Source of the DNA: an uncultured Opitutia bacterium
GTDB taxonomy: Bacteria; Verrucomicrobiota; Verrucomicrobiia; Opitutales; Opitutaceae
Assembly: GCA_903827245.1 (NCBI GenBank)
Contig: CAIKHO010000022.1
Coordinates: forward strand, 1 to 64,000
DNA length: 64,000 bases
Direction: 5' to 3'
Shown piece after piece: positions 1-64,000 of this stretch. A model generated the notes under the pieces. It ran no database searches and was not told the origin of the DNA. It was given only the letters and a program-made list of their open reading frames with translations. Positions within the stretch are counted from its first letter, which is position 1; each line of letters starts with the position of its first letter. Made by a program: the position numbers and the translations under genes.

Positions 1-125
1 AGGTGCAGGCCATCAAGGCCGACGCCCGCGGTTTCCGCCGCTTCGCTAACTACCGCGCCAGAATCCTGTTTCATTGTGGCAAACTCGACCTCTCGCCTGA
101 CCTGCGGCTAAATCCTACCCACTAA
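1..125 (+). mobile_element. C-terminal tail of an ISL3-type transposase, cut by the window edge
   Basis: Frame 3 reads open from the edge to a TAA at 123-125. The tail contains ARGFRRFANYRARILFHCGK, which resembles the conserved end of DDE transposases of the ISL3 family. Only 40 residues are visible, so the catalytic residues lie outside the window and it cannot be told whether the element is intact. No terminal inverted repeat was recognised in the 60 bases after the stop. The family call is from memory of the family and is moderate. Confidence 0.55.
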
Positions 126-184
126 ATTCCGCGAAGAACCAAAAAAAGACCGATCCATTTGCGGAATCGGTCTGACTCGCCGGA

Positions 185-260
185 TGTAGAGGCGCCCCCT
201 GCAGGCGGGCGCCTTGGCCTCCGGTCAACAAGCCGGGCGTCCGCGAGGAACGCCCCTACG
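185..260. repeat. Dispersed palindromic repeat, type A, copy 1
   Basis: The right half contains GGGCGTCCGCGAGGAACGCC followed by CCTAC. The same half recurs at 21881-21950, 30595-30667 and 45281-45342. The left half of this copy has diverged (GTAGAGGCGCCCCC). It lies just past the 3' end of the metallo-hydrolase gene. Confidence 0.7.
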
Positions 261-274
261 TTTGGGTAAGGCGG

Positions 275-1360
275 TTACTTCGCCTTGGTCTGGTAGGTCT
301 TGGAGTAGCCGGTTGCCGGGATCGAGATCGTGTAGGTCTTCCCGTCCGGAGCGACGGACATCTTGATGACGTTGCCGTCCTTGGGGCCGCCGGTCACATC
401 GTCGTTCGCGATGTTGGACGCATCGGTGTTCGCCTCCGGACCGGCACCCATGTTGCGGTGCATCTGGTAGAGCGCCTGCAGCGTCGGCTGGGCCTTCAAG
501 GTGGCAAACGCGCCGGCCTCGTCGCCCTTGCGCGGGCCGTTGTTCATCACCGCGATCGTCGGGGCCAGGCCGCGGATCAGGAGCGGGTTGTTGCTGCGGT
601 CCAGCCCGTGGTGGTCCGTCTGGTAGACATCCACCGGGCCGGCCAGGTTGACGGGCGTGACCAGCTTCGGCTCGAGGTTCCAAGTGAGGTCACCACCGTC
701 GAAAAACCGGAAGGAGCCGAACGAAAGGAGGAAGACCGCACTGTTCTCATTGTCGACGTCCATGTCGTGCGGCTTCGCCGGCGGCGCCTCACCCAGCGCA
801 GGCTGCTTGGCGGCCAGCTGTTCCTTGGTCGGCTCCACGAATTTCTGGCTGACCCCGAGGCACCGCATCTGCAGGGCCGCCGTGCCCGCCGCCGACTTGA
901 GGGGAATGACGACGCCCGGCGTGAGGAGCATCCGTTTGCCGACTGTCATCTCGCGGTAGGGCTTGATGCGGATGGGGAAGTTGGTGGTCGGATGGTTGTC
1001 GGGGTCCTGCTCCGGAATTCCCTTGTCCCACAGGGTTCCGACCGGCAGCGCCGCGGCGACTTCCGCCGCCCCGCCGAAATGATCGCCGTGGAAATGAGTG
1101 ATGAGCATGTGGTCGAGCTGGGAAAGGCCGGCGGCCTTGATCGCCGCCACGATGCGGCCCGAATCGCGACCGCCGGGGCTGCCGGTGTCGATCAGCACGC
1201 TCTCGTCGCTCGGCGTGACAATCAGGGTTGAGCCGCCGCCTTCGCTGTCGACCCAGTAGACGTCGAGGGTCTTGGTCTTGGCATCGGCCAACACGTGGGA
1301 GGCGAGCAGCCAGCCGGAGGCCAGCAGGGCGGAGAGGAGTGAGCGGGAGGTATTATTCAT
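275..1360 (-). CDS. Secreted metallo-beta-lactamase-fold hydrolase (ComEC-like domain)
   Basis: This 361-residue protein begins with a signal peptide (about residues 1-26, ending at ADA). The metal-binding motif HFHGDH is at residues 89-94, and a later DHHG near residue 250 is typical of the ComEC-type branch of metallo-beta-lactamase-fold enzymes. It should therefore be an exported, probably two-zinc, hydrolase. Family members act on phosphodiesters, thioesters or lactams, and the sequence does not decide between these. The gene stands alone: a repeat follows it and a TPR gene on the same strand ends 99 bases upstream. The fold is well supported and the substrate is unknown. Confidence 0.85.
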   Translation of the reverse strand: MNNTSRSLLSALLASGWLLASHVLADAKTKTLDVYWVDSEGGGSTLIVTPSDESVLIDTGSPGGRDSGRIVAAIKAAGLSQLDHMLITHFHGDHFGGAAEVAAALPVGTLWDKGIPEQDPDNHPTTNFPIRIKPYREMTVGKRMLLTPGVVIPLKSAAGTAALQMRCLGVSQKFVEPTKEQLAAKQPALGEAPPAKPHDMDVDNENSAVFLLSFGSFRFFDGGDLTWNLEPKLVTPVNLAGPVDVYQTDHHGLDRSNNPLLIRGLAPTIAVMNNGPRKGDEAGAFATLKAQPTLQALYQMHRNMGAGPEANTDASNIANDDVTGGPKDGNVIKMSVAPDGKTYTISIPATGYSKTYQTKAK

Positions 1361-1459
1361 GGGGTGGACGCGGACATTGATGAACCTGATTCCCCGCGAC
1401 GAGCCGATTTTTTTGCCCGTGCGGGTAGGCAGATCAGCCTGCCCCCGCCAAAGCTGCCG

Positions 1460-2851
1460 TCATTTCCCGAAGTAGGCGTTGATCTTCGCCGCCACGTCGC
1501 GGTAAACGACGTCCTCGGCATAGATCGCCTTGAATTCGGCAATGGCCTGCTCCCGGCGGCCGAGTTGCTCGTAGCACTCGCCGAGCTGATAAATGACCTC
1601 CTTCTTTTGCTCGTCCATCGGGCCCAACTCGGTCTTCGCCATCACGAACTGCGTCACCGCGAGTTCATGGAGCTTCTTGGCCTTGTAAGCCCGGCCGAGT
1701 CCGAGCAACACCGCCGGGCGCAGAGCCGGACTCTTCTGCGCCTCTAGAAACTGGGCGATGGCCTCGTCAAACTGCCCGCGCTCGAAATACAGCGCACCCA
1801 GCGCCTGGCGGGCCGTGAGATCGTTCGGGCGGCGCTCCACGTTGCCCCGCAACTCGAACAGCCGGAACGAGGCCAGCTCACGTTTCGCCGCAGCCAACCG
1901 CGCCTGCACATCGGGATCGCCAGGCGAGGCGAGCAGCGCCGACTCGGCTGCCTTCACCTGCAATTCGAGCAGCGTGATGCTCAATTCCGACTCCTGCGTA
2001 GCGAGCGCCATGTCCACCGCCCCTGCGGCCAGCTTGCGCGCCTTGCGCAGCCAAGCGAGTGCTTCCGCCGGTTCACCGAGTTTCCGGTAATGATCCACGA
2101 CAGCGCGATAGTGGGCCAGATGCCCGGGCTCCCGCGCGACCAACGCGACGGCTTCGGCCAGCTCCAAGCGCGCCTCGGCCTCGGGTGCCGCTCCGGCCCC
2201 CTTGAGCCTTGGCGCGGCGGCGATTGCTTCCCCGGCGGACTTTTCCCGCGCCGTTGTCCAGCCGTCCCAGCCGCTTTCCCGGCTCGTCTTGGCAATGGCC
2301 GCCTTGCGCATCAGGTTCTGCGCGGCGGAATCGAGCGGCGTCAACTTCAGCAGGGTATCGGCGGCATGCAGCGCGTCCTGCGGCCGGCCCACCGCCAGCC
2401 AGGCCTCGCCCAGCTCAAGCAGGTTGCCCTGGTCATCCGGCTCCTGCTCGTGAGCCGCCTCGCGCGCGAAGGCCGCCGTCTCCGGCAGGTCGAGCGCCCG
2501 CGCCGCCTCGGCCAGAAGCTTCAGCGCCGAGGCACTCGTCGGATCCGTCTCAAGGATTTTTTCCGCACTGGCCAGCGCCTGCAACGGATCCTTCGTCACG
2601 CTGCTGAAAATGAACGGAGTCGAGGACAGCCCGTCAGCCGCTTTCGGCCGGAGGCTGTTTTTCACGGCAAACAGGCCCAATTGCGCCGTGCGCTGGAGCC
2701 GCCGGGCCTCCACGCAGCCGGGTACCGCCTTGAGCACATGGCCGCAGGCTTCGCTCGCGAAGGCAAAATTTCCGTTTTCCAGCGCGACACGTGCATTTCC
2801 GACCAGCTTTTGCTGCCGGGCATCGAGGGCGGAAACCGGAACGTCGGGCAT
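1460..2851 (-). CDS. TPR-repeat protein
   Basis: The protein has 463 residues, is rich in alanine and leucine, and is built of helical TPR-like units throughout. Clear units lie near the C-terminus (for example ALGALYFERGQFDEAIAQFL and YQLGECYEQLGRREQAIAEF). No signal peptide or membrane segment is evident, so it is probably a cytoplasmic scaffold or adaptor. The ATG at 2851 was preferred over an in-frame GTG at 2872. No partner can be named from context, because the neighbours are a secreted hydrolase and a divergently oriented membrane coiled-coil protein. Confidence 0.8.
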   Translation of the reverse strand: MPDVPVSALDARQQKLVGNARVALENGNFAFASEACGHVLKAVPGCVEARRLQRTAQLGLFAVKNSLRPKAADGLSSTPFIFSSVTKDPLQALASAEKILETDPTSASALKLLAEAARALDLPETAAFAREAAHEQEPDDQGNLLELGEAWLAVGRPQDALHAADTLLKLTPLDSAAQNLMRKAAIAKTSRESGWDGWTTAREKSAGEAIAAAPRLKGAGAAPEAEARLELAEAVALVAREPGHLAHYRAVVDHYRKLGEPAEALAWLRKARKLAAGAVDMALATQESELSITLLELQVKAAESALLASPGDPDVQARLAAAKRELASFRLFELRGNVERRPNDLTARQALGALYFERGQFDEAIAQFLEAQKSPALRPAVLLGLGRAYKAKKLHELAVTQFVMAKTELGPMDEQKKEVIYQLGECYEQLGRREQAIAEFKAIYAEDVVYRDVAAKINAYFGK

Positions 2852-3088
2852 GTGCAGGCCAGCGAAGCGCACCGCCTTGGCGGGTCAACGCTAGAGTCTA
2901 ATGCCCAATCTGAGCCCGGGCGGCACCCAGACGGAGGGAAGTATTTCCCTACCCCAATCCCTGCTCCGCCCTCGCCGTCATGCAAGTGTGCCGACTTTTG
3001 CGCAGTAGAGTGGTGTCTGCTTAGCCCTGAAACCGGGCGGGTTACACCCTATATCACCCACCTCGCTGCGGGTGTACCTTTCTGTCTT

Positions 3089-3763
3089 ATGCCTGACGTC
3101 CCTGCTCCCGTTCCCGCGAAATTCAACAATCCCTCCCCTGCTCCCGTTAAGACGGCTGCAGTCGACGCCGTCCCTGCTCCGACCAATACTCCGATTCCGG
3201 GTCCAGGCCGGGCATTCCCTTTCGTCATCGCCCTCGGGGTTCTGTCCGCAGTCCTCCTCGTCATCGCTCTTGTGCTCGGAAGCAAAGTCGGGGCGCGAAA
3301 CACCACGATCACGGAAAACCAAACCCGCGCCGACCAGTATGAGGCAGCGACGGCACTGATGGAGTCGAAGCTGGAGGTGGCCACCGCCAATGCGACCAAG
3401 CTTCAGGGACAGGTAGACGACGCCAAGGCCGGAGCCGCCAAGCTCAAGCAGCAAGTGGATCAAACCGCCGCCGGCGCGGTTGAGCTGCAAAGCCAGCTGG
3501 ATAAAACCCGGACTATTTCAAACGGCTTCCAGTCGCAGATGGAGGACGCCAAGGTCACCTCGATCCGCCATCAGGGCGAAGTGGAGATCGCGAAGTCACA
3601 GGCGACCGTGATGCTGGGCCAATTGAACGAGGCCAAGACGGACACGGCCCGCGTCCAGGCCCAGCTCGACGAGAGCCGGACCAACTCAGCGGCACTGCAA
3701 GTGAAACTCGGGAAAGCCGAGACCGAGCTCGAGCAGATGCAAAAACTGCATCCGAAAGGTTAG
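3089..3763 (+). CDS. Membrane-anchored coiled-coil protein
   Basis: The start ATG at 3089 lies inside a longer open frame whose upstream part only mirrors the gene on the other strand. The 224-residue product has a proline/alanine-rich N-terminus (about 1-42), one transmembrane helix (about 45-66, FVIALGVLSAVLLVIALVLG), and then a long alpha-helical coiled coil of repeated units such as LQGQVDDAKAGAAKLKQQVD, continuing to the end. The layout suggests a single-pass protein with an elongated coiled-coil domain, probably periplasmic. No known family was recognised. Confidence 0.75.
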   Translation: MPDVPAPVPAKFNNPSPAPVKTAAVDAVPAPTNTPIPGPGRAFPFVIALGVLSAVLLVIALVLGSKVGARNTTITENQTRADQYEAATALMESKLEVATANATKLQGQVDDAKAGAAKLKQQVDQTAAGAVELQSQLDKTRTISNGFQSQMEDAKVTSIRHQGEVEIAKSQATVMLGQLNEAKTDTARVQAQLDESRTNSAALQVKLGKAETELEQMQKLHPKG

Positions 3764-3905
3764 GGCCGGTCGCGGAAGCTTCCATTGCGGGAGGTGCGCG
3801 GCGCCGGCCATTCGACCTGCTTGCAACCGCGCTTTTTAAACGCGTCCTGCGACATGCGCGCCGAGCGCGGTCAGGATATCGGCCGATTTCAGTCTTCCGC
3901 CGGCT

Positions 3906-6212
3906 ATGAGGCGCGCGCAGTATGGCCGGCTTCCACGCATGTGCGCCATCAGCCAGCCGGCGAAGACCCCGGGCCCGGACCACCCGCCGGTCGCAGCATC
4001 ATCGCGCCGGTCCGTCGCGGTTGCCGCCAGCTTGATCGTCCTCGCCGCATTGACGGCCTATTGGAACACCTTCTCGTCACCCTTCGTTTTCGACGATGTG
4101 CCGGGCATCCTGGATAACGCCTCGATCCGTCACCTCTCGCCGCTATCGGCGGTTCTCCTGCCGCCCCCCGACTCCGGCTCACCCGGCGGCCGGCCCGTGG
4201 TTAATCTTTCGCTCGCGATCAATTACGCATTCGGTGGCACCGACGTCCGCGGTTATCATGCGTTGAATCTCGTTTTCCACGCGCTGGCCGCCCTGGCCTT
4301 GTTCGGGATCGTGCGGCGGACACTGGAAAAGCGCCCGGGCCTCCGCCACGCCAGTCCGTATTTCGCCGCGCTTGGTGTCACCCTGCTCTGGACCGTGCAC
4401 CCGCTGCAGACGGAATCCGTGACCTGCATCATCCAGCGCACGGAACTGCTTGGCGGCCTATTTTATCTCCTGACACTCTACTGCTTCATCCGCGCGACCG
4501 ACGCAGGGGCCTCGCCAGCGTGGCAAGTGGGATGCGTAGCGGCCTGCCTCCTCGGAATGGCGAGCAAGGAGTTCATGGTTTCCGCGCCGTTGATGGCCTG
4601 GCTGTATGACCGGACCTTCGTCGCCGGTTCGTTTCGGGCCGCTTGGCAGCGGCGGTCGCGGCTGTATCTCGCCTTGATGTCCACCTGGCTCCTGCTGGCC
4701 GTCCTGATGCTGGCGAGCGCGTCACGCAACGGCACGGCCGGCCTTGGCCACGGCGTGACCTCGTGGGAATACGCCCTGACCCAATGCCGCGCTCTCATGG
4801 TGTATCTCCGCCTCGCGTTCTGGCCGCGGCCGCTCGTGCTCGACTACGGGACGGAGGTGGTGAGGAACGCCCGGGACGTGATCCCGCAGGCGTTGCTCCT
4901 GGGACTGCTCCTGCTGTCGACCCTCGCCGCGCTTTGGCGTCGCCCGGCGGCCGGATTTGTCGGGGCCTGGTTTTTTGCGATTCTTGCGCCGAGTTCCAGC
5001 GTTGTGCCCCTCGTCACTCAAACCATGGCGGAACACCGCATGTACCTGCCGCTTGCGGCCGTGCTCACGGCCACCGTGCTCACGATCCAGTCGTTCGCCG
5101 GTCGGCGCAGTCTCGCGTTGTCCGGCCTGCTCGCCGTTGCGCTGGTCGCTGTCACCCGGCAACGCAATGAAGTTTACCGGAGTGTGGAATCCGCGTGGAC
5201 CGACACCCTCATGCAGCGCCCGTCGAACCTGCGCGCCCATCTCGCCCTCGGCCGGACCTTCGCCGACAGCAACCGGCCGGCGCAGGCGATCGCGGAGTAC
5301 GAGGCCGCCCTGCGGCTGCGGCCCGATTACCCCGAGGCGCACATCAATCTGGGCGACATTCTTTCCAAGTCCGGCCGCACGGCTGAAGCCATCCAGCACC
5401 TGACCACCGCGCTGCGGCTTAAGCCGGAGAGCGCCGAGGCCCACCTCAATCTCGCCACGGCCCTCGACCGCAGCGGGCAGATGACGGACGCCATTTCCCA
5501 GTACGAGGAAGCGCTGCACCTCAAACCCCGGCTGGCCGAGGCCCACGATGACCTGGGGAATGCCCTGTTGCGATCAGGCCGCCAGGACGAGGCGATCGGG
5601 CACATCAAGGAAGCCTTGCGCCTGAAACCGGAATATGCCGATGCACATTACAATCTCGCCAATGTCCTCGTCCAGGCCCGCCACCCCGCAGAAGCAGCGG
5701 CCGAGTTTGCGGCGGGACAGCGGCTGAACCCCCGCGATGCCGTCGCACGCCACAACTGGGCCAATGCCCTGGCCGCTGCGGGCCTGTTCCCGGAGGCGCT
5801 CGCGGAGTATCAAGCCGCGCTCAAGGATAGCCCCGAGGATCCGCAACTGCTATATGACTACGGCAATGGCCTGAGCTCCGCGGGCCGTTTCCAGGATGCG
5901 GTTCGTCCCTTCACCGAGGCACTGCGAGTGAACCCCGACTTTCCCGAGGCGCATAACAATCTCGGCAACGCCTTGCTCATGCTCGACCGGCTGCCGGAAG
6001 CTATCGCCGAGTATCAAGCATCCCTGCGGCTGAAACCCGCGAACGCCAGCGGGCATAACAATCTCGGACTCGCGCTCGCCCGGCTCGGGCGAATGGAGGA
6101 GGCCGTGGAGCAGTTTGCCGCGGCCGTGCAGCTTGCGCCAGTGTTTCAGCAGGCCCGCGAAAATCTTGCGCATGCGCAGGGCGAGTTGCCGGGCGCCCCG
6201 GAAAAGAAATGA
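3906..6212 (+). CDS. Polytopic membrane protein with TPR tail (TMTC/DUF1736-like)
   Basis: The first half of this 768-residue protein has about ten hydrophobic helices. Early motifs (FVFDDVPGILDN near residue 60, and a following HALNLVFHALAALALFGIVR) match the glycosyltransferase-C-like architecture of TMTC/DUF1736 proteins. From about residue 430 to the end there are about nine to ten canonical TPR units (such as AHINLGDILSKSGRTAEAIQ). Related proteins are O-mannosyltransferases or unassigned membrane TPR proteins; activity here is not shown. The ATG at 3906 was used, and an in-frame ATG at 3939 is an equally good start. The TGA overlaps a palindrome. Confidence 0.8.
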   Translation: MRRAQYGRLPRMCAISQPAKTPGPDHPPVAASSRRSVAVAASLIVLAALTAYWNTFSSPFVFDDVPGILDNASIRHLSPLSAVLLPPPDSGSPGGRPVVNLSLAINYAFGGTDVRGYHALNLVFHALAALALFGIVRRTLEKRPGLRHASPYFAALGVTLLWTVHPLQTESVTCIIQRTELLGGLFYLLTLYCFIRATDAGASPAWQVGCVAACLLGMASKEFMVSAPLMAWLYDRTFVAGSFRAAWQRRSRLYLALMSTWLLLAVLMLASASRNGTAGLGHGVTSWEYALTQCRALMVYLRLAFWPRPLVLDYGTEVVRNARDVIPQALLLGLLLLSTLAALWRRPAAGFVGAWFFAILAPSSSVVPLVTQTMAEHRMYLPLAAVLTATVLTIQSFAGRRSLALSGLLAVALVAVTRQRNEVYRSVESAWTDTLMQRPSNLRAHLALGRTFADSNRPAQAIAEYEAALRLRPDYPEAHINLGDILSKSGRTAEAIQHLTTALRLKPESAEAHLNLATALDRSGQMTDAISQYEEALHLKPRLAEAHDDLGNALLRSGRQDEAIGHIKEALRLKPEYADAHYNLANVLVQARHPAEAAAEFAAGQRLNPRDAVARHNWANALAAAGLFPEALAEYQAALKDSPEDPQLLYDYGNGLSSAGRFQDAVRPFTEALRVNPDFPEAHNNLGNALLMLDRLPEAIAEYQASLRLKPANASGHNNLGLALARLGRMEEAVEQFAAAVQLAPVFQQARENLAHAQGELPGAPEKK

Positions 6213-6258
6213 ACGACTGCAGTCGTTCGTGGTTCCGGCCAAAGCCGGGCTGCAATCC
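6211..6258. repeat. Palindromic REP-like element between convergent genes
   Basis: A perfect 18-base palindrome, GAACGACTGCAGTCGTTC, spans 6211-6228 and includes part of the preceding stop codon. It is followed by CCGGCCAAAGCCGG, a small hairpin embedded in GGTTCCGGCCAAAGCCGGGC, which looks like classic REP sequence. It sits between the 3' ends of the TPR membrane gene and glmM and could help terminate both. Confidence 0.5.
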
Positions 6259-6314
6259 AGCGATCGTCTAGGGATTGGAACTCCAGGGCCCGCACCGGCC
6301 CAAAGATCACCCGC

Positions 6315-7697
6315 TCACAGCACCTCGAGCTCGCTCCGCGCCGCGGCTGCAAGACGGGCGAGACCCGCGTCGGCCACCGCATCGGTCGGGCCCTCGACCA
6401 GCAGGCGCAACTTCGGCTCGGTGCCGGAATACCGCACCAGCACCCGGCCCGCGGCGCCCAGCTCCTTCTCCAGCGCCGCGATCGCGCGGGTGAGCGCCGG
6501 CAGGGATTCCAGCGGCTTTTTGACCCGGACTGCCAGCGCGGATGAGCGCTGGGGAAATTTGCGCAGCGCCCGGCGCAATTCCGAAAGCGGCCGGCCCGTC
6601 GCGCGCATCACCGCCATGACTTTCAACGCCGCGACCAGTCCGTCCCCATTGCGCGAAACTTCCGCGCAGATGATGTGGCCCGAGGATTCCCCGCCCAGCG
6701 TGGCCCCCTCGGTGAGCATGCGCTCGCCGACATAGCGGTCGCCGATGGCCGTGCGCACCACGCGGCCGCCGGCCGCGGCGACGGCCGCGTCCACGCCGAG
6801 ATTGCTTTGCAGGGTTACGACGAGGGTCTTGTGCGCGAGCGTACCGCCGGCGAGCGCGTGGACCGCCAGCAGCGTCAGGATTTCGTCCCCGTCGAGCACG
6901 CTCCCGGTTTCGTCGCAGAGGACGCAGCGATCCCCGTCGCCATCGTGCGCAATGCCCAGGCGCGCGCCGCTCGCGCGCGTGCGCGCGGCGAGAGGTTCCG
7001 GGTGTTCGCTGCCGACCCCGGCATTGATGTTGTGCCCGTCAGGCGCATCGCCGAGGCCGATCACCTCGGCGCCCAGCGCGCGCAGCACCACCGGGCTGGT
7101 GGCGCAGGTCGCCCCGTTCGCGGTGTCCAAGACGATGCGCCAGCCCGCCAGCGCACCGGGCGGCAGTAGGCCCGATACCGCGGAAATATAGTCGTTGATG
7201 GCATCGGGACCGCGCGCGAGCTCTGCGGGCGGAAAACGATCCGCCGCGCCGGTTTCGTCCAGCAGGCGCTCGATCGCCAGCTCCTCCTCGTCGGTGTGCT
7301 TCACGCCGTTGGTCGCGAAAAATTTGATGCCGTTGTCGCCCGCCGGATTGTGCGAGGCCGTGATGACAACGCCCAGTGCCGCACCCCCGGTGCGCACCGC
7401 CCGCGCCACGGCCGGCGTGGGCAGGACGCCAAGCGAGAACGGCGCCGCACCGCCGGACTTCAATCCGGCTGCCACGGCGGCGGCAAGGGCCGGGCCGGAA
7501 AAGCGGGTATCGCATCCGATGAAAACCTTCCGGCGTTCGGATGCCCGGCGGTTACCCCCGCTGCCGGGCGCTCGCAGGGCGGAGGTCTTCAGCCAGGCCG
7601 CCGCCGCGGCGCCGAGCCGGGCGGCAAATTCCTCGTTGATCACCGGGCCGCCGTACAGCCCCCGAATGCCATCGGTCCCGAAATACTGGCGCTTCAT
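6315..7697 (-). CDS. glmM: Phosphoglucosamine mutase
   Basis: The enzyme converts glucosamine-6-phosphate to glucosamine-1-phosphate in the cytoplasm, on the way to UDP-GlcNAc for peptidoglycan and LPS. The product has 460 residues, the normal length. Diagnostic features are the N-terminal FGTDGIRG, the phosphoserine loop TASHNPAGDNG (Ser115), the magnesium loop DGDGDR (about 252-257) and the C-terminal phosphate-binding RYSGTEPKLR. Its ATG overlaps the stop codon of trpD (ATGA at 7694-7697), so translation of the two is probably coupled. Confidence 0.95.
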   Translation of the reverse strand: MKRQYFGTDGIRGLYGGPVINEEFAARLGAAAAAWLKTSALRAPGSGGNRRASERRKVFIGCDTRFSGPALAAAVAAGLKSGGAAPFSLGVLPTPAVARAVRTGGAALGVVITASHNPAGDNGIKFFATNGVKHTDEEELAIERLLDETGAADRFPPAELARGPDAINDYISAVSGLLPPGALAGWRIVLDTANGATCATSPVVLRALGAEVIGLGDAPDGHNINAGVGSEHPEPLAARTRASGARLGIAHDGDGDRCVLCDETGSVLDGDEILTLLAVHALAGGTLAHKTLVVTLQSNLGVDAAVAAAGGRVVRTAIGDRYVGERMLTEGATLGGESSGHIICAEVSRNGDGLVAALKVMAVMRATGRPLSELRRALRKFPQRSSALAVRVKKPLESLPALTRAIAALEKELGAAGRVLVRYSGTEPKLRLLVEGPTDAVADAGLARLAAAARSELEVL

Positions 7698-8740
7698 GAG
7701 CGGTAGAACTCCCGGGTCGCCGCGATCTTTTCCCGCACCGCGCCGCCGAGCAGGCGCTCGCGCGCAAGGCCCAAGCCTTCACGCACCTCGGCCGTCCGGC
7801 CCGTGATCCACAGCGCCACCGCGGCATTGAGCACGATCGTGTCGACCAGCCCCGCCGGGGCACGGCCCGCGAGGAGGTTCTCGACGATCGCGAGGTTCGC
7901 CGCGAGGTCGCCGCCCTGCAGATCGTCGAACGGCGAGAGGGGCAGGCCGAAATCCTGCGGCTGCCATAGCGCATCGACGTTGGAAAGCCGGCCGAATCCG
8001 CGCACGCGATTGCCCGTCGCGGTCGTCAGTTCGTCAATGCCCCGACCCGGACCGATGATGCCATGCGCCGCCAGCCCGGCCTTGGCCCCCAGAACATCCA
8101 GCGCGCCGGCAAGCTTCGGGACCCATGGCTCGGCAAACGCGCCGAGCAGGACGTGCCCGGGCCGGCCCGGGTTGATGAGCGGCCCGAGAATATTGAACAC
8201 GGTGCGGCGACCTTTCGCCGCCAGCGCCTTGCGAACCGGCCCGATGTGCTTGAACGCGGGATGGTAGGCCGGCGCAAAAAAGAAGACAAAGCCCAGCTCG
8301 TCCAAGGCCCGGCGCAGCTTCGCTGGGGATGCCTGCAGGTCGACACCCAGCGCCGCCAGCAAGTCGGCACTGCCGCATTGCGAGGTGATGCCGCGGTTGC
8401 CGTGCTTCATCACCGTGACCCCGGCGCTGGCCAGTGTGAGCACGACGAGACTGGAAATATTGAAGCCACCCGCGTGATCGCCCCCGGTGCCGACAATGTC
8501 GATGGCTGCCGGCGCCCAAGCCTCAACCCCGGGATTCACGGTGAGGCCGCGAAACGCCTGCGCGAACGCCGCCACCTCGGCCACGCTCTCACCCTTGTCC
8601 GACAGCGCGGTGAGGAATCCGGACTTGGCGTCATCCGACACCTCGGGCGACGCCAGCGCTGCGGCCGCCGCCGCCACCTGACCGGCGCCGAGATCCTGGC
8701 GCGCGGCGAGCTGGGTGGCAAGGGAGGCAAGATCGGTCAT
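7694..8740 (-). CDS. trpD: Anthranilate phosphoribosyltransferase
   Basis: This is the second step of tryptophan synthesis, transferring phosphoribose from PRPP to anthranilate. The 348-residue product shows the PRPP/glycine loop GTGGD (84-88) and KHGNRGITS (112-120), which fit TrpD better than thymidine phosphorylase. The start at 8740 gives MTDLASLATQL; an in-frame ATG 39 bases upstream would add an unlikely leader. No other trp gene is nearby. Instead it lies directly upstream of glmM with a 4-base overlap, which is unusual. Confidence 0.92.
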   Translation of the reverse strand: MTDLASLATQLAARQDLGAGQVAAAAAALASPEVSDDAKSGFLTALSDKGESVAEVAAFAQAFRGLTVNPGVEAWAPAAIDIVGTGGDHAGGFNISSLVVLTLASAGVTVMKHGNRGITSQCGSADLLAALGVDLQASPAKLRRALDELGFVFFFAPAYHPAFKHIGPVRKALAAKGRRTVFNILGPLINPGRPGHVLLGAFAEPWVPKLAGALDVLGAKAGLAAHGIIGPGRGIDELTTATGNRVRGFGRLSNVDALWQPQDFGLPLSPFDDLQGGDLAANLAIVENLLAGRAPAGLVDTIVLNAAVALWITGRTAEVREGLGLARERLLGGAVREKIAATREFYRS

Positions 8741-8820
8741 GCGAAACGGCCAGCCTTGGCAAGGCGCGACCGGCCGCAAATAAATTTGCTCCGTTCCTCG
8801 AAAATTGAAACGACAGCACG

Positions 8821-9828
8821 GTGCGAAAGCTCCTCCTTGCCCTCCTCCTCTTCGCGCCGGTGCTGGCCCCGGGCCAGACGGCGGACTCCTCTCTCAAGCC
8901 CGCGGCGACACAGCCCGCCGTCGGACTGAGTGCGCGCGATGCGATCATTCTCGGGCTGGTCGAGGGTGTGACGGAATTCCTGCCGGTTTCATCGACCGGC
9001 CACCTCATCGTTGCCACCTACGCGCTCGGGCTGCAATCCGAGTCGCCGCTCGCCAGCCCGGATGGAAAGCCCCTTTGGTACAAGCCGCCTTCGACCAAAC
9101 ATCCGCAAGGCGTGCCGCTCACCATGAAGCTCGCGGCCGATGCCTACACGGTCGTGATCCAGTTCGGCGCCATCGCCGCCGTCGTGCTGTTGTACTGGCG
9201 GCCCATCGCCTCCATGGCTCGCGGCGTGATGGGGCGCGACATCGCCGGACTCCGCCTGGCGATCAACATCATTGTCGCCTTCCTGCCTGCCGCCGTGATC
9301 GGCCTCCTCATCGCCGGTTGGATCGATACCCATCTGTTTACCATCTGGGCGGTGCTGACCGCGCAGGTCGCGGGCGCCTTCCTGATGCTCTACGCCGAAA
9401 AATGGCGGCGGCGGCGCAACGCCTATGCCGTCGCCACGCGTGAACCCGCCGACCTCGGCCTGGGTTCCTCGCTCAGGATCGGCCTGCTGCAGTGCGTCGC
9501 CATGTGGCCGGGCACCAGCCGCTCCATGATGACGATCGTCGGCGGCTATTTCGCCGGGCTCGATCCCCGGCGCGCGGCGGAGTTCAGCTTTCTACTCGGC
9601 TTTGTGACGCTTTCCGCAGCCACGGTCTACAAGAGCTACCAGAGCGGCGCCGCCATGATTGCGGTTTTCGGCTGGCCCCACGTGCTGCTCGGTTGCGCCG
9701 TCGCCGCGTGCTCGGCGGCCGTGGCCGTGCGGTTCCTGGTCGGCTGGCTCACGCGGCACGGGCTCGCCGCCTTTGCGATTTATCGCCTGATCACGGCCGC
9801 GGCGGTTGCCGCGTGGCTTTTCGTCTGA
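8821..9828 (+). CDS. uppP: Undecaprenyl-diphosphatase (BacA/UppP)
   Basis: This integral membrane enzyme dephosphorylates undecaprenyl pyrophosphate to recycle the carrier lipid for cell-wall and LPS synthesis. Both family signatures are present: EGVTEFLPVSSTGHL (about residues 43-57) and PGTSRSMMTIVGG further on. The protein has 335 residues, longer than the usual 265-280. The excess is a signal-like N-terminus of about 35 residues and a hydrophilic insertion (about 68-100) after the first signature. The start is GTG at 8821. It is divergent from trpD. Confidence 0.93.
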   Translation: MRKLLLALLLFAPVLAPGQTADSSLKPAATQPAVGLSARDAIILGLVEGVTEFLPVSSTGHLIVATYALGLQSESPLASPDGKPLWYKPPSTKHPQGVPLTMKLAADAYTVVIQFGAIAAVVLLYWRPIASMARGVMGRDIAGLRLAINIIVAFLPAAVIGLLIAGWIDTHLFTIWAVLTAQVAGAFLMLYAEKWRRRRNAYAVATREPADLGLGSSLRIGLLQCVAMWPGTSRSMMTIVGGYFAGLDPRRAAEFSFLLGFVTLSAATVYKSYQSGAAMIAVFGWPHVLLGCAVAACSAAVAVRFLVGWLTRHGLAAFAIYRLITAAAVAAWLFV

Positions 9829-9890
9829 AGCGGGGCTCTTCACGACCCGACGGATGGTACTGTCCTAGTTTCACATCCAATCCCGTCTTA

Positions 9891-9955
9891 TCGTTCTCGT
9901 TATTTGTTCTCTCTCCAAACACCAATCCGAGTACGAGGAACGAGAAAGAGAACGA
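9891..9955. repeat. Pyrimidine/purine hairpin repeat, copy 1
   Basis: A pyrimidine-rich arm begins with TCGTTCTCGTTATTTGTTCT at 9891. It faces a purine-rich arm, GAGGAACGAGAAAGAGAACG, at 9935-9954. The arms pair imperfectly, with eight perfect end pairs. A longer hairpin of the same style is at 29747-29826. It sits between uppP and rpmF, and the lack of a T-run on the + strand argues against a simple terminator. Confidence 0.5.
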
Positions 9956-10000
9956 TTTTGAACTAAGCGCGGCAAAGCCACAACGGGACCCGGCGGATAT

Positions 10001-10034
10001 GGCGCTTGACCCGCCTAGACCCAGCCCTTTACTC
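10001..10034 (+). promoter_or_regulatory. Candidate sigma-70-type promoter of the rpmF operon
   Basis: TTGACC at 10006-10011 is a near-consensus -35 box. A TTTACT at 10028-10033 with 16-base spacing is a weak -10. The surrounding GGCGCTTGACCCGCC is identical at 14 of 15 positions to the sequence before the small basic protein gene at 43627-43641. It would leave a leader of about 65 bases before rpmF. Confidence 0.35.
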
Positions 10035-10103
10035 CCTCGCCTTTCGCACCGCTCACAGACGTTTTTGCAAGAACGCCACGCTGGTGCAAAACTCCCTCCT
10101 CCC

Positions 10104-10283
10104 ATGGCCAATCCGAAACGCAAGCAGTCCAAACGCCGCAGCGCCAACCGCCGCGCTGCCAACGCTTTCAAGGCGCCCGAGTTCGCCAAGGACCCCACCG
10201 ACGGCAGCGTCTTCCGCCCGCATCGCGTGAATCCGAAGAACGGCATGTACCGCGGCCGCCAGGTCCTCAACGTCGAGGTTTAA
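10104..10283 (+). CDS. rpmF: Large-subunit ribosomal protein bL32
   Basis: The 59-residue basic protein starts MANPKRKQSKRRSANRRAAN and has the expected length and N-terminus of bL32. It lacks the four zinc-binding cysteines found in some bL32 proteins, so it is the cysteine-free form. It is followed by plsX after 34 bases and then fabH, the classic rpmF-plsX-fabH order that links ribosome production with fatty-acid and phospholipid synthesis. Confidence 0.95.
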   Translation: MANPKRKQSKRRSANRRAANAFKAPEFAKDPTDGSVFRPHRVNPKNGMYRGRQVLNVEV

Positions 10284-10317
10284 ACCTCGCGTCCGGAATT
10301 TTCCCGCCATCCCCGCG

Positions 10318-11373
10318 ATGGTCAATCCCTCGGGCGCAACCGGCCGCATCGCCGTCGATGCCATGGGTGGCGACCTCGGCCCGGCCGAGGTGGTCGCAGC
10401 CGTCAAGCTCGCCTTCGACGAGTTTCCGGAGCTGAACCCCATCACGCTCGTCGGCGAGGAATCCCTGCTCAACCCGCTGGTCGCGCAGGCCGGGCTCAGC
10501 GGCCATCCCCGGCTGATGGTGTTTCACGCCCCGGATGTCATCACGATGGATGACAAGCCGCTGATGGCCCTCAAGCGGAAGAAGGATTCCTCCATGGTCC
10601 GCGCCATCGAGCTCGTGAAGTCCGGCGACGCCAGTGTCGTGGTAAGCTGCGGCAATACCGGCGCGCTCATGGCCTGCGGCACGCTCCGTTTGCGGACCAT
10701 GGAAGGCGTGGACCGTCCCGCCCTGGCCGCAGTCGTGCCGCGTGAGGGTGGTCATTTCATCCTGATCGATGCCGGCGCAAATCCCGAGGCGAAGGCCGAC
10801 CACCTCGTCCACAACGCCATCCTCGGGAGCCACTATTGCCGCGTCGTGCTCGGCGTCGCTTCCCCCCGCGTCGGCCTGATGACCATCGGCACGGAGGAGG
10901 GCAAGGGCAACAGCCTCGTGGCGGAAACCCACGAGCTGCTGAAACGCGTCGGCAGCGTGCTGAATTACACCGGGCCCGCGGAGGGGTTCCACGTGTTCGA
11001 GGACCATGTCGACGTCCTCGTCTGCGATGGTTTCGTGGGCAACGTGCTCCTGAAAAGCTGGGAATCCCTTTCGCGTTTTTTTTCCACCCTGCTGAAGGAC
11101 GAGCTGAGCACAAATCCCCTGCGCATGGCCGGCGCCCTTCTGTCCCAGGGGGCCTTTGACGCCCTCAAGCGCCGCATCAATCCGGAGCGCTACGGCGGCG
11201 CGCCGCTGCTGGGCCTGCGCGGCAACATCCTCAAGGCGCACGGCTCGAGCAACCGGCAGGCGATCAAGAGCGCGATCCGCGCCGCCAGCGAGATCATCAA
11301 GAACGACATGAACCACCGCATCGAGGCCGATGTCGCCCGCGCCAACGAACTGCTCCGCCCACCGGGGGCATGA
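10318..11373 (+). CDS. plsX: Phosphate acyltransferase PlsX
   Basis: PlsX makes acyl-phosphate from acyl-ACP for phosphatidic acid synthesis. The 351-residue protein has the family start IAVDAMGGDLGPAEVV (about residues 11-26) and GNTGALMACG near residue 113. It is a peripheral cytoplasmic enzyme. The ATG of fabH overlaps its TGA (11370-11373), so the two are probably translationally coupled, as expected in the rpmF-plsX-fabH operon. Confidence 0.95.
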   Translation: MVNPSGATGRIAVDAMGGDLGPAEVVAAVKLAFDEFPELNPITLVGEESLLNPLVAQAGLSGHPRLMVFHAPDVITMDDKPLMALKRKKDSSMVRAIELVKSGDASVVVSCGNTGALMACGTLRLRTMEGVDRPALAAVVPREGGHFILIDAGANPEAKADHLVHNAILGSHYCRVVLGVASPRVGLMTIGTEEGKGNSLVAETHELLKRVGSVLNYTGPAEGFHVFEDHVDVLVCDGFVGNVLLKSWESLSRFFSTLLKDELSTNPLRMAGALLSQGAFDALKRRINPERYGGAPLLGLRGNILKAHGSSNRQAIKSAIRAASEIIKNDMNHRIEADVARANELLRPPGA

Positions 11374-12407
11374 GCCCGCCCACGGTCGTGACCCTCTCCT
11401 CCAGCCCGGCGCCCCTGCCGCCCGTCTCCACCGTCATTCTCGGCACCGGCTCCTACGCCCCGGCCGGCCTCCTCACCAACTCCGAGCTCTCCAAGCGGGT
11501 TGATACCTCGGACGAATGGATCGTCACGCGCACCGGCATTCGGGAACGCCGCATCGCCGGGCCGGAGGAAGCGACCTCGGACATGGCCGCCAAGGCCGCG
11601 CTCGCGGCCCTGGCCGACGCAAAGCTGACGCCGGCGGACATTGACCTGCTGATCGTCGCCACGATCACGCCCGATCTCCCGATGCCCGCCACGGCCTGCA
11701 TCGTCCAGGCGAAGCTCGGGTTGCCGACGACGGCCGCGTGCTTCGACCTCAACGCCGCCTGCAGCGGTTTTATCTACGGACTCGACACCGCCAGCGCGAT
11801 GATCGCGTCGGGACGCTACCGCCATGCCCTCGTCATCGGGGCGGAAAAACTTTCCGCGATCGTCGACTGGAAGGACCGCACCACCTGCGTGCTGTTTGGC
11901 GACGGCGCCGGCGCCGTGGTGGTGGGCGGATCGTCGCGGCCCGGGCTTGGGCTCGTGGGCACGCGACTCGGCGCCATCGGTGAAAGCGTCGACCTGCTCT
12001 GCATCCCCGGCGGCGGTAGCAGCGCCCCGGCCACGCCGGCCTCGATCGCCGCCGGCGACCACACCATCAAGATGAAGGGCAAGGAAGTCTTCAAACTCGC
12101 CGTCCGCGCCATGGAGGAGGCCGCCCGGGATATTTTGGAACAACACGGCCTACACGCTGATCAGATTGCGTGCGTGATTCCCCATCAGGCCAATCTTCGC
12201 ATCATCGAGGCGATCGCCCAGTACCTCGAGCTGCCGCTGGAACGGTTCTTCATCAATGTCGACCGTTACGGCAACACCTCGGCGGCCTCGATTCCCATCG
12301 CCCTTGACGAGGCCCGCCGGGCCGGCCGCATCAAGCCCGGCGACCTGACTCTGCTCGTGGCATTTGGGGCGGGCTTGACCTACGGAAGCGCGTTGATTCG
12401 CTGGTAG
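11370..12407 (+). CDS. fabH: Beta-ketoacyl-ACP synthase III
   Basis: FabH starts fatty-acid synthesis by condensing an acyl-CoA with malonyl-ACP. The catalytic triad is visible: Cys131 in LNAACSGF, His272 in IPHQANLR and Asn302 in YGNTSAAS. At 345 residues it is about 25 longer than usual, owing to a Pro/Ser-rich N-terminal extension before STVILGTGSYAP. The ATGA overlap with plsX supports the start used. It is followed after 12 bases by the bamD-like gene. Confidence 0.95.
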   Translation: MSPPTVVTLSSSPAPLPPVSTVILGTGSYAPAGLLTNSELSKRVDTSDEWIVTRTGIRERRIAGPEEATSDMAAKAALAALADAKLTPADIDLLIVATITPDLPMPATACIVQAKLGLPTTAACFDLNAACSGFIYGLDTASAMIASGRYRHALVIGAEKLSAIVDWKDRTTCVLFGDGAGAVVVGGSSRPGLGLVGTRLGAIGESVDLLCIPGGGSSAPATPASIAAGDHTIKMKGKEVFKLAVRAMEEAARDILEQHGLHADQIACVIPHQANLRIIEAIAQYLELPLERFFINVDRYGNTSAASIPIALDEARRAGRIKPGDLTLLVAFGAGLTYGSALIRW

Positions 12408-12419
12408 GACTTTTTACCG

Positions 12420-13484
12420 ATGCGTTTTCCCTTTGTCCGTCCCCCGGCAGTGCTCGTTTTCGCGGCCGCCGGCCTTTTTCTTCTACTGAGCGCTCCCGTC
12501 CGGGCGGACCTGGTCTGGAACCCCAAGACCGGCTGGAACATCGAGGGCGGCGCGCTCTCCGGCCTGACCGGCGACGAGGGCCGCAACGCGTTGGACCTGA
12601 TGAACAAGGCGCGCGCCGCCGAGGAGGCCGGCAGCCTGCGCCACGCGGCGAAAACCTACGAGAAGGTGGCCAGCAAATACCCCAATTCCATCTACTCGCC
12701 CGAGGCCCTTTATCGCGCGGCTCGCGCCTTTCTGGCGCGCAAGGAATACTTCCACGCCTTCGATGACTTTCAGGGCGTGCTCTCCCGCTACCCCAATACC
12801 AAGCGCTTCAACGAGATCATCGGCGAGCAATACCGCATTGCCAGCGCCCTCCTCGACGGCGCCCGCAATCGCATCCTGTGGGGCACGATCCCGGGCTTCG
12901 TCAACCGGGAGCGCGCCCTCGGCTATTTCGAGATCATCATCCAGGACGCCCCCTACAGCGATTACGCGCCCCTCGCGCTGATGAATATCGCCAGCGGCCA
13001 CCAGAAATTCTCCAACGACGAGGACGCGATCGATGCCCTTGACCGGATGATCAACAATTATCCGCAGAGCCTGCTCACCCCCGACGCCTACCTCAGGCTC
13101 GGCCAAGCCCACGCCGCCTTGGTCGACGGGCCCTACTACGACCAGTCTTCGACCCGCGATGCCATCACCTATTTCGAGGATTTCATGATCCTTTATCCCG
13201 GTGACCCCAACGTCACGATCGCGGAAAAGGGCCTCGGTGACATGAAGACCGTCCTCGCCCAGAGCAAAATGAAGATGGCCGACTTCTATTTCTACAAGCG
13301 CTCGAATTTCACCGCGGCCCGGGTCTTCTACAACGAGGCCATCACCGCCTATCCCGATTCCGCCGTCGCCAACCAGGCCAAGCAACGGCTGGTCGAGGTC
13401 GAGGCCAAGGCCGCGGGCAAGCCCGTGCCGGCGGCGCCCACACCCGACGGGGAGAAGAAGAAAAAGCGTTTCTGGCTTTTCTAG
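12420..13484 (+). CDS. bamD: Outer-membrane assembly factor BamD-like TPR protein
   Basis: The 354-residue protein has a cleavable signal sequence (about 1-29) and then TPR-like repeats of the BamD/YfiO type (for example AKTYEKVASKYPNSIYSPEA and AFDDFQGVLSRYPNTKRFNE). BamD helps insert beta-barrel proteins in the outer membrane. Typical BamD is a lipoprotein of about 245 residues. Here there is no lipobox cysteine and the protein is about 100 residues longer, so anchoring may differ. It may be co-transcribed with fabH upstream; the lptE-like gene follows after 100 bases. Confidence 0.8.
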   Translation: MRFPFVRPPAVLVFAAAGLFLLLSAPVRADLVWNPKTGWNIEGGALSGLTGDEGRNALDLMNKARAAEEAGSLRHAAKTYEKVASKYPNSIYSPEALYRAARAFLARKEYFHAFDDFQGVLSRYPNTKRFNEIIGEQYRIASALLDGARNRILWGTIPGFVNRERALGYFEIIIQDAPYSDYAPLALMNIASGHQKFSNDEDAIDALDRMINNYPQSLLTPDAYLRLGQAHAALVDGPYYDQSSTRDAITYFEDFMILYPGDPNVTIAEKGLGDMKTVLAQSKMKMADFYFYKRSNFTAARVFYNEAITAYPDSAVANQAKQRLVEVEAKAAGKPVPAAPTPDGEKKKKRFWLF

Positions 13485-13584
13485 GTCGCGGGAGCCCTTC
13501 CGCCCGACCCTGTCGCAACGCCGAACGCCGCGATACCCCCACGCGCCTTCCGCGGACCGAACCTTCCCGCATCGCCTGCCCAGC

Positions 13585-14118
13585 ATGACCCACCGGCTCT
13601 CCGCCTTCCGCCTGTTCCTCCACGGACTCGGGCTTTGCGTCGCGATCGCCGGCCTGGCCGGCTGCTCCCATTACCAGCTGGGCACGGGTGGCGCGCTGGC
13701 CTTCCACACGATCTACGTGGCCCCCATCGAGAACAAGACCCTCCTGCCCCAGGCCCATGCCCTGCTCAGTACCGTCTTGCGCGAGGAATTGCTGCGCGAT
13801 GGGCGCGTCACCCTCGTCAATGCCCCGGAGCAGGCCGATGCCACCCTCAGCCTGGTCCTCTCCGACTATCATCGCGATGTCGCCACCGTCCGCCCGGGCG
13901 ACACCGGGCTCGCCCGCAAATTCGCACTGACACTCGCCGCGACCATCACGCTTCGCGACAATCGCACAGGGAAAAACCTGTTCGACCAGCGCCCGGTGAA
14001 CGCCGTGCAAGACGCCTACACCGACAGCGGCCAGCTTCAATCCGAGTACCAGGCCCTGCCCCTGCTCGCAGGTGCACTCGCGAAAAAGGTTGCCCACGCC
14101 GCACTGGATGTGTGGTAA
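13585..14118 (+). CDS. lptE: LPS-assembly lipoprotein LptE-like
   Basis: The 177-residue protein has a signal peptide with the lipobox LAGC (Cys27), so it should be lipidated and sent to the outer membrane. The following segment (YQLGTGGALAFHTIYVAPIE, then a VNALPxA-like adhesive fold) fits the LptE family, the plug of the LptD LPS translocon. The family is weakly conserved and the symbol rests on length, lipobox and the outer-membrane context of the upstream bamD-like gene. Confidence 0.7.
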   Translation: MTHRLSAFRLFLHGLGLCVAIAGLAGCSHYQLGTGGALAFHTIYVAPIENKTLLPQAHALLSTVLREELLRDGRVTLVNAPEQADATLSLVLSDYHRDVATVRPGDTGLARKFALTLAATITLRDNRTGKNLFDQRPVNAVQDAYTDSGQLQSEYQALPLLAGALAKKVAHAALDVW

Positions 14119-14128
14119 AGCACCTGCT

Positions 14129-14785
14129 GTGCATCCGCCCATCCTCGTTCCCTCCCTTCTGGCCGGTGACCACGCCCATCTGGCTGACAGCGCCGGCTGG
14201 GGCGAAAAACTGGGCCTGCCCTGGCTGCACCTGGACATCATGGACGGGCATTTCGTCCCGAATTTCACCTTCGGGCCGGAACTGCTGGCCGCACTGCGGC
14301 GAAACGGGTCAAAGCTCTACTTCGACACGCACCTCATGCTCAATGAGCCGGATCGCTACGTGGAGGCCTTTGCCAAGGCCGGGGCGAGCAACATCAGCAT
14401 CCACGTCGAGCCGGATTACGACCATGCCGCCACCCTCGCCCGCATCCGGGCCCTGAATTGCCAGTGCGGCATCGTGCTAAACCCGGGCACCCCGGCGCGC
14501 ACGATCGAGCCCCTGCTTCCGCTGGTCGACCTCGTGCTGGTGATGACCGTGCAGCCCGGGTTTGGCGGCCAGAGTTTCCGTCGCGACATGCTGCCCAAGC
14601 TGACCCAGCTCGCCACCTGGCGGAAGGTGAAGGGCCTGAACTTCCGCCTCGAAGTGGATGGCGGCATCGATCCGCTCACCGCGGCCGAGTGCCGCTCCGC
14701 CGGCGCCGACACCTTCGTGGCCGGCACTTCGTTCTTCAAGGCTGCCGACCGCGCGGCGTTCGCGGCCGCATTTGCCAAGCTGTAG
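14129..14785 (+). CDS. rpe: Ribulose-phosphate 3-epimerase
   Basis: Rpe interconverts ribulose-5-phosphate and xylulose-5-phosphate in the pentose phosphate pathway. The TIM-barrel motifs are clear: LHLDIMDGHFVPNFTFGP (about 29-46), HLML, MTVQPGFGGQSF and EVDGGI. The GTG start at 14129 gives the family-typical beginning (V)HPPILVPSLLAGDHA and 218 residues. An ATG at 14108 would overlap lptE by 11 bases. The gene follows lptE after only 10 bases and is probably co-transcribed. Confidence 0.94.
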   Translation: MHPPILVPSLLAGDHAHLADSAGWGEKLGLPWLHLDIMDGHFVPNFTFGPELLAALRRNGSKLYFDTHLMLNEPDRYVEAFAKAGASNISIHVEPDYDHAATLARIRALNCQCGIVLNPGTPARTIEPLLPLVDLVLVMTVQPGFGGQSFRRDMLPKLTQLATWRKVKGLNFRLEVDGGIDPLTAAECRSAGADTFVAGTSFFKAADRAAFAAAFAKL

Positions 14786-14804
14786 CGCCGGTCCGCGACC
14801 GGCG
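14786..14804. repeat. Short perfect hairpin between rpe and the acetyltransferase gene
   Basis: CGCCGGTC, a CGC loop, and GACCGGCG form a perfect 8-pair stem that starts directly after the rpe stop codon. It has no T-run, so it is more likely an RNA-stabilising hairpin or REP-like element than a terminator. The next start codon is 6 bases past it. Confidence 0.45.
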
Positions 14805-14810
14805 GCCGCC

Positions 14811-15266
14811 ATGCCGCACGAATCACGTCACGAGGACTACCTGATCTCCGACGAGCGCTCGAAGCTCGATGTGGACGCCATCCACGCCTTCCTCAGCCGC
14901 AGCTACTGGGCCGGCGGCATTCCCCACGGACTGGTGGCGCGTGCGGTGGAGAATTCGCTTTGCCTCGGAGTCTATGACGCGCAGGACCGGCAGGTCGGCC
15001 TGGCCAGGGTTATTTCCGACTACGCCACCTTCGCCTATCTGTGCGACGTCTACATCCTCGAGCCGCATCGCGGCCTGGGCCTGGGCAAGGCCGTGATGCG
15101 GGCGGTGGTGTCGCATCCGCGCCTGCAGGGACTGCGGCGATTCACCCTCGGCACGCGCGACGCCCACGGGCTCTACGCACAATTCGGCTTCGGTCCGCCC
15201 AGCGCGCCGCAGAACCGCTTGGAGAAGAACACGCCGAACCCGTACGGGGCGGACGGCGGATGCTGA
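14811..15266 (+). CDS. GNAT-family N-acetyltransferase
   Basis: The 151-residue protein carries the GNAT acetyl-CoA-binding core, with CDVYILEPHRGLGLGKAVMR (about 73-92) holding the R/Q-x-x-G-x-G/A loop and a later GLYAQFGF strand-helix. Its substrate is unknown; close relatives are small single-domain acetyltransferases. It starts 25 bases after rpe and may be transcribed with it. Its TGA at 15264-15266 abuts the stop codon of the oppositely oriented ABC substrate-binding protein with no gap. Confidence 0.88.
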   Translation: MPHESRHEDYLISDERSKLDVDAIHAFLSRSYWAGGIPHGLVARAVENSLCLGVYDAQDRQVGLARVISDYATFAYLCDVYILEPHRGLGLGKAVMRAVVSHPRLQGLRRFTLGTRDAHGLYAQFGFGPPSAPQNRLEKNTPNPYGADGGC

Positions 15267-16889
15267 TCAATCCCCGCCGCGGGCAATTACCTCGGCCCGG
15301 GCATAGTTGCGGCGAAAGGCCGCGCCCAGCTCGTTCGCGATCTTGATCTCGTCGACCTTGTTCTTCGAGGTGCGTGCCTGGTGGATCTCGCGACCGATGC
15401 GGTCGTAGTCGACCACCGATAGGTCTTGCAGCGCCTCCAGCGCCCGTGCCTTCGCGGGCTCGGGCGCGGCAATGATGGCCCGCCAGGCCTGGACCAACTC
15501 GGGATGGGTGTCCTGGCACATCACGCGGATGACAAATGCCATGTCGCTGAAAATCCGGCCGGTCCACGCCCCGTGATAGATCAGCTGTTCCTTCTCGGTG
15601 TACGGCGCGACATCCGGATCGCTGCGCAGCCCGCGCCATTCGTCATGATCATAAAAGTCCCGGCGCACGGGCAGCCGGCGGAGCGCGAACCGCACCGGTC
15701 CGCCGGAAGTGCCGGGTTTGAAGTTCCACAGCTTTTGCCCCTCGGGTGAGAGCACGTATTCCATGAACGCCACAGCCGCTTCGCGGTGCGGCGCACCGCG
15801 CAGGAGCGCGATGGGGTCGACCGAGTAAGCCGTGCCGCCAGGCGGCGCGGCAAAGCCCACCCGCTCCGAGCTGTCGCGGCGCTGCACCGCCTCGGCCTGC
15901 TGCCGCCCGTAGAAGTCGATGCACATGCCCGCCGCGCAATTTCCGGCCGCCACGTCGATCGGCGGCTTTTGCGAGGTATCGGTGAAGTAGCGCGCGTTGG
16001 CCCCGATGAGCTGGATCAGGCGGAGCCCGCGGGTCCATCCCTCCCGCACCGCCTGGGCTTCGACGGCTGCGGCCTCACCGCCAGGTTTCCCGGCGCGCAG
16101 TTCCTGCCAGCGGATCTGCATCTGCTGCTGGATGACGTTCTCGAACGCACTGGCGATCGATCCGCTTTTGGTGGGATCGCACAGCGCCACCTCGCCCAGC
16201 AGGCGGGGGTTGGTGAGATCCGACCATTGCATGGGCTCCTGGGCAAAGCCCAACCGCCGGAGCGAGTCCCGGTTGTAGATGATTCCGTAAGAGCTCAGCA
16301 CACAGCCGAACCAGCGGCCTTCCCGGTCCCAATATTCCTCGCCGGTGTGGTTTTGCGGGATCACCGCCTCGCTGAACCAATCCGGATGGCGCTGCAGCAG
16401 GCCGCTGTCGACCAGCCGGCCCGCCTGGGCCTGGCCCACGAAGTCGAACGCGCCGCCGCCATAAAAAAGATCGATGCCCGAGCTGACCTCCGACGCGAGG
16501 AACGCCGCGCGGGCCTGCTTCACCAATTCCGGCGAACCGGTCGGAAGCGCGCCGTTCTGGAAGCCCGCCTGCACCTCCGTGCCCCACGGCTGGTGCAGAT
16601 GCCCGGTCCAGTAGTTTTCGAATGACGAAACGTACTCACCTTCCAGGAACCGTGCGATCTCGCTCGTGCCGCCGATCACCCGCCAGTCGATCGTCACGGT
16701 CCTCCCGGTGCGGGCCTGGTACCACGCCTTGAATCCGGTGGTGTACTCCTGGCGGATCGCTTCGTTGTGCGGCGTGATGATCACCACCGTGTCGTCCGCC
16801 TTTTCCGGCGTGGCCTGGCGGGGCCGCATCACGAACGGCAGTGCGATCGTGGCAGCGAGGGCCAGGAGGAGAAGAACGCGTTTGATCAT
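15267..16889 (-). CDS. ABC transporter substrate-binding protein, iron/polyamine type
   Basis: The 540-residue protein begins with a hydrophobic segment (about 4-20) that is a signal peptide or anchor. It then has the periplasmic-binding fold of extracellular solute-binding family 1 (VVIITPHNEAIRQEYTTGF near residue 35, then FENYWTGH and FYGGGAFDFV). It is longer than the usual 330-360 residues. Its likely partner is the ATPase gene 52 bases upstream on the same strand, whose class serves Fe(III), spermidine/putrescine or similar substrates. No permease gene is present in this cluster. Confidence 0.85.
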   Translation of the reverse strand: MIKRVLLLLALAATIALPFVMRPRQATPEKADDTVVIITPHNEAIRQEYTTGFKAWYQARTGRTVTIDWRVIGGTSEIARFLEGEYVSSFENYWTGHLHQPWGTEVQAGFQNGALPTGSPELVKQARAAFLASEVSSGIDLFYGGGAFDFVGQAQAGRLVDSGLLQRHPDWFSEAVIPQNHTGEEYWDREGRWFGCVLSSYGIIYNRDSLRRLGFAQEPMQWSDLTNPRLLGEVALCDPTKSGSIASAFENVIQQQMQIRWQELRAGKPGGEAAAVEAQAVREGWTRGLRLIQLIGANARYFTDTSQKPPIDVAAGNCAAGMCIDFYGRQQAEAVQRRDSSERVGFAAPPGGTAYSVDPIALLRGAPHREAAVAFMEYVLSPEGQKLWNFKPGTSGGPVRFALRRLPVRRDFYDHDEWRGLRSDPDVAPYTEKEQLIYHGAWTGRIFSDMAFVIRVMCQDTHPELVQAWRAIIAAPEPAKARALEALQDLSVVDYDRIGREIHQARTSKNKVDEIKIANELGAAFRRNYARAEVIARGGD

Positions 16890-16941
16890 CGGGGGAGCCG
16901 GCGGTTCAGGATTTCACATCAGGGCCCCGGCGCCGGCCCCA

Positions 16942-18012
16942 TCAGGCGGTGAGCACCACGACATCCTCCGGATCCACGCTCGCAAACAATTCGCCGCGCG
17001 CGGCGTGGCCCACAAACCGCGGGTTCAGCTCGAAGATCTTCAACGTCGTCTCCCCGCTCACGAAGGCGTATTGCGCCACCTCGCCGAGGTAGACCGACTC
17101 GCCGATGCGGCCCGGGACGGAATTCTGGCCGCGTGCCTCATGCCCGATCACCCAGGATTCCGGGCGGATCGAAACCGTCACATCGGCCCCGGCCGCGGGC
17201 TTCAAGTCCGGATCGCCCAAGACGCCCTCGAACTTGCCGATGACCGTTTGCACCACCACGCGGTCGCCCTGGAGTCCGAGCACCCGGCCCGGAATGAAAT
17301 CCGTCTCGCCGATGAAATGCGCAACCGTCTTCCGCTTGGGCCGCCCGTAAACCTCGCGCGGGGTGCCGACCTGCAGGATGTGTCCCCCCTCCAGGATCGC
17401 CATCCGGTCGGAGATCGAGAGCGCCTCCTTCTGGTCATGCGTGACGTAAACCGTCGTGAGCTTGAATTCCTTGCAGACCCGGCGGATTTCCGTGCGCATC
17501 TCCAGCCGGAGCTTGGCGTCGAGGTTGGACAAGGGCTCGTCGAGCAGCAGGCATTGCGGCCGAATGACCAGCGCGCGCGCCAGCGCCACACGCTGCTGCT
17601 GCCCGCCGGAAAGCTGGTTGGGCCGGCGGTCGGCGTACTGGCCCATGCGCACCGACTCGAGCGCCTCGCCCACCCGACGCGTGATCTCGGGCCTCGCGAC
17701 CTTTCGCTCCTCCAACCCGAAGGCGACGTTCTCCGCCACCGTCATGTGCGGCCAGAGCGCATAGCTCTGGAACATCATGCCGGTATTGCGCTTGTGCGGC
17801 GCAAGCCGGGTCACATCCTGGTCGCCGAAAAAGATTTTGCCCTCCTCCGGGATGTAGAACCCCGCCATGCTGCGCAAAAGCGTGGTCTTGCCGCACCCGC
17901 TCGGGCCAAGCAGGAAAAAAAGTTCGCCGGGTTCGATCGTGAGGTCGAGGTGATGCAGCGCCGTGACCGTCCCGAAACGCTTGGTCAATTTTTGAATCCG
18001 AATGGAAATCAT
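16942..18012 (-). CDS. ABC importer ATPase, FbpC/PotA type
   Basis: The 356-residue protein has Walker A GPSGCGKTTLLRS (about 36-48), signature LSGGQQQRVALARAL, Walker B CLLLDEPLSNLD and a C-terminal TOBE-like regulatory domain (about 240-356). This arrangement is typical of ATPases of iron, spermidine or thiamine importers. The ATG at 18012 (MISIRIQKLTKRFG) was chosen over one 24 bases upstream. It precedes the substrate-binding protein on the same strand but has no permease partner here. Confidence 0.92.
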   Translation of the reverse strand: MISIRIQKLTKRFGTVTALHHLDLTIEPGELFFLLGPSGCGKTTLLRSMAGFYIPEEGKIFFGDQDVTRLAPHKRNTGMMFQSYALWPHMTVAENVAFGLEERKVARPEITRRVGEALESVRMGQYADRRPNQLSGGQQQRVALARALVIRPQCLLLDEPLSNLDAKLRLEMRTEIRRVCKEFKLTTVYVTHDQKEALSISDRMAILEGGHILQVGTPREVYGRPKRKTVAHFIGETDFIPGRVLGLQGDRVVVQTVIGKFEGVLGDPDLKPAAGADVTVSIRPESWVIGHEARGQNSVPGRIGESVYLGEVAQYAFVSGETTLKIFELNPRFVGHAARGELFASVDPEDVVVLTA

Positions 18013-18136
18013 CCCGGTGGCGAAAACGCTGCGCAAGCAACCGTCGGCCCCGGGTTAAGTCAAAAGAATTAACCGTCCCGCACCGCAGGATGCAGTTGCG
18101 CGCCACCCGCCGGTTTTGCTTTGGTACTGACCCCGT

Positions 18137-18715
18137 ATGCCCACCGCGAAAAAGACCCCTGTCACCCACCGCGACCTCGAGAGCGTCCTTATCACGGAAA
18201 CCGCCATCCGCCGCCGTATCAAGAAACTCGGGGCCGAGATCATGGCCGCCTACGGGGACGAGCCGATCACCGTCATCTCGATCATCAACGGCGCCATCCT
18301 TTTCACCGCGGACCTGCTCCGCCAGATCGACAATCCCATCCGTCTCGACTGCATCCGCATCTCCAGCTACCGCAACGAAACCCGGTCCGCCGGCAAGCCG
18401 CAGCTGATCCATTCGCTCACCCTCGACGTCGCCAACCGCCACGTGCTGCTGATCGACGATATCCTCGACACCGGCAAGACGCTGTCGCTGGTCGTCGAGC
18501 TGATCCGCCGCCTCAATCCGGCAAGCCTCCGCGTCTGCGTGCTCCTCGACAAGCGCGGTCGCCGCGAGGTGCCCTTCGAGGCCGATTTCGTCGGCTTCAA
18601 GATTCCTGACCGGTTCGTCGTTGGCTACGGGCTCGATTTCGCCGAGCGCTACCGCAACCTGCCCTGCATCGGCGTGCTCAAGCCGCACCTGCAGAATCCG
18701 CCCGAGTGGGCGTGA
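18137..18715 (+). CDS. hpt: Hypoxanthine phosphoribosyltransferase
   Basis: Hpt salvages hypoxanthine and guanine to IMP and GMP using PRPP. The 192-residue protein has the PRPP-binding signature HVLLIDDILDTGKTLSLV (about 108-125), the upstream IINGAILFTADLLRQ and the C-terminal DFAERYRNLPCIGVLKP. It is divergent from the ABC ATPase gene, with 124 bases between the two start codons. It is followed by a non-coding stretch containing a decayed PEP-CTERM gene. Confidence 0.93.
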   Translation: MPTAKKTPVTHRDLESVLITETAIRRRIKKLGAEIMAAYGDEPITVISIINGAILFTADLLRQIDNPIRLDCIRISSYRNETRSAGKPQLIHSLTLDVANRHVLLIDDILDTGKTLSLVVELIRRLNPASLRVCVLLDKRGRREVPFEADFVGFKIPDRFVVGYGLDFAERYRNLPCIGVLKPHLQNPPEWA

Positions 18716-18751
18716 GCCACCGGCTCTTCACCCGTTCACTCGGCGCCGCCG

Positions 18752-18976
18752 CTAACCAACTGCGGCCACCCCGACCGGACCCGTCGCCAGCAGCACAATC
18801 GTATCCGGCTCCGGCACTGCCCCGAGCCTGATATTATCAACGAAGAGCCCCGCGTTGACCGCCATGTCTCCCGTGCTGTACACGCCGAAGCCGATGGTGT
18901 GCGAACCCGTAGCCAGCTAGAAACTCAGGGTCTTGCAGGAGTAAAAATCCGCGGGATTTGACCCAATTGTCGAAGC
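18752..18976 (-). pseudogene. Decayed PEP-CTERM protein gene, C-terminal remnant
   Basis: Read on the minus strand, the frame ending at TAG (18752-18754) encodes VDNIRLGAVPEPDTIVLLAT and a few hydrophobic residues. This is the hallmark of a PEP-CTERM sorting tail after a lectin-like domain (preceded by GSHTIGFGVYSTGDMAVNAG). The same frame has an internal TAG at 18917-18919 and is closed by a TGA at 18977-18979, and no start is present, so the gene is broken. PEP-CTERM proteins are exported and processed by exosortase. This remnant fills most of the 390-base gap between hpt and uvrB. Confidence 0.65.
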
Positions 18977-19105
18977 TCACCCTCCTCCTTGAATTCCATC
19001 CACCAGCCCGTTCCTCCAACCAAGCCGAAGCAAGTTTCGGGGAATTGGACCCAGAGAGATCAGAGCCCATCACCCGCAATAAATGACGTCGAATGTCAGA
19101 TCGTT

Positions 19106-21142
<2,037 letters not shown>

Positions 21143-21145
21143 CGC

Positions 21146-21823
21146 TCAACCGGAAACCAACTGCGCCAAATCCGCAACCGTGAGCTCGTCCAGCCGGTGC
21201 ACGACGCGATGCGCGCGGCCCGTGAGCCGCTCGGCAGGATGCGTCGTTGCCACCGCCACCGCCTTCATGCCGCCGGCGTGGGCCGCTTCCAGGCCGGCAA
21301 AGGCGTCCTCGAAGACCACGCAGGATGCCGGCGCCCGGCCAATCTTGGCCGCCGCCTTCAAAAAGACGTCGGGATGCGGCTTGCCGTGCGTGACGTCCTC
21401 CGCCGTCACCATGCCGGCAAAGAAGTCCTCAAAGCCGAGCACGTGGATGATGGCGGCAATGTTTTCGCGATGGGTAGACGAACCGATGCAGCATGGCACG
21501 CCCGCCACCCGCAGGCGCTCGAGGAAGTGACGCACGCCGGGCAACGCCTCCAGCCCGCGCTCAAGCACGATCACGCGGTACAGCGCCTCCTTGCGCAGGG
21601 AAAGCCGGTGGATTTCGCCCGGCTCGTCGCTCCAGTGCAGCAAATTCGGAATAATCCATTCGTTCTTCTTGCCGAAGCCCTCCTTGAAGTGGCCGGCCGG
21701 AAGCGTGCGACCTTCCTCGGCCGCCAGCCGTTCCCAGCTTTCCTCGTGCTGGCGGGACGAGTCGATGATGACCCCGTCCCAGTCAAAGATGGCGCCGAGC
21801 GCGGAGATGTCGTGTGCGGGCAT
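21146..21823 (-). CDS. HAD-superfamily phosphatase (beta-phosphoglucomutase-like)
   Basis: The 225-residue protein has HAD motif I FDWDGVIID (about 12-20), motif II IGSSTH and the C-terminal VVFEDAFAGLEAAHAGGM of subfamily IA phosphatases. The nucleophile is the first Asp of DWD. Such enzymes hydrolyse or isomerise small sugar phosphates; the substrate is not evident. The start at 21823 (MPAHDISALGAIFD) was preferred to one 57 bases upstream. It is the first gene of a tight pair with uvrB. Confidence 0.87.
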   Translation of the reverse strand: MPAHDISALGAIFDWDGVIIDSSRQHEESWERLAAEEGRTLPAGHFKEGFGKKNEWIIPNLLHWSDEPGEIHRLSLRKEALYRVIVLERGLEALPGVRHFLERLRVAGVPCCIGSSTHRENIAAIIHVLGFEDFFAGMVTAEDVTHGKPHPDVFLKAAAKIGRAPASCVVFEDAFAGLEAAHAGGMKAVAVATTHPAERLTGRAHRVVHRLDELTVADLAQLVSG

Positions 21824-21880
21824 AAACGCCAACTTGAACAGAATTATCCCGCCGCGCGAAGCGAAGAATCCGGCGGCCAT

Positions 21881-21950
21881 GGTAGGAGCATTCCTCGCGG
21901 ACGCCCTGCTTCAGACACCAAACCGGGCGTCCGCTAGGAACGCCCCTACA
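21881..21950. repeat. Dispersed palindromic repeat, type A, copy 2
   Basis: The left arm GGTAGGAGCATTCCTCGCGG continues to ACGCCC. The right arm is GGGCGTCCGCTAGGAACGCC plus CCTAC. The two can fold into a long imperfect hairpin. It lies between the 5' side of the HAD gene and the 3' end of the coiled-coil gene. Confidence 0.75.
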
Positions 21951-21964
21951 CCGGAAAAATCCGC

Positions 21965-22603
21965 TCAGATTTCCGTCGGACGAACTCCCGATCTCCGCCG
22001 TTTCGCAACCGCAACTTCACCTGCGAGGTACAGTGCAAATAACATCAGCAGCCACCCCCTGGTTCTCTGCCAAGCCTGGGCAAGGTAATGCCATGCAACC
22101 GACCGGTGATTTTCCACGGACGCGATCTCCTGTTCGAGCCGGCCCAAGTCCAGCTCCAGTCCGTCCTTCTCCCAAGTCAGCCGCGTGCGCGCCTGTTTCA
22201 TCTCGGCAACCTTCGCCCGCGCCGTGGTGTGGATCTCCTCCATTCGAGAGAGCTGCTCCGCATTGGCTTTTTGCTGCGCCGGATTGCCGACAAGGCGGTC
22301 CCAGGTGCTTTCGAGGGCGCGCAGGCTGGCGATGATTTTTTCCGCCTGCCGGGCGCGCTCCTCCGCCGCGGCCATGGTCGCGGCGTCTTCATTGCTGCGC
22401 TTCGTCACCTCTTCGATTGCGCCCCGGATTTCCCGGCGCTTCAAGTCCAGCGCGGCAATGCGTTCGCCCTGCTGGAGTCCGAAATCGATGTCGTCGTGCT
22501 GGAACAGCCAGAGCGCGTACAGGCCCAGCCCGAGTGCGGCGATGAGCAGGACCACCGCGGATCGTCCCGGCGCCCGGCGGAGAAAGCTAATCGGCGATGC
22601 CAT
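21965..22603 (-). CDS. Membrane-anchored coiled-coil protein, unknown function
   Basis: The start at 22603 gives 212 residues: a basic N-terminus, a transmembrane helix (about 16-36), a long charged alpha-helical region of coiled-coil type (about 45-165), and a second hydrophobic segment near the C-terminus (about 184-200, RGWLLMLFALYLAGEV). Both ends would be cytoplasmic with the coiled coil in the periplasm. No family was recognised. It has no obvious operon partner and is divergent from mscL. Confidence 0.65.
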   Translation of the reverse strand: MASPISFLRRAPGRSAVVLLIAALGLGLYALWLFQHDDIDFGLQQGERIAALDLKRREIRGAIEEVTKRSNEDAATMAAAEERARQAEKIIASLRALESTWDRLVGNPAQQKANAEQLSRMEEIHTTARAKVAEMKQARTRLTWEKDGLELDLGRLEQEIASVENHRSVAWHYLAQAWQRTRGWLLMLFALYLAGEVAVAKRRRSGVRPTEI

Positions 22604-22828
22604 GGCACATGTCGCGTTGTACGGAAACCCGCGAACCCCAGTCAGCGCCAGCGGATCATCCAAGCCAATCGCTAAACCAGCCACCACGCGGTGTTCACTC
22701 CGCTCGCCGAGGTCGGTCTTGCCGCGTCAAAGCAAGCAGGCGAAATAATCCCTTTCCATCGCAGCCTTCGCCGGTAAGTTTGGCGCGCTACTTGCAACCA
22801 ACGCCCGTCCACCCACCAGGATCCATTC

Positions 22829-23263
22829 ATGCTCAAGGAATTCAAGGAATTCGCCATCAAGGGAAATGTCGTCGATCTCGCCGTCGGCGTAGTCCTCGGC
22901 GCCGCGTTCGGCAACATTGTGAATTCGCTGGTCAAGGACCTCATCACGCCGCCCATCGGGCTGCTGATCGGCGGGGTTGATTTCAGCAATCTTTTCGTCG
23001 TGTTGAAGGACGGGGCCAAAATCGCCCCGCCCTACGCCAGTCTCGCCGCCGCCGCGCAGGCCGGCGCGGTGACGCTGAATCTCGGGGTCTTCATCAACAC
23101 CCTCATCAACTTTCTCATCGTGGGCCTGTCCATGTTCGTCGTCGTCAAGGGCATCAATCGCCTGCGCCGCCAGCAGGAGCAGCCCCCAGCCCCGCCTGCG
23201 CCGGTGGCACCGCCGCGCCAGGAAGTGCTGCTCGAGGAGATCCGCGATCTCCTGAAGCGCTGA
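22829..23263 (+). CDS. mscL: Large-conductance mechanosensitive channel
   Basis: MscL opens under membrane tension to release solutes during osmotic downshock. The 144-residue protein has the amphipathic N-terminal helix FKEFAIKGNVVDLAVGVVLG, the second helix VFINTLINFLIVGLSMFVVV (about 90-109) and a cytoplasmic helix preceded by a Pro-rich stretch (QPPAPPAPVAPP). It has a good ribosome-binding site (AGGA, 8 bases before ATG) and is monocistronic. Confidence 0.95.
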   Translation: MLKEFKEFAIKGNVVDLAVGVVLGAAFGNIVNSLVKDLITPPIGLLIGGVDFSNLFVVLKDGAKIAPPYASLAAAAQAGAVTLNLGVFINTLINFLIVGLSMFVVVKGINRLRRQQEQPPAPPAPVAPPRQEVLLEEIRDLLKR

Positions 23264-23301
23264 GCCGCGCGCCCGCGGCGAATCATCGGCCCAGGGGCGG
23301 G

Positions 23302-24516
23302 CTAGAACGTGTGAATGAAGAAACCCGAGCGCAGCTTGGGTTCAAACCAGGTGCTTTTCGGGGGCATGATCTGCCCGGCGTCGGCGATGTCCATCAGCTG
23401 GTCAATGGTGACCGGGTACATCGAAAACGCCACGCCTCCATCGGCGTCCACCCGCTTCACCAGTTCACCCGGGCCGCGAATGCCGCCGACAAAGTCGATG
23501 CGCTTGCTGGTGCGTGGATCGTCGATCCCGAGCAGCGGGGCGAGCAGCTTGTCCTGCAGCACGCTCACGTCGAGGCGGCCCACCGGGTCCGCCTTGGGAT
23601 CGATCAGGCAGCGCAGGCCGTGCCATTTGCCGCCGAGATACATGCTTACCCGGCCTACCGCCGTGGGCGACGGCGGCGCGTTTTCCTCCAGCCCGAACTT
23701 CGCCTTCACGGCCGCCAGGAACGCCGCGGGCGTGAGTCCGTTGAGGTCCGGGACGATGCGGTTGTAGGGCAGGATCTTCAGTTCGCTGGCCGGGAACAGC
23801 ACGGTCAGGAACCAGTTGTAGTCCTCGGCACCGGTATGCCCCGGGTTGCGTTCCCGCCGGACCCGCGCCACCCGCGCCGCGCTGGCCGCGCGGTGATGGC
23901 CGTCGGCGATGTAGGTCAACGGCACGCGGCCAAAGGCCCGCACCCAGTCCTCCCCGCCCGGAATCCGCCACACGGTGTGGCGAATGCCATCGGGCGCGGT
24001 GAAATCATGCAACGGCTTCTCCTTCACCTTGGCGTTGACGAGCGCCGTGACCGCCGCCTCGTCGCGGTACGTGAGGAAAACAGGGCCGGTATTGGCCCCC
24101 AGCGTGTCGATGAGGCGGGTGCGATCGTCCTCCTTGTCCTTGCGCGTCTTCTCGTGCTTCTTGATCAGCTCCGCGTCGTAGTCGTCCACATGGCAGACCG
24201 CGACCAGGCCGCGCTGGCGGTGCTCGCCCATCTGCTGCTCGTAAACATAAAGGCAGGGACCGGTCTCGCGCACGAGCACGCCGTCGCGCTGGAGGGCCAG
24301 GAAGTTCTCGCGGGCCCGGGCATAGACCGCGTCGCTGTAAGGGTCGGTTTTCGCCGGCAGGTCGATCTCGGCCCGGTCGACGTGCAGGAGGCTGCGCGGC
24401 CGGCCGGCGGCCAGGGCGGCGGCCTCGGCGGCATTGACGACATCGTAGGGCACGCAGGCCACTTCGGCCGCATGGGCAGGCTTTGGAACAAGTCCTTGAA
24501 AAGCACGGATTCGCAT
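23302..24516 (-). CDS. DUF1015 family protein
   Basis: This 404-residue protein matches the DUF1015 family, whose members begin with an R-x-FxG(L/I)xP-type motif (here MRIRAFQGLVPKP) and contain YIADGHHRAASAARV (about 211-225). Members have been proposed to be HTH-containing or kinase-like enzymes, but no function is established. It stands alone, convergent with mscL, and its upstream flank is a gene-free stretch of about 410 bases. Confidence 0.85.
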   Translation of the reverse strand: MRIRAFQGLVPKPAHAAEVACVPYDVVNAAEAAALAAGRPRSLLHVDRAEIDLPAKTDPYSDAVYARARENFLALQRDGVLVRETGPCLYVYEQQMGEHRQRGLVAVCHVDDYDAELIKKHEKTRKDKEDDRTRLIDTLGANTGPVFLTYRDEAAVTALVNAKVKEKPLHDFTAPDGIRHTVWRIPGGEDWVRAFGRVPLTYIADGHHRAASAARVARVRRERNPGHTGAEDYNWFLTVLFPASELKILPYNRIVPDLNGLTPAAFLAAVKAKFGLEENAPPSPTAVGRVSMYLGGKWHGLRCLIDPKADPVGRLDVSVLQDKLLAPLLGIDDPRTSKRIDFVGGIRGPGELVKRVDADGGVAFSMYPVTIDQLMDIADAGQIMPPKSTWFEPKLRSGFFIHTF

Positions 24517-24883
24517 GGAGGTCTCATGCAGAAGAGCCGGCTGGTTTTCGTCAAGCGGAGCCGCAATGCGGCAGGGAGTCAGTTTGAGGAATCTTGGTCG
24601 GCTGCGAGATTGCTCGCGCTTTCAGCCGGAACAATTCAGTCGGATTTTCCGCGGATTGCACGGATGAGCACGGATAAAGGAGTCAGGATTAAAACTCGAC
24701 CACTCTAAGCCACGCGATCCAGTGAGTGATTGAAGCACATGACGAATCCATGATTTTGACTCTGGAATATCCGCGTCATCCGCGGTTTCCTACTGCATGA
24801 GTCCGGCCCAGAGCGCCGGCAGCAGGCGGCCTATGAGGCAAATGGACCACTACCGCCGGACCGGATGTTCGCCACCCGCTCAC
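24517..24883. other. Gene-free stretch with a degenerate inverted repeat
   Basis: No convincing gene was seen here on either strand. It contains TCCGCGGATTGCACGGATGA (starting near 24649) and, inverted, TATCCGCGTCATCCGCGG (near 24767-24784), so the two could form a loose hairpin about 130 bases apart. The right end leads into the terminator of the rpmJ-rpmE operon. Confidence 0.45.
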
Positions 24884-24909
24884 AAAAAAGCCCTCCACGC
24901 GGGAGGGCT
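24884..24909 (-). terminator. Rho-independent terminator of rpmJ-rpmE
   Basis: On the minus strand, AGCCCTCC, a 5-base loop and GGAGGGCT form a perfect 8-pair stem followed directly by a run of six T. It lies 25 bases past the rpmE stop codon, the expected place for the end of the operon. Confidence 0.85.
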
Positions 24910-24933
24910 GAAAAAGGCTGAATTCGCGGGGGC

Positions 24934-25191
24934 TTACTTCTTGGCCGGCGCGCTGCGCTTGAACTTCGTGGTGAACTTCTCGACGCGGCCGGCGGTGTCG
25001 ACCAGGCGCTTCTCGCCGGTGTAGGCGGGATGCGAGTCCATGGTCACGTCGCGGATGACGATAAAGTATTCAGAACCATCGATGGTCTCCGTGCGGGCGG
25101 ACTTCATCGTGGAACGGGTGAGGAAACGCTTCCCGGTGGCGACATCGAGGAAGCAGACGTTGTTGAGCTTGGGATGGACTTCGGCTTTCAC
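24934..25191 (-). CDS. rpmE2: Large-subunit ribosomal protein bL31, type B
   Basis: The 85-residue protein has the bL31 core (KAEVHPKLNNVCFLDVATGK, then DSHPAYTG and GRVEKF). It is longer than type A and lacks the CxxC zinc motif, which makes it the zinc-independent type B. It follows rpmJ by 15 bases and ends in a clear terminator. In E. coli the corresponding pair ykgM-ykgO is repressed by Zur; no Zur box was identified here. Confidence 0.93.
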   Translation of the reverse strand: MKAEVHPKLNNVCFLDVATGKRFLTRSTMKSARTETIDGSEYFIVIRDVTMDSHPAYTGEKRLVDTAGRVEKFTTKFKRSAPAKK

Positions 25192-25206
25192 GGGAAAAAA
25201 GGTTAA

Positions 25207-25332
25207 TCAGCCCTGGCGTGCCTTGTAGCGCGGCTCGACTTTGTTGATGACGTAGATCTTGCCCTTGCGGCGCACAACCTGGCAGGCCGGGTGGCGCTTC
25301 TTGGCGGATTTGATGGAGGAAACGACTTTCAT
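25207..25332 (-). CDS. rpmJ: Large-subunit ribosomal protein bL36, zinc-free (YkgO) type
   Basis: The 41-residue protein ([20 protein letters not shown] and on, ending KARQG) has the length and ending of the YkgO-type bL36. Of the usual CxxC...C...H zinc ligands only one cysteine remains (in HPACQ), so it should not bind zinc. It is the first gene of a two-gene operon with bL31B, and the ATG at 25332 fits the family start. Confidence 0.92.
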
Positions 25333-25427
25333 AAAAGAGTCCAAAACAGAGCGCGCCTCCACCCCTGTCAACGGAATTGTTGGGTGGGTAGTGGCCTGAT
25401 CAACCAAATGGGCAGCGACTCTCCGCC

Positions 25428-25808
25428 CTATGGGCGAAATACGGTGTAGCCTCCGGTGCCCCGGGGATCAAGGGGTGCGTCTCTATCACGAGCACTATCG
25501 GAATAGTGTTCGTCTCCCGAGCGAACGGCGGTTGTCAGCACCCGGCCTTCACCATCAACGCTCACGTCAAGCTCTACATAATCAGTGGAACTCGTGTTCG
25601 GCGATCGATCCTGCCACCAATGCAGAATCCCGGTCTGGTCGATTCTGTCTGGCGTGCCCAACAAAGCCACGACCTGTTCCTCCGTCATTCCCTTCTCGAT
25701 CGAGCGATAGTCGGCCATCACTTGCCGCAACGGATGTGGATTGATCCGGGTGCTCGTGCAGCCCGCCAAAAGCAGCGAGAAACCAACGAGGGGTAACGCG
25801 ATTCTCAT
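25428..25808 (-). CDS. BamE/SmpA-like outer-membrane lipoprotein
   Basis: The 126-residue protein has a signal peptide with the lipobox LLAGC (Cys17). Its mature part contains [20 protein letters not shown] (about 34-53), the helix-turn characteristic of the SmpA/OmlA/BamE fold. BamE supports the beta-barrel assembly machine, but many small lipoproteins share this fold, so the exact role is open. It is a single gene between the ribosomal pair and yqgE. Confidence 0.7.
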
Positions 25809-25913
25809 GGCTGAAAACCTACGCCTTCAGAGGCTCGGGTCAATCTCCGCCCGCGAGCTGAGCAGCGGTTAAAATCCCCTGTCCCGGTGCCTCACGGCCA
25901 GCCGCGGCGCGCG

Positions 25914-26471
25914 TCAGTTCAGGCTCGTGTCCTCCGGCTCGTTCATCCGCAGGCGCCAGTCCAAGCTCACGTTGCCGAGGACCGTACGCCAGAGCGCCTC
26001 GTCCTGCGGGTGGCTCATCAGGTCGCCGGGCACGGCGGTGACGACCCACGTGTCCTGTTTGAGCTCATTTTCCAGCTGGCCGGCCGACCAGCCGGAATAA
26101 CCGAGAAACGCGCGCACGTGCACCCCTTCCTCCCGCGAAAGCTCCACCGCCTTGTCGGGCTCGATGCCGAGGTGAAGCTTGAAGCCGTCGTCCCGGGTCT
26201 GCCACGCCGCGAGGATCAGCTGCTCGGTCTGCACCGGGCCGCCCTGGAAAACCGGCACGCCGGCCAGCGGGCCGAGCGCGAATTCGGCATGGAGATCGCC
26301 AAGCAGGCGGCCGAGCGGCCGATTCAGCACCATGCCCATCGCCCCCTCGCCGTTGTGGACGGACATGAGGATGACGGAGCGGCGGAAATTCGGGTCGCGC
26401 AACACGGGATGTGCCAGCAGGAGCGAGCCTGAGAGGCTTTTCGACCGGGAACTTTTGAGCCGTTCGCGCAT
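25914..26471 (-). CDS. YqgE/AlgH family protein
   Basis: The 185-residue protein has the family features SGSLLLAHPVLRDPNFRRSV (about 14-33), the GAMGMVLNRPLG loop, and the later FLGYSGWSAGQLENEL. AlgH/YqgE proteins are conserved cytoplasmic proteins of unsettled biochemical role. The dCMP deaminase gene ends 11 bases upstream on the same strand, so the two are probably one operon. Confidence 0.9.
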   Translation of the reverse strand: MRERLKSSRSKSLSGSLLLAHPVLRDPNFRRSVILMSVHNGEGAMGMVLNRPLGRLLGDLHAEFALGPLAGVPVFQGGPVQTEQLILAAWQTRDDGFKLHLGIEPDKAVELSREEGVHVRAFLGYSGWSAGQLENELKQDTWVVTAVPGDLMSHPQDEALWRTVLGNVSLDWRLRMNEPEDTSLN

Positions 26472-26482
26472 GGGGTCCGCGT

Positions 26483-26959
26483 TTATTCGAGGTGAACGAT
26501 TTTGACGCCCGCGTCGGTGAGCAGCGGCGCCACCAACGGGTCGTTGTTATAATCGAGGCGGTATTTCAGCTCGGCGATGCCGGCCGCCGCGAGGATCTTC
26601 GCGCAGTTGATGCATGGATAATGCGAGACGTAGGCCACGCAGCCCTCGACCGAGCTGCCGCGCCGCGCGGCGTCCGCCACGGCATTCTGCTCGGCATGCA
26701 CCGTGGCCTGCTCGTGGCCGTCGCGCACGCGCGAGGCATGCGGCGCGCCGGGCAGGTAGCCGTTGTAGCCCGCCGCGACCAGCCGGTTCTTGCGGCAGCC
26801 GCCCGTCACGATCACGCACCCCACATGCAGCCGCTCGCAATCCGAGCGCGAGGCGATGAGCACCGCGGTGGCCATGAAATACTCGTCCCAGGAAGGACGA
26901 TGCGGAAAGGCCTCCGCGGCCCGGGCTATCTGGTCAACAGGGTTGGTCGGCGGGTTCAT
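26483..26959 (-). CDS. Deoxycytidylate deaminase
   Basis: The 158-residue enzyme deaminates dCMP to dUMP for thymidylate synthesis. Zinc ligands and catalytic Glu are in HAEQNAVADAA, with PCINCAK supplying the two cysteines. WDEYFMATAVLIASRSDCER at the N-terminus is typical of dCMP deaminases rather than of cytidine or tRNA deaminases. The ATG at 26959 (MNPPTNPVDQIA) was chosen over one 54 bases upstream. It is divergent from the polyketide cluster. Confidence 0.9.
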   Translation of the reverse strand: MNPPTNPVDQIARAAEAFPHRPSWDEYFMATAVLIASRSDCERLHVGCVIVTGGCRKNRLVAAGYNGYLPGAPHASRVRDGHEQATVHAEQNAVADAARRGSSVEGCVAYVSHYPCINCAKILAAAGIAELKYRLDYNNDPLVAPLLTDAGVKIVHLE

Positions 26960-27015
26960 GAATCGAAGCAGCACACTGGACACGTTCGCGCCGGCGGGCA
27001 ATCTTCGTCGCAAGC

Positions 27016-27660
27016 ATGCGCCGCACCCTGGAACCCGAGATCCTCGATTCGCTCCCCGCCGGCCATCCCGACGCCCTGCACAACCGCCGCGATCTCAGGG
27101 TCGTCAACCGGGTCATGGGAAATCACCGCTGGTTCGGCCGAAAGCTGCCGCCGCTCGTTCGCACCGGGGAAACCGTGCTCGAGGTGGGCGCGGGCACGGG
27201 CGAACTCGGCGCGCGGCTCGCCACGGCCCGGATAAACGTGGACGGACTCGACCTCTGGCCCCGCCCCGCCGGCTGGCCCGCCGCCGGCGCCTGGCACGTG
27301 GCGGACCTGCGGCACTTTGCCGGCTACGCCGGCTACCCCGTGGTGATCGGCAACCTGATCTTTCATCAGTTTTCCGAGGCGGATCTGGCCGCCCTCGGCA
27401 CAGAATTTTGCGGCCACGCCCGCGTGATCCTCGCCTGCGAACCCGCCCGCCGGCGCCGCTGGCAATTCCTTTATGCGCTGCTCGCCCCGTTACTCGGTGC
27501 AAACTATGTCAGCCGGCACGATGGCCGCGTGAGCATCGCGGCCGGTTTTCGCGGCGATGAACTGCCGCGGCTGCTGGGACTGACGGCGGCGGAGTGGGAC
27601 TGGCACTGCACCTCCACCACGCTGGGCGGCTACCGCATGATCGCCATCCGCCGCGCATGA
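27016..27660 (+). CDS. SAM-dependent methyltransferase of the polyketide cluster
   Basis: The 214-residue protein has a class I SAM-binding motif VLEVGAGTGELGARLA (about 55-70) and the post-motif GLDLWPRP. It is the first gene of a tight three-gene operon and overlaps the FAD oxidoreductase by 4 bases (ATGA at 27657-27660). By context it may methylate the product of the type III polyketide synthase two genes downstream. The actual substrate is not visible in the sequence. Confidence 0.85.
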   Translation: MRRTLEPEILDSLPAGHPDALHNRRDLRVVNRVMGNHRWFGRKLPPLVRTGETVLEVGAGTGELGARLATARINVDGLDLWPRPAGWPAAGAWHVADLRHFAGYAGYPVVIGNLIFHQFSEADLAALGTEFCGHARVILACEPARRRRWQFLYALLAPLLGANYVSRHDGRVSIAAGFRGDELPRLLGLTAAEWDWHCTSTTLGGYRMIAIRRA

Positions 27661-28688
27661 AGACCGCCGGCGCCCACCGCCCGATCGAGATCGTCGGCGG
27701 CGGACTCGCGGGCCTTTCCCTCGGGCTCGCCCTGCGCCGCGCGGGCGTGCCGGTCACGCTGAGCGAGGCCGGCGAGTATCCACGCCACCGGGTGTGCGGC
27801 GAATTCATCACCGGTCTGAAACCGGCAACCATCAATCGGCTCGGCCTCGGTCCCCTGCTCGCCGACGCCCTGCCGCACCGCGAGGTCGCCTGGTACATCG
27901 GCGATGCCGCGTCGCGGGTACAGCAGCTGCCCTCGCCTGCCCTCGGGCTCAGCCGTCACCTGCTCGATGCACGGCTGGCCGCGGCCTTTGTCAGCGCCGG
28001 CGGGGACCTGCGCACCCGCGCGCGGGTCACCGACCTCGCCGCCCAACCCGGCCGCGTCATTGCGACGGGCCGGCGGCGTGCCCGGTCGCCCTGGCTCGGC
28101 CTGAAAATCCATGCCCGGGATCTCCCGCTCGCGCGCGGCCTCGAGCTGCATCTCGGGGACAACGCGTATGTCGGGCTCGCCCGCATCGAGGACGGGCGCG
28201 TCAATGTCTGCGGTCTTTTCCGCCGGCGCCAGCTTTGCGCCAAGGGCAGCGGCCTGTTGCTCGGCTACCTGCAGGCCGCGGGGCTCGGCGCCCTCGCGGC
28301 GCGACTCGCCGCCGCCGCGCTGGACGAGGAGGCATTTTGCGCCGTGGCGGCCGTGGCCTTCGACCACCGGGTGCCGGCGGCCGGACCAGCCAGTATCGGT
28401 GACGCCTGCGCCATGACCCCTCCCTTCACCGGCAACGGCATGGCCATGGCGTTCCAGGGCGCCGAGCTCGCGCTCGACCCGTTGCTCGCCTATGCGCGGG
28501 AGGAATGCACCTGGACCGAGAGTCGGCGTCGGATCCGGCTCGCCTTGCGCCGGAACTTTCGCGTGCGCCTCGCGTCAGCAGGGGCGATGCATCCTTTTCT
28601 CCTGCGGCCTCCGCGCCAGCGCTGGCTCGCCGCACTGAACGTTGCCGGCCTGCTGCCGCTGCGTCCACTCTACGCCCTGCTTCACTGA
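27657..28688 (+). CDS. FAD-dependent oxidoreductase of the geranylgeranyl-reductase/PHBH type
   Basis: The 343-residue protein has the N-terminal Rossmann FAD motif IVGGGLAGLSLGLALRRAG (about 11-29), YPRHRVCGEF, and the C-terminal GDACAMTPPFTGNGMAMAFQ that binds FAD ribityl and diphosphate. This class includes hydroxylases and reductases of lipids and aromatics. Its ATG overlaps the methyltransferase stop, and the polyketide synthase starts 16 bases after its own stop. It probably tailors the polyketide by hydroxylation or oxidation. Confidence 0.88.
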   Translation: MKTAGAHRPIEIVGGGLAGLSLGLALRRAGVPVTLSEAGEYPRHRVCGEFITGLKPATINRLGLGPLLADALPHREVAWYIGDAASRVQQLPSPALGLSRHLLDARLAAAFVSAGGDLRTRARVTDLAAQPGRVIATGRRRARSPWLGLKIHARDLPLARGLELHLGDNAYVGLARIEDGRVNVCGLFRRRQLCAKGSGLLLGYLQAAGLGALAARLAAAALDEEAFCAVAAVAFDHRVPAAGPASIGDACAMTPPFTGNGMAMAFQGAELALDPLLAYAREECTWTESRRRIRLALRRNFRVRLASAGAMHPFLLRPPRQRWLAALNVAGLLPLRPLYALLH

Positions 28689-28704
28689 CTCACCCGTCCA
28701 CTTC

Positions 28705-29745
28705 ATGTATCTTCACGCCCTGGCCACCGCGGTTCCCTCACCCACCTACACCCAGCCCGAATGCTGGGAACTGGTCCAGCACTCCGCGGTGCGCGACCGG
28801 CTCACCCGGCGCTCGCGGTTGATCCTGCGCTCCATCCTGACCGGGGACAACGGCATCGCCACGCGTCATTTCGCCGTACCGGACATCGGGCAGGTCTTCG
28901 ACCTGAGTCCCGACCAGTTGAACGCCGCCTTCCGCCGCGAGGGCCCGCGGCTCGCGGGCGCAGCGCTCACGCTGGCGCTCGAAAAGGCCGGTGGACGGCC
29001 CGCGGAGATCGACGCGCTCCTGATCTGCACTTGCACAGGTTACCTGTGCCCGGGCCTCACCAGTTATGTCGCCGAGCAGCTTGGACTCCGGTCGAACGCC
29101 TTTCTGCAGGACCTCGTGGGCCTCGGTTGCGGCGCGGCCATTCCGACCCTTCGCGCCGCCAGCCACATCCTCGCCGCGCACCCCGGCGCCACCGTCGCGT
29201 GCGTGGCCGTGGAAATATGCTCGGCGGCGTTCTACCTCGATGACGATCCGGGCGTGCTGATCAGCGCCTGCCTCTTCAGCGACGGGGCGGCGGCCACGAT
29301 CTGGCGCTCCACCCCGGGTCAGTCCGGGCTGCGTTGCTTCGATTTCAATACCCTGCACCTGCCGGCCGAACGCGACAAACTGCGCTTCGAGGCCCGCGAC
29401 GGCAAACTGCGCAATCTGCTCCATCGCTCGGTGCCCGAGCTGGCCGCGGCCGCGGTCGGCCGGCTCTGGGCCGAACGCGGGGCCCGCCCCGTCGCGCGGG
29501 TCGTCGCCCACCCCGGCGGCCGCGACGTGCTCACGGCGCTGGCCCCGGCCCTCGCGCCCCATTCGCTCGAGGCCAGCACCCGCGTGTTGCGCGATTGCGG
29601 CAACATGAGCAGCCCGTCCGTGCTATTTGCCCTGGAGGAAACGCTCAAGACCGCGACCCCAGGACCGGATGGCGACCTCTGGCTCGTGAGCTTCGGTGCA
29701 GGTTTCAGCGCGCACAGCTGCCGGGTCGGCGCAGCGGGCGGCTGA
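28705..29745 (+). CDS. Type III polyketide synthase
   Basis: The 346-residue enzyme has the chalcone-synthase-type catalytic triad: Cys142 in DLVGLGCGAAIP, His269 in VAHPGGRD and Asn300 in CGNMSSPS. Such homodimeric enzymes extend an acyl starter with malonyl-CoA to give resorcinols, pyrones or phloroglucinols. The starter and chain length cannot be read from sequence. The ATG at 28705 (MYLHALATAVPSPTYTQ) is the family-like start. It is the last gene of the operon with the methyltransferase and FAD enzyme, and a long hairpin follows its stop codon. Confidence 0.93.
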   Translation: MYLHALATAVPSPTYTQPECWELVQHSAVRDRLTRRSRLILRSILTGDNGIATRHFAVPDIGQVFDLSPDQLNAAFRREGPRLAGAALTLALEKAGGRPAEIDALLICTCTGYLCPGLTSYVAEQLGLRSNAFLQDLVGLGCGAAIPTLRAASHILAAHPGATVACVAVEICSAAFYLDDDPGVLISACLFSDGAAATIWRSTPGQSGLRCFDFNTLHLPAERDKLRFEARDGKLRNLLHRSVPELAAAAVGRLWAERGARPVARVVAHPGGRDVLTALAPALAPHSLEASTRVLRDCGNMSSPSVLFALEETLKTATPGPDGDLWLVSFGAGFSAHSCRVGAAGG

Positions 29746-29746
29746 T

Positions 29747-29826
29747 CTTTCTCTTTCCTCTTTATCTTTATTCTTTCTCCAGTCTGGACGGTCGGAGGAA
29801 AGAGAAAGATAAAGACGAAAGAGAAG
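29747..29826. repeat. Pyrimidine/purine hairpin repeat, copy 2
   Basis: A 34-base pyrimidine arm (starting CTTTCTCTTTCCTCTTTATC) faces a 33-base purine arm (starting GGAGGAAAGAGAAAGATAAA at 29794), with a loop of about 13 bases. The stem is nearly perfect. It is related in style to 9891-9955. It begins 1 base after the polyketide synthase stop and ends 10 bases before the next ATG, so it may act on the transcript of one or both genes. Confidence 0.7.
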
Positions 29827-29836
29827 AATTTCACCC

Positions 29837-30589
29837 ATGCCCACGCTCAACGACGTTGTCACCTACTGCGACCGGCGCACCCGCCGCGCCGCGTTCAAGG
29901 ACTCCCCCGGCGCGTTCAACGGCCTGCAGGTCGCCAACGACGGGCGCGTGACCAAGATCGGCGCTGCGGTGGACTCCGGCCTCATCCCCTTCCAGCAGGC
30001 GGTCGCCGCGGGAGTGGATTTTCTGGTCGTGCATCATGGCATGTATTGGGACATGCCGCGGCCGCTCACCGGGCCGGTTTACGAACGCGTCGCCACCCTC
30101 GTGCGGGACAACTGCGCCCTCTATTCGAATCACCTGCCGCTCGACGCGCATCCCGCGATCGGCAACAACGCCCTCCTCGCCAAGCAACTCGGCCTGAAAC
30201 CGTCCCGCCCCTTCCTGGTCCGGGACGGCGAGTCGATCGGCTGCATTGCCCGGTTCCGGAACAGCCGCGGGTCAATCCGGCGAAAGCTGGAATCCCTTTA
30301 TCCGCGCGTGATCGCGCTGGAGTACGGCTCGGCGTCACCTAAGGCCGTGGCCTTCTGCAGCGGCAGCGGCAACAGCGCCGTGCCCGAGCTCGGGTCCGCA
30401 GGCGTCGACACCCTCGTGACCGGCGAGTTGCGCGAGGAATGGTTCAACACCGCCCAGGAGCAGCGCCTCAACCTCTACCTCTGCGGACACTATGCGACCG
30501 AGGTCCACGCCGTGCAGGCCCTCGCCGCCGAGCTGGCCCGCAAGTTCAAGCTGCCGTGGGAATTCATTCCCACCGGCAATCCCCTCTGA
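29837..30589 (+). CDS. Nif3-like dinuclear metal-centre protein
   Basis: The 250-residue protein belongs to the Nif3/YbgI family, often annotated as GTP cyclohydrolase I type 2. Metal-binding residues appear in FLVVHHGMYW (about 57-66) and in the C-terminal CGHYATEV. Its biochemical role is not settled. A purine-rich GAGAAG precedes the ATG but belongs to the repeat just upstream. A type A repeat separates it from aroQ. Confidence 0.87.
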   Translation: MPTLNDVVTYCDRRTRRAAFKDSPGAFNGLQVANDGRVTKIGAAVDSGLIPFQQAVAAGVDFLVVHHGMYWDMPRPLTGPVYERVATLVRDNCALYSNHLPLDAHPAIGNNALLAKQLGLKPSRPFLVRDGESIGCIARFRNSRGSIRRKLESLYPRVIALEYGSASPKAVAFCSGSGNSAVPELGSAGVDTLVTGELREEWFNTAQEQRLNLYLCGHYATEVHAVQALAAELARKFKLPWEFIPTGNPL

Positions 30590-30594
30590 ACAGG

Positions 30595-30667
30595 GTGGTA
30601 GGCGCGCTCCTTGCGGACACCCGGTTTGCAGGCACGAAGCAGGGCGTCCGCAAGGAACGCCCCTGCA
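30595..30667. repeat. Dispersed palindromic repeat, type A, copy 3
   Basis: The right arm is GGGCGTCCGCAAGGAACGCC followed by CCTGC. The left arm, GGCGCGCTCCTTGCGGACAC, is its imperfect reverse complement. It starts a few bases after the Nif3-like stop codon and is 83 bases upstream of aroQ. Confidence 0.75.
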
Positions 30668-30749
30668 CTACCGTTCAATGCCATCCCAATCCGCCGAAAG
30701 TTGAGCCTTCACTTCCATCCCTTCCCCGTGTTCCGTGACTGGCATCCAG

Positions 30750-31178
30750 ATGAAGAAGATCGCCATCCTCAACGGACCCAACCTCGACCGGCTCGGCAAG
30801 CGGGAGCCGGAAATCTACGGGCGCGCCACCCTCGCCGATCTCGAGCAGGCGCTGCGCGCGGAATTTGCCGCCGCCGCGCAGCTGGATTTCTTCCAGTCCA
30901 ACCATGAGGGTGCCCTGATCGACAAGATTGCCGGTCTCGCGGATGCAAAATTCGATGGCTTGGTGATCAATGGCGGGGCCTTCACGCATACCAGCGTGGC
31001 GCTGCGCGACGCCCTGCTCAGCGCGCATCTTCCCACCGTTGAGGTGCACATTTCCAACATCTACAAGCGCGAGGAATTCCGCCAGCAGTCGCTCACCGCG
31101 CCGGCCTGCGTCGCCGTCATCACCGGCCTCGGTCTTGAGGGCTACCATGCCGCCGTGCGTTTTCTCCTGAAAAGCTGA
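30750..31178 (+). CDS. aroQ: 3-dehydroquinate dehydratase, type II
   Basis: AroQ dehydrates 3-dehydroquinate to 3-dehydroshikimate in the shikimate pathway. The 142-residue protein has the type II signatures ILNGPNLDRLGKREPEIYG (about 5-23, with the catalytic Tyr), FFQSNHEGALID, NGGAFTHTSVALRDAL and VEVHISNIYKREEFR. The ATG at 30750 is the family start; a GTG 15 bases upstream is in frame. The NusG-like gene begins 2 bases after its stop. Confidence 0.96.
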   Translation: MKKIAILNGPNLDRLGKREPEIYGRATLADLEQALRAEFAAAAQLDFFQSNHEGALIDKIAGLADAKFDGLVINGGAFTHTSVALRDALLSAHLPTVEVHISNIYKREEFRQQSLTAPACVAVITGLGLEGYHAAVRFLLKS

Positions 31179-31180
31179 GC

Positions 31181-31708
31181 ATGGCGGCCGACCCCTCGCC
31201 CACCGCGCCCCCGCCGCCGGCCGCCGAACCCTGGATCGTCTGCCATACCAAGCCGCGCTGCGAAAAGAAGTTCGCCGCGCTCATGGTGGCGGAACATTTC
31301 GAGCACTACCTTCCGCTCGTCCTCAGCGTTCGCCGCTACCAACACCAGACAAAGCGGTTCACCAAGCCGCTTTTCCCCGGCTATGTGTTCGCCCGCGCTC
31401 CCATCGAAACGCGCAGCCGAATCTTCCAGCAGGACTTGCTCGCGCGCGTCATCACCGTCGCCCACGAGGAGCTGTTTCTGCGCCAGCTCGCGGACGTGAA
31501 GGCCATCGTCGCCTCGGGCCTGGAGCTCAGCGTCCACCCGCTTCTGACGCGCGGGCGGCGCGTCCGGGTGACGGGCGGGCCCCTGCATGGCGTCGAGGGC
31601 TTCGTCGACGATCCCGCCCATCCCAAGGGCATTGTCGTCTCCATGGACGTCCTGCAACAGGGCCTGCTTGTCCGCGTCCCGATCGAGAACCTTCAGCCGC
31701 TGCCCTGA
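31181..31708 (+). CDS. NusG/RfaH-family transcription antiterminator paralogue (UpxY-like)
   Basis: The 175-residue protein has the NusG N-terminal domain (WIVCHTKPRCEKKFAALM at about 15-32, then KPLFPGYVFAR) and a C-terminal KOW motif (RRVRVTGGPLHGVEGFVDD). Housekeeping NusG usually lies next to ribosomal genes. This one, next to aroQ and without a secretion gene, is more likely a specialised paralogue. Such paralogues act on particular operons, often for surface polysaccharide, but no such operon is in the window. Confidence 0.85.
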   Translation: MAADPSPTAPPPPAAEPWIVCHTKPRCEKKFAALMVAEHFEHYLPLVLSVRRYQHQTKRFTKPLFPGYVFARAPIETRSRIFQQDLLARVITVAHEELFLRQLADVKAIVASGLELSVHPLLTRGRRVRVTGGPLHGVEGFVDDPAHPKGIVVSMDVLQQGLLVRVPIENLQPLP

Positions 31709-31831
31709 GCCGGGCAGCGACCATCCGTTTGAAAGGAGCAGCCGAGCAGCTGAGCTTGGGCCCGTGCGCTTCAATCGGGCCTCGTCACCTCATCTGCTAC
31801 CTTCCGGAAGCGATTCAATTGCAGAATCCGC

Positions 31832-32353
31832 TCAGGCGTGAAAATGGTGCCAGGCCCACTGCCCCGCGTGCATCGTGGCGCAGGTCGCGAGCGCCGCAGC
31901 AATGTCGTCGATGACCACGCCCCAGCCACCGGGCAGGTCCTGCAGTTTGTAGATCCCGCAGGGTTTCAGGATGTCGAACACGCGGAAGATGGCCAGGCCG
32001 GCCAGCAGGACCGCCCAGAGCGGCAGCGGATCGAGCAGCTGCGTCCAGCCGAGGTAGCACAAGGGCATCGCGACAAATTCATCGAGGATCACCTCGCCGG
32101 GATCCTTCCGGCCGAGCCGGATCTCCGCCTCGCCACAGAGCGCGACGGCGACGTACAGCCCGATGGCATTCAAAAGGACCAGCGATGCCACGTTCAGGCC
32201 ATGGGCGAAAAACACGGTAAAATATAGCAGGCCGGCCACCGATCCCCACGTGCCGGGTGCCGGCAGCAGGCGCCCGACGGGCCCGAGCCGCGCGCAGGCC
32301 AGCACGGTCTTCGTGGGGAGAATGCGCGGCCAGACGGGTTGGCGGAGTCTCAT
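31832..32353 (-). CDS. pgpA: Phosphatidylglycerophosphatase A
   Basis: PgpA dephosphorylates phosphatidylglycerol phosphate to phosphatidylglycerol. The 173-residue membrane protein has the family features PAPGTWGSVAGLLYF (about 31-45), DPGEVILDEFVAMPL with acidic metal ligands, and the ending VIDDIAAALAT. Its ATG overlaps the stop of pgsA (32350-32353), so consecutive enzymes of phosphatidylglycerol synthesis are translationally coupled. Confidence 0.92.
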   Translation of the reverse strand: MRLRQPVWPRILPTKTVLACARLGPVGRLLPAPGTWGSVAGLLYFTVFFAHGLNVASLVLLNAIGLYVAVALCGEAEIRLGRKDPGEVILDEFVAMPLCYLGWTQLLDPLPLWAVLLAGLAIFRVFDILKPCGIYKLQDLPGGWGVVIDDIAAALATCATMHAGQWAWHHFHA

Positions 32354-32946
32354 CGGTCTGCCTCGTTGAAGACGACGTCCTTGTACTGGAGGATGTAGCG
32401 CCCGCCCGACCACACCGCGAAAAATGTGCCGAGGACAAATCCCGCCAGCCCGATCGAGCGCAGCGTCGCCGTCAGGCCGCTCAGGTCCTGCCGGAGAAAA
32501 TAAGCCCAGTCGTTCTCCACCATCGGCGTCGCGAGCAGGCAACCGATCGCGATCAGCTGGGTCACGGTCTTGGTCTTGCCACCGCCGTCGGCCGCGACCA
32601 CGACGCCCTTGGAGGCCGCCACCATCCGCATGCCCGAGATCAGGAATTCGCGGCAGAGCGTGATGAGCACGAAGGCCAGCGGGATGGGATGATACCGGCG
32701 GTCCACCATCGCCACCATGATGCCCAGCACCATGATCTTGTCCGCCAGTGCATCCATCAGCTTGCCGAAGTTCGTGGTCAGTCCGCGCCGGCGGGCGATG
32801 TGGCCGTCGAGCCAGTCGCTCACCGCGCCCGCAATGAAGAGCCAGAAGGCGAGCGAGGCCGCGCCCAGCCAGGTTTCAAACATGAGCCACACGATCACGA
32901 ACATCAGCGGGATCCGCGAAAGGGTGAGCTGGTTGGGAAGATTCAT
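32350..32946 (-). CDS. pgsA: CDP-diacylglycerol-glycerol-3-phosphate phosphatidyltransferase
   Basis: PgsA makes phosphatidylglycerol phosphate from CDP-diacylglycerol. The 198-residue polytopic protein carries the CDP-alcohol phosphotransferase signature as DWLDGHIARRRG followed by FGKLMDALADK. The start at 32946 (MNLPNQLTLSRIPLMF) matches the family. It precedes pgpA with a 4-base overlap and is divergent from coaD. Confidence 0.94.
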   Translation of the reverse strand: MNLPNQLTLSRIPLMFVIVWLMFETWLGAASLAFWLFIAGAVSDWLDGHIARRRGLTTNFGKLMDALADKIMVLGIMVAMVDRRYHPIPLAFVLITLCREFLISGMRMVAASKGVVVAADGGGKTKTVTQLIAIGCLLATPMVENDWAYFLRQDLSGLTATLRSIGLAGFVLGTFFAVWSGGRYILQYKDVVFNEADR

Positions 32947-33083
32947 CGCGCCGGAAAACACCGAGCAGACACCCGCCGCGCGGCGGAAGGCAATAGCGGA
33001 GCACTTGGCCGGGATGAAACGGCCGCCGCAAAAAGTGATTCGCCTTGTCCGAGCTTCGCGGTCTTGCTCGACCGCCATCCCCC

Positions 33084-33563
33084 ATGCGCCATTGCATCTA
33101 TCCCGGCACCTTTGATCCGATCACGTACGGTCATCTCGACGTGCTCGCCCGCGCGGCCAAACTGTTTGACCGGGTGACGGTCGCGATCGCGCACAACGCC
33201 GGGAAGGGCCCGCTCTTCACCACCGAGCAGCGCCTGGAAATGGTGCGCACGAGCGTGGCCGCGCTGCCCAACGTGACTGTGACGGCCTTCGGCGGGCTGC
33301 TGGTGGAGTTCGCTCTCGACCAGCGGGCCGACGCCATCATCCGCGGCCTCCGCGCGCTGTCGGACTTTGAATTCGAGTTCAACATGGCCCTGATGAACCG
33401 CCACCTGCAGCCCGCGATCGAAACCATTTTCGTGATGCCGAACGAGCAGTTCAGCTATACCAGTTCCTCCCTGGTCAAGCAGGTGGCGAAGTTCGGCGGC
33501 GACGTATCGCATTTCGTGCCGCCCAATGTCGGTGCGGCGCTCAAGGCCGCTTTTGCGGGCTAG
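33084..33563 (+). CDS. coaD: Phosphopantetheine adenylyltransferase
   Basis: CoaD adenylates 4'-phosphopantetheine to dephospho-CoA. The 159-residue protein has the nucleotidyltransferase motif [14 protein letters not shown] (about 6-19), [20 protein letters not shown] and the C-terminal SSSLVKQVA. Length is typical. The ATG at 33084 was chosen over an upstream in-frame start that reads through unrelated sequence. Confidence 0.95.
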
Positions 33564-33822
33564 GCTTCCTGCCCCGGGCCTCTCCGGCCCACGGAAAACC
33601 GGATGCGCCGGCCTGCGCCACCACGGGTTTTTCCCACGCCATCATGGATGCGGCTCGGGGGACGGCGGAAATTTCACAGTTCCTCCACGCCAAACTTTTA
33701 TGTCACCTTTGAATCCCTTTGACGTCTTGCGGCTGGCAGGAGCTTTTCTGGTTTCGCTTTAGGATTTCAGGACTCCAGGCAAACCCCATCCGAATTTTCC
33801 CCATCCCCTTACTCATCATTTT

Positions 33823-35226
33823 ATGGCTAAATCCCGCAGTTTGGTCGGCCCCATCGTTACGATCATTGTCGTCGCAGCCCTCGGCTACGCCGGCTGGTAT
33901 TACTGGGACAAGAAATCCAGCAAGGAGCCCGAGTATTCGACGGTGAAGGTTACGCGCGGTAACATCATCCAGACGATCAGCGCCACCGGCAACCTGCAGA
34001 CGACCTCCCAGGTGACGATCAGCAGCCAAGTCTCCGGCAACGTCATCGCCATCAACGCGGATTTCAACGATATCGTCAAAAAGGGCCAGTGGCTCCTCAA
34101 GATCGACCCTTCGACCTACGACCAGAAATTGACGCAGGCCAAGGCAGATCTCGCCGCCACGACGGCGAGCACGACCAAGACCCGCGAGGATGCGGCGCGC
34201 ACCCAGGACCTCTTCAAGAAGAACCTGATCTCCCAGGCGGACAACGACACCGCCATCGCCACGCTCGCCCAGGCCGAATCCAACTTGATCAGCAAGCAGG
34301 CGGCCCTGATAAATGCCCAGACCGACCTTGATCGCTGCGTAATCTACTCGCCCATCGATGGCGTCGTCCTCAACCGGACAATCGATGTCGGCGCCACGGT
34401 GAACGTGAACCAGTCGGCCGTCGCGCTTTACACCATCATCAACGACCTGACCACCCTCCAGATCAGCGCGGATGTATCCGAGGCGGACATCGGCAGCGTG
34501 CAGGAAAAGCAGGCCGTGCGATTCTCGGTGGATGCCTACCTCAATCGTCCCTTTCAGGGCGTCGTATCCCAAGTGCGCAATTTCGCCAAGAACACCAGCG
34601 GCGTGGTCACGTTCTCGGTCATCATCGACGTCGACAACTCCAACCTGCTGCTCAAGCCCGGCATGACCGCGACCGCCAACATCATCATCGCCGAGCGCCC
34701 CAACGTGCTCATGGTGGCCAACAATGCGCTCCGCGTGCGGATTCCCTCCGAGCTGCAGGACAAGATGAACAAGGCGCAGCCGGCGGCAGCCGCGGTCGTC
34801 GCGGTCGCAACGCCACCACCGGAACCTGCGACGGCACCGGCCGCACCGCAGGATCCGAATGGCCGCCGGGGCGGTCGCAATGGCGGCGGCGGCGGTGCTG
34901 GTGGCCGTGGCGGCCGCAACGGCGGCACCGGCCAGAATACCGGCGTCGGGATGAACATCAGCAACCAGCCGCGCACACTCTATAAACTGGCCACCGATGC
35001 CCTGGGTAAGAAACTTCCCGTTCCCGTGGTCGTGCACTTGGGGATCTCCGACGGCACTTTCACGCAGATCGCCGATGGCGTGGCCGAGGGTGACACTTTG
35101 ATCACCTATGTCACCATGCCCGGGGCTATCGTCAGCCCGGTCAGTGGCCCGCCGGGCGGCAGCTCCAATCCGTTCCAGCAAAATCAGCGCGGGGGCGGAT
35201 TTGGCGGCGGACGCGGCGGCTTCTAA
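33823..35226 (+). CDS. Periplasmic adaptor of a MacAB-type efflux pump
   Basis: The 467-residue protein has one N-terminal membrane helix (about 9-27), a lipoyl/barrel-sandwich domain (ISATGNLQTTSQVTISSQVS), a helical hairpin (about 100-160) and beta-barrel domains, as in MacA/HlyD adaptors. A Gly/Arg/Asn-rich insertion (about 347-371, GRRGGRNGGGGGAGG) interrupts the C-terminal part. It is the first of three genes with the ATPase and permease and probably links the inner-membrane pump to an outer-membrane channel, whose gene is not present here. Confidence 0.9.
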   Translation: MAKSRSLVGPIVTIIVVAALGYAGWYYWDKKSSKEPEYSTVKVTRGNIIQTISATGNLQTTSQVTISSQVSGNVIAINADFNDIVKKGQWLLKIDPSTYDQKLTQAKADLAATTASTTKTREDAARTQDLFKKNLISQADNDTAIATLAQAESNLISKQAALINAQTDLDRCVIYSPIDGVVLNRTIDVGATVNVNQSAVALYTIINDLTTLQISADVSEADIGSVQEKQAVRFSVDAYLNRPFQGVVSQVRNFAKNTSGVVTFSVIIDVDNSNLLLKPGMTATANIIIAERPNVLMVANNALRVRIPSELQDKMNKAQPAAAAVVAVATPPPEPATAPAAPQDPNGRRGGRNGGGGGAGGRGGRNGGTGQNTGVGMNISNQPRTLYKLATDALGKKLPVPVVVHLGISDGTFTQIADGVAEGDTLITYVTMPGAIVSPVSGPPGGSSNPFQQNQRGGGFGGGRGGF

Positions 35227-35254
35227 TCGCGGCTTTTCGACCCTTCCCTCCTTC

Positions 35255-36034
35255 ATGCCTCCCGTCGTCAAAATCGAGGATATCCATAAGATCTATGATT
35301 CTGGTGAAATCCCGGTGCACGCCGTGCGCGGGGTTTCGCTGGAGATCCACCACAAGGAATTCCTCGCCCTGATGGGTGCGAGCGGCTCCGGCAAATCGAC
35401 CCTCATGAATTTGCTCGGCTGCCTCGACCGCCCCACCCGCGGTCGCTACCTGCTGGACGGCATCGATGTCTCCGAGCTGGAAAAGAACGAGCTCGCCGAC
35501 ATCCGTAACCAGAAACTCGGGTTTGTCTTCCAGGGCTTCAACCTTCTCGCCCGCACCACCGCCCTGGAAAATGTCGAGCTGCCCTGTCTTTACGGCAAGG
35601 AACGCATGACCGGGAAAAAAATGCGTGAGCGCGCCATGTATTGCCTCGAGATCGTCGGCCTCGCCAACCGCGCCGACCATATGCCCAACCAGCTCTCGGG
35701 CGGACAGCAGCAGCGCGTCGCCATCGCCCGGGCCCTCGTCAACCAGCCGCAGGTTCTCCTCGCCGACGAACCGACCGGCAACCTCGACAGCAAAACGTCC
35801 ATCGAGGTCATGGGCGTCTTCCAAAAACTCAACGAACAGGGCATCACCATCGTCATGGTCACCCACGAGCTCGATGTCGCCCGCTACTGCAAGCGCCACC
35901 TCATCCTGCGCGACGGCGTGGTGGTCCGCGACGAACCCACCCAGGATCGCAGCATCGCGGAGATCGAGCTCGCCAAGCTCAAGGAGGCGGAAACCGCCGC
36001 CAAGCTGCTCGCCGCCGGCTCCAACGCCCACTGA
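35255..36034 (+). CDS. ABC ATPase of the MacB/LolD class
   Basis: The 259-residue ATPase has Walker A GASGSGKSTLMNLLG (about 43-57), signature LSGGQQQRVAIARAL, Walker B VLLADEPTGNLD and the MacB/LolD-type FVFQGFNLLARTTALENVEL. The start at 35255 lies 28 bases after the adaptor stop. The C-terminal tail (ELAKLKEAETAAKLLAAG) is a short helix. It should power the permease encoded 23 bases downstream. Confidence 0.94.
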   Translation: MPPVVKIEDIHKIYDSGEIPVHAVRGVSLEIHHKEFLALMGASGSGKSTLMNLLGCLDRPTRGRYLLDGIDVSELEKNELADIRNQKLGFVFQGFNLLARTTALENVELPCLYGKERMTGKKMRERAMYCLEIVGLANRADHMPNQLSGGQQQRVAIARALVNQPQVLLADEPTGNLDSKTSIEVMGVFQKLNEQGITIVMVTHELDVARYCKRHLILRDGVVVRDEPTQDRSIAEIELAKLKEAETAAKLLAAGSNAH

Positions 36035-36057
36035 GGCATCCGTAATTTCCGACTTTC

Positions 36058-37371
36058 ATGCGCTTCTTCATCACCCTCCGGATGGCCTTGCGGGCCCTGA
36101 GCCGCAATACCATGCGCTCAATCCTGACCGCCCTCGGCATCATCATCGGCGTCGCCGCGGTGATCGCGATGGTCAGCATCGGCAACGGCGCCAAGGCCCA
36201 GGTCCAGGCTGCCATTGCGAGCATGGGCGACAACCTCGTGCTGATCGGGCCGGGCAACCAGAGCCAGGGCGGCGGCGTCCGCGGCGGTGCCGGTGCGGCT
36301 ACGACCCTGACACCGGCCGATGCCGATGCCATCGTTTCCAATTTCCAGACTTCCACCACGCCCGAGGATAACAGCGTCATCGCCGTCAGCTCTTATGCCA
36401 CCGGGCGCGGCCAAGTACTGGCCAATGGCCTGAATTGGGCGACCAGCATTTACGGCGTGGGACCCGACTTTCCGACCATCCGCAGCTGGCGCGTGTCCGA
36501 AGGGGTGTTTTTCGATGACGCGGAAGTAACGGCCTCCGCGAAAGTCGCGGTCGTCGGCAAGACCATCATCGACAATCTTTTCCCGGACGCAGATCCGGCC
36601 AGTGTCATCGGCCAGAGCATTCGCATCTATGGCCAGGGCAACGGCGGGGGTGGCGGGGGCGGCGGAGGAGGAGGAGGAGGCGGCGGTGGTGGCGGCACGG
36701 GCGGCGGTACTCCCTTCCGCATCATCGGCGTGATGTCCTCCAAGGGGTTCACTTCCACCCAGGATCAGGACGATGTCATCTACATCCCCTTCACGAGCCA
36801 TATGAAGCGGATCTCGCGGAAGACCAATATTTCCCAGATTTATGTCCAGGCGAAGGACGAGGACTCGATTGTGAAGGTCAAGAACGACGTCAACGACCTC
36901 CTGACGCAGCGGCATAACGGCACCGTCGACTTCACGGTCCAGGATCAGGCGGACATCACCGCGGCCCGGACCGCCTCAACCGACGCGATGACTTACCTGC
37001 TCGGCGCCATTGCCGGCGTGTCGCTGCTCGTCGGCGGCATTGGCATCATGAACATCATGCTCGTCTCCGTGACGGAGCGCACCCGTGAGATCGGCATCCG
37101 CCTCGCCCTCGGCGCCCACGGCAGCGATGTGCTGACGCAATTCCTCATCGAAGCCATCGCCCTCAGCTCCCTCGGCGGCTTGGTCGGCGTGGCCTTGGGC
37201 ATCGGCGGATCCATCGCGCTCGGAAACTACAAGGGCTGGCCTGTGGAGCCGTCCACCGCCGCGATGGTCATCGCCGTGGGCTTCAGCGCCGCGGTCGGCG
37301 TCTTCTTCGGCTATTATCCCGCGCGCAAGGCTGCGCAGCTCGACCCCATCGAGGCCCTTCGCTACGAGTAG
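36058..37371 (+). CDS. MacB-type permease with a polyglycine tract
   Basis: The 437-residue protein has the MacB layout: TM1 near residues 21-43, a large periplasmic domain (about 45-310), and three C-terminal helices with GIGIMNIMLVSVTERTREIG and YPARKAAQLDPIEALRYE. In the periplasmic domain there is an uninterrupted run of about 19 glycines (about residues 198-216, GGC/GGT/GGA/GGG codons), which is not a family feature. With the adaptor and ATPase it should form a tripartite efflux or lipoprotein/peptide export machine; the substrate is unknown. Confidence 0.9.
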   Translation: MRFFITLRMALRALSRNTMRSILTALGIIIGVAAVIAMVSIGNGAKAQVQAAIASMGDNLVLIGPGNQSQGGGVRGGAGAATTLTPADADAIVSNFQTSTTPEDNSVIAVSSYATGRGQVLANGLNWATSIYGVGPDFPTIRSWRVSEGVFFDDAEVTASAKVAVVGKTIIDNLFPDADPASVIGQSIRIYGQGNGGGGGGGGGGGGGGGGGGTGGGTPFRIIGVMSSKGFTSTQDQDDVIYIPFTSHMKRISRKTNISQIYVQAKDEDSIVKVKNDVNDLLTQRHNGTVDFTVQDQADITAARTASTDAMTYLLGAIAGVSLLVGGIGIMNIMLVSVTERTREIGIRLALGAHGSDVLTQFLIEAIALSSLGGLVGVALGIGGSIALGNYKGWPVEPSTAAMVIAVGFSAAVGVFFGYYPARKAAQLDPIEALRYE

Positions 37372-37429
37372 GCGGGAGGCCGGGCGGGAGGCTTGAAACT
37401 TTCGGCCCGCCTGCTGTTGTCAGTTTTGC

Positions 37430-38314
37430 ATGGTTCTCCGTCTTGCCGCTCTCTTTTGCTGCGCCGCGGCCCTCGTGCGAGGCGGGGCAGATCTCGATCG
37501 GGCCATCGCTCTCTACGAAGCCAAGGAATATCCCGCGGCCCGGGCCACGCTGGAGAAAATCACCGCTGCCGAGCCGGAAAATGCCGCGGCCTGTTATTAC
37601 CTGGGCGAGGTTTTGCTGCTCCGGGGGGACACGCGGGCCCTCGATGAGGCCATCAAGTGGTTGGAAAAGGCCGCCACCCTCGATCCCAGGAATGCCGACT
37701 ATCTCGCCGATTACGGCGGTGCTTCGCTGCAGCTTGCCAGCCGGAACAACTCCTTCACGGCAGCGACCAAGGGCCGCGACGCCATGGAGGCATCGCTCAA
37801 GATCGATCCGGACAACCTCGATGCCCGCCAGGGCTTGATGCAGTTTTACCAGCGGGCTCCCTGGCCGCTCGGCAGCAGTGCCAAGGCCGACGCGCAACTG
37901 GAGGAAATCCGCCGGCGCGATCCCGACCTCGCCACCGCGCTCAGCGTCAACGCCAAGGCCGATGCCAAGGACTATGCCGCCGCATTCCAGTTGTGCGAGG
38001 CCGTGCTCGCGAAGTCCCCCAACAATTACACCGCCCTCTACCAATACGGCCGCACCGCCTCGCTTTCGGGCCAGCAGCTCGATCGCGGCCTGGCCTGCCT
38101 CAAAAAATGCCTCGTCCTTCAGCCCCCCGGGCCGGGCTCGCCGCAGCCGGCCAGCGTCTGGAGCCGCATCGGCGTGATCGAGGAAAAACTCGGCCACGTT
38201 TCGCAGGCCCGCACCGCGTACGAATCGGCCGTCCGACTCGACCCCGGCATCGCGCAGGCCTCCGCGGCCCTCGCGAGGTTGAAGCCGCCGGCGGAAGCCG
38301 GTGGAGCGCGTTGA
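37430..38314 (+). CDS. Exported TPR protein next to the MacAB-type genes
   Basis: The 294-residue protein has a short signal-like N-terminus (about 1-19, MVLRLAALFCCAAALVRGGA) followed by TPR units (AIALYEAKEYPAARATLEKI, YYLGEVLLLRGDTRALDEAI). It begins 58 bases after the permease gene and could be an accessory of that system. Its last residues and stop codon lie inside a repeat half-site (38300-38317), so the natural C-terminus may have been changed by repeat insertion. Confidence 0.75.
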   Translation: MVLRLAALFCCAAALVRGGADLDRAIALYEAKEYPAARATLEKITAAEPENAAACYYLGEVLLLRGDTRALDEAIKWLEKAATLDPRNADYLADYGGASLQLASRNNSFTAATKGRDAMEASLKIDPDNLDARQGLMQFYQRAPWPLGSSAKADAQLEEIRRRDPDLATALSVNAKADAKDYAAAFQLCEAVLAKSPNNYTALYQYGRTASLSGQQLDRGLACLKKCLVLQPPGPGSPQPASVWSRIGVIEEKLGHVSQARTAYESAVRLDPGIAQASAALARLKPPAEAGGAR

Positions 38315-38317
38315 CAC
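38300..38317. repeat. Half-site of the palindromic repeat, type C
   Basis: GGTGGAGCGCGTTGACAC is identical over 18 bases to the deduced left arm of the palindrome inside mpl (49031-49055 read in reverse complement). Here it provides the stop codon of the TPR gene. No matching second arm was found downstream. Confidence 0.6.
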
Positions 38318-38358
38318 GTCCGCCGCTTGCTTTCGCGGCAATGGTACGATCCGAGACT

Positions 38359-38429
38359 GTAGGAGCGGCTTTATGCCGCGATGATGGAATCTTTCGGGCG
38401 AGTCATATCGGCATAAAGCTGCTCCCTTA
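38359..38429. repeat. Palindromic repeat, type B
   Basis: The left arm GTAGGAGCGGCTTTATGCCG (38359-38378) and right arm CGGCATAAAGCTGCTCCCTT (38409-38428) form a near-perfect 20-pair stem with a loop of about 30 bases. It lies in the 194-base gap between the TPR gene and the ABC importer operon. Confidence 0.7.
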
Positions 38430-38508
38430 GCCGGCCCTTGGTAAACGGTATCGCGACCGCTTTCCCCGCTTGCTTCCCCGTGGTCGCTGACTCTCCTTGG
38501 TCTTCTCC

Positions 38509-39276
38509 ATGCCCGCCCCGCCCATCGTCGAGTTCCAAGACGTCGCGAAGCGCTACGGCGGCGGCCCACTGGTCCTTGATCGGATCACGTTCCGCAGCAA
38601 GCCCGGCGACTTCACCAGCATCATCGGGCCGAGCGGCTGCGGCAAATCCACCCTCCTCCGGCTCATTGCCGGGCTCAGTCCGGTCTCGGCTGGCACGCTC
38701 ACCATCGGTGGTGGCACCGCGGAGTCCGCGGCAACCGAACTCGCCTTCGTTTTCCAGGACCCGACCCTGCTGCCCTGGCTGAACGTGGCCGGCAATGTGC
38801 GCCTCCCGCACCGGCTGCGCGGCGTGCCGCAAGCCCAGGGCGCTGCCGCGCAGGAGCAGGCCCTTGCCTTGGTCGGCCTGGCCGGGCACGCCCGGTTCTA
38901 TCCGCGCCAGCTTTCCGGCGGCCAGAAAATGCGCGTCTCGCTCGCCCGCGCCCTCACGCTGTCGCCCAGCATTCTCTTGCTCGACGAGCCGTTCGGCGCG
39001 CTCGACGAAATGACCCGCGAGCGCCTCAACGAGGAACTGCTCGCCATCCGCCAGCAGCAGGCATGGAGCGCGTTCTTCGTCACCCACTCCGTGGCCGAGG
39101 CCGTTTTTCTTTCCACCCGCATCATTGTCCTCGCCCCCCATCCGGGGCGGATCCATGCCGAGGTGACCGTCGACCTGCCTTATCCGCGGACCGCGGAAAC
39201 GCGTTTCACGCGGCGCTACCAGGATCTCGTGACCGACACCTCCCGCCTGCTGCATTCCGTCGCGCCTGCCGCCTGA
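38509..39276 (+). CDS. ABC importer ATPase, NitT/TauT type
   Basis: The 255-residue ATPase has Walker A GPSGCGKSTLLRLIAG (about 39-54), signature LSGGQKMRVSLARAL, Walker B ILLLDEPFGALDE and the FVFQDPTLLPWLNV typical of nitrate/sulfonate/taurine-type importers. The start at 38509 (MPAPPIVEFQDVAKRYG) was chosen; an in-frame TTG lies 12 bases upstream. The permease gene follows after 7 bases and the binding protein after that, a complete importer. Confidence 0.93.
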   Translation: MPAPPIVEFQDVAKRYGGGPLVLDRITFRSKPGDFTSIIGPSGCGKSTLLRLIAGLSPVSAGTLTIGGGTAESAATELAFVFQDPTLLPWLNVAGNVRLPHRLRGVPQAQGAAAQEQALALVGLAGHARFYPRQLSGGQKMRVSLARALTLSPSILLLDEPFGALDEMTRERLNEELLAIRQQQAWSAFFVTHSVAEAVFLSTRIIVLAPHPGRIHAEVTVDLPYPRTAETRFTRRYQDLVTDTSRLLHSVAPAA

Positions 39277-39283
39277 CCTTCCC

Positions 39284-40075
39284 ATGCCCCGCCGTCTCCT
39301 CCAGGTCCTGCTGCCCGCCGCGATCGGCGCCCTGGTGATCGCCCTTTGGTATGGCGTGCACACCTGGCTGACCGAGGACATGCGTTTCCTGCTGCCGGCC
39401 CCCGGCGCCGTCCTCGCCGCCTTCCGCGACCACGGCTCGGAACTGGCCCGCGCGACCCTCAATACAACCGAGGGCGCCCTGCTCGGCTTCATCCTCGCCG
39501 TCGCGATCAGCTTCGCGTTCGCGCTCGGCCTGTCGCTTTCGCCGCTGGTGCGCGTCAGTTTCTATCCCTATCTCATGATTCTCCAGATGACACCCGTCAT
39601 CGTGTTCGCCCCGATCCTGGTCCTCTGGGTCGGCGCCGGGATCAAGAGCGTGGTCGTGATCACCTTCCTGATCTGCTTCTTCCCGCTCGTCGTGAACACC
39701 ACGCAGGGCCTCATCTCGACCGACCGTAACCTCGTTGAGCTCTTCCGCATGTACCGCGCCCGGCGCTTGCAGGAATTGTGGCTGCTGCGAGTCCCGTCGG
39801 CGCTACCGTATTTCTTCACCGGGCTGCGCATCGCGGCCACACTTGCCCCCATCGGCGCGCTCGTGGGCGATTACACCGCCGGCAGTTCGGCCGGGAACGG
39901 CGGCGGCCTCGGCTTTCAAACCATCATCTACAGCAGCCGCGCCCAATATCCTGCGCTCTTCGCCACCGCCATGGTCACCTGCGCCCTTGGCTTCGTGTTC
40001 GTCGCTGTCGTCGTCTCGCTCAGCTGGCTCGTCCTCCGCCACTGGCACGATTCCTATGATCGCGCTGACGGCTAG
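39284..40075 (+). CDS. ABC importer permease, NitT/TauT type
   Basis: The 263-residue protein has about six transmembrane helices and the conserved cytoplasmic loop that couples to the ATPase (near FRMYRARRLQELWLLRVPSA, about 150-169, an EAA-type loop). TGLRIAATLAPIGALVGDYT follows, as in SsuC/ThiX-like permeases. It sits between its ATPase (7 bases upstream) and its binding protein. Confidence 0.92.
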   Translation: MPRRLLQVLLPAAIGALVIALWYGVHTWLTEDMRFLLPAPGAVLAAFRDHGSELARATLNTTEGALLGFILAVAISFAFALGLSLSPLVRVSFYPYLMILQMTPVIVFAPILVLWVGAGIKSVVVITFLICFFPLVVNTTQGLISTDRNLVELFRMYRARRLQELWLLRVPSALPYFFTGLRIAATLAPIGALVGDYTAGSSAGNGGGLGFQTIIYSSRAQYPALFATAMVTCALGFVFVAVVVSLSWLVLRHWHDSYDRADG

Positions 40076-40117
40076 CTACCGAATTCCAAAATGCCACGAT
40101 CCATGCATGCTTTCACC

Positions 40118-41161
40118 ATGAAAACCACCCGTCTCACCCCCGGGCTGTGCTCCGGGATGCTCGCCCTAGCGCTGGGCTTGCTCACCTCAAGCCTGACCGC
40201 GGCCGAGCCGCCCCTCTTCAAGCTCACCGTCCAGCTCGACTGGGTGGCCGAGCCCGAGCACGGCGGGTTCTATCAGGCGCAGGCCCGCGGCTTCTTCACC
40301 CAGGAGGGTCTCGACGTCACCCTCATTCCGGGCGGGCCCAATGCCTTTGTCATGCCCAGTGTCGCCACCGGCAAGGCCGACATCGGCCAGGCCGACAGTA
40401 CCAACACCCTCCTGCAGCAGGCCGAGGGGCTACCCGTGGTCCAGTTCGCCGCCGTCTTCCAGGACGATCCGTCCGGTCTGCTGGTCAATGCCGACAGTCC
40501 CGTGCATTCCTTCGAGGATCTGCAGGGCAAGACCATCATCGCGCGGCCCGAGTGGGCCTTCCTCAAGTTTCTCCAGAAAAAATACCGCCTGGCGGTCAAC
40601 GTCGTCCCTCAGAATTTTTCCGTCGCCGCCTTCCTCGGCAACAAGGAGGCCATCCAGCAGGGCTATTTCATCGCGGAGCCGTATCACATCGTGCAGGCCG
40701 GAGGGAAGATGCCGCGGTTCCTCTCGACATGGGACGCCGGGTTCCGCGCCTACGCCGTGCTCGTCACCAGCCGGAAATTCGCCCGCGAGCATCCCGCCGA
40801 GCTGCGGGCCTTCCTGCGCGCCTACATTCGGGGCTGGAGCGACTACCTCGAGGGCGACCCCACCCCGGCGCACGAGGCCTTGAAGAAGGCCAACCCCGCC
40901 AATACGGATGACTTCATGGCCTTCTCCCGCAAAATGCTCATCGATGAGAAGCTCGTGACCGGCCGCGATCCCAATGGCGGCCGAGGCCAGATCGGCCGGC
41001 TCAGCCGGGAGCGGTTCCAGACCCAGATCGACCAGCTGGAGGACCTCGACATCCTGCCCAAGGGAAAGGTCAGCGTGAAAGATGCAATCACCACGGATTT
41101 CCTGCCCAAGCCGGGATCGGAAGTGCCGCCGCAGGGCAACGACACCACCAGCCGTTTCTAA
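40118..41161 (+). CDS. Periplasmic substrate-binding protein, NMT1/THI5-like
   Basis: The protein has a signal peptide (about 1-27, ending SLTAAEPP) and the NMT1-type binding fold: VQLDWVAEPEHGGFYQAQAR (about 37-56), ATGKADIGQADS and a central IIARPEWAFLKFL. It delivers substrate to the adjacent permease. Family members bind taurine, nitrate, sulfonates, pyrimidines or riboflavin, and this one lacks an evident thiamine-pyrimidine Cys motif. Three in-frame ATGs (40091, 40103, 40118) are possible; the last gives the most typical signal peptide. Confidence 0.87.
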   Translation: MKTTRLTPGLCSGMLALALGLLTSSLTAAEPPLFKLTVQLDWVAEPEHGGFYQAQARGFFTQEGLDVTLIPGGPNAFVMPSVATGKADIGQADSTNTLLQQAEGLPVVQFAAVFQDDPSGLLVNADSPVHSFEDLQGKTIIARPEWAFLKFLQKKYRLAVNVVPQNFSVAAFLGNKEAIQQGYFIAEPYHIVQAGGKMPRFLSTWDAGFRAYAVLVTSRKFAREHPAELRAFLRAYIRGWSDYLEGDPTPAHEALKKANPANTDDFMAFSRKMLIDEKLVTGRDPNGGRGQIGRLSRERFQTQIDQLEDLDILPKGKVSVKDAITTDFLPKPGSEVPPQGNDTTSRF

Positions 41162-41169
41162 GCCCGATC

Positions 41170-42372
41170 GTGACCGCCCAAAACCCATCCGCCCGCGACC
41201 GCTTTCTCGGCCTCCTGCGCGCCAGCGTCGCCGATGGCACGCTGGTCAAGCTCACTTTGGGCAAACACCGTGGCACCGATCCCACGCTGCAGAATCTGTT
41301 TGTGCGTCCGGTGACACTCAAGGCCGGGCCACACCTCAGCCTCGTCTGGCACCACGCCACGCGCGACATCACGAAGAACCATTCCCCTGCCGAGGCGCTC
41401 GCCCTGCTGGAGCCGTTGATCGGCGCGGACTTTCTCGATGCCCATCTTTTTACTCCGGCCCAAACGATCCAGCTCGCCGACACCCCCGGCGGTGCAGCGC
41501 GACTCTCCGTGAAAACCGCCGCGACCGCCCCGGCCCCGCCACCCGCCGGTCACGACCGGGAAAAATCTCACCTGATCGCGGCCGATGCACCGTGGCTTCA
41601 CGCGCTGGGTGTGACCAACGCGCAGGGACGCCCCCGCGAAGGTCAGGCGGCGAAATTCCGCCAGATCAATAAATTTGCCGAGCTCTTCACCCATCTCCTG
41701 TCCGACGCCGGCCTCGATGCCGAGACTCACTCCTCGGCCTCGTCCCTCCGGGTCGTCGACGCCGGCTGCGGCAAAGGTTACCTCACGTTCGCGATCAGCG
41801 CGTTGCTCGGAGAGCGGGCCACGGTGCACGGCATCGAGGCCCGGCCCGAACTGGTGGCGCTTTGCAACGAGGTCGCCGCCGGACACGGCTTCGCCCCGCG
41901 TCTCACCTTCACCGCCGGTACCATCGAGGAAACCTCCCTGGAATCCGTGGATGCCCTCATCGCCCTGCACGCCTGCGACACGGCCACGGACGATGCGCTG
42001 GCCAAGGGTATCGCCGCCGGGGCGCAACTCATCGTCGTCGCCCCCTGCTGCCAGAAGGAACTGCGCGCGCAGCTCACCGCCCCGCCCGTCCTGACTGGAC
42101 CGCTCCGCCACGGGATCTTCCAGGAGCGCCAGGCCGAGTTTGTCACCGACGCGTTGCGTGCGGAGCTGCTCGAATGGTGCGGCTACCGCACCAAGGTCCT
42201 GGAGTTCATCTCCACCGAGCACACCGCCAAGAACCTCATGATTGCCGCCGTCAAGGTCCGCCCTCCAGGCGACGCCGCCGACGCCCGGCGCGTCCGCCAG
42301 CTCGCCGCCTTTTACGGCATCCATACCCAACGCCTCGCCTCTCACCTCGGCTTGAAGCTCGATCCCGCGTGA
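41170..42372 (+). CDS. SAM-dependent methyltransferase, probably RNA-directed
   Basis: The 400-residue protein has an N-terminal domain of about 170 residues and a C-terminal class I methyltransferase domain with VVDAGCGKGYLTFAI (about 196-210), then LIALHACDTATDDALA and VVAPCCQKELR. The HACDTATD...CCxKE combination is found in a family of uncharacterised methyltransferases related to RNA and protein enzymes. The start is GTG at 41170, 8 bases after the ABC binding-protein stop. Its location before the Rsm22-like gene and rimO suggests a translation-related role. Confidence 0.8.
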   Translation: MTAQNPSARDRFLGLLRASVADGTLVKLTLGKHRGTDPTLQNLFVRPVTLKAGPHLSLVWHHATRDITKNHSPAEALALLEPLIGADFLDAHLFTPAQTIQLADTPGGAARLSVKTAATAPAPPPAGHDREKSHLIAADAPWLHALGVTNAQGRPREGQAAKFRQINKFAELFTHLLSDAGLDAETHSSASSLRVVDAGCGKGYLTFAISALLGERATVHGIEARPELVALCNEVAAGHGFAPRLTFTAGTIEETSLESVDALIALHACDTATDDALAKGIAAGAQLIVVAPCCQKELRAQLTAPPVLTGPLRHGIFQERQAEFVTDALRAELLEWCGYRTKVLEFISTEHTAKNLMIAAVKVRPPGDAADARRVRQLAAFYGIHTQRLASHLGLKLDPA

Positions 42373-42426
42373 TCTGCCCCCACTCAAATCTCCGGCACAC
42401 TCCCATTTCCCGCCGGCCCAAGCCTG

Positions 42427-42449
42427 TTTGTAACCCAATAGGTTACAAA
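42427..42449. promoter_or_regulatory. Perfect inverted repeat just upstream of the Rsm22-like gene
   Basis: TTTGTAACC, CAATA, GGTTACAAA form a perfect 9-pair inverted repeat with a 5-base centre. It ends 13 bases before the start codon at 42463. The AT-rich, symmetric form suits a dimeric repressor operator. As RNA it could also hide the start region. It has no counterpart elsewhere in the window. Confidence 0.5.
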
Positions 42450-42462
42450 GGCGTTTGACGCC

Positions 42463-43470
42463 ATGCAGTGGGAAACGCTCGACTGGCCCGCGCTCGACCG
42501 GCTCCGCGCCGGATTTCTGCAGGGCAGCGCGGCCGCCGGGCCTTACTGGCAATCGGAGTCGGACCTCGCGAGCTACGACCTGACCTACGGCGAGCGGATC
42601 GGCTGGAAATGGGACCACGTGCTGCGCGAGCTGCGCCTGCGGGCCTGGCAGCCTGACACGCGGACCGTGTTCGACTGGGGTTGCGGCAGCGGCATTGCAG
42701 CGCGCCGGGTGATCTCGTTTTTCGGGGCGGATCGGTTCGATGCCCTGCACGTCTGGGACCACTCTCCGCTCGCCGCGGATTTTGCCGCGACGGCCGCCAG
42801 CCGGGCCTTCCCCCGGCTGCAAGTCGGCCAGGCCACGCCAGGCTTTCTGCACGGGGACGATCCCATCGGCCTGCTCATCATCAGCCATGTGCTCAACGAA
42901 CTGGACTCCGCGTCGCTGGCCAGCCTGCAAATGCTCATCGCCCGCTCCCGCGCCGTGCTCTGGGTTGAGCCCGGCACGCGTGATGTCAGCCGCCAGCTGG
43001 GCGCCCTGCGCGAGGACCTGCACAGCGACTTTCGCGTCGTTGCGCCCTGCACCCATCAAAACGCCTGCCCCATTCTGGCGCCCGGCAATGAGCGCGACTG
43101 GTGCCACCACTTCGCGCCTCCGCCGTCCGAGATTTTCGCCAATCCCGACTGGGTGAAATTCGGCCAGCGCGCCGGCATCGATCTGCGCAGCCTGCCCTAT
43201 TGCTTCCTCGCGCTGGAAAAAGCCCGCGACACGGCCGAGGCCAGCGCAGCCAGCCCCACCGGACTTTCGCGGATCATCGGCCGGCCCGAACACTTCAAGC
43301 CCTACGCGCGTTTCCTCAATTGCGACGCCACCGGCCTCGCCGAGCTCACCCTGCCGAAGCGCGCGGATCCCGCGCTGTTCAAGGAACTCGACCGCACCAA
43401 GGCTCCGCTGGTCTACCGCTGGCGGCGCGACGGCGACAAGGTTCTGGGCGGAGAAGCGGTTCAAGGCTGA
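42463..43470 (+). CDS. Rsm22-like small-subunit ribosomal methyltransferase-family protein
   Basis: The 335-residue protein has a SAM-binding motif VFDWGCGSGIAARRV (about 69-83) and ISHVLNELD. It also has the Cys/His motif of the Rsm22 family, PCTHQNACPI followed by DWCHHF (about 191-214). Rsm22 (METTL17 in mitochondria) is needed for small-ribosomal-subunit assembly and is thought to bind a metal cluster through these cysteines. Neighbours rimO and a tiny basic protein support a ribosome link. The gene is preceded by a perfect inverted repeat. Confidence 0.85.
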   Translation: MQWETLDWPALDRLRAGFLQGSAAAGPYWQSESDLASYDLTYGERIGWKWDHVLRELRLRAWQPDTRTVFDWGCGSGIAARRVISFFGADRFDALHVWDHSPLAADFAATAASRAFPRLQVGQATPGFLHGDDPIGLLIISHVLNELDSASLASLQMLIARSRAVLWVEPGTRDVSRQLGALREDLHSDFRVVAPCTHQNACPILAPGNERDWCHHFAPPPSEIFANPDWVKFGQRAGIDLRSLPYCFLALEKARDTAEASAASPTGLSRIIGRPEHFKPYARFLNCDATGLAELTLPKRADPALFKELDRTKAPLVYRWRRDGDKVLGGEAVQG

Positions 43471-43482
43471 ACCAGGCCAACC

Positions 43483-43585
43483 GGTAGGGCGGCGACTCCA
43501 TCCCTGTCCATCCGTCGGCTTGGCAAAGGTGGATCGCCGCCGGGAACGTCCTTGTGCCCGGCGCGGAACGGAGTGGCGCCCTACC
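43483..43585. repeat. Palindromic repeat, type E
   Basis: GGTAGGGCGGCGACTCCATC (43483-43502) and the inverted GAACGGAGTGGCGCCCTACC (43566-43585) pair with a few mismatches. The roughly 60-base loop contains further GC-rich inverted sequence. It lies just after the Rsm22-like gene. Confidence 0.55.
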
Positions 43586-43626
43586 ACCCTGCATTTTTCA
43601 AAATCCGTCCAGCACCCCGCCAGCGC

Positions 43627-43660
43627 GGCGCTTGACTCGCCCGTGGCGCTATGAAATATC
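43627..43660 (+). promoter_or_regulatory. Candidate promoter of the small basic protein gene
   Basis: TTGACT (43632-43637) inside GGCGCTTGACTCGCC is nearly identical to the sequence before rpmF (10001-10015). A weak -10 (AAATAT or AATATC) lies 16-17 bases on. It would put the transcript start just before the ATG at 43684, which argues against the earlier in-frame ATG at 43651. Confidence 0.35.
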
Positions 43661-43683
43661 GCACCTTCACACTTCCAAACACC

Positions 43684-43782
43684 ATGGGCCAACAACTCAA
43701 CAAGTACATCAAACGCAAACGCCGGGCCGCTTACCTCAAGCGCAAGAAGGCCAAGGCCAAGCTCGCCGCGAAGAAGAAGTAA
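43684..43782 (+). CDS. 32-residue highly basic protein, possibly ribosome-associated
   Basis: The frame MGQQLNKYIKRKRRAAYLKR followed by KKAKAKLAAKKK encodes 32 residues, of which 15 are Lys or Arg. An in-frame ATG at 43651 would give 43 residues. It has its own promoter-like sequence and a strong terminator directly after it, which is good evidence that it is a real independent gene. The composition resembles small ribosomal proteins, and its neighbours (Rsm22-like, rimO) act on the small subunit. It was not matched to a named ribosomal protein family, so its function is open. Confidence 0.7.
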   Translation: MGQQLNKYIKRKRRAAYLKRKKAKAKLAAKKK

Positions 43783-43810
43783 GGCCGGCCTCCAGCCCTG
43801 CGTCACGCCT

Positions 43811-43840
43811 GCGGCGGTCTTTGACCGCCGCTTTTGTTTT
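43811..43840 (+). terminator. Rho-independent terminator after the small basic protein gene
   Basis: GCGGCGGTC, TTT, GACCGCCGC form a perfect 9-pair stem followed by TTTTGTTTT. It lies 28 bases after the stop codon at 43782 and ends 14 bases before rimO, so rimO either has its own promoter downstream or depends on read-through. Confidence 0.85.
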
Positions 43841-43854
43841 CGCCCGCCCCCCGC

Positions 43855-45270
43855 ATGATCACCGTCAGTCTCATCTCCCTCGGCTGCGCCAAGAATCTCG
43901 TCGATAGCGAGATCATGGTCGGACACCTGCACCAAGCCGGCATGCGTGTCATTCCCGAGGCGGAGAAGGCTGATGTCGTGATCGTCAACACCTGCTCCTT
44001 CATCGATTCCTCCAAGGAGGAGTCCATCGGCCACATCCTCGAGGTCCACCAGCACCGCGGCATGACCAAGCGCCGCAAGGAACAGAAGCTGATCGTCGCC
44101 GGGTGCATGTCGCAGCGTTTCTCCAAGGACCTGTCCTCGTCGCTGGCCGACGAGGTCGATGCCTTCATCGGCCTCGACCAGATTACCCGGGTTGTGCCGA
44201 TCATCGAGGGACTGTACGAGAAGGAACGCGGGAAGAAGGACGCGCCGGTCACCTTCGTCACCGCACGTTCCACCTTCATCCCCGATTTCGACACACCGCG
44301 CTTCCGCCTCACGCCACGGCATTTTGCCTATGTGAAGATCGCCGAGGGCTGCAACCATCCCTGCACGTTCTGCATCATCCCGCAGATCCGCGGCCGTCAC
44401 CGCAGCCGCACCGTGGCGAGCGTCGTCGCCGAGGCACGCCAGCTGGTCAAGGAGGGCGTCCGCGAGCTCAACCTGATTTCGCAGGACACCACGTTCTTCG
44501 GCATGGACACCTGGGATGAACGCCCGAACCCGCGCACGCCCGTGGATTCCTCCCGCGGCACCGCTCTCACCACCCTTCTGCGCGAGCTCAACGCCATCGA
44601 GGGCGATTTCTGGATCCGCCTGCTTTACACTCATCCGGCGCACTGGAGCGACGAGCTCATCCGGACGATCGCCGAGTGCCCGAAGGTCGCCCGGTACATC
44701 GACATCCCGCTCCAGCACATCAGCGACCACATGCTGACCGTGATGCAGCGCGAGACGTCCTCCGCCTACATCCGCGACCTCATCCGGCGCATCCGGGCCG
44801 GCATTCCCGGCATCGCGGTCCGCACCACCTTCATCGTCGGCTTTCCCGGCGAGACCGAGGCCGATGTCGATGAGCTGTGCGAATTCATCCGCGAGACCAA
44901 GTTCGAACGCCTCGGCGTCTTCCGTTACTCTCAGGAGGAAGGCACGCGCGGTGCGAAAATGGACGGACAGATTCCGCCGAAGGTGAAGGAAGCCCGCTGG
45001 CACCGCCTCATGGCCCTCCAGAAAGAAATCGCCGGCACGGTCAGCAAGGGCCAGGTCGGCCGCGCCCTCAAGGTACTCGTCGAGGAACCCGGTGTCGCCC
45101 GGGGCGAGGCGGATGCGCCCGATATCGACGGCCGCGTTTATGTCCCCCGCGGTCTGCCCGTCGGCGAATTCGTCGAGGTCGGAATCACTGGGTTTCAGGA
45201 CTACGACCTGCTGGCGCTGCCGAAGGGCGAACGCCCGGCCGCGTTCAAGGTCGCGAAGCAGGCGCAGTGA
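43855..45270 (+). CDS. rimO: Ribosomal protein S12 methylthiotransferase
   Basis: RimO adds a methylthio group to an aspartate of ribosomal protein uS12. The 471-residue radical-SAM enzyme has N-terminal cluster cysteines Cys11, Cys47 and Cys84, the radical-SAM motif CNHPCTFC (Cys166, 170, 173), IPQIRGRHRSR, and a C-terminal TRAM domain (about 400-465). The ISLGCAKNLVDSE start distinguishes RimO from MiaB. The ATG at 43855 was used. A type A repeat follows its stop codon. Confidence 0.95.
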   Translation: MITVSLISLGCAKNLVDSEIMVGHLHQAGMRVIPEAEKADVVIVNTCSFIDSSKEESIGHILEVHQHRGMTKRRKEQKLIVAGCMSQRFSKDLSSSLADEVDAFIGLDQITRVVPIIEGLYEKERGKKDAPVTFVTARSTFIPDFDTPRFRLTPRHFAYVKIAEGCNHPCTFCIIPQIRGRHRSRTVASVVAEARQLVKEGVRELNLISQDTTFFGMDTWDERPNPRTPVDSSRGTALTTLLRELNAIEGDFWIRLLYTHPAHWSDELIRTIAECPKVARYIDIPLQHISDHMLTVMQRETSSAYIRDLIRRIRAGIPGIAVRTTFIVGFPGETEADVDELCEFIRETKFERLGVFRYSQEEGTRGAKMDGQIPPKVKEARWHRLMALQKEIAGTVSKGQVGRALKVLVEEPGVARGEADAPDIDGRVYVPRGLPVGEFVEVGITGFQDYDLLALPKGERPAAFKVAKQAQ

Positions 45271-45280
45271 TCTCTTCCCA

Positions 45281-45342
45281 TGTAGGGACGTTCCTTGCGG
45301 ACGCCCGGGATCGGAAGGGAGTCGTCAAGCAACGCCCCTACG
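45281..45342. repeat. Dispersed palindromic repeat, type A, copy 4
   Basis: The left arm TGTAGGGACGTTCCTTGCGG, followed by ACGCCCGG, is well conserved. The right arm is shortened to CAACGCCCCTACG. It fills the gap between the convergent rimO and pseudoprotease genes. Confidence 0.75.
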
Positions 45343-45349
45343 TCGGAAA

Positions 45350-46192
45350 TTACGGCGCCTTCGGCGCCTCGGCGGGGACATCCCCAGCCGGCTTGACCTC
45401 GGTCGCCGCTGGCGTTTCCACCGGCGGCAGTTTCACCGCCATCGCCTGCTTGGCCATGTCGGCCACATCCGCCGCCGGCACGATGATGGGCGCAACGACA
45501 TTGGCGCCCGCATAATATCTCAGGCCGAGGCCGAGCACCCGCCCCTGCGCGTCAAACAGCGGGCAGCCCATGGTTTGCTCGCTGGTATAGATCAGGCGCC
45601 GCGGCTTCTCCACGATGCCGACCACCGTGCTCATCTGCACGACAGCCAGCCGTTGCAGTGACTTGGGCAGCCGGGTCACCTCAAAGTAATTGCCGAGCAC
45701 GGTCGCTTCCGCCGGGTCGTCCAGTTTCACGAAGGCGAACTGCCGTCCACCGGCCGCCGCCTCGCTCTCGGGTGCGATGAAAGCGAGATCCAGGTCCGCA
45801 TCTTTCAGCACCACCCGGGCGGCGATCTCGCTGTTGTCCGCGAGCCGCAGCTTGACCTCCTTGAATTCCGCATCCGGCGCATCCCCGCCGCCGCGCCCGG
45901 CGCTCGACACGCCCGCCCGCGGATCGATCCCGCCCAGGGAAGTGACCGTGAGGCCGGTGGACGAAATGACGGTACCGTTCACCTCGCGCTTGAGTTCGCG
46001 CGATTGGGAACCGCCGGCGCCGCCCGCCTTGACCGTCACGACCAGTTCCACCGAGACCACGGTGTCCGCGTAGCGTTTGACCAGCGCCCGGCCGGCCGTC
46101 GCCTCGGTGTCGGACACGGCGTGCACGCTCACCGGCACCAAGGCCAGCGAAGCCATCACAGTTGCTACGAACGGAAGGAGGGAGGACTTCAT
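45350..46192 (-). CDS. Trypsin-fold protease homologue lacking catalytic residues
   Basis: The 280-residue exported protein (signal peptide about 1-25) aligns by motif order with S1C proteases such as the neighbouring gene product. The expected catalytic His region reads GLTVTSLGGID with no His. The Asp region is kept (DADLDLAF), and the Ser region reads QTMGCPLFD instead of GNSGGPL. It is therefore probably inactive and may bind substrates or regulate its partner. Its ATG overlaps the stop of the active protease gene (46189-46192). Ala/Pro-rich residues make up the C-terminus. Confidence 0.78.
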   Translation of the reverse strand: MKSSLLPFVATVMASLALVPVSVHAVSDTEATAGRALVKRYADTVVSVELVVTVKAGGAGGSQSRELKREVNGTVISSTGLTVTSLGGIDPRAGVSSAGRGGGDAPDAEFKEVKLRLADNSEIAARVVLKDADLDLAFIAPESEAAAGGRQFAFVKLDDPAEATVLGNYFEVTRLPKSLQRLAVVQMSTVVGIVEKPRRLIYTSEQTMGCPLFDAQGRVLGLGLRYYAGANVVAPIIVPAADVADMAKQAMAVKLPPVETPAATEVKPAGDVPAEAPKAP

Positions 46193-48273
46193 GTTTTTGC
46201 CTTCGCAGGCTTCAGGTTGATCTCGACGAAAAGAGTCTGCCCGCGGCGCTGCACGAGCAGCACCCACCACGCCTGACCGGCGCGCACGGCTTCCTCGCGC
46301 GCACTGCGCAGTTCGGCGACGGTGGACACATGCTTGTCCCCGGCTTCCAGCACGAGGTCATCGCCATGCAGCCCGGCGAGCGCCACCCAGCCCGCCCGAT
46401 CGACGGTGGCGACCAGTACGCCCTTTGCCTCCGGCGAAAGCTGCAGGCGCACACGGTCGTCAAATGCCAGTTCGCGCACTTCGTACTCCAGCGCCTCGTC
46501 CTTCCAATACGGCATCTCCGCCGCCGGGATGGGCTGTTCCTCCAGCATCACCGGCAACTCCAGCTTCTTCCCGTCGCGCCAGAGGGAAAAGACGGCCGAG
46601 GTCCCCGACTTATACTGCCGGATCTGGCGGTTGAAGGCATCGACATCCTCCGGCCGCCGGGCGGTCACCGGCGCTCCGTCGAGCGCCAGGACTACATCGC
46701 CCACTTGCAACCCGGCCGCCTCGGCCTTGGTGCCCGGATAAATTCGAGTCAGGCGCACGCCGCCATCCTCCTTGATGCCCAGCCGGATCCCCAGCTTGGG
46801 CGTGAGCGGCTGCGACGCGGCGCCAAGCCAGGCCTTCCGCGCCTGTGGCGTCACGGGCCGGTCCGGGTCCTTGACGCGCAACTCCACCACGGAGCTCAGC
46901 ACCGCTCCGTTGCGCCGCACGCTGGCCAGGACCGTGCGAATCCCGTTGGGCGAGTCCTTCGTCAATTTTTCCGTCAGCACCCGCAGGCCGGCCACGTCAC
47001 CCACCGGAGAGCCGTCGACCGCCACGATCACGTCCTGGCGCCGGAGCTCCGGTTCGGCCTGGCCGGCCGGGCCGGCCGGCCGAATGTTCTCGACCCACAC
47101 GCCTTGCTTGTCCGGCAGGCGTTCATCGCGCGCTAGGTCCGGCGTGACGTCGCGCAAGACCACACCCCATTGCGTCAATTCAATGTCGTCGGCTTCAGCC
47201 GGCTCGCGGGTCGTCAGGGTCAGTTTCGCCGAGTGGTGCTGACCGGCGCGCTCGTAGTCCACGAGGAATTCGTTGCCCGGCAGGCGGCTGGTCTCGAGCC
47301 GGTTGAAATGCGCCACCGCCTTCTCCTCGGCCTCCTCGATCGGATGCCCGTCACAGGCCAGTACGATGTCGCCCGGGAGCAAACCGCCCTGCCGTGCGGG
47401 CGAACCCGGGGCCGCGTCCGCGACCACCACGCCGCCACCCGGCCCGGAAGCTTCCAGCCGCGGCTGGACGGTGAGCCCCGACCACCCGCGCGTCACGCGG
47501 CCATGAAGGATGAGCTGGTCCGCCACGCCGCGCGCGAGGTTGCCGGGGATGGCCCCGCTGAGATTGAAGACCCCGATTTCGTTGATGCCCACCACGTCGC
47601 CGTGATCGTTCACCAGCGGGCCGCCGCTGTTGCCGCCAAAGATGCTCGCATCATGCAGGATCCACCGCACGAGCGTGCCCACGTCCTCGCCCTTCAGGAT
47701 CATCTTGCCCGCCGTCTGCTCCGGCAGGACCAGCGAGGGGTTCGCGACAATGCCGCGCGTGACCGATTGCGAAAGGAAGCCCGGGCTGCCCAGGGCGAAG
47801 ATCGCGTCGCCTGCTGCCAATCCGTCCGAGTTGCCAAAGGCCGCCACGGGCAGCGGTGGCGCATCCTTCGGGCGCTGGCTCAGGTCGAGCTGCAGCACCG
47901 CCAGGTCGGTCAGGGCGTCCAGCCCGACGCGGTGCGCCTCGATGCGCTGTCCGTCGAAGAGATAGCACCGGTAAAAATCAGCGTCCTCCGCGACATGGCA
48001 GTTTGTCAGCACGTGGCCCTGTGCGGAAATGATCACCCCGCTGCCGCCGACCCAGGCCTTCATCAGCCGGCCGTCGCTGGGTTGCAGCCGGATGGCCTCG
48101 ATGCGCACGATCGTCGGAAAAACCTTTGCCAGGGCCTCGGGATGATCGCCGCCCACGGCGGTGACGGGCGCCCGGGAAGTGGACGCCGCGCGGACCGTCC
48201 CGGCGATCGCGGCCAAGGCCACGATTAGACTGCAAATCCATCCGCCAAAGCCACCAGCAAGTCGCCGTTTCAT
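46189..48273 (-). CDS. Exported serine protease with several PDZ domains (DegP/HtrA-like)
   Basis: The 694-residue protein has a signal peptide (about 1-29) and an S1C protease domain with His93 (LTNCHVAE), Asp123 (ALTDLAVL) and Ser216 (GGNSGGPL), a complete triad. About four PDZ-like domains follow, for example GSPARQGGLLPGDIVLACDG and TKAEAAGLQVGDVVLALDG. HtrA proteins normally have one or two PDZ domains and 450-500 residues, so this is an extended form. It should act in periplasmic protein quality control or regulated cleavage, together with the overlapping pseudoprotease gene. Confidence 0.9.
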   Translation of the reverse strand: MKRRLAGGFGGWICSLIVALAAIAGTVRAASTSRAPVTAVGGDHPEALAKVFPTIVRIEAIRLQPSDGRLMKAWVGGSGVIISAQGHVLTNCHVAEDADFYRCYLFDGQRIEAHRVGLDALTDLAVLQLDLSQRPKDAPPLPVAAFGNSDGLAAGDAIFALGSPGFLSQSVTRGIVANPSLVLPEQTAGKMILKGEDVGTLVRWILHDASIFGGNSGGPLVNDHGDVVGINEIGVFNLSGAIPGNLARGVADQLILHGRVTRGWSGLTVQPRLEASGPGGGVVVADAAPGSPARQGGLLPGDIVLACDGHPIEEAEEKAVAHFNRLETSRLPGNEFLVDYERAGQHHSAKLTLTTREPAEADDIELTQWGVVLRDVTPDLARDERLPDKQGVWVENIRPAGPAGQAEPELRRQDVIVAVDGSPVGDVAGLRVLTEKLTKDSPNGIRTVLASVRRNGAVLSSVVELRVKDPDRPVTPQARKAWLGAASQPLTPKLGIRLGIKEDGGVRLTRIYPGTKAEAAGLQVGDVVLALDGAPVTARRPEDVDAFNRQIRQYKSGTSAVFSLWRDGKKLELPVMLEEQPIPAAEMPYWKDEALEYEVRELAFDDRVRLQLSPEAKGVLVATVDRAGWVALAGLHGDDLVLEAGDKHVSTVAELRSAREEAVRAGQAWWVLLVQRRGQTLFVEINLKPAKAKT

Positions 48274-48349
48274 AAGGGTAATTGAAGGTTAAATCTTCCT
48301 GCGAAGCCGGCCTGCGAAGCAAGCGGCAAACCGAATGGAGTCGCTTTAC

Positions 48350-48462
48350 CGGAAGAGTTTTACGCAGAGGCGCGGTGACGCGAAGAAAGCCGCGGTCATG
48401 TGATCGGAAGACGGCGAGAACAACGGGTTCCTGCTCTGCGCCTCTGCGCGAAATCCTTCCGG
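48350..48462. repeat. Palindromic repeat, type F
   Basis: CCGGAAGAGTTTTACGCAGA (48350-48369), continuing to GGCGC, faces GCGCCTCTGCGCGAAATCCT (48438-48457), continuing to TCCGG. The inner 11 bases CGCAGAGGCGC/GCGCCTCTGCG match perfectly. It occupies the gap between the protease gene and the 3' end of mpl. Confidence 0.65.
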
Positions 48463-48463
48463 A

Positions 48464-49960
48464 TCAGGTCTTGGCCGCCGCCGCATACTGGCCGATGATC
48501 CCGTCGAAACTGCCGTTGGTGAAAAACACCACCACGCGCGGCTTGCCGATCACCGGCAGCGTGCCGGCCTGCAGTTTTTTCAACAACTCCGCATTGCTCG
48601 GCGCGGTGTGAGCCTCGATGCCCTGCGTTTCGAGATGCTCGACCACCGCCTCGGGGTCGAACCGCTCCTCCGCCTTGAGCTTCTCCGCCCGGCTGACCGC
48701 GCCGAGATAAACCTCATCCGCCTGCGCCAGCGCGCGCATGAAACCGGCCTGCATCGTCCTGGTCCGCGCCGTGTTGCTCCGCGGCTCGAACACGGCGGTG
48801 AGCACCGCCCCGGGAAACCGGGCCCGGAACGACAACAGGGTCTCTGCCAGCGCGGTCGGATGATGCCCGAAATCCTCGATTACCGTCAGCTGCGGGCCCG
48901 CGACGAGAATCTCCTGCCGTCGCTTCACGCCGCGAAACTTCGCCAGTGCCTCGAGGCGCAGTCCCGTCGGATTGCCGGGGGTGGAGCGCGTTGACCCCAA
49001 CGCGTTTTCCTGCGCGCCCGCACGAGCCGGCGCGTTGGTGTCAACGCGCTCCACCTTTTCCACCGCGAGCCCGGCGGCGGTCGCGGCCATCGCGGCGTTG
49101 CGGGCGTTGAAGAGGCCGGGCTGCGACCATTTCACCTCCGTCCAAAGCCGCCCGCGCCAGAATAGCTTGAAGCTCGCGCCCGTGGCCGACTCGGCGAAAT
49201 CGGCGATGCGCACGTCGTTCTCCTCGCCGGTTCCGACCCGTATCACCCGCGTCCACGGCATCGGCCCGAGGGCGCGCAGGTTGGAATCGTCGCCGTTCAG
49301 CACGATCCAGCCATTGCGCGGCACGATCCGCGTGAGGTGGCTGAAGGTGCGCTGCACGTCGGCGAGGTCGCGGAAGATGTCGGCGTGGTCGAACTCGAGG
49401 TTGTTCAGCACCGCGATGTGGGGCGCGTAGTGGATGAACTTGCTGCGCTTGTCGAAGAACGCGCTATCGTACTCGTCGCCCTCGATCACGAAGGGATCGG
49501 CCGCCGCGCCCAGATGGCTGCCCGTCGGCGGATCGAGCGGCACGCCGCCGATGAGGAAACCGGGATCGCGCCCGTTCTCGCGCAGGAGAAATGCCGCCAG
49601 CGCCGTGGTCGTCGTCTTCCCGTGCGTGCCGCAGACCACGATGTTCCGCCGGTCCTTCAGCACAAAATCATGCAGCGCCTGGGGCAGCGAGAGGCAGGCA
49701 GCCCGGTTATCCAACAGCCATTCAACCTCCGGGTTGCCCCGCGACTGGGCGTTGCCGACGACCACGACGGTATCCTTCATTTGTGCGAGGCGCGCCGCGT
49801 CGTAGCCTGGCAGCACCTCGATGCCCGCCTCGGCCAGCACCGTGCTCATCGGCGGATAGACATTGGCGTCGGAGCCCAGCACCTCATAGCCGCGCGAGCG
49901 CAGTAGCAGCGCCGCATTGCCCATCGCCGTTCCACAGATGCCCATGAAATAAACTCTCAT
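48464..49960 (-). CDS. mpl: UDP-N-acetylmuramate:L-alanyl-gamma-D-glutamyl-meso-diaminopimelate ligase
   Basis: Mpl joins recycled murein tripeptide to UDP-MurNAc in peptidoglycan recycling. The 498-residue Mur-ligase has the N-terminal GICGTAMGNAALLLRSRG (about 7-24), the ATP loop CGTHGKTTTTALAAFLL and the later DFGHHPTA. It is about 40 residues longer than E. coli Mpl. Much of the excess (about residues 302-327) is encoded by a palindromic repeat inserted in frame. It stands alone, and a gene-poor region lies upstream. Confidence 0.92.
   Translation of the reverse strand: MRVYFMGICGTAMGNAALLLRSRGYEVLGSDANVYPPMSTVLAEAGIEVLPGYDAARLAQMKDTVVVVGNAQSRGNPEVEWLLDNRAACLSLPQALHDFVLKDRRNIVVCGTHGKTTTTALAAFLLRENGRDPGFLIGGVPLDPPTGSHLGAAADPFVIEGDEYDSAFFDKRSKFIHYAPHIAVLNNLEFDHADIFRDLADVQRTFSHLTRIVPRNGWIVLNGDDSNLRALGPMPWTRVIRVGTGEENDVRIADFAESATGASFKLFWRGRLWTEVKWSQPGLFNARNAAMAATAAGLAVEKVERVDTNAPARAGAQENALGSTRSTPGNPTGLRLEALAKFRGVKRRQEILVAGPQLTVIEDFGHHPTALAETLLSFRARFPGAVLTAVFEPRSNTARTRTMQAGFMRALAQADEVYLGAVSRAEKLKAEERFDPEAVVEHLETQGIEAHTAPSNAELLKKLQAGTLPVIGKPRVVVFFTNGSFDGIIGQYAAAAKT
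48980..49055. repeat. Palindromic repeat, type C, inside the mpl coding region
   Basis: The arm at 48980-49004 (GGTGGAGCGCGTTGACCCCA and ACGCG) and the arm at 49031-49055 (inverted) match at 24 of 25 positions, with 26 bases between them. Read as mpl codons it gives VERVDTNAPARAGAQENALG and a few more residues. An 18-base half-site occurs at 38300-38317. Confidence 0.8.
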
Positions 49961-50166
49961 GTTCGACTCATTTCTCCCCGAACGCTTTTAACTCTGAAGT
50001 ACTCCTGTGAAACCCCGGGCGGTTTCGCCCAAAACGGTCGATTTTGACCCATTTGTGGGGCACAGTGGTAGAAAGGAAATTTATAAAACGAGCCGCAGTG
50101 GCATAACTCTTTTGGGCGCAAAAAAAGGCCAAAAACCGTGCCGATAGTCCATTTGCTGGTTTCTGA

Positions 50167-50436
50167 AACATTCCGGCGATCCTGCACGATTTCCTCGGCT
50201 CCGGAAGCGCTATTTCACGGCGGACAGCCGGTTGCCTGACAGTCGGCTGGCATCCGGTTTTTGCGCTGCCGTTTCCTCGCCTCCATCACTGGACTCACCG
50301 GGTGCGCATCGACCAGGCGCTCAGCGAGCGAGCCCTCGATTTGCCGCTGTGGAGCGACCGCGCGCGGTCTATCAGCATCTACGAGGGCCAGCACGACATC
50401 CCGCAGGGCCCCGGACCCAATGGCGGCCCACTCTAG
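50167..50436 (+). pseudogene. Possible C-terminal remnant of an unidentified gene
   Basis: An open frame without a start ends at TAG 50434-50436. It reads like real protein, for example TVGWHPVFALPFPRLHHWTH, then RIDQALSERALDLPLWSDRA. It was not assigned to a family. It could equally be a chance open frame in GC-rich sequence. Confidence 0.25.
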
Positions 50437-50562
50437 GTTCACCTTACGTCCGGTGGGTTGGATTTAGCGGAGCGCTGAATCAATCGATTTGCGGCGTGAT
50501 CTCCACGGACTGCCTTTTCCCCCGTGGAACTGCTGCGATCGATTGAACGGAATTTTCGTGAT

Positions 50563-50715
50563 TCAATCAAAGCCGCGGCTGTGCCGGGTGCGTGACTTTT
50601 CGTCCATCCGGCGCAGCGTCACCTTCAGGGCGTACCCGTTGATTGTTGCTTCCAGGCCCCTCAGCGAATTGGGAAAATTCGTGAAGGGCCAGAGTGTTCG
50701 CGTGAAATCAACTGG
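50563..50715 (-). pseudogene. Possible C-terminal remnant of an unidentified gene
   Basis: On the minus strand a frame ends at TGA (50563-50565). It reads LWPFTNFPNSLRGLEATING, then YALKVTLRRMDE, before being closed upstream by TGA at 50716-50718. The composition is protein-like, but there is no start and no recognised family. It lies downstream of the PQQ dehydrogenase on the same strand. Confidence 0.25.
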
Positions 50716-50771
50716 TCAGCCAATGGGCCAAGTTTTGAAGCGCGCTCAAATGGCATTGGGCCGCCACAGCC

Positions 50772-52427
50772 TTACCGATGCAGGGCGTAGACGAACATGG
50801 CGTTGCCCGCGTTGAAAGCGATATACTGGCGACCACCGACCGCATAGGTGATCGGACCGGATGCCACCTGTCCGCCGACCATGGCCTTCCAGAGCAAGTT
50901 CCCGTTCTTCGCGTCGAGCGCGTAGAAATATCCCTCGCGGCCACCGGCGAAGACCAGATCCGTTGCGGTTGTAAGGACGCCGCTGTCGGTGACGTCGGTC
51001 ATCTTGAACAGCCATTTCCTTTCACCGGTTGTCGGATCAACCGCCTGAATGGCGCCATACCCCTCCTCAGGCAGCCGGGTATTGGTCGCGCGCGGGACCA
51101 TCGATGGGATCTGCAATTGGGGAGTGATGCCCGTGAACTGCTGGCCTTCACGGTACTCAACCCCCTTGGGATCCTTGCGATAGACCGAAAATGTGTCCAT
51201 CCAGCAAGGGACATAGAAGAGCCCTGTGCTGGGGCTGTACGACGGCGAATACCAATTCGTTGCGCCCTGATTGTTCGGATAGACCCGGGTGCCTTCCACG
51301 GTCGGACCGAGAATCTTGTTGGGTCTGCCTTTGGCATCGAATCCGGTCATCCAGTTCACCTGGGTAAGCGGCTTTCCACTCAGGAACTCCCCGGTGGCAC
51401 GGTCGAGCACGTACCACAATCCGTTACGGTTGGCCCAGAGCATGACTTTGCGCACCGCGCCCTGCCAACGGATATCCGCGAGCACCGGAATCTGAACCGA
51501 ATCGAAATCGAATTCGTCGTGGGGTGTGAACTGATAATGCCATTTCAGTTTTCCCGTGTCCGCATCGAGTGCGACCACCGAATCAGAATACAGGTTGTCG
51601 CCCGGACGGTCTTGACCGTTCCAGTCGGGACCGGGATTTCCCACGCCCCAGTAGGTGAGATTCAGATCGGGATCATACGAGCCCGTCAGCCAGATTGGGG
51701 CTCCACCGTGCTGCCATGTCGTCTCGGTCCATGTCTCGTGACCGGGTTCGCCGGGCCCGGGAATGGTATTGAAACGCCATGCTTCCTTTCCGGTCTTCGC
51801 GTCGAAGGCTGCGATAAATCCGCGGATCCCGTATTCCCCGCCCGCCGGTCCGGTGAGAACCTTGTCCTTTACCACCAGCGGCGCCGAGGTGAAGGAATAG
51901 CCCAACTCCGGAGCGACACCATCGGGTTGGATGTTCCAGAGCTCCCGCCCGGTCCTGGCATCAAGCGCGATCAAGCGGGCGTCAAGGGTGGCCAGGAATA
52001 ACGTCTCGCCGACTATGGCCAGTCCTCGATTCACCCGCCCGCAGCACACCCGGGTCGCTTGCGATGGCGTGTGGGTATACGTCCAGAAGATGCGGCCGGT
52101 CGCCGCGTCCAAGGCGACAACCTCATTCGGGGGACGGGTCGTGTACATCACTCCGTCGACGACCAGCGGCGTGGCCTCCCACTTGTCGGCGCCGGTCAAC
52201 GTCCGCACTTGGAGGACCCATTGCAGCTCCAGGCCCTTGACGTTGGCCGGAGTGATCTGATCCAGCAGGCTGTAGCGCTGGCTGTTCAGATTCCCGGAGT
52301 ACGTCAGCCAGTTTTGCGGCTCTTGGCCGGCCTTGACGATGCGGTCAAAAGTTACGTCGGCGTGAAGTGAAGTCACTCCAACCAGAATCAGGATCAGTGC
52401 GCGGAAGCATTTCATGGGGCGGTTCAT
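50772..52427 (-). CDS. PQQ-dependent (quinoprotein) alcohol dehydrogenase
   Basis: The 551-residue exported protein (signal peptide about 1-23) is an eight-bladed propeller with repeated W-motifs such as LDAKNGNLLWKAMVGG. It has the adjacent cysteine pair VCCG (128-129), Glu198 in GGEYG, Asn264 in GVGNPGP and the catalytic-loop TPHDEFDFDS with Asp307 and Asp309. It oxidises an alcohol or sugar in the periplasm. Its ATG overlaps the stop of a di-haem cytochrome c gene (52424-52427), the likely electron acceptor. An Asp two residues after the catalytic Asp is the pattern linked with lanthanide-binding enzymes. Confidence 0.92.
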   Translation of the reverse strand: MNRPMKCFRALILILVGVTSLHADVTFDRIVKAGQEPQNWLTYSGNLNSQRYSLLDQITPANVKGLELQWVLQVRTLTGADKWEATPLVVDGVMYTTRPPNEVVALDAATGRIFWTYTHTPSQATRVCCGRVNRGLAIVGETLFLATLDARLIALDARTGRELWNIQPDGVAPELGYSFTSAPLVVKDKVLTGPAGGEYGIRGFIAAFDAKTGKEAWRFNTIPGPGEPGHETWTETTWQHGGAPIWLTGSYDPDLNLTYWGVGNPGPDWNGQDRPGDNLYSDSVVALDADTGKLKWHYQFTPHDEFDFDSVQIPVLADIRWQGAVRKVMLWANRNGLWYVLDRATGEFLSGKPLTQVNWMTGFDAKGRPNKILGPTVEGTRVYPNNQGATNWYSPSYSPSTGLFYVPCWMDTFSVYRKDPKGVEYREGQQFTGITPQLQIPSMVPRATNTRLPEEGYGAIQAVDPTTGERKWLFKMTDVTDSGVLTTATDLVFAGGREGYFYALDAKNGNLLWKAMVGGQVASGPITYAVGGRQYIAFNAGNAMFVYALHR

Positions 52428-53212
52428 TTCAGGGAAAGTAGATAGCTGATGACATCGGCCGATTCCTGATCGGTCAGCAGCCCTTTGAACGAGGGCATCG
52501 GAGAGGGAACCAGCTCAAACTCTTTAAGGTCGGCCTTCATGAACGAAGCCAAGCCGAGTTTGGGGTCGAGCAACTGGATCGTGTCGGTGTCCTGGTTCAG
52601 GAGATTCCCGGTGCTGGTTGCGCCCGACTTGGTGACGACGCGAATCGTGCGATTTTCCGGGCGGACCTCTGCGTTGGGCTCCAGCAGCGAGCGGCGCAGT
52701 TCGGCCGGCGAGCGCCGGCCACGGCCTCCGTTGAGGCTGCTCAGGTCGGGTCCGGTGATATTGCCGGCACCGTTGGTCCAGTGACAGGTCAGGCATTTCC
52801 CCTTTCCTTCGAAAATGACCTTGCCCCGCGTGGCGTCGCCGGGTGGGCCGAGCACCTCGATCGGCGCGTTGCGATCCACGGGCATCGCGGTCATGTTGCG
52901 AAGGTAGGCTACGACCATAGTGGCCTGACTCTCGTTGAAGTTGAATGGCGGCATCGTTGTGTCGCGGATGCCGCTGCGAATGATGCGCACCAGATCCTCG
53001 TCGCTCTTCGCCCTCCGGAACTGTCCGCGCCCGAGATCGATGCCCGGGACCGCGTCGCCAAAAGCGCCATGGCAGGTTCCGCAACTCGTCTCGTAAATGC
53101 GCCGGCCATCGTCGATATCCGACGGCAGGTAGCTGTGCTGGGCAAACAACCCGCAGGGGGAGACAAAGGACGTGATAAAGGTGAGCGCTACGTAAATCCT
53201 CATTGGAGCCAT
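52424..53212 (-). CDS. Di-haem cytochrome c, partner of the PQQ dehydrogenase
   Basis: The 262-residue exported protein has two haem-binding motifs, CGTCH (44-48) and CLTCH (140-144). Possible axial Met ligands are TTMPPFNF for the first haem and PSPMPSFKG near the C-terminus. Between the second haem motif and the end is a segment like the variable linker of haem-binding domains (LLDPKLGLASFMKADLKEFE). It would carry electrons from the dehydrogenase to the respiratory chain. ATGs at 53212 and 53203 are both possible. The dehydrogenase start overlaps its stop codon. Confidence 0.9.
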   Translation of the reverse strand: MAPMRIYVALTFITSFVSPCGLFAQHSYLPSDIDDGRRIYETSCGTCHGAFGDAVPGIDLGRGQFRRAKSDEDLVRIIRSGIRDTTMPPFNFNESQATMVVAYLRNMTAMPVDRNAPIEVLGPPGDATRGKVIFEGKGKCLTCHWTNGAGNITGPDLSSLNGGRGRRSPAELRRSLLEPNAEVRPENRTIRVVTKSGATSTGNLLNQDTDTIQLLDPKLGLASFMKADLKEFELVPSPMPSFKGLLTDQESADVISYLLSLK

Positions 53213-53758
53213 CTTGCTTTGCGAAACTGAAAGGAAACCATGTTCGCAGGGATCGGGATCTGGCAGGGACTATCGGCGGCGGGAGAAGGCCAAAACCAGG
53301 GCCTCCTTCGGCCTGCAGGGGTAAAGAAGCTTTAGGAGGCGCAGCGGATACGACACGGGGGGGGTGAACAACAGGGGCTTGCTGGCAAAAATCGGACGGG
53401 GTGGGTCTGCAACTGGCACCGGGAGCGGTTTTCGTGTGAAACCTACGTTGCGCGAAATCAAGGCTCCCACCGGTTTGCCGTCAAGCGACGAAGCTTGGGA
53501 TTGAGCCCAACGGGTCGGCTCAAACGAAGTCGGCGCCAGAAATCACAGATTGGCACCGCCAGTCCGGAAGGCGAGATCGCGGTCGTTGTTGGCGGCGAAC
53601 ATGCCAGCGATCGCGGGAACGCATAGAGAAGCAATCCGGTTGTGCCCAGTTTCACGGGGGTTCGCCCACGCCTAGCGAAGCCATCATGGGCTCGACCAAT
53701 TTCTTTTCAGCGTCGGAATTCAAGGCGAGGTTCGCACCTTGCCGACAACCATCACCCG
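53213..53758. other. Gene-free stretch of about 545 bases
   Basis: It lies between the araC-type gene and the cytochrome c gene, both on the minus strand. Only short open frames without protein-like features are present. A G8 run occurs near 53359. The promoter of the cytochrome c-PQQ dehydrogenase pair should lie at its left end, but no clear -35/-10 pair was found. Confidence 0.4.
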
Positions 53759-54664
53759 CTATACGACGCCCGATGATGCACTCGATTCGGGCAAAGATTG
53801 CAGTCTGGAGCGACTCGCTGTGAGTCGGAAATGCTGTTTGAAAGCACGGCTGAAATCAGGCGAATGATGATAGCCCAAGGCGAAGGCAACCGACTTCACC
53901 GAACGCTTCAGATCGTGGAGCTGTCCGCGCGCCCATTGCATCCGCAATTCCTGTGTAAAGGCGCGCGGACCCTTACCTGCGTGCTCTTGGAATAAGCGAT
54001 ACAATGATGCTTTCGAAATCTGCAGGAATTCGCATAAATCTTGGACGGTCTGCTTCTCTCCCATATGGTTGCGGAGATACTGGACGGCGAGATCGAAGCG
54101 GAGACCAGCCTCAGGCACCCGCCGGTTTTCATGCGCGTGGACCAGGCAGAGATCGATAAGCAGGCGGGTGGCCGATAACCGCAGCATGCTGCTTTCATTG
54201 GAATCAGCCACCGCATTGCGACATTGAAAGTGCAAGTTCTTCAAACGACGCATCTGGTCTTGATCGAGGGTCAGCCGCAGGCATTGGTTCTTTTCCGGCC
54301 GCAGCGCGGAGTGCGCCGGCGGGGTCCGCCAGATCCATGTCAGCATCTCGCAAACACGGCCCGGCTGATCCCGATGGCCGATCGGGCAGTTGGGGTCTCC
54401 AATGCTGATCACACCTGGCTCGGTCAGGATTTCCTTTCCGTTCACGACTAGTCTCGGGCTGCCCGCCAAGACCAGGAAGTAATGCCATCCTTCATGGATA
54501 ACCGGTTCGATAGGCGGCTCGCCGTAGTGGCGGTGGCCCCAGGAGAGATAGCTCAACTCGAAGGGCCGGGGACGCGACAGTCGGACAAGGGCAGACCCGT
54601 GTTTCCCGCCCTTGGGGACCGGCCCGATCCAGTTGTTGCGCGGAAAGGGGGCAGCACTGGGCAC
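53759..54664 (-). CDS. AraC-family transcriptional regulator
   Basis: The 301-residue protein has an N-terminal cupin-like sensing domain (about 40-140, IHEGWHYFLVLAGSPRLVVN) and a C-terminal AraC DNA-binding domain with two helix-turn-helices. These are TVQDLCEFLQISKASLYRLF and VKSVAFALGYHHSPDFSRAF (about 205-280). It probably senses a sugar-type ligand and controls the catabolic genes on either side. It is transcribed toward the PQQ dehydrogenase pair and away from the lyase-symporter operon. A TTGATCA/TGATCAA inverted repeat lies about 245 bases upstream of its start. Confidence 0.9.
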   Translation of the reverse strand: MPSAAPFPRNNWIGPVPKGGKHGSALVRLSRPRPFELSYLSWGHRHYGEPPIEPVIHEGWHYFLVLAGSPRLVVNGKEILTEPGVISIGDPNCPIGHRDQPGRVCEMLTWIWRTPPAHSALRPEKNQCLRLTLDQDQMRRLKNLHFQCRNAVADSNESSMLRLSATRLLIDLCLVHAHENRRVPEAGLRFDLAVQYLRNHMGEKQTVQDLCEFLQISKASLYRLFQEHAGKGPRAFTQELRMQWARGQLHDLKRSVKSVAFALGYHHSPDFSRAFKQHFRLTASRSRLQSLPESSASSGVV

Positions 54665-55446
54665 GGTGTCTAGGTAGCAAAATCGCTCACGAGGTCAACC
54701 CCTCCACCCGGCTCACTTTTCAACCCGAGAGCGCCCGGCCTGTTCTCCCCGTCTCTTGGGAGGCAGCCCGGCCGTTCAAAACGGCGGAGCCGATTGGCCG
54801 GATGGTTCCTGGCGAACGGCGACGATGGCACAGTGGCACCAAGCACGGTGCCGATGAAGATCGACTCAACCCCTTCGCTTTTTTGAGCCTTCCTGCGACA
54901 GCCCGCATTGATCAAAAAACTGATCAATTCCAGACGCCACTGGTGCGATAGCATAAAAGTTCATCGTCGATTGCTGCTACCAGTTGGCCGTTGAACAGAT
55001 CGACGGATCCGACCTCTATTCCAGAGCATCCTCAGATCTCGTGCATTCGATTCTCGGAGAGATGCAAAGTCCGCGCTCCACCCACCCCCTGTTACCCCAC
55101 CCCATGCCTGCGATACCTTGCCGGGTTTGACGTTTGTTTGTTTGGCTGACCCCGAACCTCGCCTCCCAGAGACGTGTCGCGCGCCGCCAGCGCCGTAATC
55201 GCTCTTTAGTGTTTCCCACGATCAACCCTGAACCTGATTAACCCATGAGCCCGCATCCCAAAATCCCCACGCTGGTTTACGTGCTCCTGCTCGAGCCAAT
55301 GTCGTTCATCTTCACGACAACCTTCGATCTGTAGGCCACAGTTGGTTCGGAAAGTCGCCGGTCATTGGTCGCCTTGCGTGAAGCGCGACGGCCTGAGCCC
55401 GGTCATAAAATCCAGTCCCCCGCAGTAACCCCTGTCGCAAACTCTC
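54665..55446. other. Gene-free intergenic stretch of about 780 bases
   Basis: It lies between the divergent araC-type gene and the lyase gene. It holds one candidate operator (54908-54927, listed separately). A short frame at 55244-55333 (MSPHPKIPTLVYVLLLEPMS and on) resembles the start of an exported protein but stops after 29 codons. No other feature is supported. Confidence 0.4.
54908..54927. promoter_or_regulatory. Candidate operator upstream of the araC-type gene
   Basis: TTGATCA, AAAAAC, TGATCAA is a perfect 7-base inverted repeat with a 6-base centre. It lies in the region between the divergent regulator and lyase genes, where a regulator would be expected to bind. No second copy was found near the lyase start. 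Confidence 0.35.
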
Positions 55447-56919
55447 ATGAAAAAAATCCTCTGCCTGCTGCCGGAGTCGGCCGGTCTCGCTTGGCCTGTT
55501 GCCCTTGTCCTGTCCGTTTTCGCCCTGCTAGTCTCACCGTTGTCCGCCCAGATCGGCCGGCGGTTCCCGTCGGAAAAGAAGATCGTCGTCGATCCCGTTA
55601 CCGGTGTGCCGCTCACCTTCCTGACCAGCACCCAGGGCACGGGTGACTCCAAGATCTATCAAACCCACCATCAATGGACCTCCGACGGCAAGTGGGTCAT
55701 TTTCCGCTCCAGCCGTGCGGGAAGCGGGCAGGCCATGGCCGTCAATGAGGAGACGGGGGATATCGTTCAGGTGAGCGAATCAGGCTTTCAAGGGATGCTC
55801 TGCGTGGCCGAGCATTCGATGACCCTCTACTTCCTGCGTACACAAGCACTGCCGGGCACTGCGGTCGAGGCGGCGCCCCCACCCCCGCCAACGGCCGCGG
55901 CCGGCAGAGGCGACGGCCCGGCCAACCCGCGCGGAGGCCGCGGCGGCGGAGTTGGAGGGAGAGGCGGCCCCCGCGGACTTGCGCAAGTGATCTCCGTTGA
56001 TCTCGCCAAGCTTTTTGCCGACAGCGCCGCCGGCCGGTTGAAGGCGGCCTCCGAATATGAGCACGTCTGCGGCACTCTCCCCGCCGAGATGGGTGCGCCC
56101 GGCGACATGGCCCTCGATCCCACCGAGGACTTCGCCTATATCCGCGTGGGTAGCGTAGAGGCGGCCAAGCACCTGCCCCCAGACGCCAAGATCGAGAAGC
56201 CATTTGGCCCGCGCGGCATGGGTGCCGGCCCGACCGGACTCGTGGGCATGAATCTTCGGACCGGGGAAACCAAATTCATCGTCGCCGTTCCCTTCCAGAT
56301 CGGACACGTGCAGACCAATCCATGGAATCCCGGTGAGATCATCTTCTGCTGGGAGACCGGCGGCAAGGCACCGCAGCGCACCTGGACCGTGATGTCCGAC
56401 GGCACCGGCCTGCGTCCCCTTTATCCCGAGGCGCCTTATGAGTGGGTCACGCACGAGGCCGTGATCAGCCGGGATGAGGTGGCGTTCGCCCTGCTCGCCT
56501 TCAGTGGGGAGGGAGTGTGGGATGGCGCCGGCACCGGTGAGCATCCGACGGGCGTCGGGATCGTCAACCTCCGCACCCACGAGATGCGGATCGTCGGCCA
56601 GGTGCCGGTCGGCGACCCCGGCCGCTCCGACTGGCACGTCAACGGCTCCGCGGATGGCCGTTGGGCGGTCTGTGATGATTTTCGCTATCGCCTCTGGCTC
56701 ATCGACCGTCACTCGGGTGAGATGGCGATCATCGCCGATCTCGGCCAGAAAACCACCGCCCAGGATCACACCCACCCGACGTTCAGCGCGGACAGCACGA
56801 AGATCGAAATTCAGACGGCAATGCTCTCCGAGGACAACCGCTCGTTGAACATCTGCGTGGTCCCGGTTCCGAAGTCCTGGCTCGCCCGCACCTACGACAA
56901 CCCAAAAATCGGACCGTGA
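55447..56919 (+). CDS. Oligogalacturonate lyase-like protein (PL22-type propeller)
   Basis: The 490-residue exported protein (signal peptide about 1-35) carries motifs of the oligogalacturonide lyase family. These are THHQWTSDGKWVIFRSSR near residue 76, GHVQTNPWNPGEIIFCWETG (about 281-300), EWVTHEAVISRD and DHTHPTFSADS. Known PL22 enzymes use His and a bound Mn ion to split unsaturated oligogalacturonides from pectin. A Gly/Pro-rich insertion (about 138-178) is unusual. It starts an operon with a symporter and an alcohol dehydrogenase. Activity on pectin fragments is inferred. Confidence 0.75.
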   Translation: MKKILCLLPESAGLAWPVALVLSVFALLVSPLSAQIGRRFPSEKKIVVDPVTGVPLTFLTSTQGTGDSKIYQTHHQWTSDGKWVIFRSSRAGSGQAMAVNEETGDIVQVSESGFQGMLCVAEHSMTLYFLRTQALPGTAVEAAPPPPPTAAAGRGDGPANPRGGRGGGVGGRGGPRGLAQVISVDLAKLFADSAAGRLKAASEYEHVCGTLPAEMGAPGDMALDPTEDFAYIRVGSVEAAKHLPPDAKIEKPFGPRGMGAGPTGLVGMNLRTGETKFIVAVPFQIGHVQTNPWNPGEIIFCWETGGKAPQRTWTVMSDGTGLRPLYPEAPYEWVTHEAVISRDEVAFALLAFSGEGVWDGAGTGEHPTGVGIVNLRTHEMRIVGQVPVGDPGRSDWHVNGSADGRWAVCDDFRYRLWLIDRHSGEMAIIADLGQKTTAQDHTHPTFSADSTKIEIQTAMLSEDNRSLNICVVPVPKSWLARTYDNPKIGP

Positions 56920-56958
56920 CTCTTACCTGCCGCCTTTGCGAATCCCGGATTTAGCCCT

Positions 56959-59121
56959 ATGTTTGGCCTCCCGACCATCGATCTGATCGTCATCGCCGCT
57001 TACGCGGTGCTCATGATCGTCATCGGCTTGGTGGCCATGTTCCGCGTCAAGAACCAGGAGGATTTTTTCCTGGGCGGACGGCGCTTTGGCAAGTTCCTCC
57101 AGATCTTTTCCTCCTTCGGTCAGGCCACCAGCTCCGATACCGCCGTGGGCGCGGTCACCACCGCATATCGGGACGGCGCCGGTGGGATCTGGAGCCAGTT
57201 GGTGGGGCTGTGGGCTACGCCGCTCTTCTGGTTCACCGCACCGTGGTACCGGCGAATGCGAACTCTCACCCTCGGCGACTTCTTCCACGAGCGCTACCGT
57301 TCCCAGCGGATGGCCATCGCCTATTCGCTGCTGGCCAGCGCCTACCTCGTGATCGTCATCGGACTCGGCCTGAAGGCCGTGAGCTCGACCGTGATCGGCA
57401 TCACACTGAAGCCGGTGGCCGCCCTGACCCCCGCCGAGCACCTCGAGTACAACCAGGCTCTCCGCCTCGAGGCCCTGTCCCAGCAGGGCCCGACCGGCAC
57501 GCTTAGCCCGGCCGAAGCAGAGGAGCTGCAATCCCTCCGCCTGCGCCGGCCGCACCGGGAGTTTTCCTCCATCAACGAGTCCGCCCTGGTGTGGTTCATC
57601 GTCCTCATCGTGTTCGTATATGGCATTGCCGGCGGGCTGGAGGCCGCGGTGTGGACGGACACCGTTCAGGGCACGCTGATCCTGATCCTGTCGATCCTGC
57701 TGGTGCCCTTCGCCATCGCCAAGCTCAACGCACTGCATGGCCTGACCGGCCTCCTGGCAGCGGGCCATACGCTGCACCAGGAGCTGCCAGGACGATTCTT
57801 CTCGCTGATGGGATCAGCGGAGAACGCGGATTTCACCTGGTACTTCGTCATCGCCCTGTCCGTGATGACCACACTGAACGTCGCGACGCAGTCGAACCAG
57901 CTTACGGCCAACGCCTCGGCGCGCGACGAGCTGACGGCGAGCATCGGCTTCACCACCGGCACGATGATGAAGCGCTACTGCTCCGTGATGTGGGGTTTCC
58001 TCGGCATGCTCTGCTTCGCGCTTTACGGCCGGGAGATCCAGGATTCCGACCTCGTATGGGGCCATGCGACGCGGGACCTGCTGGGCGGCCTTGGTTTCGG
58101 GCTGGTCGGCCTGATGATCGCCTGCCTGCTCGCGGCGCTGCAGTCCACGGCGAGCACGCTGATGATCTCCTCCTCGAGCCTGTTCACGAAGAATGTCTAC
58201 GGCCCGCTCCGGCCCGGGCGCAGCGAGCGGCATTACGTGATGGTCGGCCGGATCGCCGGGGCGCTGGTGCTGCTGGCGGCGGCGCTGCTGAGCACGGCGT
58301 TCGGCTCGATCCTCGACATGCTGAAATTCATGTGGGAATTCAACGCGATCATCGCCGCCTCGTTCTGGTGCGGCATCAAGTGGCGCCGGGCGACGCGCCA
58401 GGGGGCTTGGGCGTCCATCCTGATTGCGGCCACAATGTTTGTCGCGCTGCCGCTGGCTCTGCCGACCGTCTTCCCGGGGATGCGGACGAATCCCGCGCTC
58501 CTGCGCACCACACAGCAGCGGGTGATCCCGCGGACACTGGTGGCGACGCCCCGCGACGTGGAGGAACGTGCGCGACAGGTCGCGGACTGGCACGGCGCCG
58601 GACCGGCGCCGGCGGCGCTGCACGTGGGCGAAACGGTCACCCGCGCGGTCATCATCGCCCCGAAGTCGATCTACTGGGAGCAGGGCATCACGGAGGCGAA
58701 CGGCGTGAAACGGGGCGCGGGCACGTTCTACCTCGAAAGCTGGCTCCTCGACCACGTCACCGACCTGTCGGCCAATCCCCACGCGCTCAACGAGACGCTG
58801 CGCTACGCCTACAAGATCCTGCTGCCGTTCCTCGTGCTGATCGTGGTCTCACTGCTGACCGCACCCGACGAGTCGGATTCCATCGGGCGCTTTTTCGCCC
58901 GGATGCGCACGAAGGTGCGGACGAATCGCGCCGAGGACGACCAGGCTGTCCTGGCCGCCTACGCCGATCCCGACAGGACCCGCGATTGCCTGCTGCTGCC
59001 GCGTTCCCAGCTCGAGTTTTTCAAGTGGAACCGGGAGGACGTGATCGGCTTCGGCCTCGCCCTGTTCATGGCATTCGTTGTTCTGGGGCTGCTGAATTTT
59101 CTGATTCACTTCGGCGCCTGA
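56959..59121 (+). CDS. Sodium:solute symporter (SSS family)
   Basis: The 720-residue membrane protein has SSS-family features: DFFLGGRRFGKFLQIFSSFG near residue 35, STAVGA-like DTAVGAVTTAYRDGAGG, and about 13 hydrophobic helices. It is longer than typical family members (500-600 residues). The extra length is a hydrophilic loop (about 150-200) and a C-terminal periplasmic-type segment between late helices (about 510-610). By context it imports a sugar, uronate or polyol. It starts 39 bases after the lyase gene. Confidence 0.9.
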   Translation: MFGLPTIDLIVIAAYAVLMIVIGLVAMFRVKNQEDFFLGGRRFGKFLQIFSSFGQATSSDTAVGAVTTAYRDGAGGIWSQLVGLWATPLFWFTAPWYRRMRTLTLGDFFHERYRSQRMAIAYSLLASAYLVIVIGLGLKAVSSTVIGITLKPVAALTPAEHLEYNQALRLEALSQQGPTGTLSPAEAEELQSLRLRRPHREFSSINESALVWFIVLIVFVYGIAGGLEAAVWTDTVQGTLILILSILLVPFAIAKLNALHGLTGLLAAGHTLHQELPGRFFSLMGSAENADFTWYFVIALSVMTTLNVATQSNQLTANASARDELTASIGFTTGTMMKRYCSVMWGFLGMLCFALYGREIQDSDLVWGHATRDLLGGLGFGLVGLMIACLLAALQSTASTLMISSSSLFTKNVYGPLRPGRSERHYVMVGRIAGALVLLAAALLSTAFGSILDMLKFMWEFNAIIAASFWCGIKWRRATRQGAWASILIAATMFVALPLALPTVFPGMRTNPALLRTTQQRVIPRTLVATPRDVEERARQVADWHGAGPAPAALHVGETVTRAVIIAPKSIYWEQGITEANGVKRGAGTFYLESWLLDHVTDLSANPHALNETLRYAYKILLPFLVLIVVSLLTAPDESDSIGRFFARMRTKVRTNRAEDDQAVLAAYADPDRTRDCLLLPRSQLEFFKWNREDVIGFGLALFMAFVVLGLLNFLIHFGA

Positions 59122-59164
59122 TCCGATGTGAGCCGGCCTGCCGCTCCCGTCATCGAAACCATCC

Positions 59165-60259
59165 ATGAAAAACGAAGCAACCACCCTGCCCCGATCGATG
59201 GCCGTGGTCATGGCCCACGGCCCGGGCGATTACCGCCTCGAAGAACGTCCCGTGCCCCGCCCCGGCCCGGGCGAGGTGGTCGTCAAGGTCAAGAGCACCG
59301 GCATCTGCGCGAGCGACATCAAGTGTTACACGGGCGCCCCCATGTTCTGGGGGGACAAGGATCGAGAGGGCTATTGCCAGCCGCCCGTCACCCCGGGCCA
59401 TGAATTTGTCGGCGAAGTGGTCGCGCTGGGTGAAGGCGCCGGCGACTTGTATGGCCTGGCCATCGGCGATCATGCGGTCAGCGAGCAGATCGTGCCCTGC
59501 GGCGAGTGCCGCTATTGCCGGCGCGGCCAGTACTGGATGTGCGCGGTGCACGATATCTACGGTTTCCGGCGGAAGACGTTCGGCTCCTGGGCCGAATACA
59601 TGCTCTTTCCCGCGGGGGCGCTGAATTACAAGGTGCCGAAATCCATTCCGCTGCACCACGCCGTCTTCATCGAGCCTCTCGCCTGCTCCATCCACGCGGT
59701 CGAGCGCGGGGAAATCCAGTATCAGGACACGGTGGTCATCGCCGGCTGCGGCCCGCTCGGCTTGGGCATGGTGGCCGCCGCAAAGATGAAGGGGCCCGCC
59801 TGCATCATTGCGCTCGACCTGAACGACGACCGGCTGGAGGTGGCCAGGAGCTGCGGAGCGGACATCGGCATCAATCCCGGAAAGGAGAACGCCATCCAGA
59901 AGGTGCGCGACCTGACCGAGGGCTACGGCTGCGACGTCTACATCGAGGCGACCGGCGCACCGGCGGCGGTCGAGCAGGGCCTGAACATGATTCGCAAGCT
60001 CGGCACCTTCGTTGAGTTCAGTGTCATGCGCGAAAAGGTCACCGTTGACTGGACCATCATCGGTGACTCCAAGGAACTTACGATCCATGGCGCTCATTTG
60101 GGGCCGTACTGCTATCCGGTGGCGATCCGAATGATCGAGCAAAAGCTGCTGCCCATGGACCAGATTGTGACCCATCGCCTGCCCCTGAAGGATTTTCAGA
60201 TCGGCCTTGATAAGGTCGTCAGTGGCCTTACCTCCGTTAAGGTGACGCTTGAACCTTGA
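59165..60259 (+). CDS. Zinc-dependent alcohol/polyol dehydrogenase
   Basis: The 364-residue MDR-family protein has the catalytic zinc ligands Cys48 and His79-Glu80 (PPVTPGHEF), the structural zinc cysteines 112, 115, 118 and 126 (CGECRYCRRGQYWMC), and the NAD-binding VIAGCGPLGLGMVAA (about 192-206). FWGDKDREGYCQPPV resembles tetritol (erythritol/threitol) dehydrogenases. It starts 43 bases after the symporter and probably oxidises the imported substrate or its product. The exact substrate is open. Confidence 0.9.
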   Translation: MKNEATTLPRSMAVVMAHGPGDYRLEERPVPRPGPGEVVVKVKSTGICASDIKCYTGAPMFWGDKDREGYCQPPVTPGHEFVGEVVALGEGAGDLYGLAIGDHAVSEQIVPCGECRYCRRGQYWMCAVHDIYGFRRKTFGSWAEYMLFPAGALNYKVPKSIPLHHAVFIEPLACSIHAVERGEIQYQDTVVIAGCGPLGLGMVAAAKMKGPACIIALDLNDDRLEVARSCGADIGINPGKENAIQKVRDLTEGYGCDVYIEATGAPAAVEQGLNMIRKLGTFVEFSVMREKVTVDWTIIGDSKELTIHGAHLGPYCYPVAIRMIEQKLLPMDQIVTHRLPLKDFQIGLDKVVSGLTSVKVTLEP

Positions 60260-60516
60260 TTTACCCGCCAATGACCGCGGGGCTTGCGCCCCCTTTACAG
60301 GCGGGTTGCTCCAGGCACTGGCGCCGCACGTGAACGATTGCGCCCAAAACAAGTTCCGTGAAACGCCCTCGCGCGTTGAGCAATGCGCTTCAGGAAGCGC
60401 GATTGCACCCCCAAGTCCTGAGGCGCGCTGAGCCGGACTCTTTCAGTCATTTCACGGGGCACTTTCATTCGGGTGTAATGCACTTCGTGGTGCCACACCG
60501 AAGCTGGCCGAGCGGC

Positions 60517-60939
60517 TCAAAGCGTTTTCAGATAGGCGATGATATCCAGGCGATCCTTCGGATCCTTCACACCGGACAGCGGCATCACGCTTCCCGGCAC
60601 GACCTTTTGCGGATCGGTCAAGTAGGCATCGAGGATTTTTTCCTCCCAGAGAATATTGGCGGCCTTCATGGCCCGGCTATACCGGAAACCCGGCGCGGAG
60701 CCCGACTTCCGGCCCACGATGCCGGCCAGGCCGGGGCCCGTGCCGTTGACGGTGGTCGTGGCGTGGCAGACCACGCACAGGGCATACAGCTGCTTGCCTT
60801 TGTCGGCGTCCGCGGCGCGCGCTGTCGTGGCGGCACCGAGAACAGCCAGCATCAGGGCAAGCCGAACAAGAAGCCTGCTCCCTTGGAGACGCAACCTCCC
60901 CGTCGCTGTCTGAACGCGACCGGGAGGTCGCGTCCCCAT
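60517..60939 (-). CDS. Mono-haem cytochrome c, class I
   Basis: The mature part has the haem motif LCVVCH, the following GTGPGLAGIVGRKSGS and the Met ligand in GSVMPLSG, ending in a typical helix DRLDIIAYLKTL. The signal peptide is RLLVRLALMLAVLGAATTAR. The start is uncertain: 60939 (ATG) includes the full signal but lies in repeat sequence, 60852 (ATG) cuts the signal short, and an in-frame TTG at 60894 would also work. It follows the GMC oxidoreductase gene on the same strand and is its likely electron acceptor. Confidence 0.82.
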   Translation of the reverse strand: MGTRPPGRVQTATGRLRLQGSRLLVRLALMLAVLGAATTARAADADKGKQLYALCVVCHATTTVNGTGPGLAGIVGRKSGSAPGFRYSRAMKAANILWEEKILDAYLTDPQKVVPGSVMPLSGVKDPKDRLDIIAYLKTL

Positions 60940-60973
60940 CCAAGCAACCTCACTGCGTTCCGGATGACAGGGC
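60885..60973. repeat. Palindromic repeats overlapping the cytochrome c start region
   Basis: GGAGACGCAACCTCCCCGTC (60885-60904, plus GC) and the inverted GCGACCGGGAGGTCGCGTCC (60916-60935, plus CC) form an imperfect 22-pair hairpin. It is followed by CACTGCGTTCCGGATGACAG (60951-60970), a sequence typical of REP elements. Together they make up the entire upstream part of the cytochrome c frame. Confidence 0.6.
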
Positions 60974-61001
60974 AATGCCATGGATCGTGCTGAAGGCATG
61001 C

Positions 61002-62762
61002 CTAAAGCCGGCCCGGCTTGCCGACATAGCGCACCAGGTCGTCGCCGAGCCGCAGCGCCAGCGCGGCGATCGGCCCGGTGGGATTGTAGCCCGAATTGTG
61101 CGGCAGCACCGAGGCGCCAACGACAAACAGGTTGGGCGCATCCCAGTGCTGCAGATGCGGCGACACCACGCTGGTGCGGGGATCGGTGCCCATGGGGGTG
61201 CCGCCAACGATATGGGTCGACTGGTAGGCCCGGGTATCGAACGGGCTCTTCCGCGGCACCGCCGGGCCGACAATTTTTGCGTCGGTCGCGTGGGCGATGG
61301 CCTCCATTTTTTTGGTTACGTACTCGGACATGCGCATTTCATTTTTCTGCCAGTCAAAGGTCATGCGTACCAGAGGCTGCCCAAAGGCATCCGTATACGT
61401 GGGATCGAGATCGAGGAAGTTCTCGCGGTGCGGGTAGCACGTAGCCTGGGCCGTGAGGGCAAAGCTGTGTGAATACCAATCCGCGTTCGCCTGCTTCCAT
61501 GCCGTCCCCCAGCGCGGCGTACCGGGTGGCACCCGCCGGCCCCGGATCGGCATGCCGCCCTTGAGGTTCGCGGTGATTGCCCCTCCGCCGAGGAAGCCCA
61601 GGCCCGTGTGGTCGAAGTTGTCCGCGTTGAATTCGTCGATGTTCACTCCTGAGCAACCGGCGGCGAGGAAGGGATTGATCCAACGGTCCGGGAAAAACAG
61701 GTTCACCAACGAGCTGGTCTGGTAGCAAAAATTCCGCCCGACCACGCCCTTCCCCGTCACCGGATCATATTTTTCGCCAATGCCTGCCATCAGCAGAAGC
61801 TTGGCATTGGTCATGGTGAACGCGCCCAGCACGACTACGTCCGCCGGCTGCTCGTACTCCTCGCCGGTCAGCAGGTCCACGTAACGCACGCCTGTCACCC
61901 TCCGGCCGTCGCGGTCGTAATCGACGCCAAGGACATGGCAGTTCAGGCGGATTTCAAACTGGGGCCGCTCCAGCAGCACCGGAAAGAGCAGCAGCTCCGG
62001 CGTCGCCTTGGCCTTCGCCTCGCACATGAAGCGGTCGCAGTGGCCGCAATACTGGCACGCGCCGAGTTTCAATCCATCCGGATTCGTATAGGTGCCGGAC
62101 GAATTTCCCGCGGCCATCCGGAACGGCTTGTAGCCGAGCTTCTCGGCCGTGGCCTTCAAGATCAGCCCCGCCTCCGTGAACTCCAGGGGCGGCTGCGGGT
62201 ATTCGTTGCGCCGGGGAGCCTCGAAGGGATTTCCGCCCGCCTGGATCTGGCCGTTGAGGTTTCCCGCCTTGCCGGAAATGCCGAAGAGCTTCTCGAACAA
62301 GTCGTGGTACGATTCCAGCTCCGCATAGCCGACGCCCCAGTCCTGAATCAGGATTTCCGGCGCGATCGCCGTCTTTCCATAACGCGACTCCAACCGTGTG
62401 CGCAGCGCCGGATCATATTCCGGCCAGCGCCACGTAATGCCCGTCCAGTGATTGCCCGCCCCGCCGCGGCCTTCACCGGGCAGAAACGCCTCCATCCGCC
62501 GCACCGGCAGCGCGGAATCCTTCCGCGAATGACGCAGGCTGTACGTCTGCACCGCCCAGTCCTGCACCAGCCCCTGCCGGACATCCCAGCGCAACTCGTC
62601 CCGCTGGTTCGGCAGTTTTTCCGCCGCGCCGTTGCTCGGATTTCCCCCGCGCTCCAGCACGAGCACTTCGATACCCTGCGCGGTCAATTGCCGGGAAATC
62701 AGGCCGGCGGTCAGGCCGCCGCCAACAATGACGACCGTGCGTTTCTTGAGTCGGGTGGCCAT
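61002..62762 (-). CDS. GMC-family FAD oxidoreductase, gluconate/glucose dehydrogenase type
   Basis: The 586-residue protein has the FAD motif VVIVGGGLTAGLISRQL (about 10-26) and the C-terminal active-site region VLPHNSGYNPTGPIAALALR. It also has a cysteine cluster CQYCGHCDRFMC (Cys236, 239, 242, 247) like the iron-sulfur cluster of bacterial FAD-dependent glucose dehydrogenase. With the small subunit (stop codon 12 bases upstream) and the cytochrome c downstream it forms a three-part periplasmic sugar or sugar-acid dehydrogenase. It has no signal peptide of its own and is probably exported with the Tat-signal-bearing small subunit. Confidence 0.9.
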   Translation of the reverse strand: MATRLKKRTVVIVGGGLTAGLISRQLTAQGIEVLVLERGGNPSNGAAEKLPNQRDELRWDVRQGLVQDWAVQTYSLRHSRKDSALPVRRMEAFLPGEGRGGAGNHWTGITWRWPEYDPALRTRLESRYGKTAIAPEILIQDWGVGYAELESYHDLFEKLFGISGKAGNLNGQIQAGGNPFEAPRRNEYPQPPLEFTEAGLILKATAEKLGYKPFRMAAGNSSGTYTNPDGLKLGACQYCGHCDRFMCEAKAKATPELLLFPVLLERPQFEIRLNCHVLGVDYDRDGRRVTGVRYVDLLTGEEYEQPADVVVLGAFTMTNAKLLLMAGIGEKYDPVTGKGVVGRNFCYQTSSLVNLFFPDRWINPFLAAGCSGVNIDEFNADNFDHTGLGFLGGGAITANLKGGMPIRGRRVPPGTPRWGTAWKQANADWYSHSFALTAQATCYPHRENFLDLDPTYTDAFGQPLVRMTFDWQKNEMRMSEYVTKKMEAIAHATDAKIVGPAVPRKSPFDTRAYQSTHIVGGTPMGTDPRTSVVSPHLQHWDAPNLFVVGASVLPHNSGYNPTGPIAALALRLGDDLVRYVGKPGRL

Positions 62763-62774
62763 CGGCGCGCGATC

Positions 62775-63509
62775 CTAGCTGAAATCCGCAATGGACTTCG
62801 GATCCGCGGCCCCGGGAAAGGGCTTGCCGCGAAATTCCAGCATGTCGTTCGCGTGGGTGGCCGGCAGCCCGGGATAACCCACCATCTTCCAGAAAACCTT
62901 GTTGATGTTTCCGCCATAGAGCGGATCCGCAAAACAGGCCTGCTCGAACAGGGGATAAACGAGCCCGTTGAACCATGCCCCGAGCGCAAAGTGACTGTCG
63001 TCGAGCTTGTCCGCCGCGAGATCCTGCAAAAAGGTCTCGGCCTCGGCCGGGGCCAGCTCCTCGAAGCGTTTGCCATGTGCCTTCCGGCAGGCTGCGGTGG
63101 CCGCGGCCACGCCGGCTTTGAAATATTGCTCGGGTGTCAGCGGCAGCTGATAACCCAACTCGGGCCGGCCGGCCGGCCACGGACCCTGGCGGTACAGCCG
63201 CGCACCCCGGCCAAAATCCCCGGCCAGCTGCCGGTCGATGAAGACCGCCAGGCCGCAATCCACGCCATTTGGCGTCAGCTGATCCGCCGGGCACATGAGA
63301 TTCAGCATGGCCTCGAGCAATCCGGCTTCATCCGGGCTCAGCGAAGCATAACCGGGCAACGGGCCGGCGGCCGGGGCCGGCGGCGGCGCCACGCCCGCGG
63401 GCGCATCCGCGGCGAGCAAGCCAGCGGTCAGCGGCGCGGTCGCCGCCGCCAACGCCACCTGTCGCAGAAAGCCGCGCCGGCCCTGCGGGTCATTTTTATC
63501 CGGGGTCAT
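62775..63509 (-). CDS. Gluconate 2-dehydrogenase subunit 3-like small subunit
   Basis: The 244-residue protein has a twin-arginine signal (GRRGFLRQVALAAATAPLTA, about 10-29) and the body of the gluconate 2-dehydrogenase subunit 3 family (FIDRQLAGDFGRGARLYRQG, then FLQDLAADKLDD). The small subunit is needed for export and stability of the large FAD subunit. ATGs at 63509 and 63530 are both possible. It is the first gene of the operon with the GMC enzyme and cytochrome c. Confidence 0.87.
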   Translation of the reverse strand: MTPDKNDPQGRRGFLRQVALAAATAPLTAGLLAADAPAGVAPPPAPAAGPLPGYASLSPDEAGLLEAMLNLMCPADQLTPNGVDCGLAVFIDRQLAGDFGRGARLYRQGPWPAGRPELGYQLPLTPEQYFKAGVAAATAACRKAHGKRFEELAPAEAETFLQDLAADKLDDSHFALGAWFNGLVYPLFEQACFADPLYGGNINKVFWKMVGYPGLPATHANDMLEFRGKPFPGAADPKSIADFS

Positions 63510-63572
63510 GGGGTAATCCGTTGGTAGCATCAATCGCGACTCGGTCAAACCCTGGCTGGCCGAAACTGTAGC

Positions 63573-63589
63573 CCACCTCGTCGAGGTGG
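63573..63589. repeat. Short perfect palindrome
   Basis: CCACCTCG, T, CGAGGTGG is a perfect 8-pair hairpin in the gap between the small-subunit gene and the partial gene at the window end. It is followed by CCCACCGAGCTGGC, a near copy of one arm. Confidence 0.45.
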
Positions 63590-63618
63590 CCAGTCAGCCC
63601 ACCGAGCTGGCCTGCAAC

Positions 63619-64000
63619 TCATTTCCCCTTGGCCTTCTCGTCCGGCGGTGGCGTCTTCGCCGGAGCCAGCCAGCTGGCCAGGCGCTGGTACTCGAGGTTC
63701 AGGTCGACGCGCAATTCATCGTAGCGGGCCTGATCGTAGGTCGCGCGAATGTCCTCGCGCCGGACCTTGAACTCGTCGAGTCGCGCCTTCGTGGCGACGT
63801 GATGCGCGGCATCGTCATCCTGCGCGAGCAGCGTTTCAAAGCGGGCGATCGCGCCGTCGAGCACGTCCAGGGCCGCCTTTTGCTCGGCGGTGTGCGTCGG
63901 CGGCGGTTCAGCCGCACCCCGCGCCGGAAGCACGGGGCCGGTCAACGCCAACACCCCGGCAACCCAGAGGCAAAACCAGCGGAAGGCTGCTCCCTGTAGA
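63619..64000 (-). CDS. Exported hypothetical protein, 5' end beyond the window
   Basis: The frame ends at 63619 and stays open to the right edge. It reads a signal-like segment (FRWFCLWVAGVLALTGPVLP) and then a charged helical region (ALDVLDGAIARFETLLAQDD and on), ending Lys/Pro-rich (TPPPDEKAKGK). No family was recognised. The true start may lie past base 64000; an internal GTG at 63954 would cut the signal peptide. It is on the same strand as, and upstream of, the gluconate-dehydrogenase-like operon. Confidence 0.55.
   Translation of the reverse strand, partial: LQGAAFRWFCLWVAGVLALTGPVLPARGAAEPPPTHTAEQKAALDVLDGAIARFETLLAQDDDAAHHVATKARLDEFKVRREDIRATYDQARYDELRVDLNLEYQRLASWLAPAKTPPPDEKAKGK

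Follow-up and report, generated by a model that had tools for sequence, protein, structure and literature searches.

Organization of the operon

The window analysed here, a 64,000-nucleotide stretch of DNA from an uncultured Opitutia bacterium, contains a plus-strand gene trio encoding a methyltransferase, an FAD-dependent enzyme and a type III polyketide synthase (PKS). These genes and their surroundings comprise the following features.

25914..26471, minus strand: YqgE/AlgH family protein, conserved upstream neighbour given for context (profile matches)
26483..26956, minus strand: ComEB-type deaminase, conserved upstream neighbour given for context (TIGR02571, 120 bits), adjoining the operon in relatives
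27016..27660, plus strand: class I SAM methyltransferase, 214 aa, proposed ring O-methyltransferase (NF004851 match)
27657..28688, plus strand: FAD-dependent oxidoreductase, 343 aa, proposed ring hydroxylase (FAD_binding_3 and GG-red matches, structural model)
28705..29745, plus strand: type III PKS-like synthase, 346 aa, ATG at 28705 (triad, profile, AF2 model, tree)
~29745..29828, no strand assigned: hairpin with a pyrimidine arm, a loop and a purine arm, lying after the PKS stop and before the start of NIF3, about -36 kcal/mol, a dispersed repeat copy and not a part of the pathway
29837..30589, plus strand: NIF3/DUF34 family protein, conserved downstream neighbour given for context (profile matches)

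The methyltransferase and FAD genes share a 4-base overlap (ATGA), and a 16-base gap (28689-28704) separates the FAD gene from the PKS gene, confirming the coordinates and both junctions of the tight operon proposed in the original prediction. A promoter scan at the operon found none. The operon had also been said to end in an exceptional hairpin. The hairpin exists, but it is not exceptional for its own genome, where the 79 pieces recovered by blastn fall at 38 places, of which 34 have E <= 0.01, and nothing about it is specific to this operon. Matches to its arm numbered 35 in the own genome, 45 in a second genome (G021) and 1-4 in four more, with none in 32 of the 38 genomes. It was rejected as the operon terminator, since no T-run lies behind it and it is missing from the terminator scan list. 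A same-genus locus (L022) has its own pyrimidine-purine hairpin at this place, which differs from that of the window and is weaker (-23.5 kcal/mol).

Conservation across Verrucomicrobiota

Of the 387 genomes sampled from the phylum, 101 contain a PKS match at E <= 1e-15, more than chance would give, and in 53 of them the match has E < 1e-90. A search for the same trio elsewhere, proposed with the original prediction, was successful: among the 33 nearest named loci, 27 keep methyltransferase, FAD enzyme and PKS, while five lack the FAD gene and retain a methyltransferase-PKS pair. Both partners are absent in 3 of 19 other loci of the class; part of the sampled loci was hand-picked and not drawn at random. 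Of the 33 nearest named loci, 20 have the same genes on both flanks, a constancy that would suit a core function. Type III PKSs are commonly regarded as enzymes of specialised metabolism; here, one recurs across the phylum (101/387), with its flanks kept in 20/33 of the nearest loci.

The synthase has an intact fold and an altered loop

The catalytic triad (C142/H269/N300) is present in the synthase and invariant across a 34-sequence alignment, in agreement with the original prediction. The AF2 model (pLDDT 96) adopts the type III PKS fold. When 1000 chains were compared with it, the top match was PKS11 (4jao; Z 46.8, rmsd 1.8, 337 residues) and all 50 structural matches listed were type III PKSs. 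The DpgA profile scored 131.6 bits, and no KAS III model exceeded 51.2 bits.

A GFGPG loop near the C terminus is a hallmark of type III PKSs and is tied to cyclisation. The window synthase carries FGAG at 330-333 instead, with Ala replacing Pro. This FGAG is found in 46/46 rows of the synthase clade (45 distinct; L128 and L166 are identical in sequence), whereas Pro is present in 57/57 other type III PKS rows; both FabH outgroup rows have Ala at this position, with FGAG as in the clade. At the column of the CHS F265 gatekeeper the synthase has Asn237, and Asn is found there in 46/46 clade rows and 0/57 others. Phe228 lies at the CHS G256 column, which holds a bulky aromatic residue in all 46 clade rows (F in 31, Y in 15) and Trp in 53 of the 57 other type III PKS rows. 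We take ArsB Trp281 and ORAS Phe252 to map to this same column. Bulk at the cyclisation site is associated with resorcinol rather than pyrone formation, as described for ArsB Trp281 (PMC9927152), and ORAS Phe252 is such a residue on the resorcinol side (PMC8086630). The column is no clean predictor of either outcome, because the pyrone synthase PKS11 carries Trp there.

A lineage sister to the type III PKSs sampled

The synthase and its Verrucomicrobiota orthologues group in a separate clade (96/90), with all remaining type III PKS rows of the tree on the opposite side; when FabH serves as outgroup, the root is placed between the two sides. The careful tree comprised 66 of 99 rows, the 33 left out being mostly near relatives of kept rows, plus the long-branch L114; six loci (L190-L195) were added to the 66 in a later analysis by a quick method. 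Picocyanobacterial methyltransferase-FAD-PKS loci served as stand-ins for HidC in a tree that held no ArsB/C, SrsA, PkqA or HidC reference. Within these limits, none of the clades formed by the characterised or stand-in rows takes in the synthase, and the original prediction was not refuted by the condition set with it, placement of the synthase in a characterised clade. One distant member, L160, sits apart from the others in the trees. Since FGAG is found throughout the clade and Pro in all other type III PKS rows, we describe the clade as sister to the type III PKSs sampled. The FabH-like loop means that this clade offers a test of the origin of type III PKSs from KAS III.

The synthase is about 30% identical to the HidC stand-ins and separated from their clade by branches with supports of 98/89, 98/87 and 100/95. 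An AU test mildly rejected joining the two (p-AU 0.043). Met at the F265 gatekeeper is a HidC-type feature (PMC8086630) and is present in the picocyanobacterial rows, whereas the window clade has Asn. A HidC-type assignment was rejected on the tree, the mild AU result and this residue. A search of the titles and abstract starts of open-licence PMC literature returned no Verrucomicrobiota synthase of this kind that has been characterised; an uncharacterised T3PKS cluster is reported in an Opitutales isolate (PMC12193912).

Methyltransferase and FAD enzyme of the window

The window methyltransferase matches NF004851 (PRK06202) at 49.7 bits, against a cut-off of 243, and no Pfam family at 0.001; the same model matches five scanned methyltransferases of distant operons at 124-162 bits. 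The FAD protein matches FAD_binding_3 (28.8 bits) and the GG-red superfamily (43.4 bits). Its model (pLDDT 92.4) resembles flavin halogenases and group A monooxygenases at Z 27-31, including PltA (Z 31.2), TrlE (30.5), 3-hydroxybenzoate 6-hydroxylase (29.5) and PHBH (~27.5). Group A flavin monooxygenases are marked by a GxGxxG start, a C-terminal GD motif and a DG motif between them. The window protein has GxGxxG (G14, G16, G19) and GD (G248, D249), and the segment carrying the DG region is missing; HidB-like rows are likewise without a plain DG at that segment. The protein could be a reductase.

Apparent quinone-type partners in distant clade members

Fifteen distant members of the synthase clade, at 38-43% identity, were examined together with their neighbours. 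A flavin aromatic hydroxylase (FAD_binding_3) lies beside the synthase in 6 of the 15 loci. For the five of these scanned beyond Pfam (L157 with Pfam only), PRK06183/06184 were the best or near-best NCBIfam matches and TIGR01988 (Ubi-OHases) scored 107-135 bits, under its cut-off of 224.65. A UbiE/MenG-type methylase was confirmed in five of the six flavin-hydroxylase loci, with TIGR01934 over its cut-off in two and under it in three; the separate UbiE scan took in loci other than L152, and a partner scan had a listing threshold of 1e-15. A U32-family protein is found in another 6 of the 15 loci (PF01136 over cut-off in three of four scanned, the other two detected with our own HMM), and both partners are absent in 3 of the 15. 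In one distant genome, a [PKS-MT-U32] operon lies ~1.4 kb from a divergent [UbiA-like - cydA - cydB] set. The partners of distant clade members therefore look quinone-type by sequence. The window operon has neither UbiE nor U32, and its methyltransferase and FAD protein are only distantly like these partners.

No support for a link to menaquinone loss or to oxygen

The own genome encodes a MenD over its cut-off (464.6 bits) and has no Mqn match. A polyketide quinone would thus not be the main quinone of this organism, and the synthase was rejected as its sole quinone source. A MenD over cut-off and Mqn are both missing in 11 of 15 distant-member genomes, as they are in ~200 of ~260 genomes outside the class. 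Cytochrome bd was found in 3/11 distant-member versus 0/9 hand-picked comparison genomes, and enrichment was rejected as not significant (p 0.14); two of the three genomes are U32-type (G268, G354) and one has neither partner (G192). COX1 exceeds its cut-off in 21/21 class genomes tested and 2/15 distant-member genomes, and is absent in both distant types (flavin-type 0/6, U32-type 0/6). Since both types alike lack COX1, there is no clean oxygen-dependent swap, and an oxygen-driven replacement of the FAD hydroxylase by U32 was rejected, the COX1 pattern following class and not hydroxylase. The tests run gave no support for linking the synthase to missing menaquinone genes, quinol oxidase or oxygen.

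A proposed alkyl (hydro)quinone lipid

From the genes, fold, triad, clade, conservation and gene partners described above, we infer the starter, each chemical step and the redox role of the product. The reading we prefer, at roughly even confidence, is that the product is a (hydro)quinone lipid of the pkq/hid kind, with a long alkyl chain, an O-methyl group and a hydroxylated ring. The synthase would load a fatty acyl starter (CoA- or ACP-bound), add three malonyl units and form a resorcinol ring through aldol cyclisation. The methyltransferase would then O-methylate the ring and the FAD enzyme hydroxylate it, giving a methoxy-hydroquinone that may cycle with its quinone. Such a product would supplement menaquinone as a redox or membrane lipid, perhaps under particular conditions. 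This reading draws on a gene set and order equal to those of hidABC and the planctomycetal operons and a gene set equal to that of pkqA-C, on the intact synthase fold and triad, on the flanks shared by 20 of those 33 loci, and on the quinone-type partners among the 15 distant members, one operon lying near cydA-cydB. Speaking against it are the distant likeness of the window methyltransferase and FAD protein to those partners, the missing DG-bearing segment, the MenD of the own genome, and the loci that lack the FAD gene or both partners. The aromatic residue at the CHS-256 column points weakly to the resorcinol step. Of the methylated, oxidised pyrone or resorcinol first suggested, an alkylresorcinol-type product is also the best reading here, and the pyrone becomes a minor rival.

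It is possible, if distinctly less probable, that the product stays a phenolic lipid, such as a methoxylated alkylresorcinol or hierridin-like phenol, acting as membrane component or signal and not as redox carrier. The hid and planctomycetal operons, identical in gene order, have synthases that yield alkylresorcinols (PMC10896814), and the five methyltransferase-PKS loci without an FAD gene indicate that hydroxylation is dispensable in some species. Against this, the flavin hydroxylase with UbiE, or the U32 protein, of distant members points to quinol chemistry. Long-chain alpha-pyrones formed by lactonisation are improbable: the best match among the chains compared, PKS11, is an alkylpyrone synthase and the cyclisation-associated loop is altered, but hydroxylase and methyltransferase partners and the Phe or Tyr of all 46 clade rows speak against them, even though PKS11 has Trp at that column. 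A KAS III/KCS-like single condensation, with a beta-ketoacyl product fed to the FAD enzyme and methyltransferase, is very unlikely, given the exclusively type III PKS structural matches listed, the profile scores and the ring-modifying partner families, despite the FabH-like FGAG, the position of the FabH root and a Caballeronia relative that adjoins an ACP and a KAS.

Were the (hydro)quinone reading correct, polyketide quinones, described from Actinomycetota, would also occur in another phylum, and an O2-independent variant might exist among them. A broader and doubtful extension is that Verrucomicrobiota possess a benzoquinone-type electron carrier whose ring is supplied by a type III PKS lineage that branched early, and not by chorismate, and is finished by exchangeable hydroxylases (GG-reductase-like FAD, FAD_binding_3 or O2-independent U32); where no menaquinone genes were detected, it might in some lineages be the sole quinone, feeding cytochrome bd.

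Comparison with known systems

By gene set and predicted product type, the operon resembles srsABC of Streptomyces griseus, in which a synthase is accompanied by a methyltransferase and a flavin hydroxylase and methylated alkylquinones are formed. The original prediction could name no product for this arrangement. Published systems contradict this: the methyltransferase-oxidoreductase-PKS order is described as hidABC and in 58 planctomycetal operons, with alkylresorcinols as proven synthase products (PMC10896814, which also mentions srsA of S. griseus), and PKS, methyltransferase and oxidoreductase are described together as pkqA-C (PMC9927152). The hid cluster of Cyanobium LEGE 06113, which makes hierridins, has three homologous genes in the same order, with the PKS last and its triad intact (PMC10896814, PMC8086630). 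Its synthase type differs from that of the window in the gatekeeper (Met versus Asn in 46/46 clade rows) and the loop (FGPG versus FGAG). The single U32 gene of six distant loci belongs to the family of the O2-independent hydroxylases UbiU/UbiV (PMC6747719). It adjoins methyltransferase and PKS, and its product has invariant cysteine pairs in the four sequences aligned, but is longer (~400-440 versus ~300-330 aa), with a cysteine spacing that is not UbiV's. The pkqA-C set of mycobacteria and Streptomyces MNU77 combines the same three enzyme types, which in the window are adjacent genes of a predicted operon, although in another phylum and in the order PKS-methyltransferase-oxidoreductase; its products are long-chain methoxy-methyl-alkyl quinols and quinones, made beside menaquinone (PMC9927152).

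Operon architecture and protein assignments

The three genes lie where the original prediction had placed them, and the operon is followed by a strong hairpin:

27016-27660, + strand, methyltransferase gene (MT)
27657-28688, + strand, FAD-dependent oxidoreductase gene (FAD), its start within an ATGA overlap with MT
28705-29745, + strand, type III PKS-like synthase gene (PKS)
29745-29828, after the PKS stop, pyrimidine-loop-purine hairpin, pyrimidine arm first, fold of about -36 kcal/mol

The catalytic triad claimed for the synthase (Cys142, His269, Asn300) is likewise present. This protein is the sole PF00195 match in its own genome (3.55 Mb, 91 contigs, 97% complete) and matches the Pfam families FAE1_CUT1_RppA (58.9 bits) and Chal_sti_synt_N (49.2 bits). 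Its best NCBIfam model is DpgA at 131.6 bits, far under the cut-off of 425, and the NCBIfam KAS III models reach 51.2 bits at most. Among 1000 chains compared with its AF2 model (pLDDT 96), the top structural match is PKS11 (4jao; Z 46.8, rmsd 1.8, 337 aligned), and type III PKSs make up all of the best 50. The FAD protein matches both FAD_binding_3 and the geranylgeranyl-reductase superfamily weakly, and the stretch that normally surrounds the DG motif is missing from it. Its model (pLDDT 92.4) matches flavin halogenases and aromatic hydroxylases, including PltA (Z 31.2), TrlE (30.5) and 3-hydroxybenzoate 6-hydroxylase (29.5). The MT has no Pfam match at 0.001 and scores 49.7 bits against NF004851/PRK06202.

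The synthase belongs to a separate clade

Placement in a type III PKS tree, as had been proposed, put the synthase outside the clades of DpgA, RppA, PKS11, PKS18 and HidC, the synthase of the hierridin (hid) cluster, which is represented by picocyanobacterial loci with hid gene order instead of the HidC reference itself. A carefully built 66-row tree, whose root rests on a long FabH outgroup branch, places it within a 31-row clade of Verrucomicrobiota and one Caballeronia plasmid (96/90); every other type III PKS row lies on the opposite side (98/89), including brown-alga and planctomycete synthases. A quick tree of 99 rows supports the two sides at 84 and 89. Two sequence marks, FGAG for FGPG and Asn at the F265 gatekeeper, occur together in 40/40 clade rows versus 0/57 others, and six further members (L190-L195) extend this to 46/46 (45 distinct). 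Both FabH rows share the loop Ala with the window clade but carry Met at the gatekeeper. HidC-type rows also have Met at this position, as stated for HidC in PMC8086630. By the tree and by these marks, the synthase is not of the HidC kind; a constraint test in which forcing the window clade together with HidC-type rows cost 34.5 log units gave a mild rejection (p-AU 0.043).

At the CHS-256 column, the window clade has Phe (31 rows) or Tyr (9 rows, plus all six of L190-L195), and 53/57 other type III PKS rows have Trp. We take ArsB Trp281, ArsC Gly and ORAS Phe252 to occupy this column. PMC9927152 ties ArsB Trp281 to resorcinol and ArsC Gly to pyrone formation, and PMC8086630 cites ORAS Phe252 in a sense like that of ArsB Trp281. 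The Phe/Tyr of the window clade may therefore point weakly to a resorcinol, weakly because the pyrone synthase PKS11 also has Trp there.

The synthase on one MAG contig, titled Akkermansia muciniphila (L054), groups with other Verrucomicrobiota, and that on another, titled Bifidobacterium breve (L068), with picocyanobacteria. Wrong titles or misbinning of the contigs may be involved.

Conservation of the locus

PKS matches at E <= 1e-15 were found in 101/387 sampled genomes of the phylum and in 108/200 of the family. By our count, 53 of the 101 reach E < 1e-90, and every one of these belongs to the window's class; 15 lie in other classes at 38-43% identity, and 33 are weaker. The closest named relatives of the locus are titled Opitutae, Opitutaceae or Verrucomicrobia. 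MT, FAD and PKS are present in 27/33 named loci (L022-L054), five have MT-PKS without FAD (L024, L028, L040, L041, L042), and L049 is truncated. In the latter, a Lacunisphaera MAG, an MT fragment stands beside a PKS without its N terminus (4747-5861), reflecting either deletion or misassembly inside the operon. Among 19 hand-picked class loci outside the family, 14 have the order MT-FAD-PKS, one has PKS-MT-FAD (L173), one has FAD-PKS with no MT detected (L148), and three have PKS alone (L165, L166, L181). NIF3 and ComEB homologues both lie near the operon in 22/33 named loci, flanking it on two sides, as in the window, in 20 of them and standing together on one side in L046 and L047. The chromosomal place of the operon is old and stable.

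One stop codon interrupts the matched PKS frame in eight genomes (G281 and G208 of the phylum sample; G557, G535, G428, G465, G463 and G439 of the family sample), which may represent decay, match overrun past the gene end, or assembly error.

Partner genes of distant clade members

All 15 loci of the 38-43% identity group were inspected. Thirteen of these synthases, tested together, form one subclade, which L154 joins in the quick tree; L160 stands apart. A U32-family protein directly precedes MT and PKS in 6/15 (L154, L155, L156, L158, L190, L192), those of L190 and L192 being detected by an HMM built from the other four. PF01136 is above cut-off in three of the four proteins scanned and slightly below in L156; none of the four has an NCBIfam match at 0.001. 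These proteins measure about 400-440 aa where complete, and the four aligned share many invariant cysteines. UbiU/UbiV, of the U32 family, are described in PMC6747719 as O2-independent hydroxylases of ubiquinone synthesis.

In six other loci (L152, L157, L191, L193, L194, L195), a flavin aromatic hydroxylase follows PKS. Five were scanned against NCBIfam, with PRK06183/06184 hydroxylases as top models and 107-135 bits against TIGR01988 (Ubi-OHases), under its cut-off of 224.65; the L157 enzyme matches FAD_binding_3 at 151 bits. A UbiE/MenG-type methyltransferase comes next in 5/6 (TIGR01934, 143.6-163.9 bits), exceeding the 158.35 cut-off only in L194 and L195. Quinols are the methylation substrates of UbiE/MenG enzymes. 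Neither a U32 protein nor a flavin hydroxylase is present at L153, L159 and L160 (3/15). The five distant MTs scanned (L156, L157, L158, L190, L194) score 124-162 bits against NF004851, the model matched by the window MT. The same synthase lineage is thus accompanied by a U32 protein and by flavin enzymes of two kinds.

In one genome with the U32 arrangement (G268), a UbiA-family protein (64 bits), cydA and cydB lie about 1.4 kb past PKS-MT-U32 on the opposite strand, with a glyoxalase-family gene between (L185 5622-13729; G268:C1:67.6-75.7 kb). A scan of that genome found no MenD above cut-off and no Mqn.

The clade member outside Verrucomicrobiota, on Caballeronia sp. SBC2 plasmid pSBC2-3 (L112 8001-12708), has the order PKS-MT-FAD-ACP-KAS; its synthase, 44% identical to that of the window, was likely acquired by horizontal transfer.

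Proposed pathway and points against it

By the most likely route, the synthase would join an acyl starter with three malonyl-CoA, and aldol ring closure would yield an alkylresorcinol. O-methylation and ring hydroxylation would follow, and a final oxidation would give a methoxy-alkyl-benzoquinone. For a Streptomyces MNU77 cluster of the polyketide quinone (pkq) type, PMC9927152 reports resorcinol, methoxyphenol, methoxy-hydroquinone and quinone by MS. The ACP and KAS genes behind the Caballeronia operon hint at ACP-bound starters. The window's own genome also has MenD, UbiA-family proteins, a cytochrome bd match and COX1, and the predicted product would therefore be a second, perhaps condition-specific, carrier.

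Several observations weigh against a quinone. The window MT and FAD bear distant similarity to the quinone-type partners of the distant members, and some species have PKS without partner genes. Both MenD above cut-off and Mqn are absent from 11/15 distant-member genomes; across 387 genomes of the phylum, MenD above cut-off occurs in 132 and Mqn in 47 (outside the class, either one in about 58 of about 260 by our count), and the synthase showed no link to absent menaquinone genes. Cytochrome bd was found in 3/11 distant-member genomes versus 0/9 comparison genomes (p 0.14). A hydroxylase swap dependent on O2 fails as an explanation because flavin-type and U32-type distant genomes alike lack COX1.

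The terminal hairpin is one of a dispersed family

The hairpin had been called exceptional. Its strong fold is real, but by our count related copies stand at 38 places in its own genome (34 at E <= 0.01), a dispersed family of long pyrimidine-loop-purine hairpins with a common outer arm and variable loop. Twenty stretches scanned held 12 further copies, seven of them no more than 7 bases away from the 3' end of a mechanically called ORF of >300 bases. Distribution is patchy: in a scan of 38 genomes, the hairpin's own genome had 35 arm-pattern matches and another member of the family had 45; four further genomes had 1-4 each and 32 had none, and a reversed control pattern gave no matches.

Comparison with known systems

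The claim that no product is assigned to this arrangement proved wrong. PMC10896814 gives the order MT-oxidoreductase-PKS for the Cyanobium hid cluster. It also counts 96 type III PKS genes among 131 described planctomycetes, and 58 of these genes share an operon with an MT and an oxidoreductase; planctomycetal synthases expressed in C. glutamicum yielded pentadecyl- and heptadecylresorcinols. In cyanobacteria, 47 hierridin-like clusters are reported in PMC8086630. Our own matches include MT-FAD-PKS in picocyanobacteria and one planctomycete, and PKS-MT-FAD in sphingomonads, Bacteroidetes and Deinococcus. The operon makes polyketide quinones in Verrucomicrobiota a concrete hypothesis that can be tested: its gene set is of a known kind, and its synthase branch is deep and unstudied.
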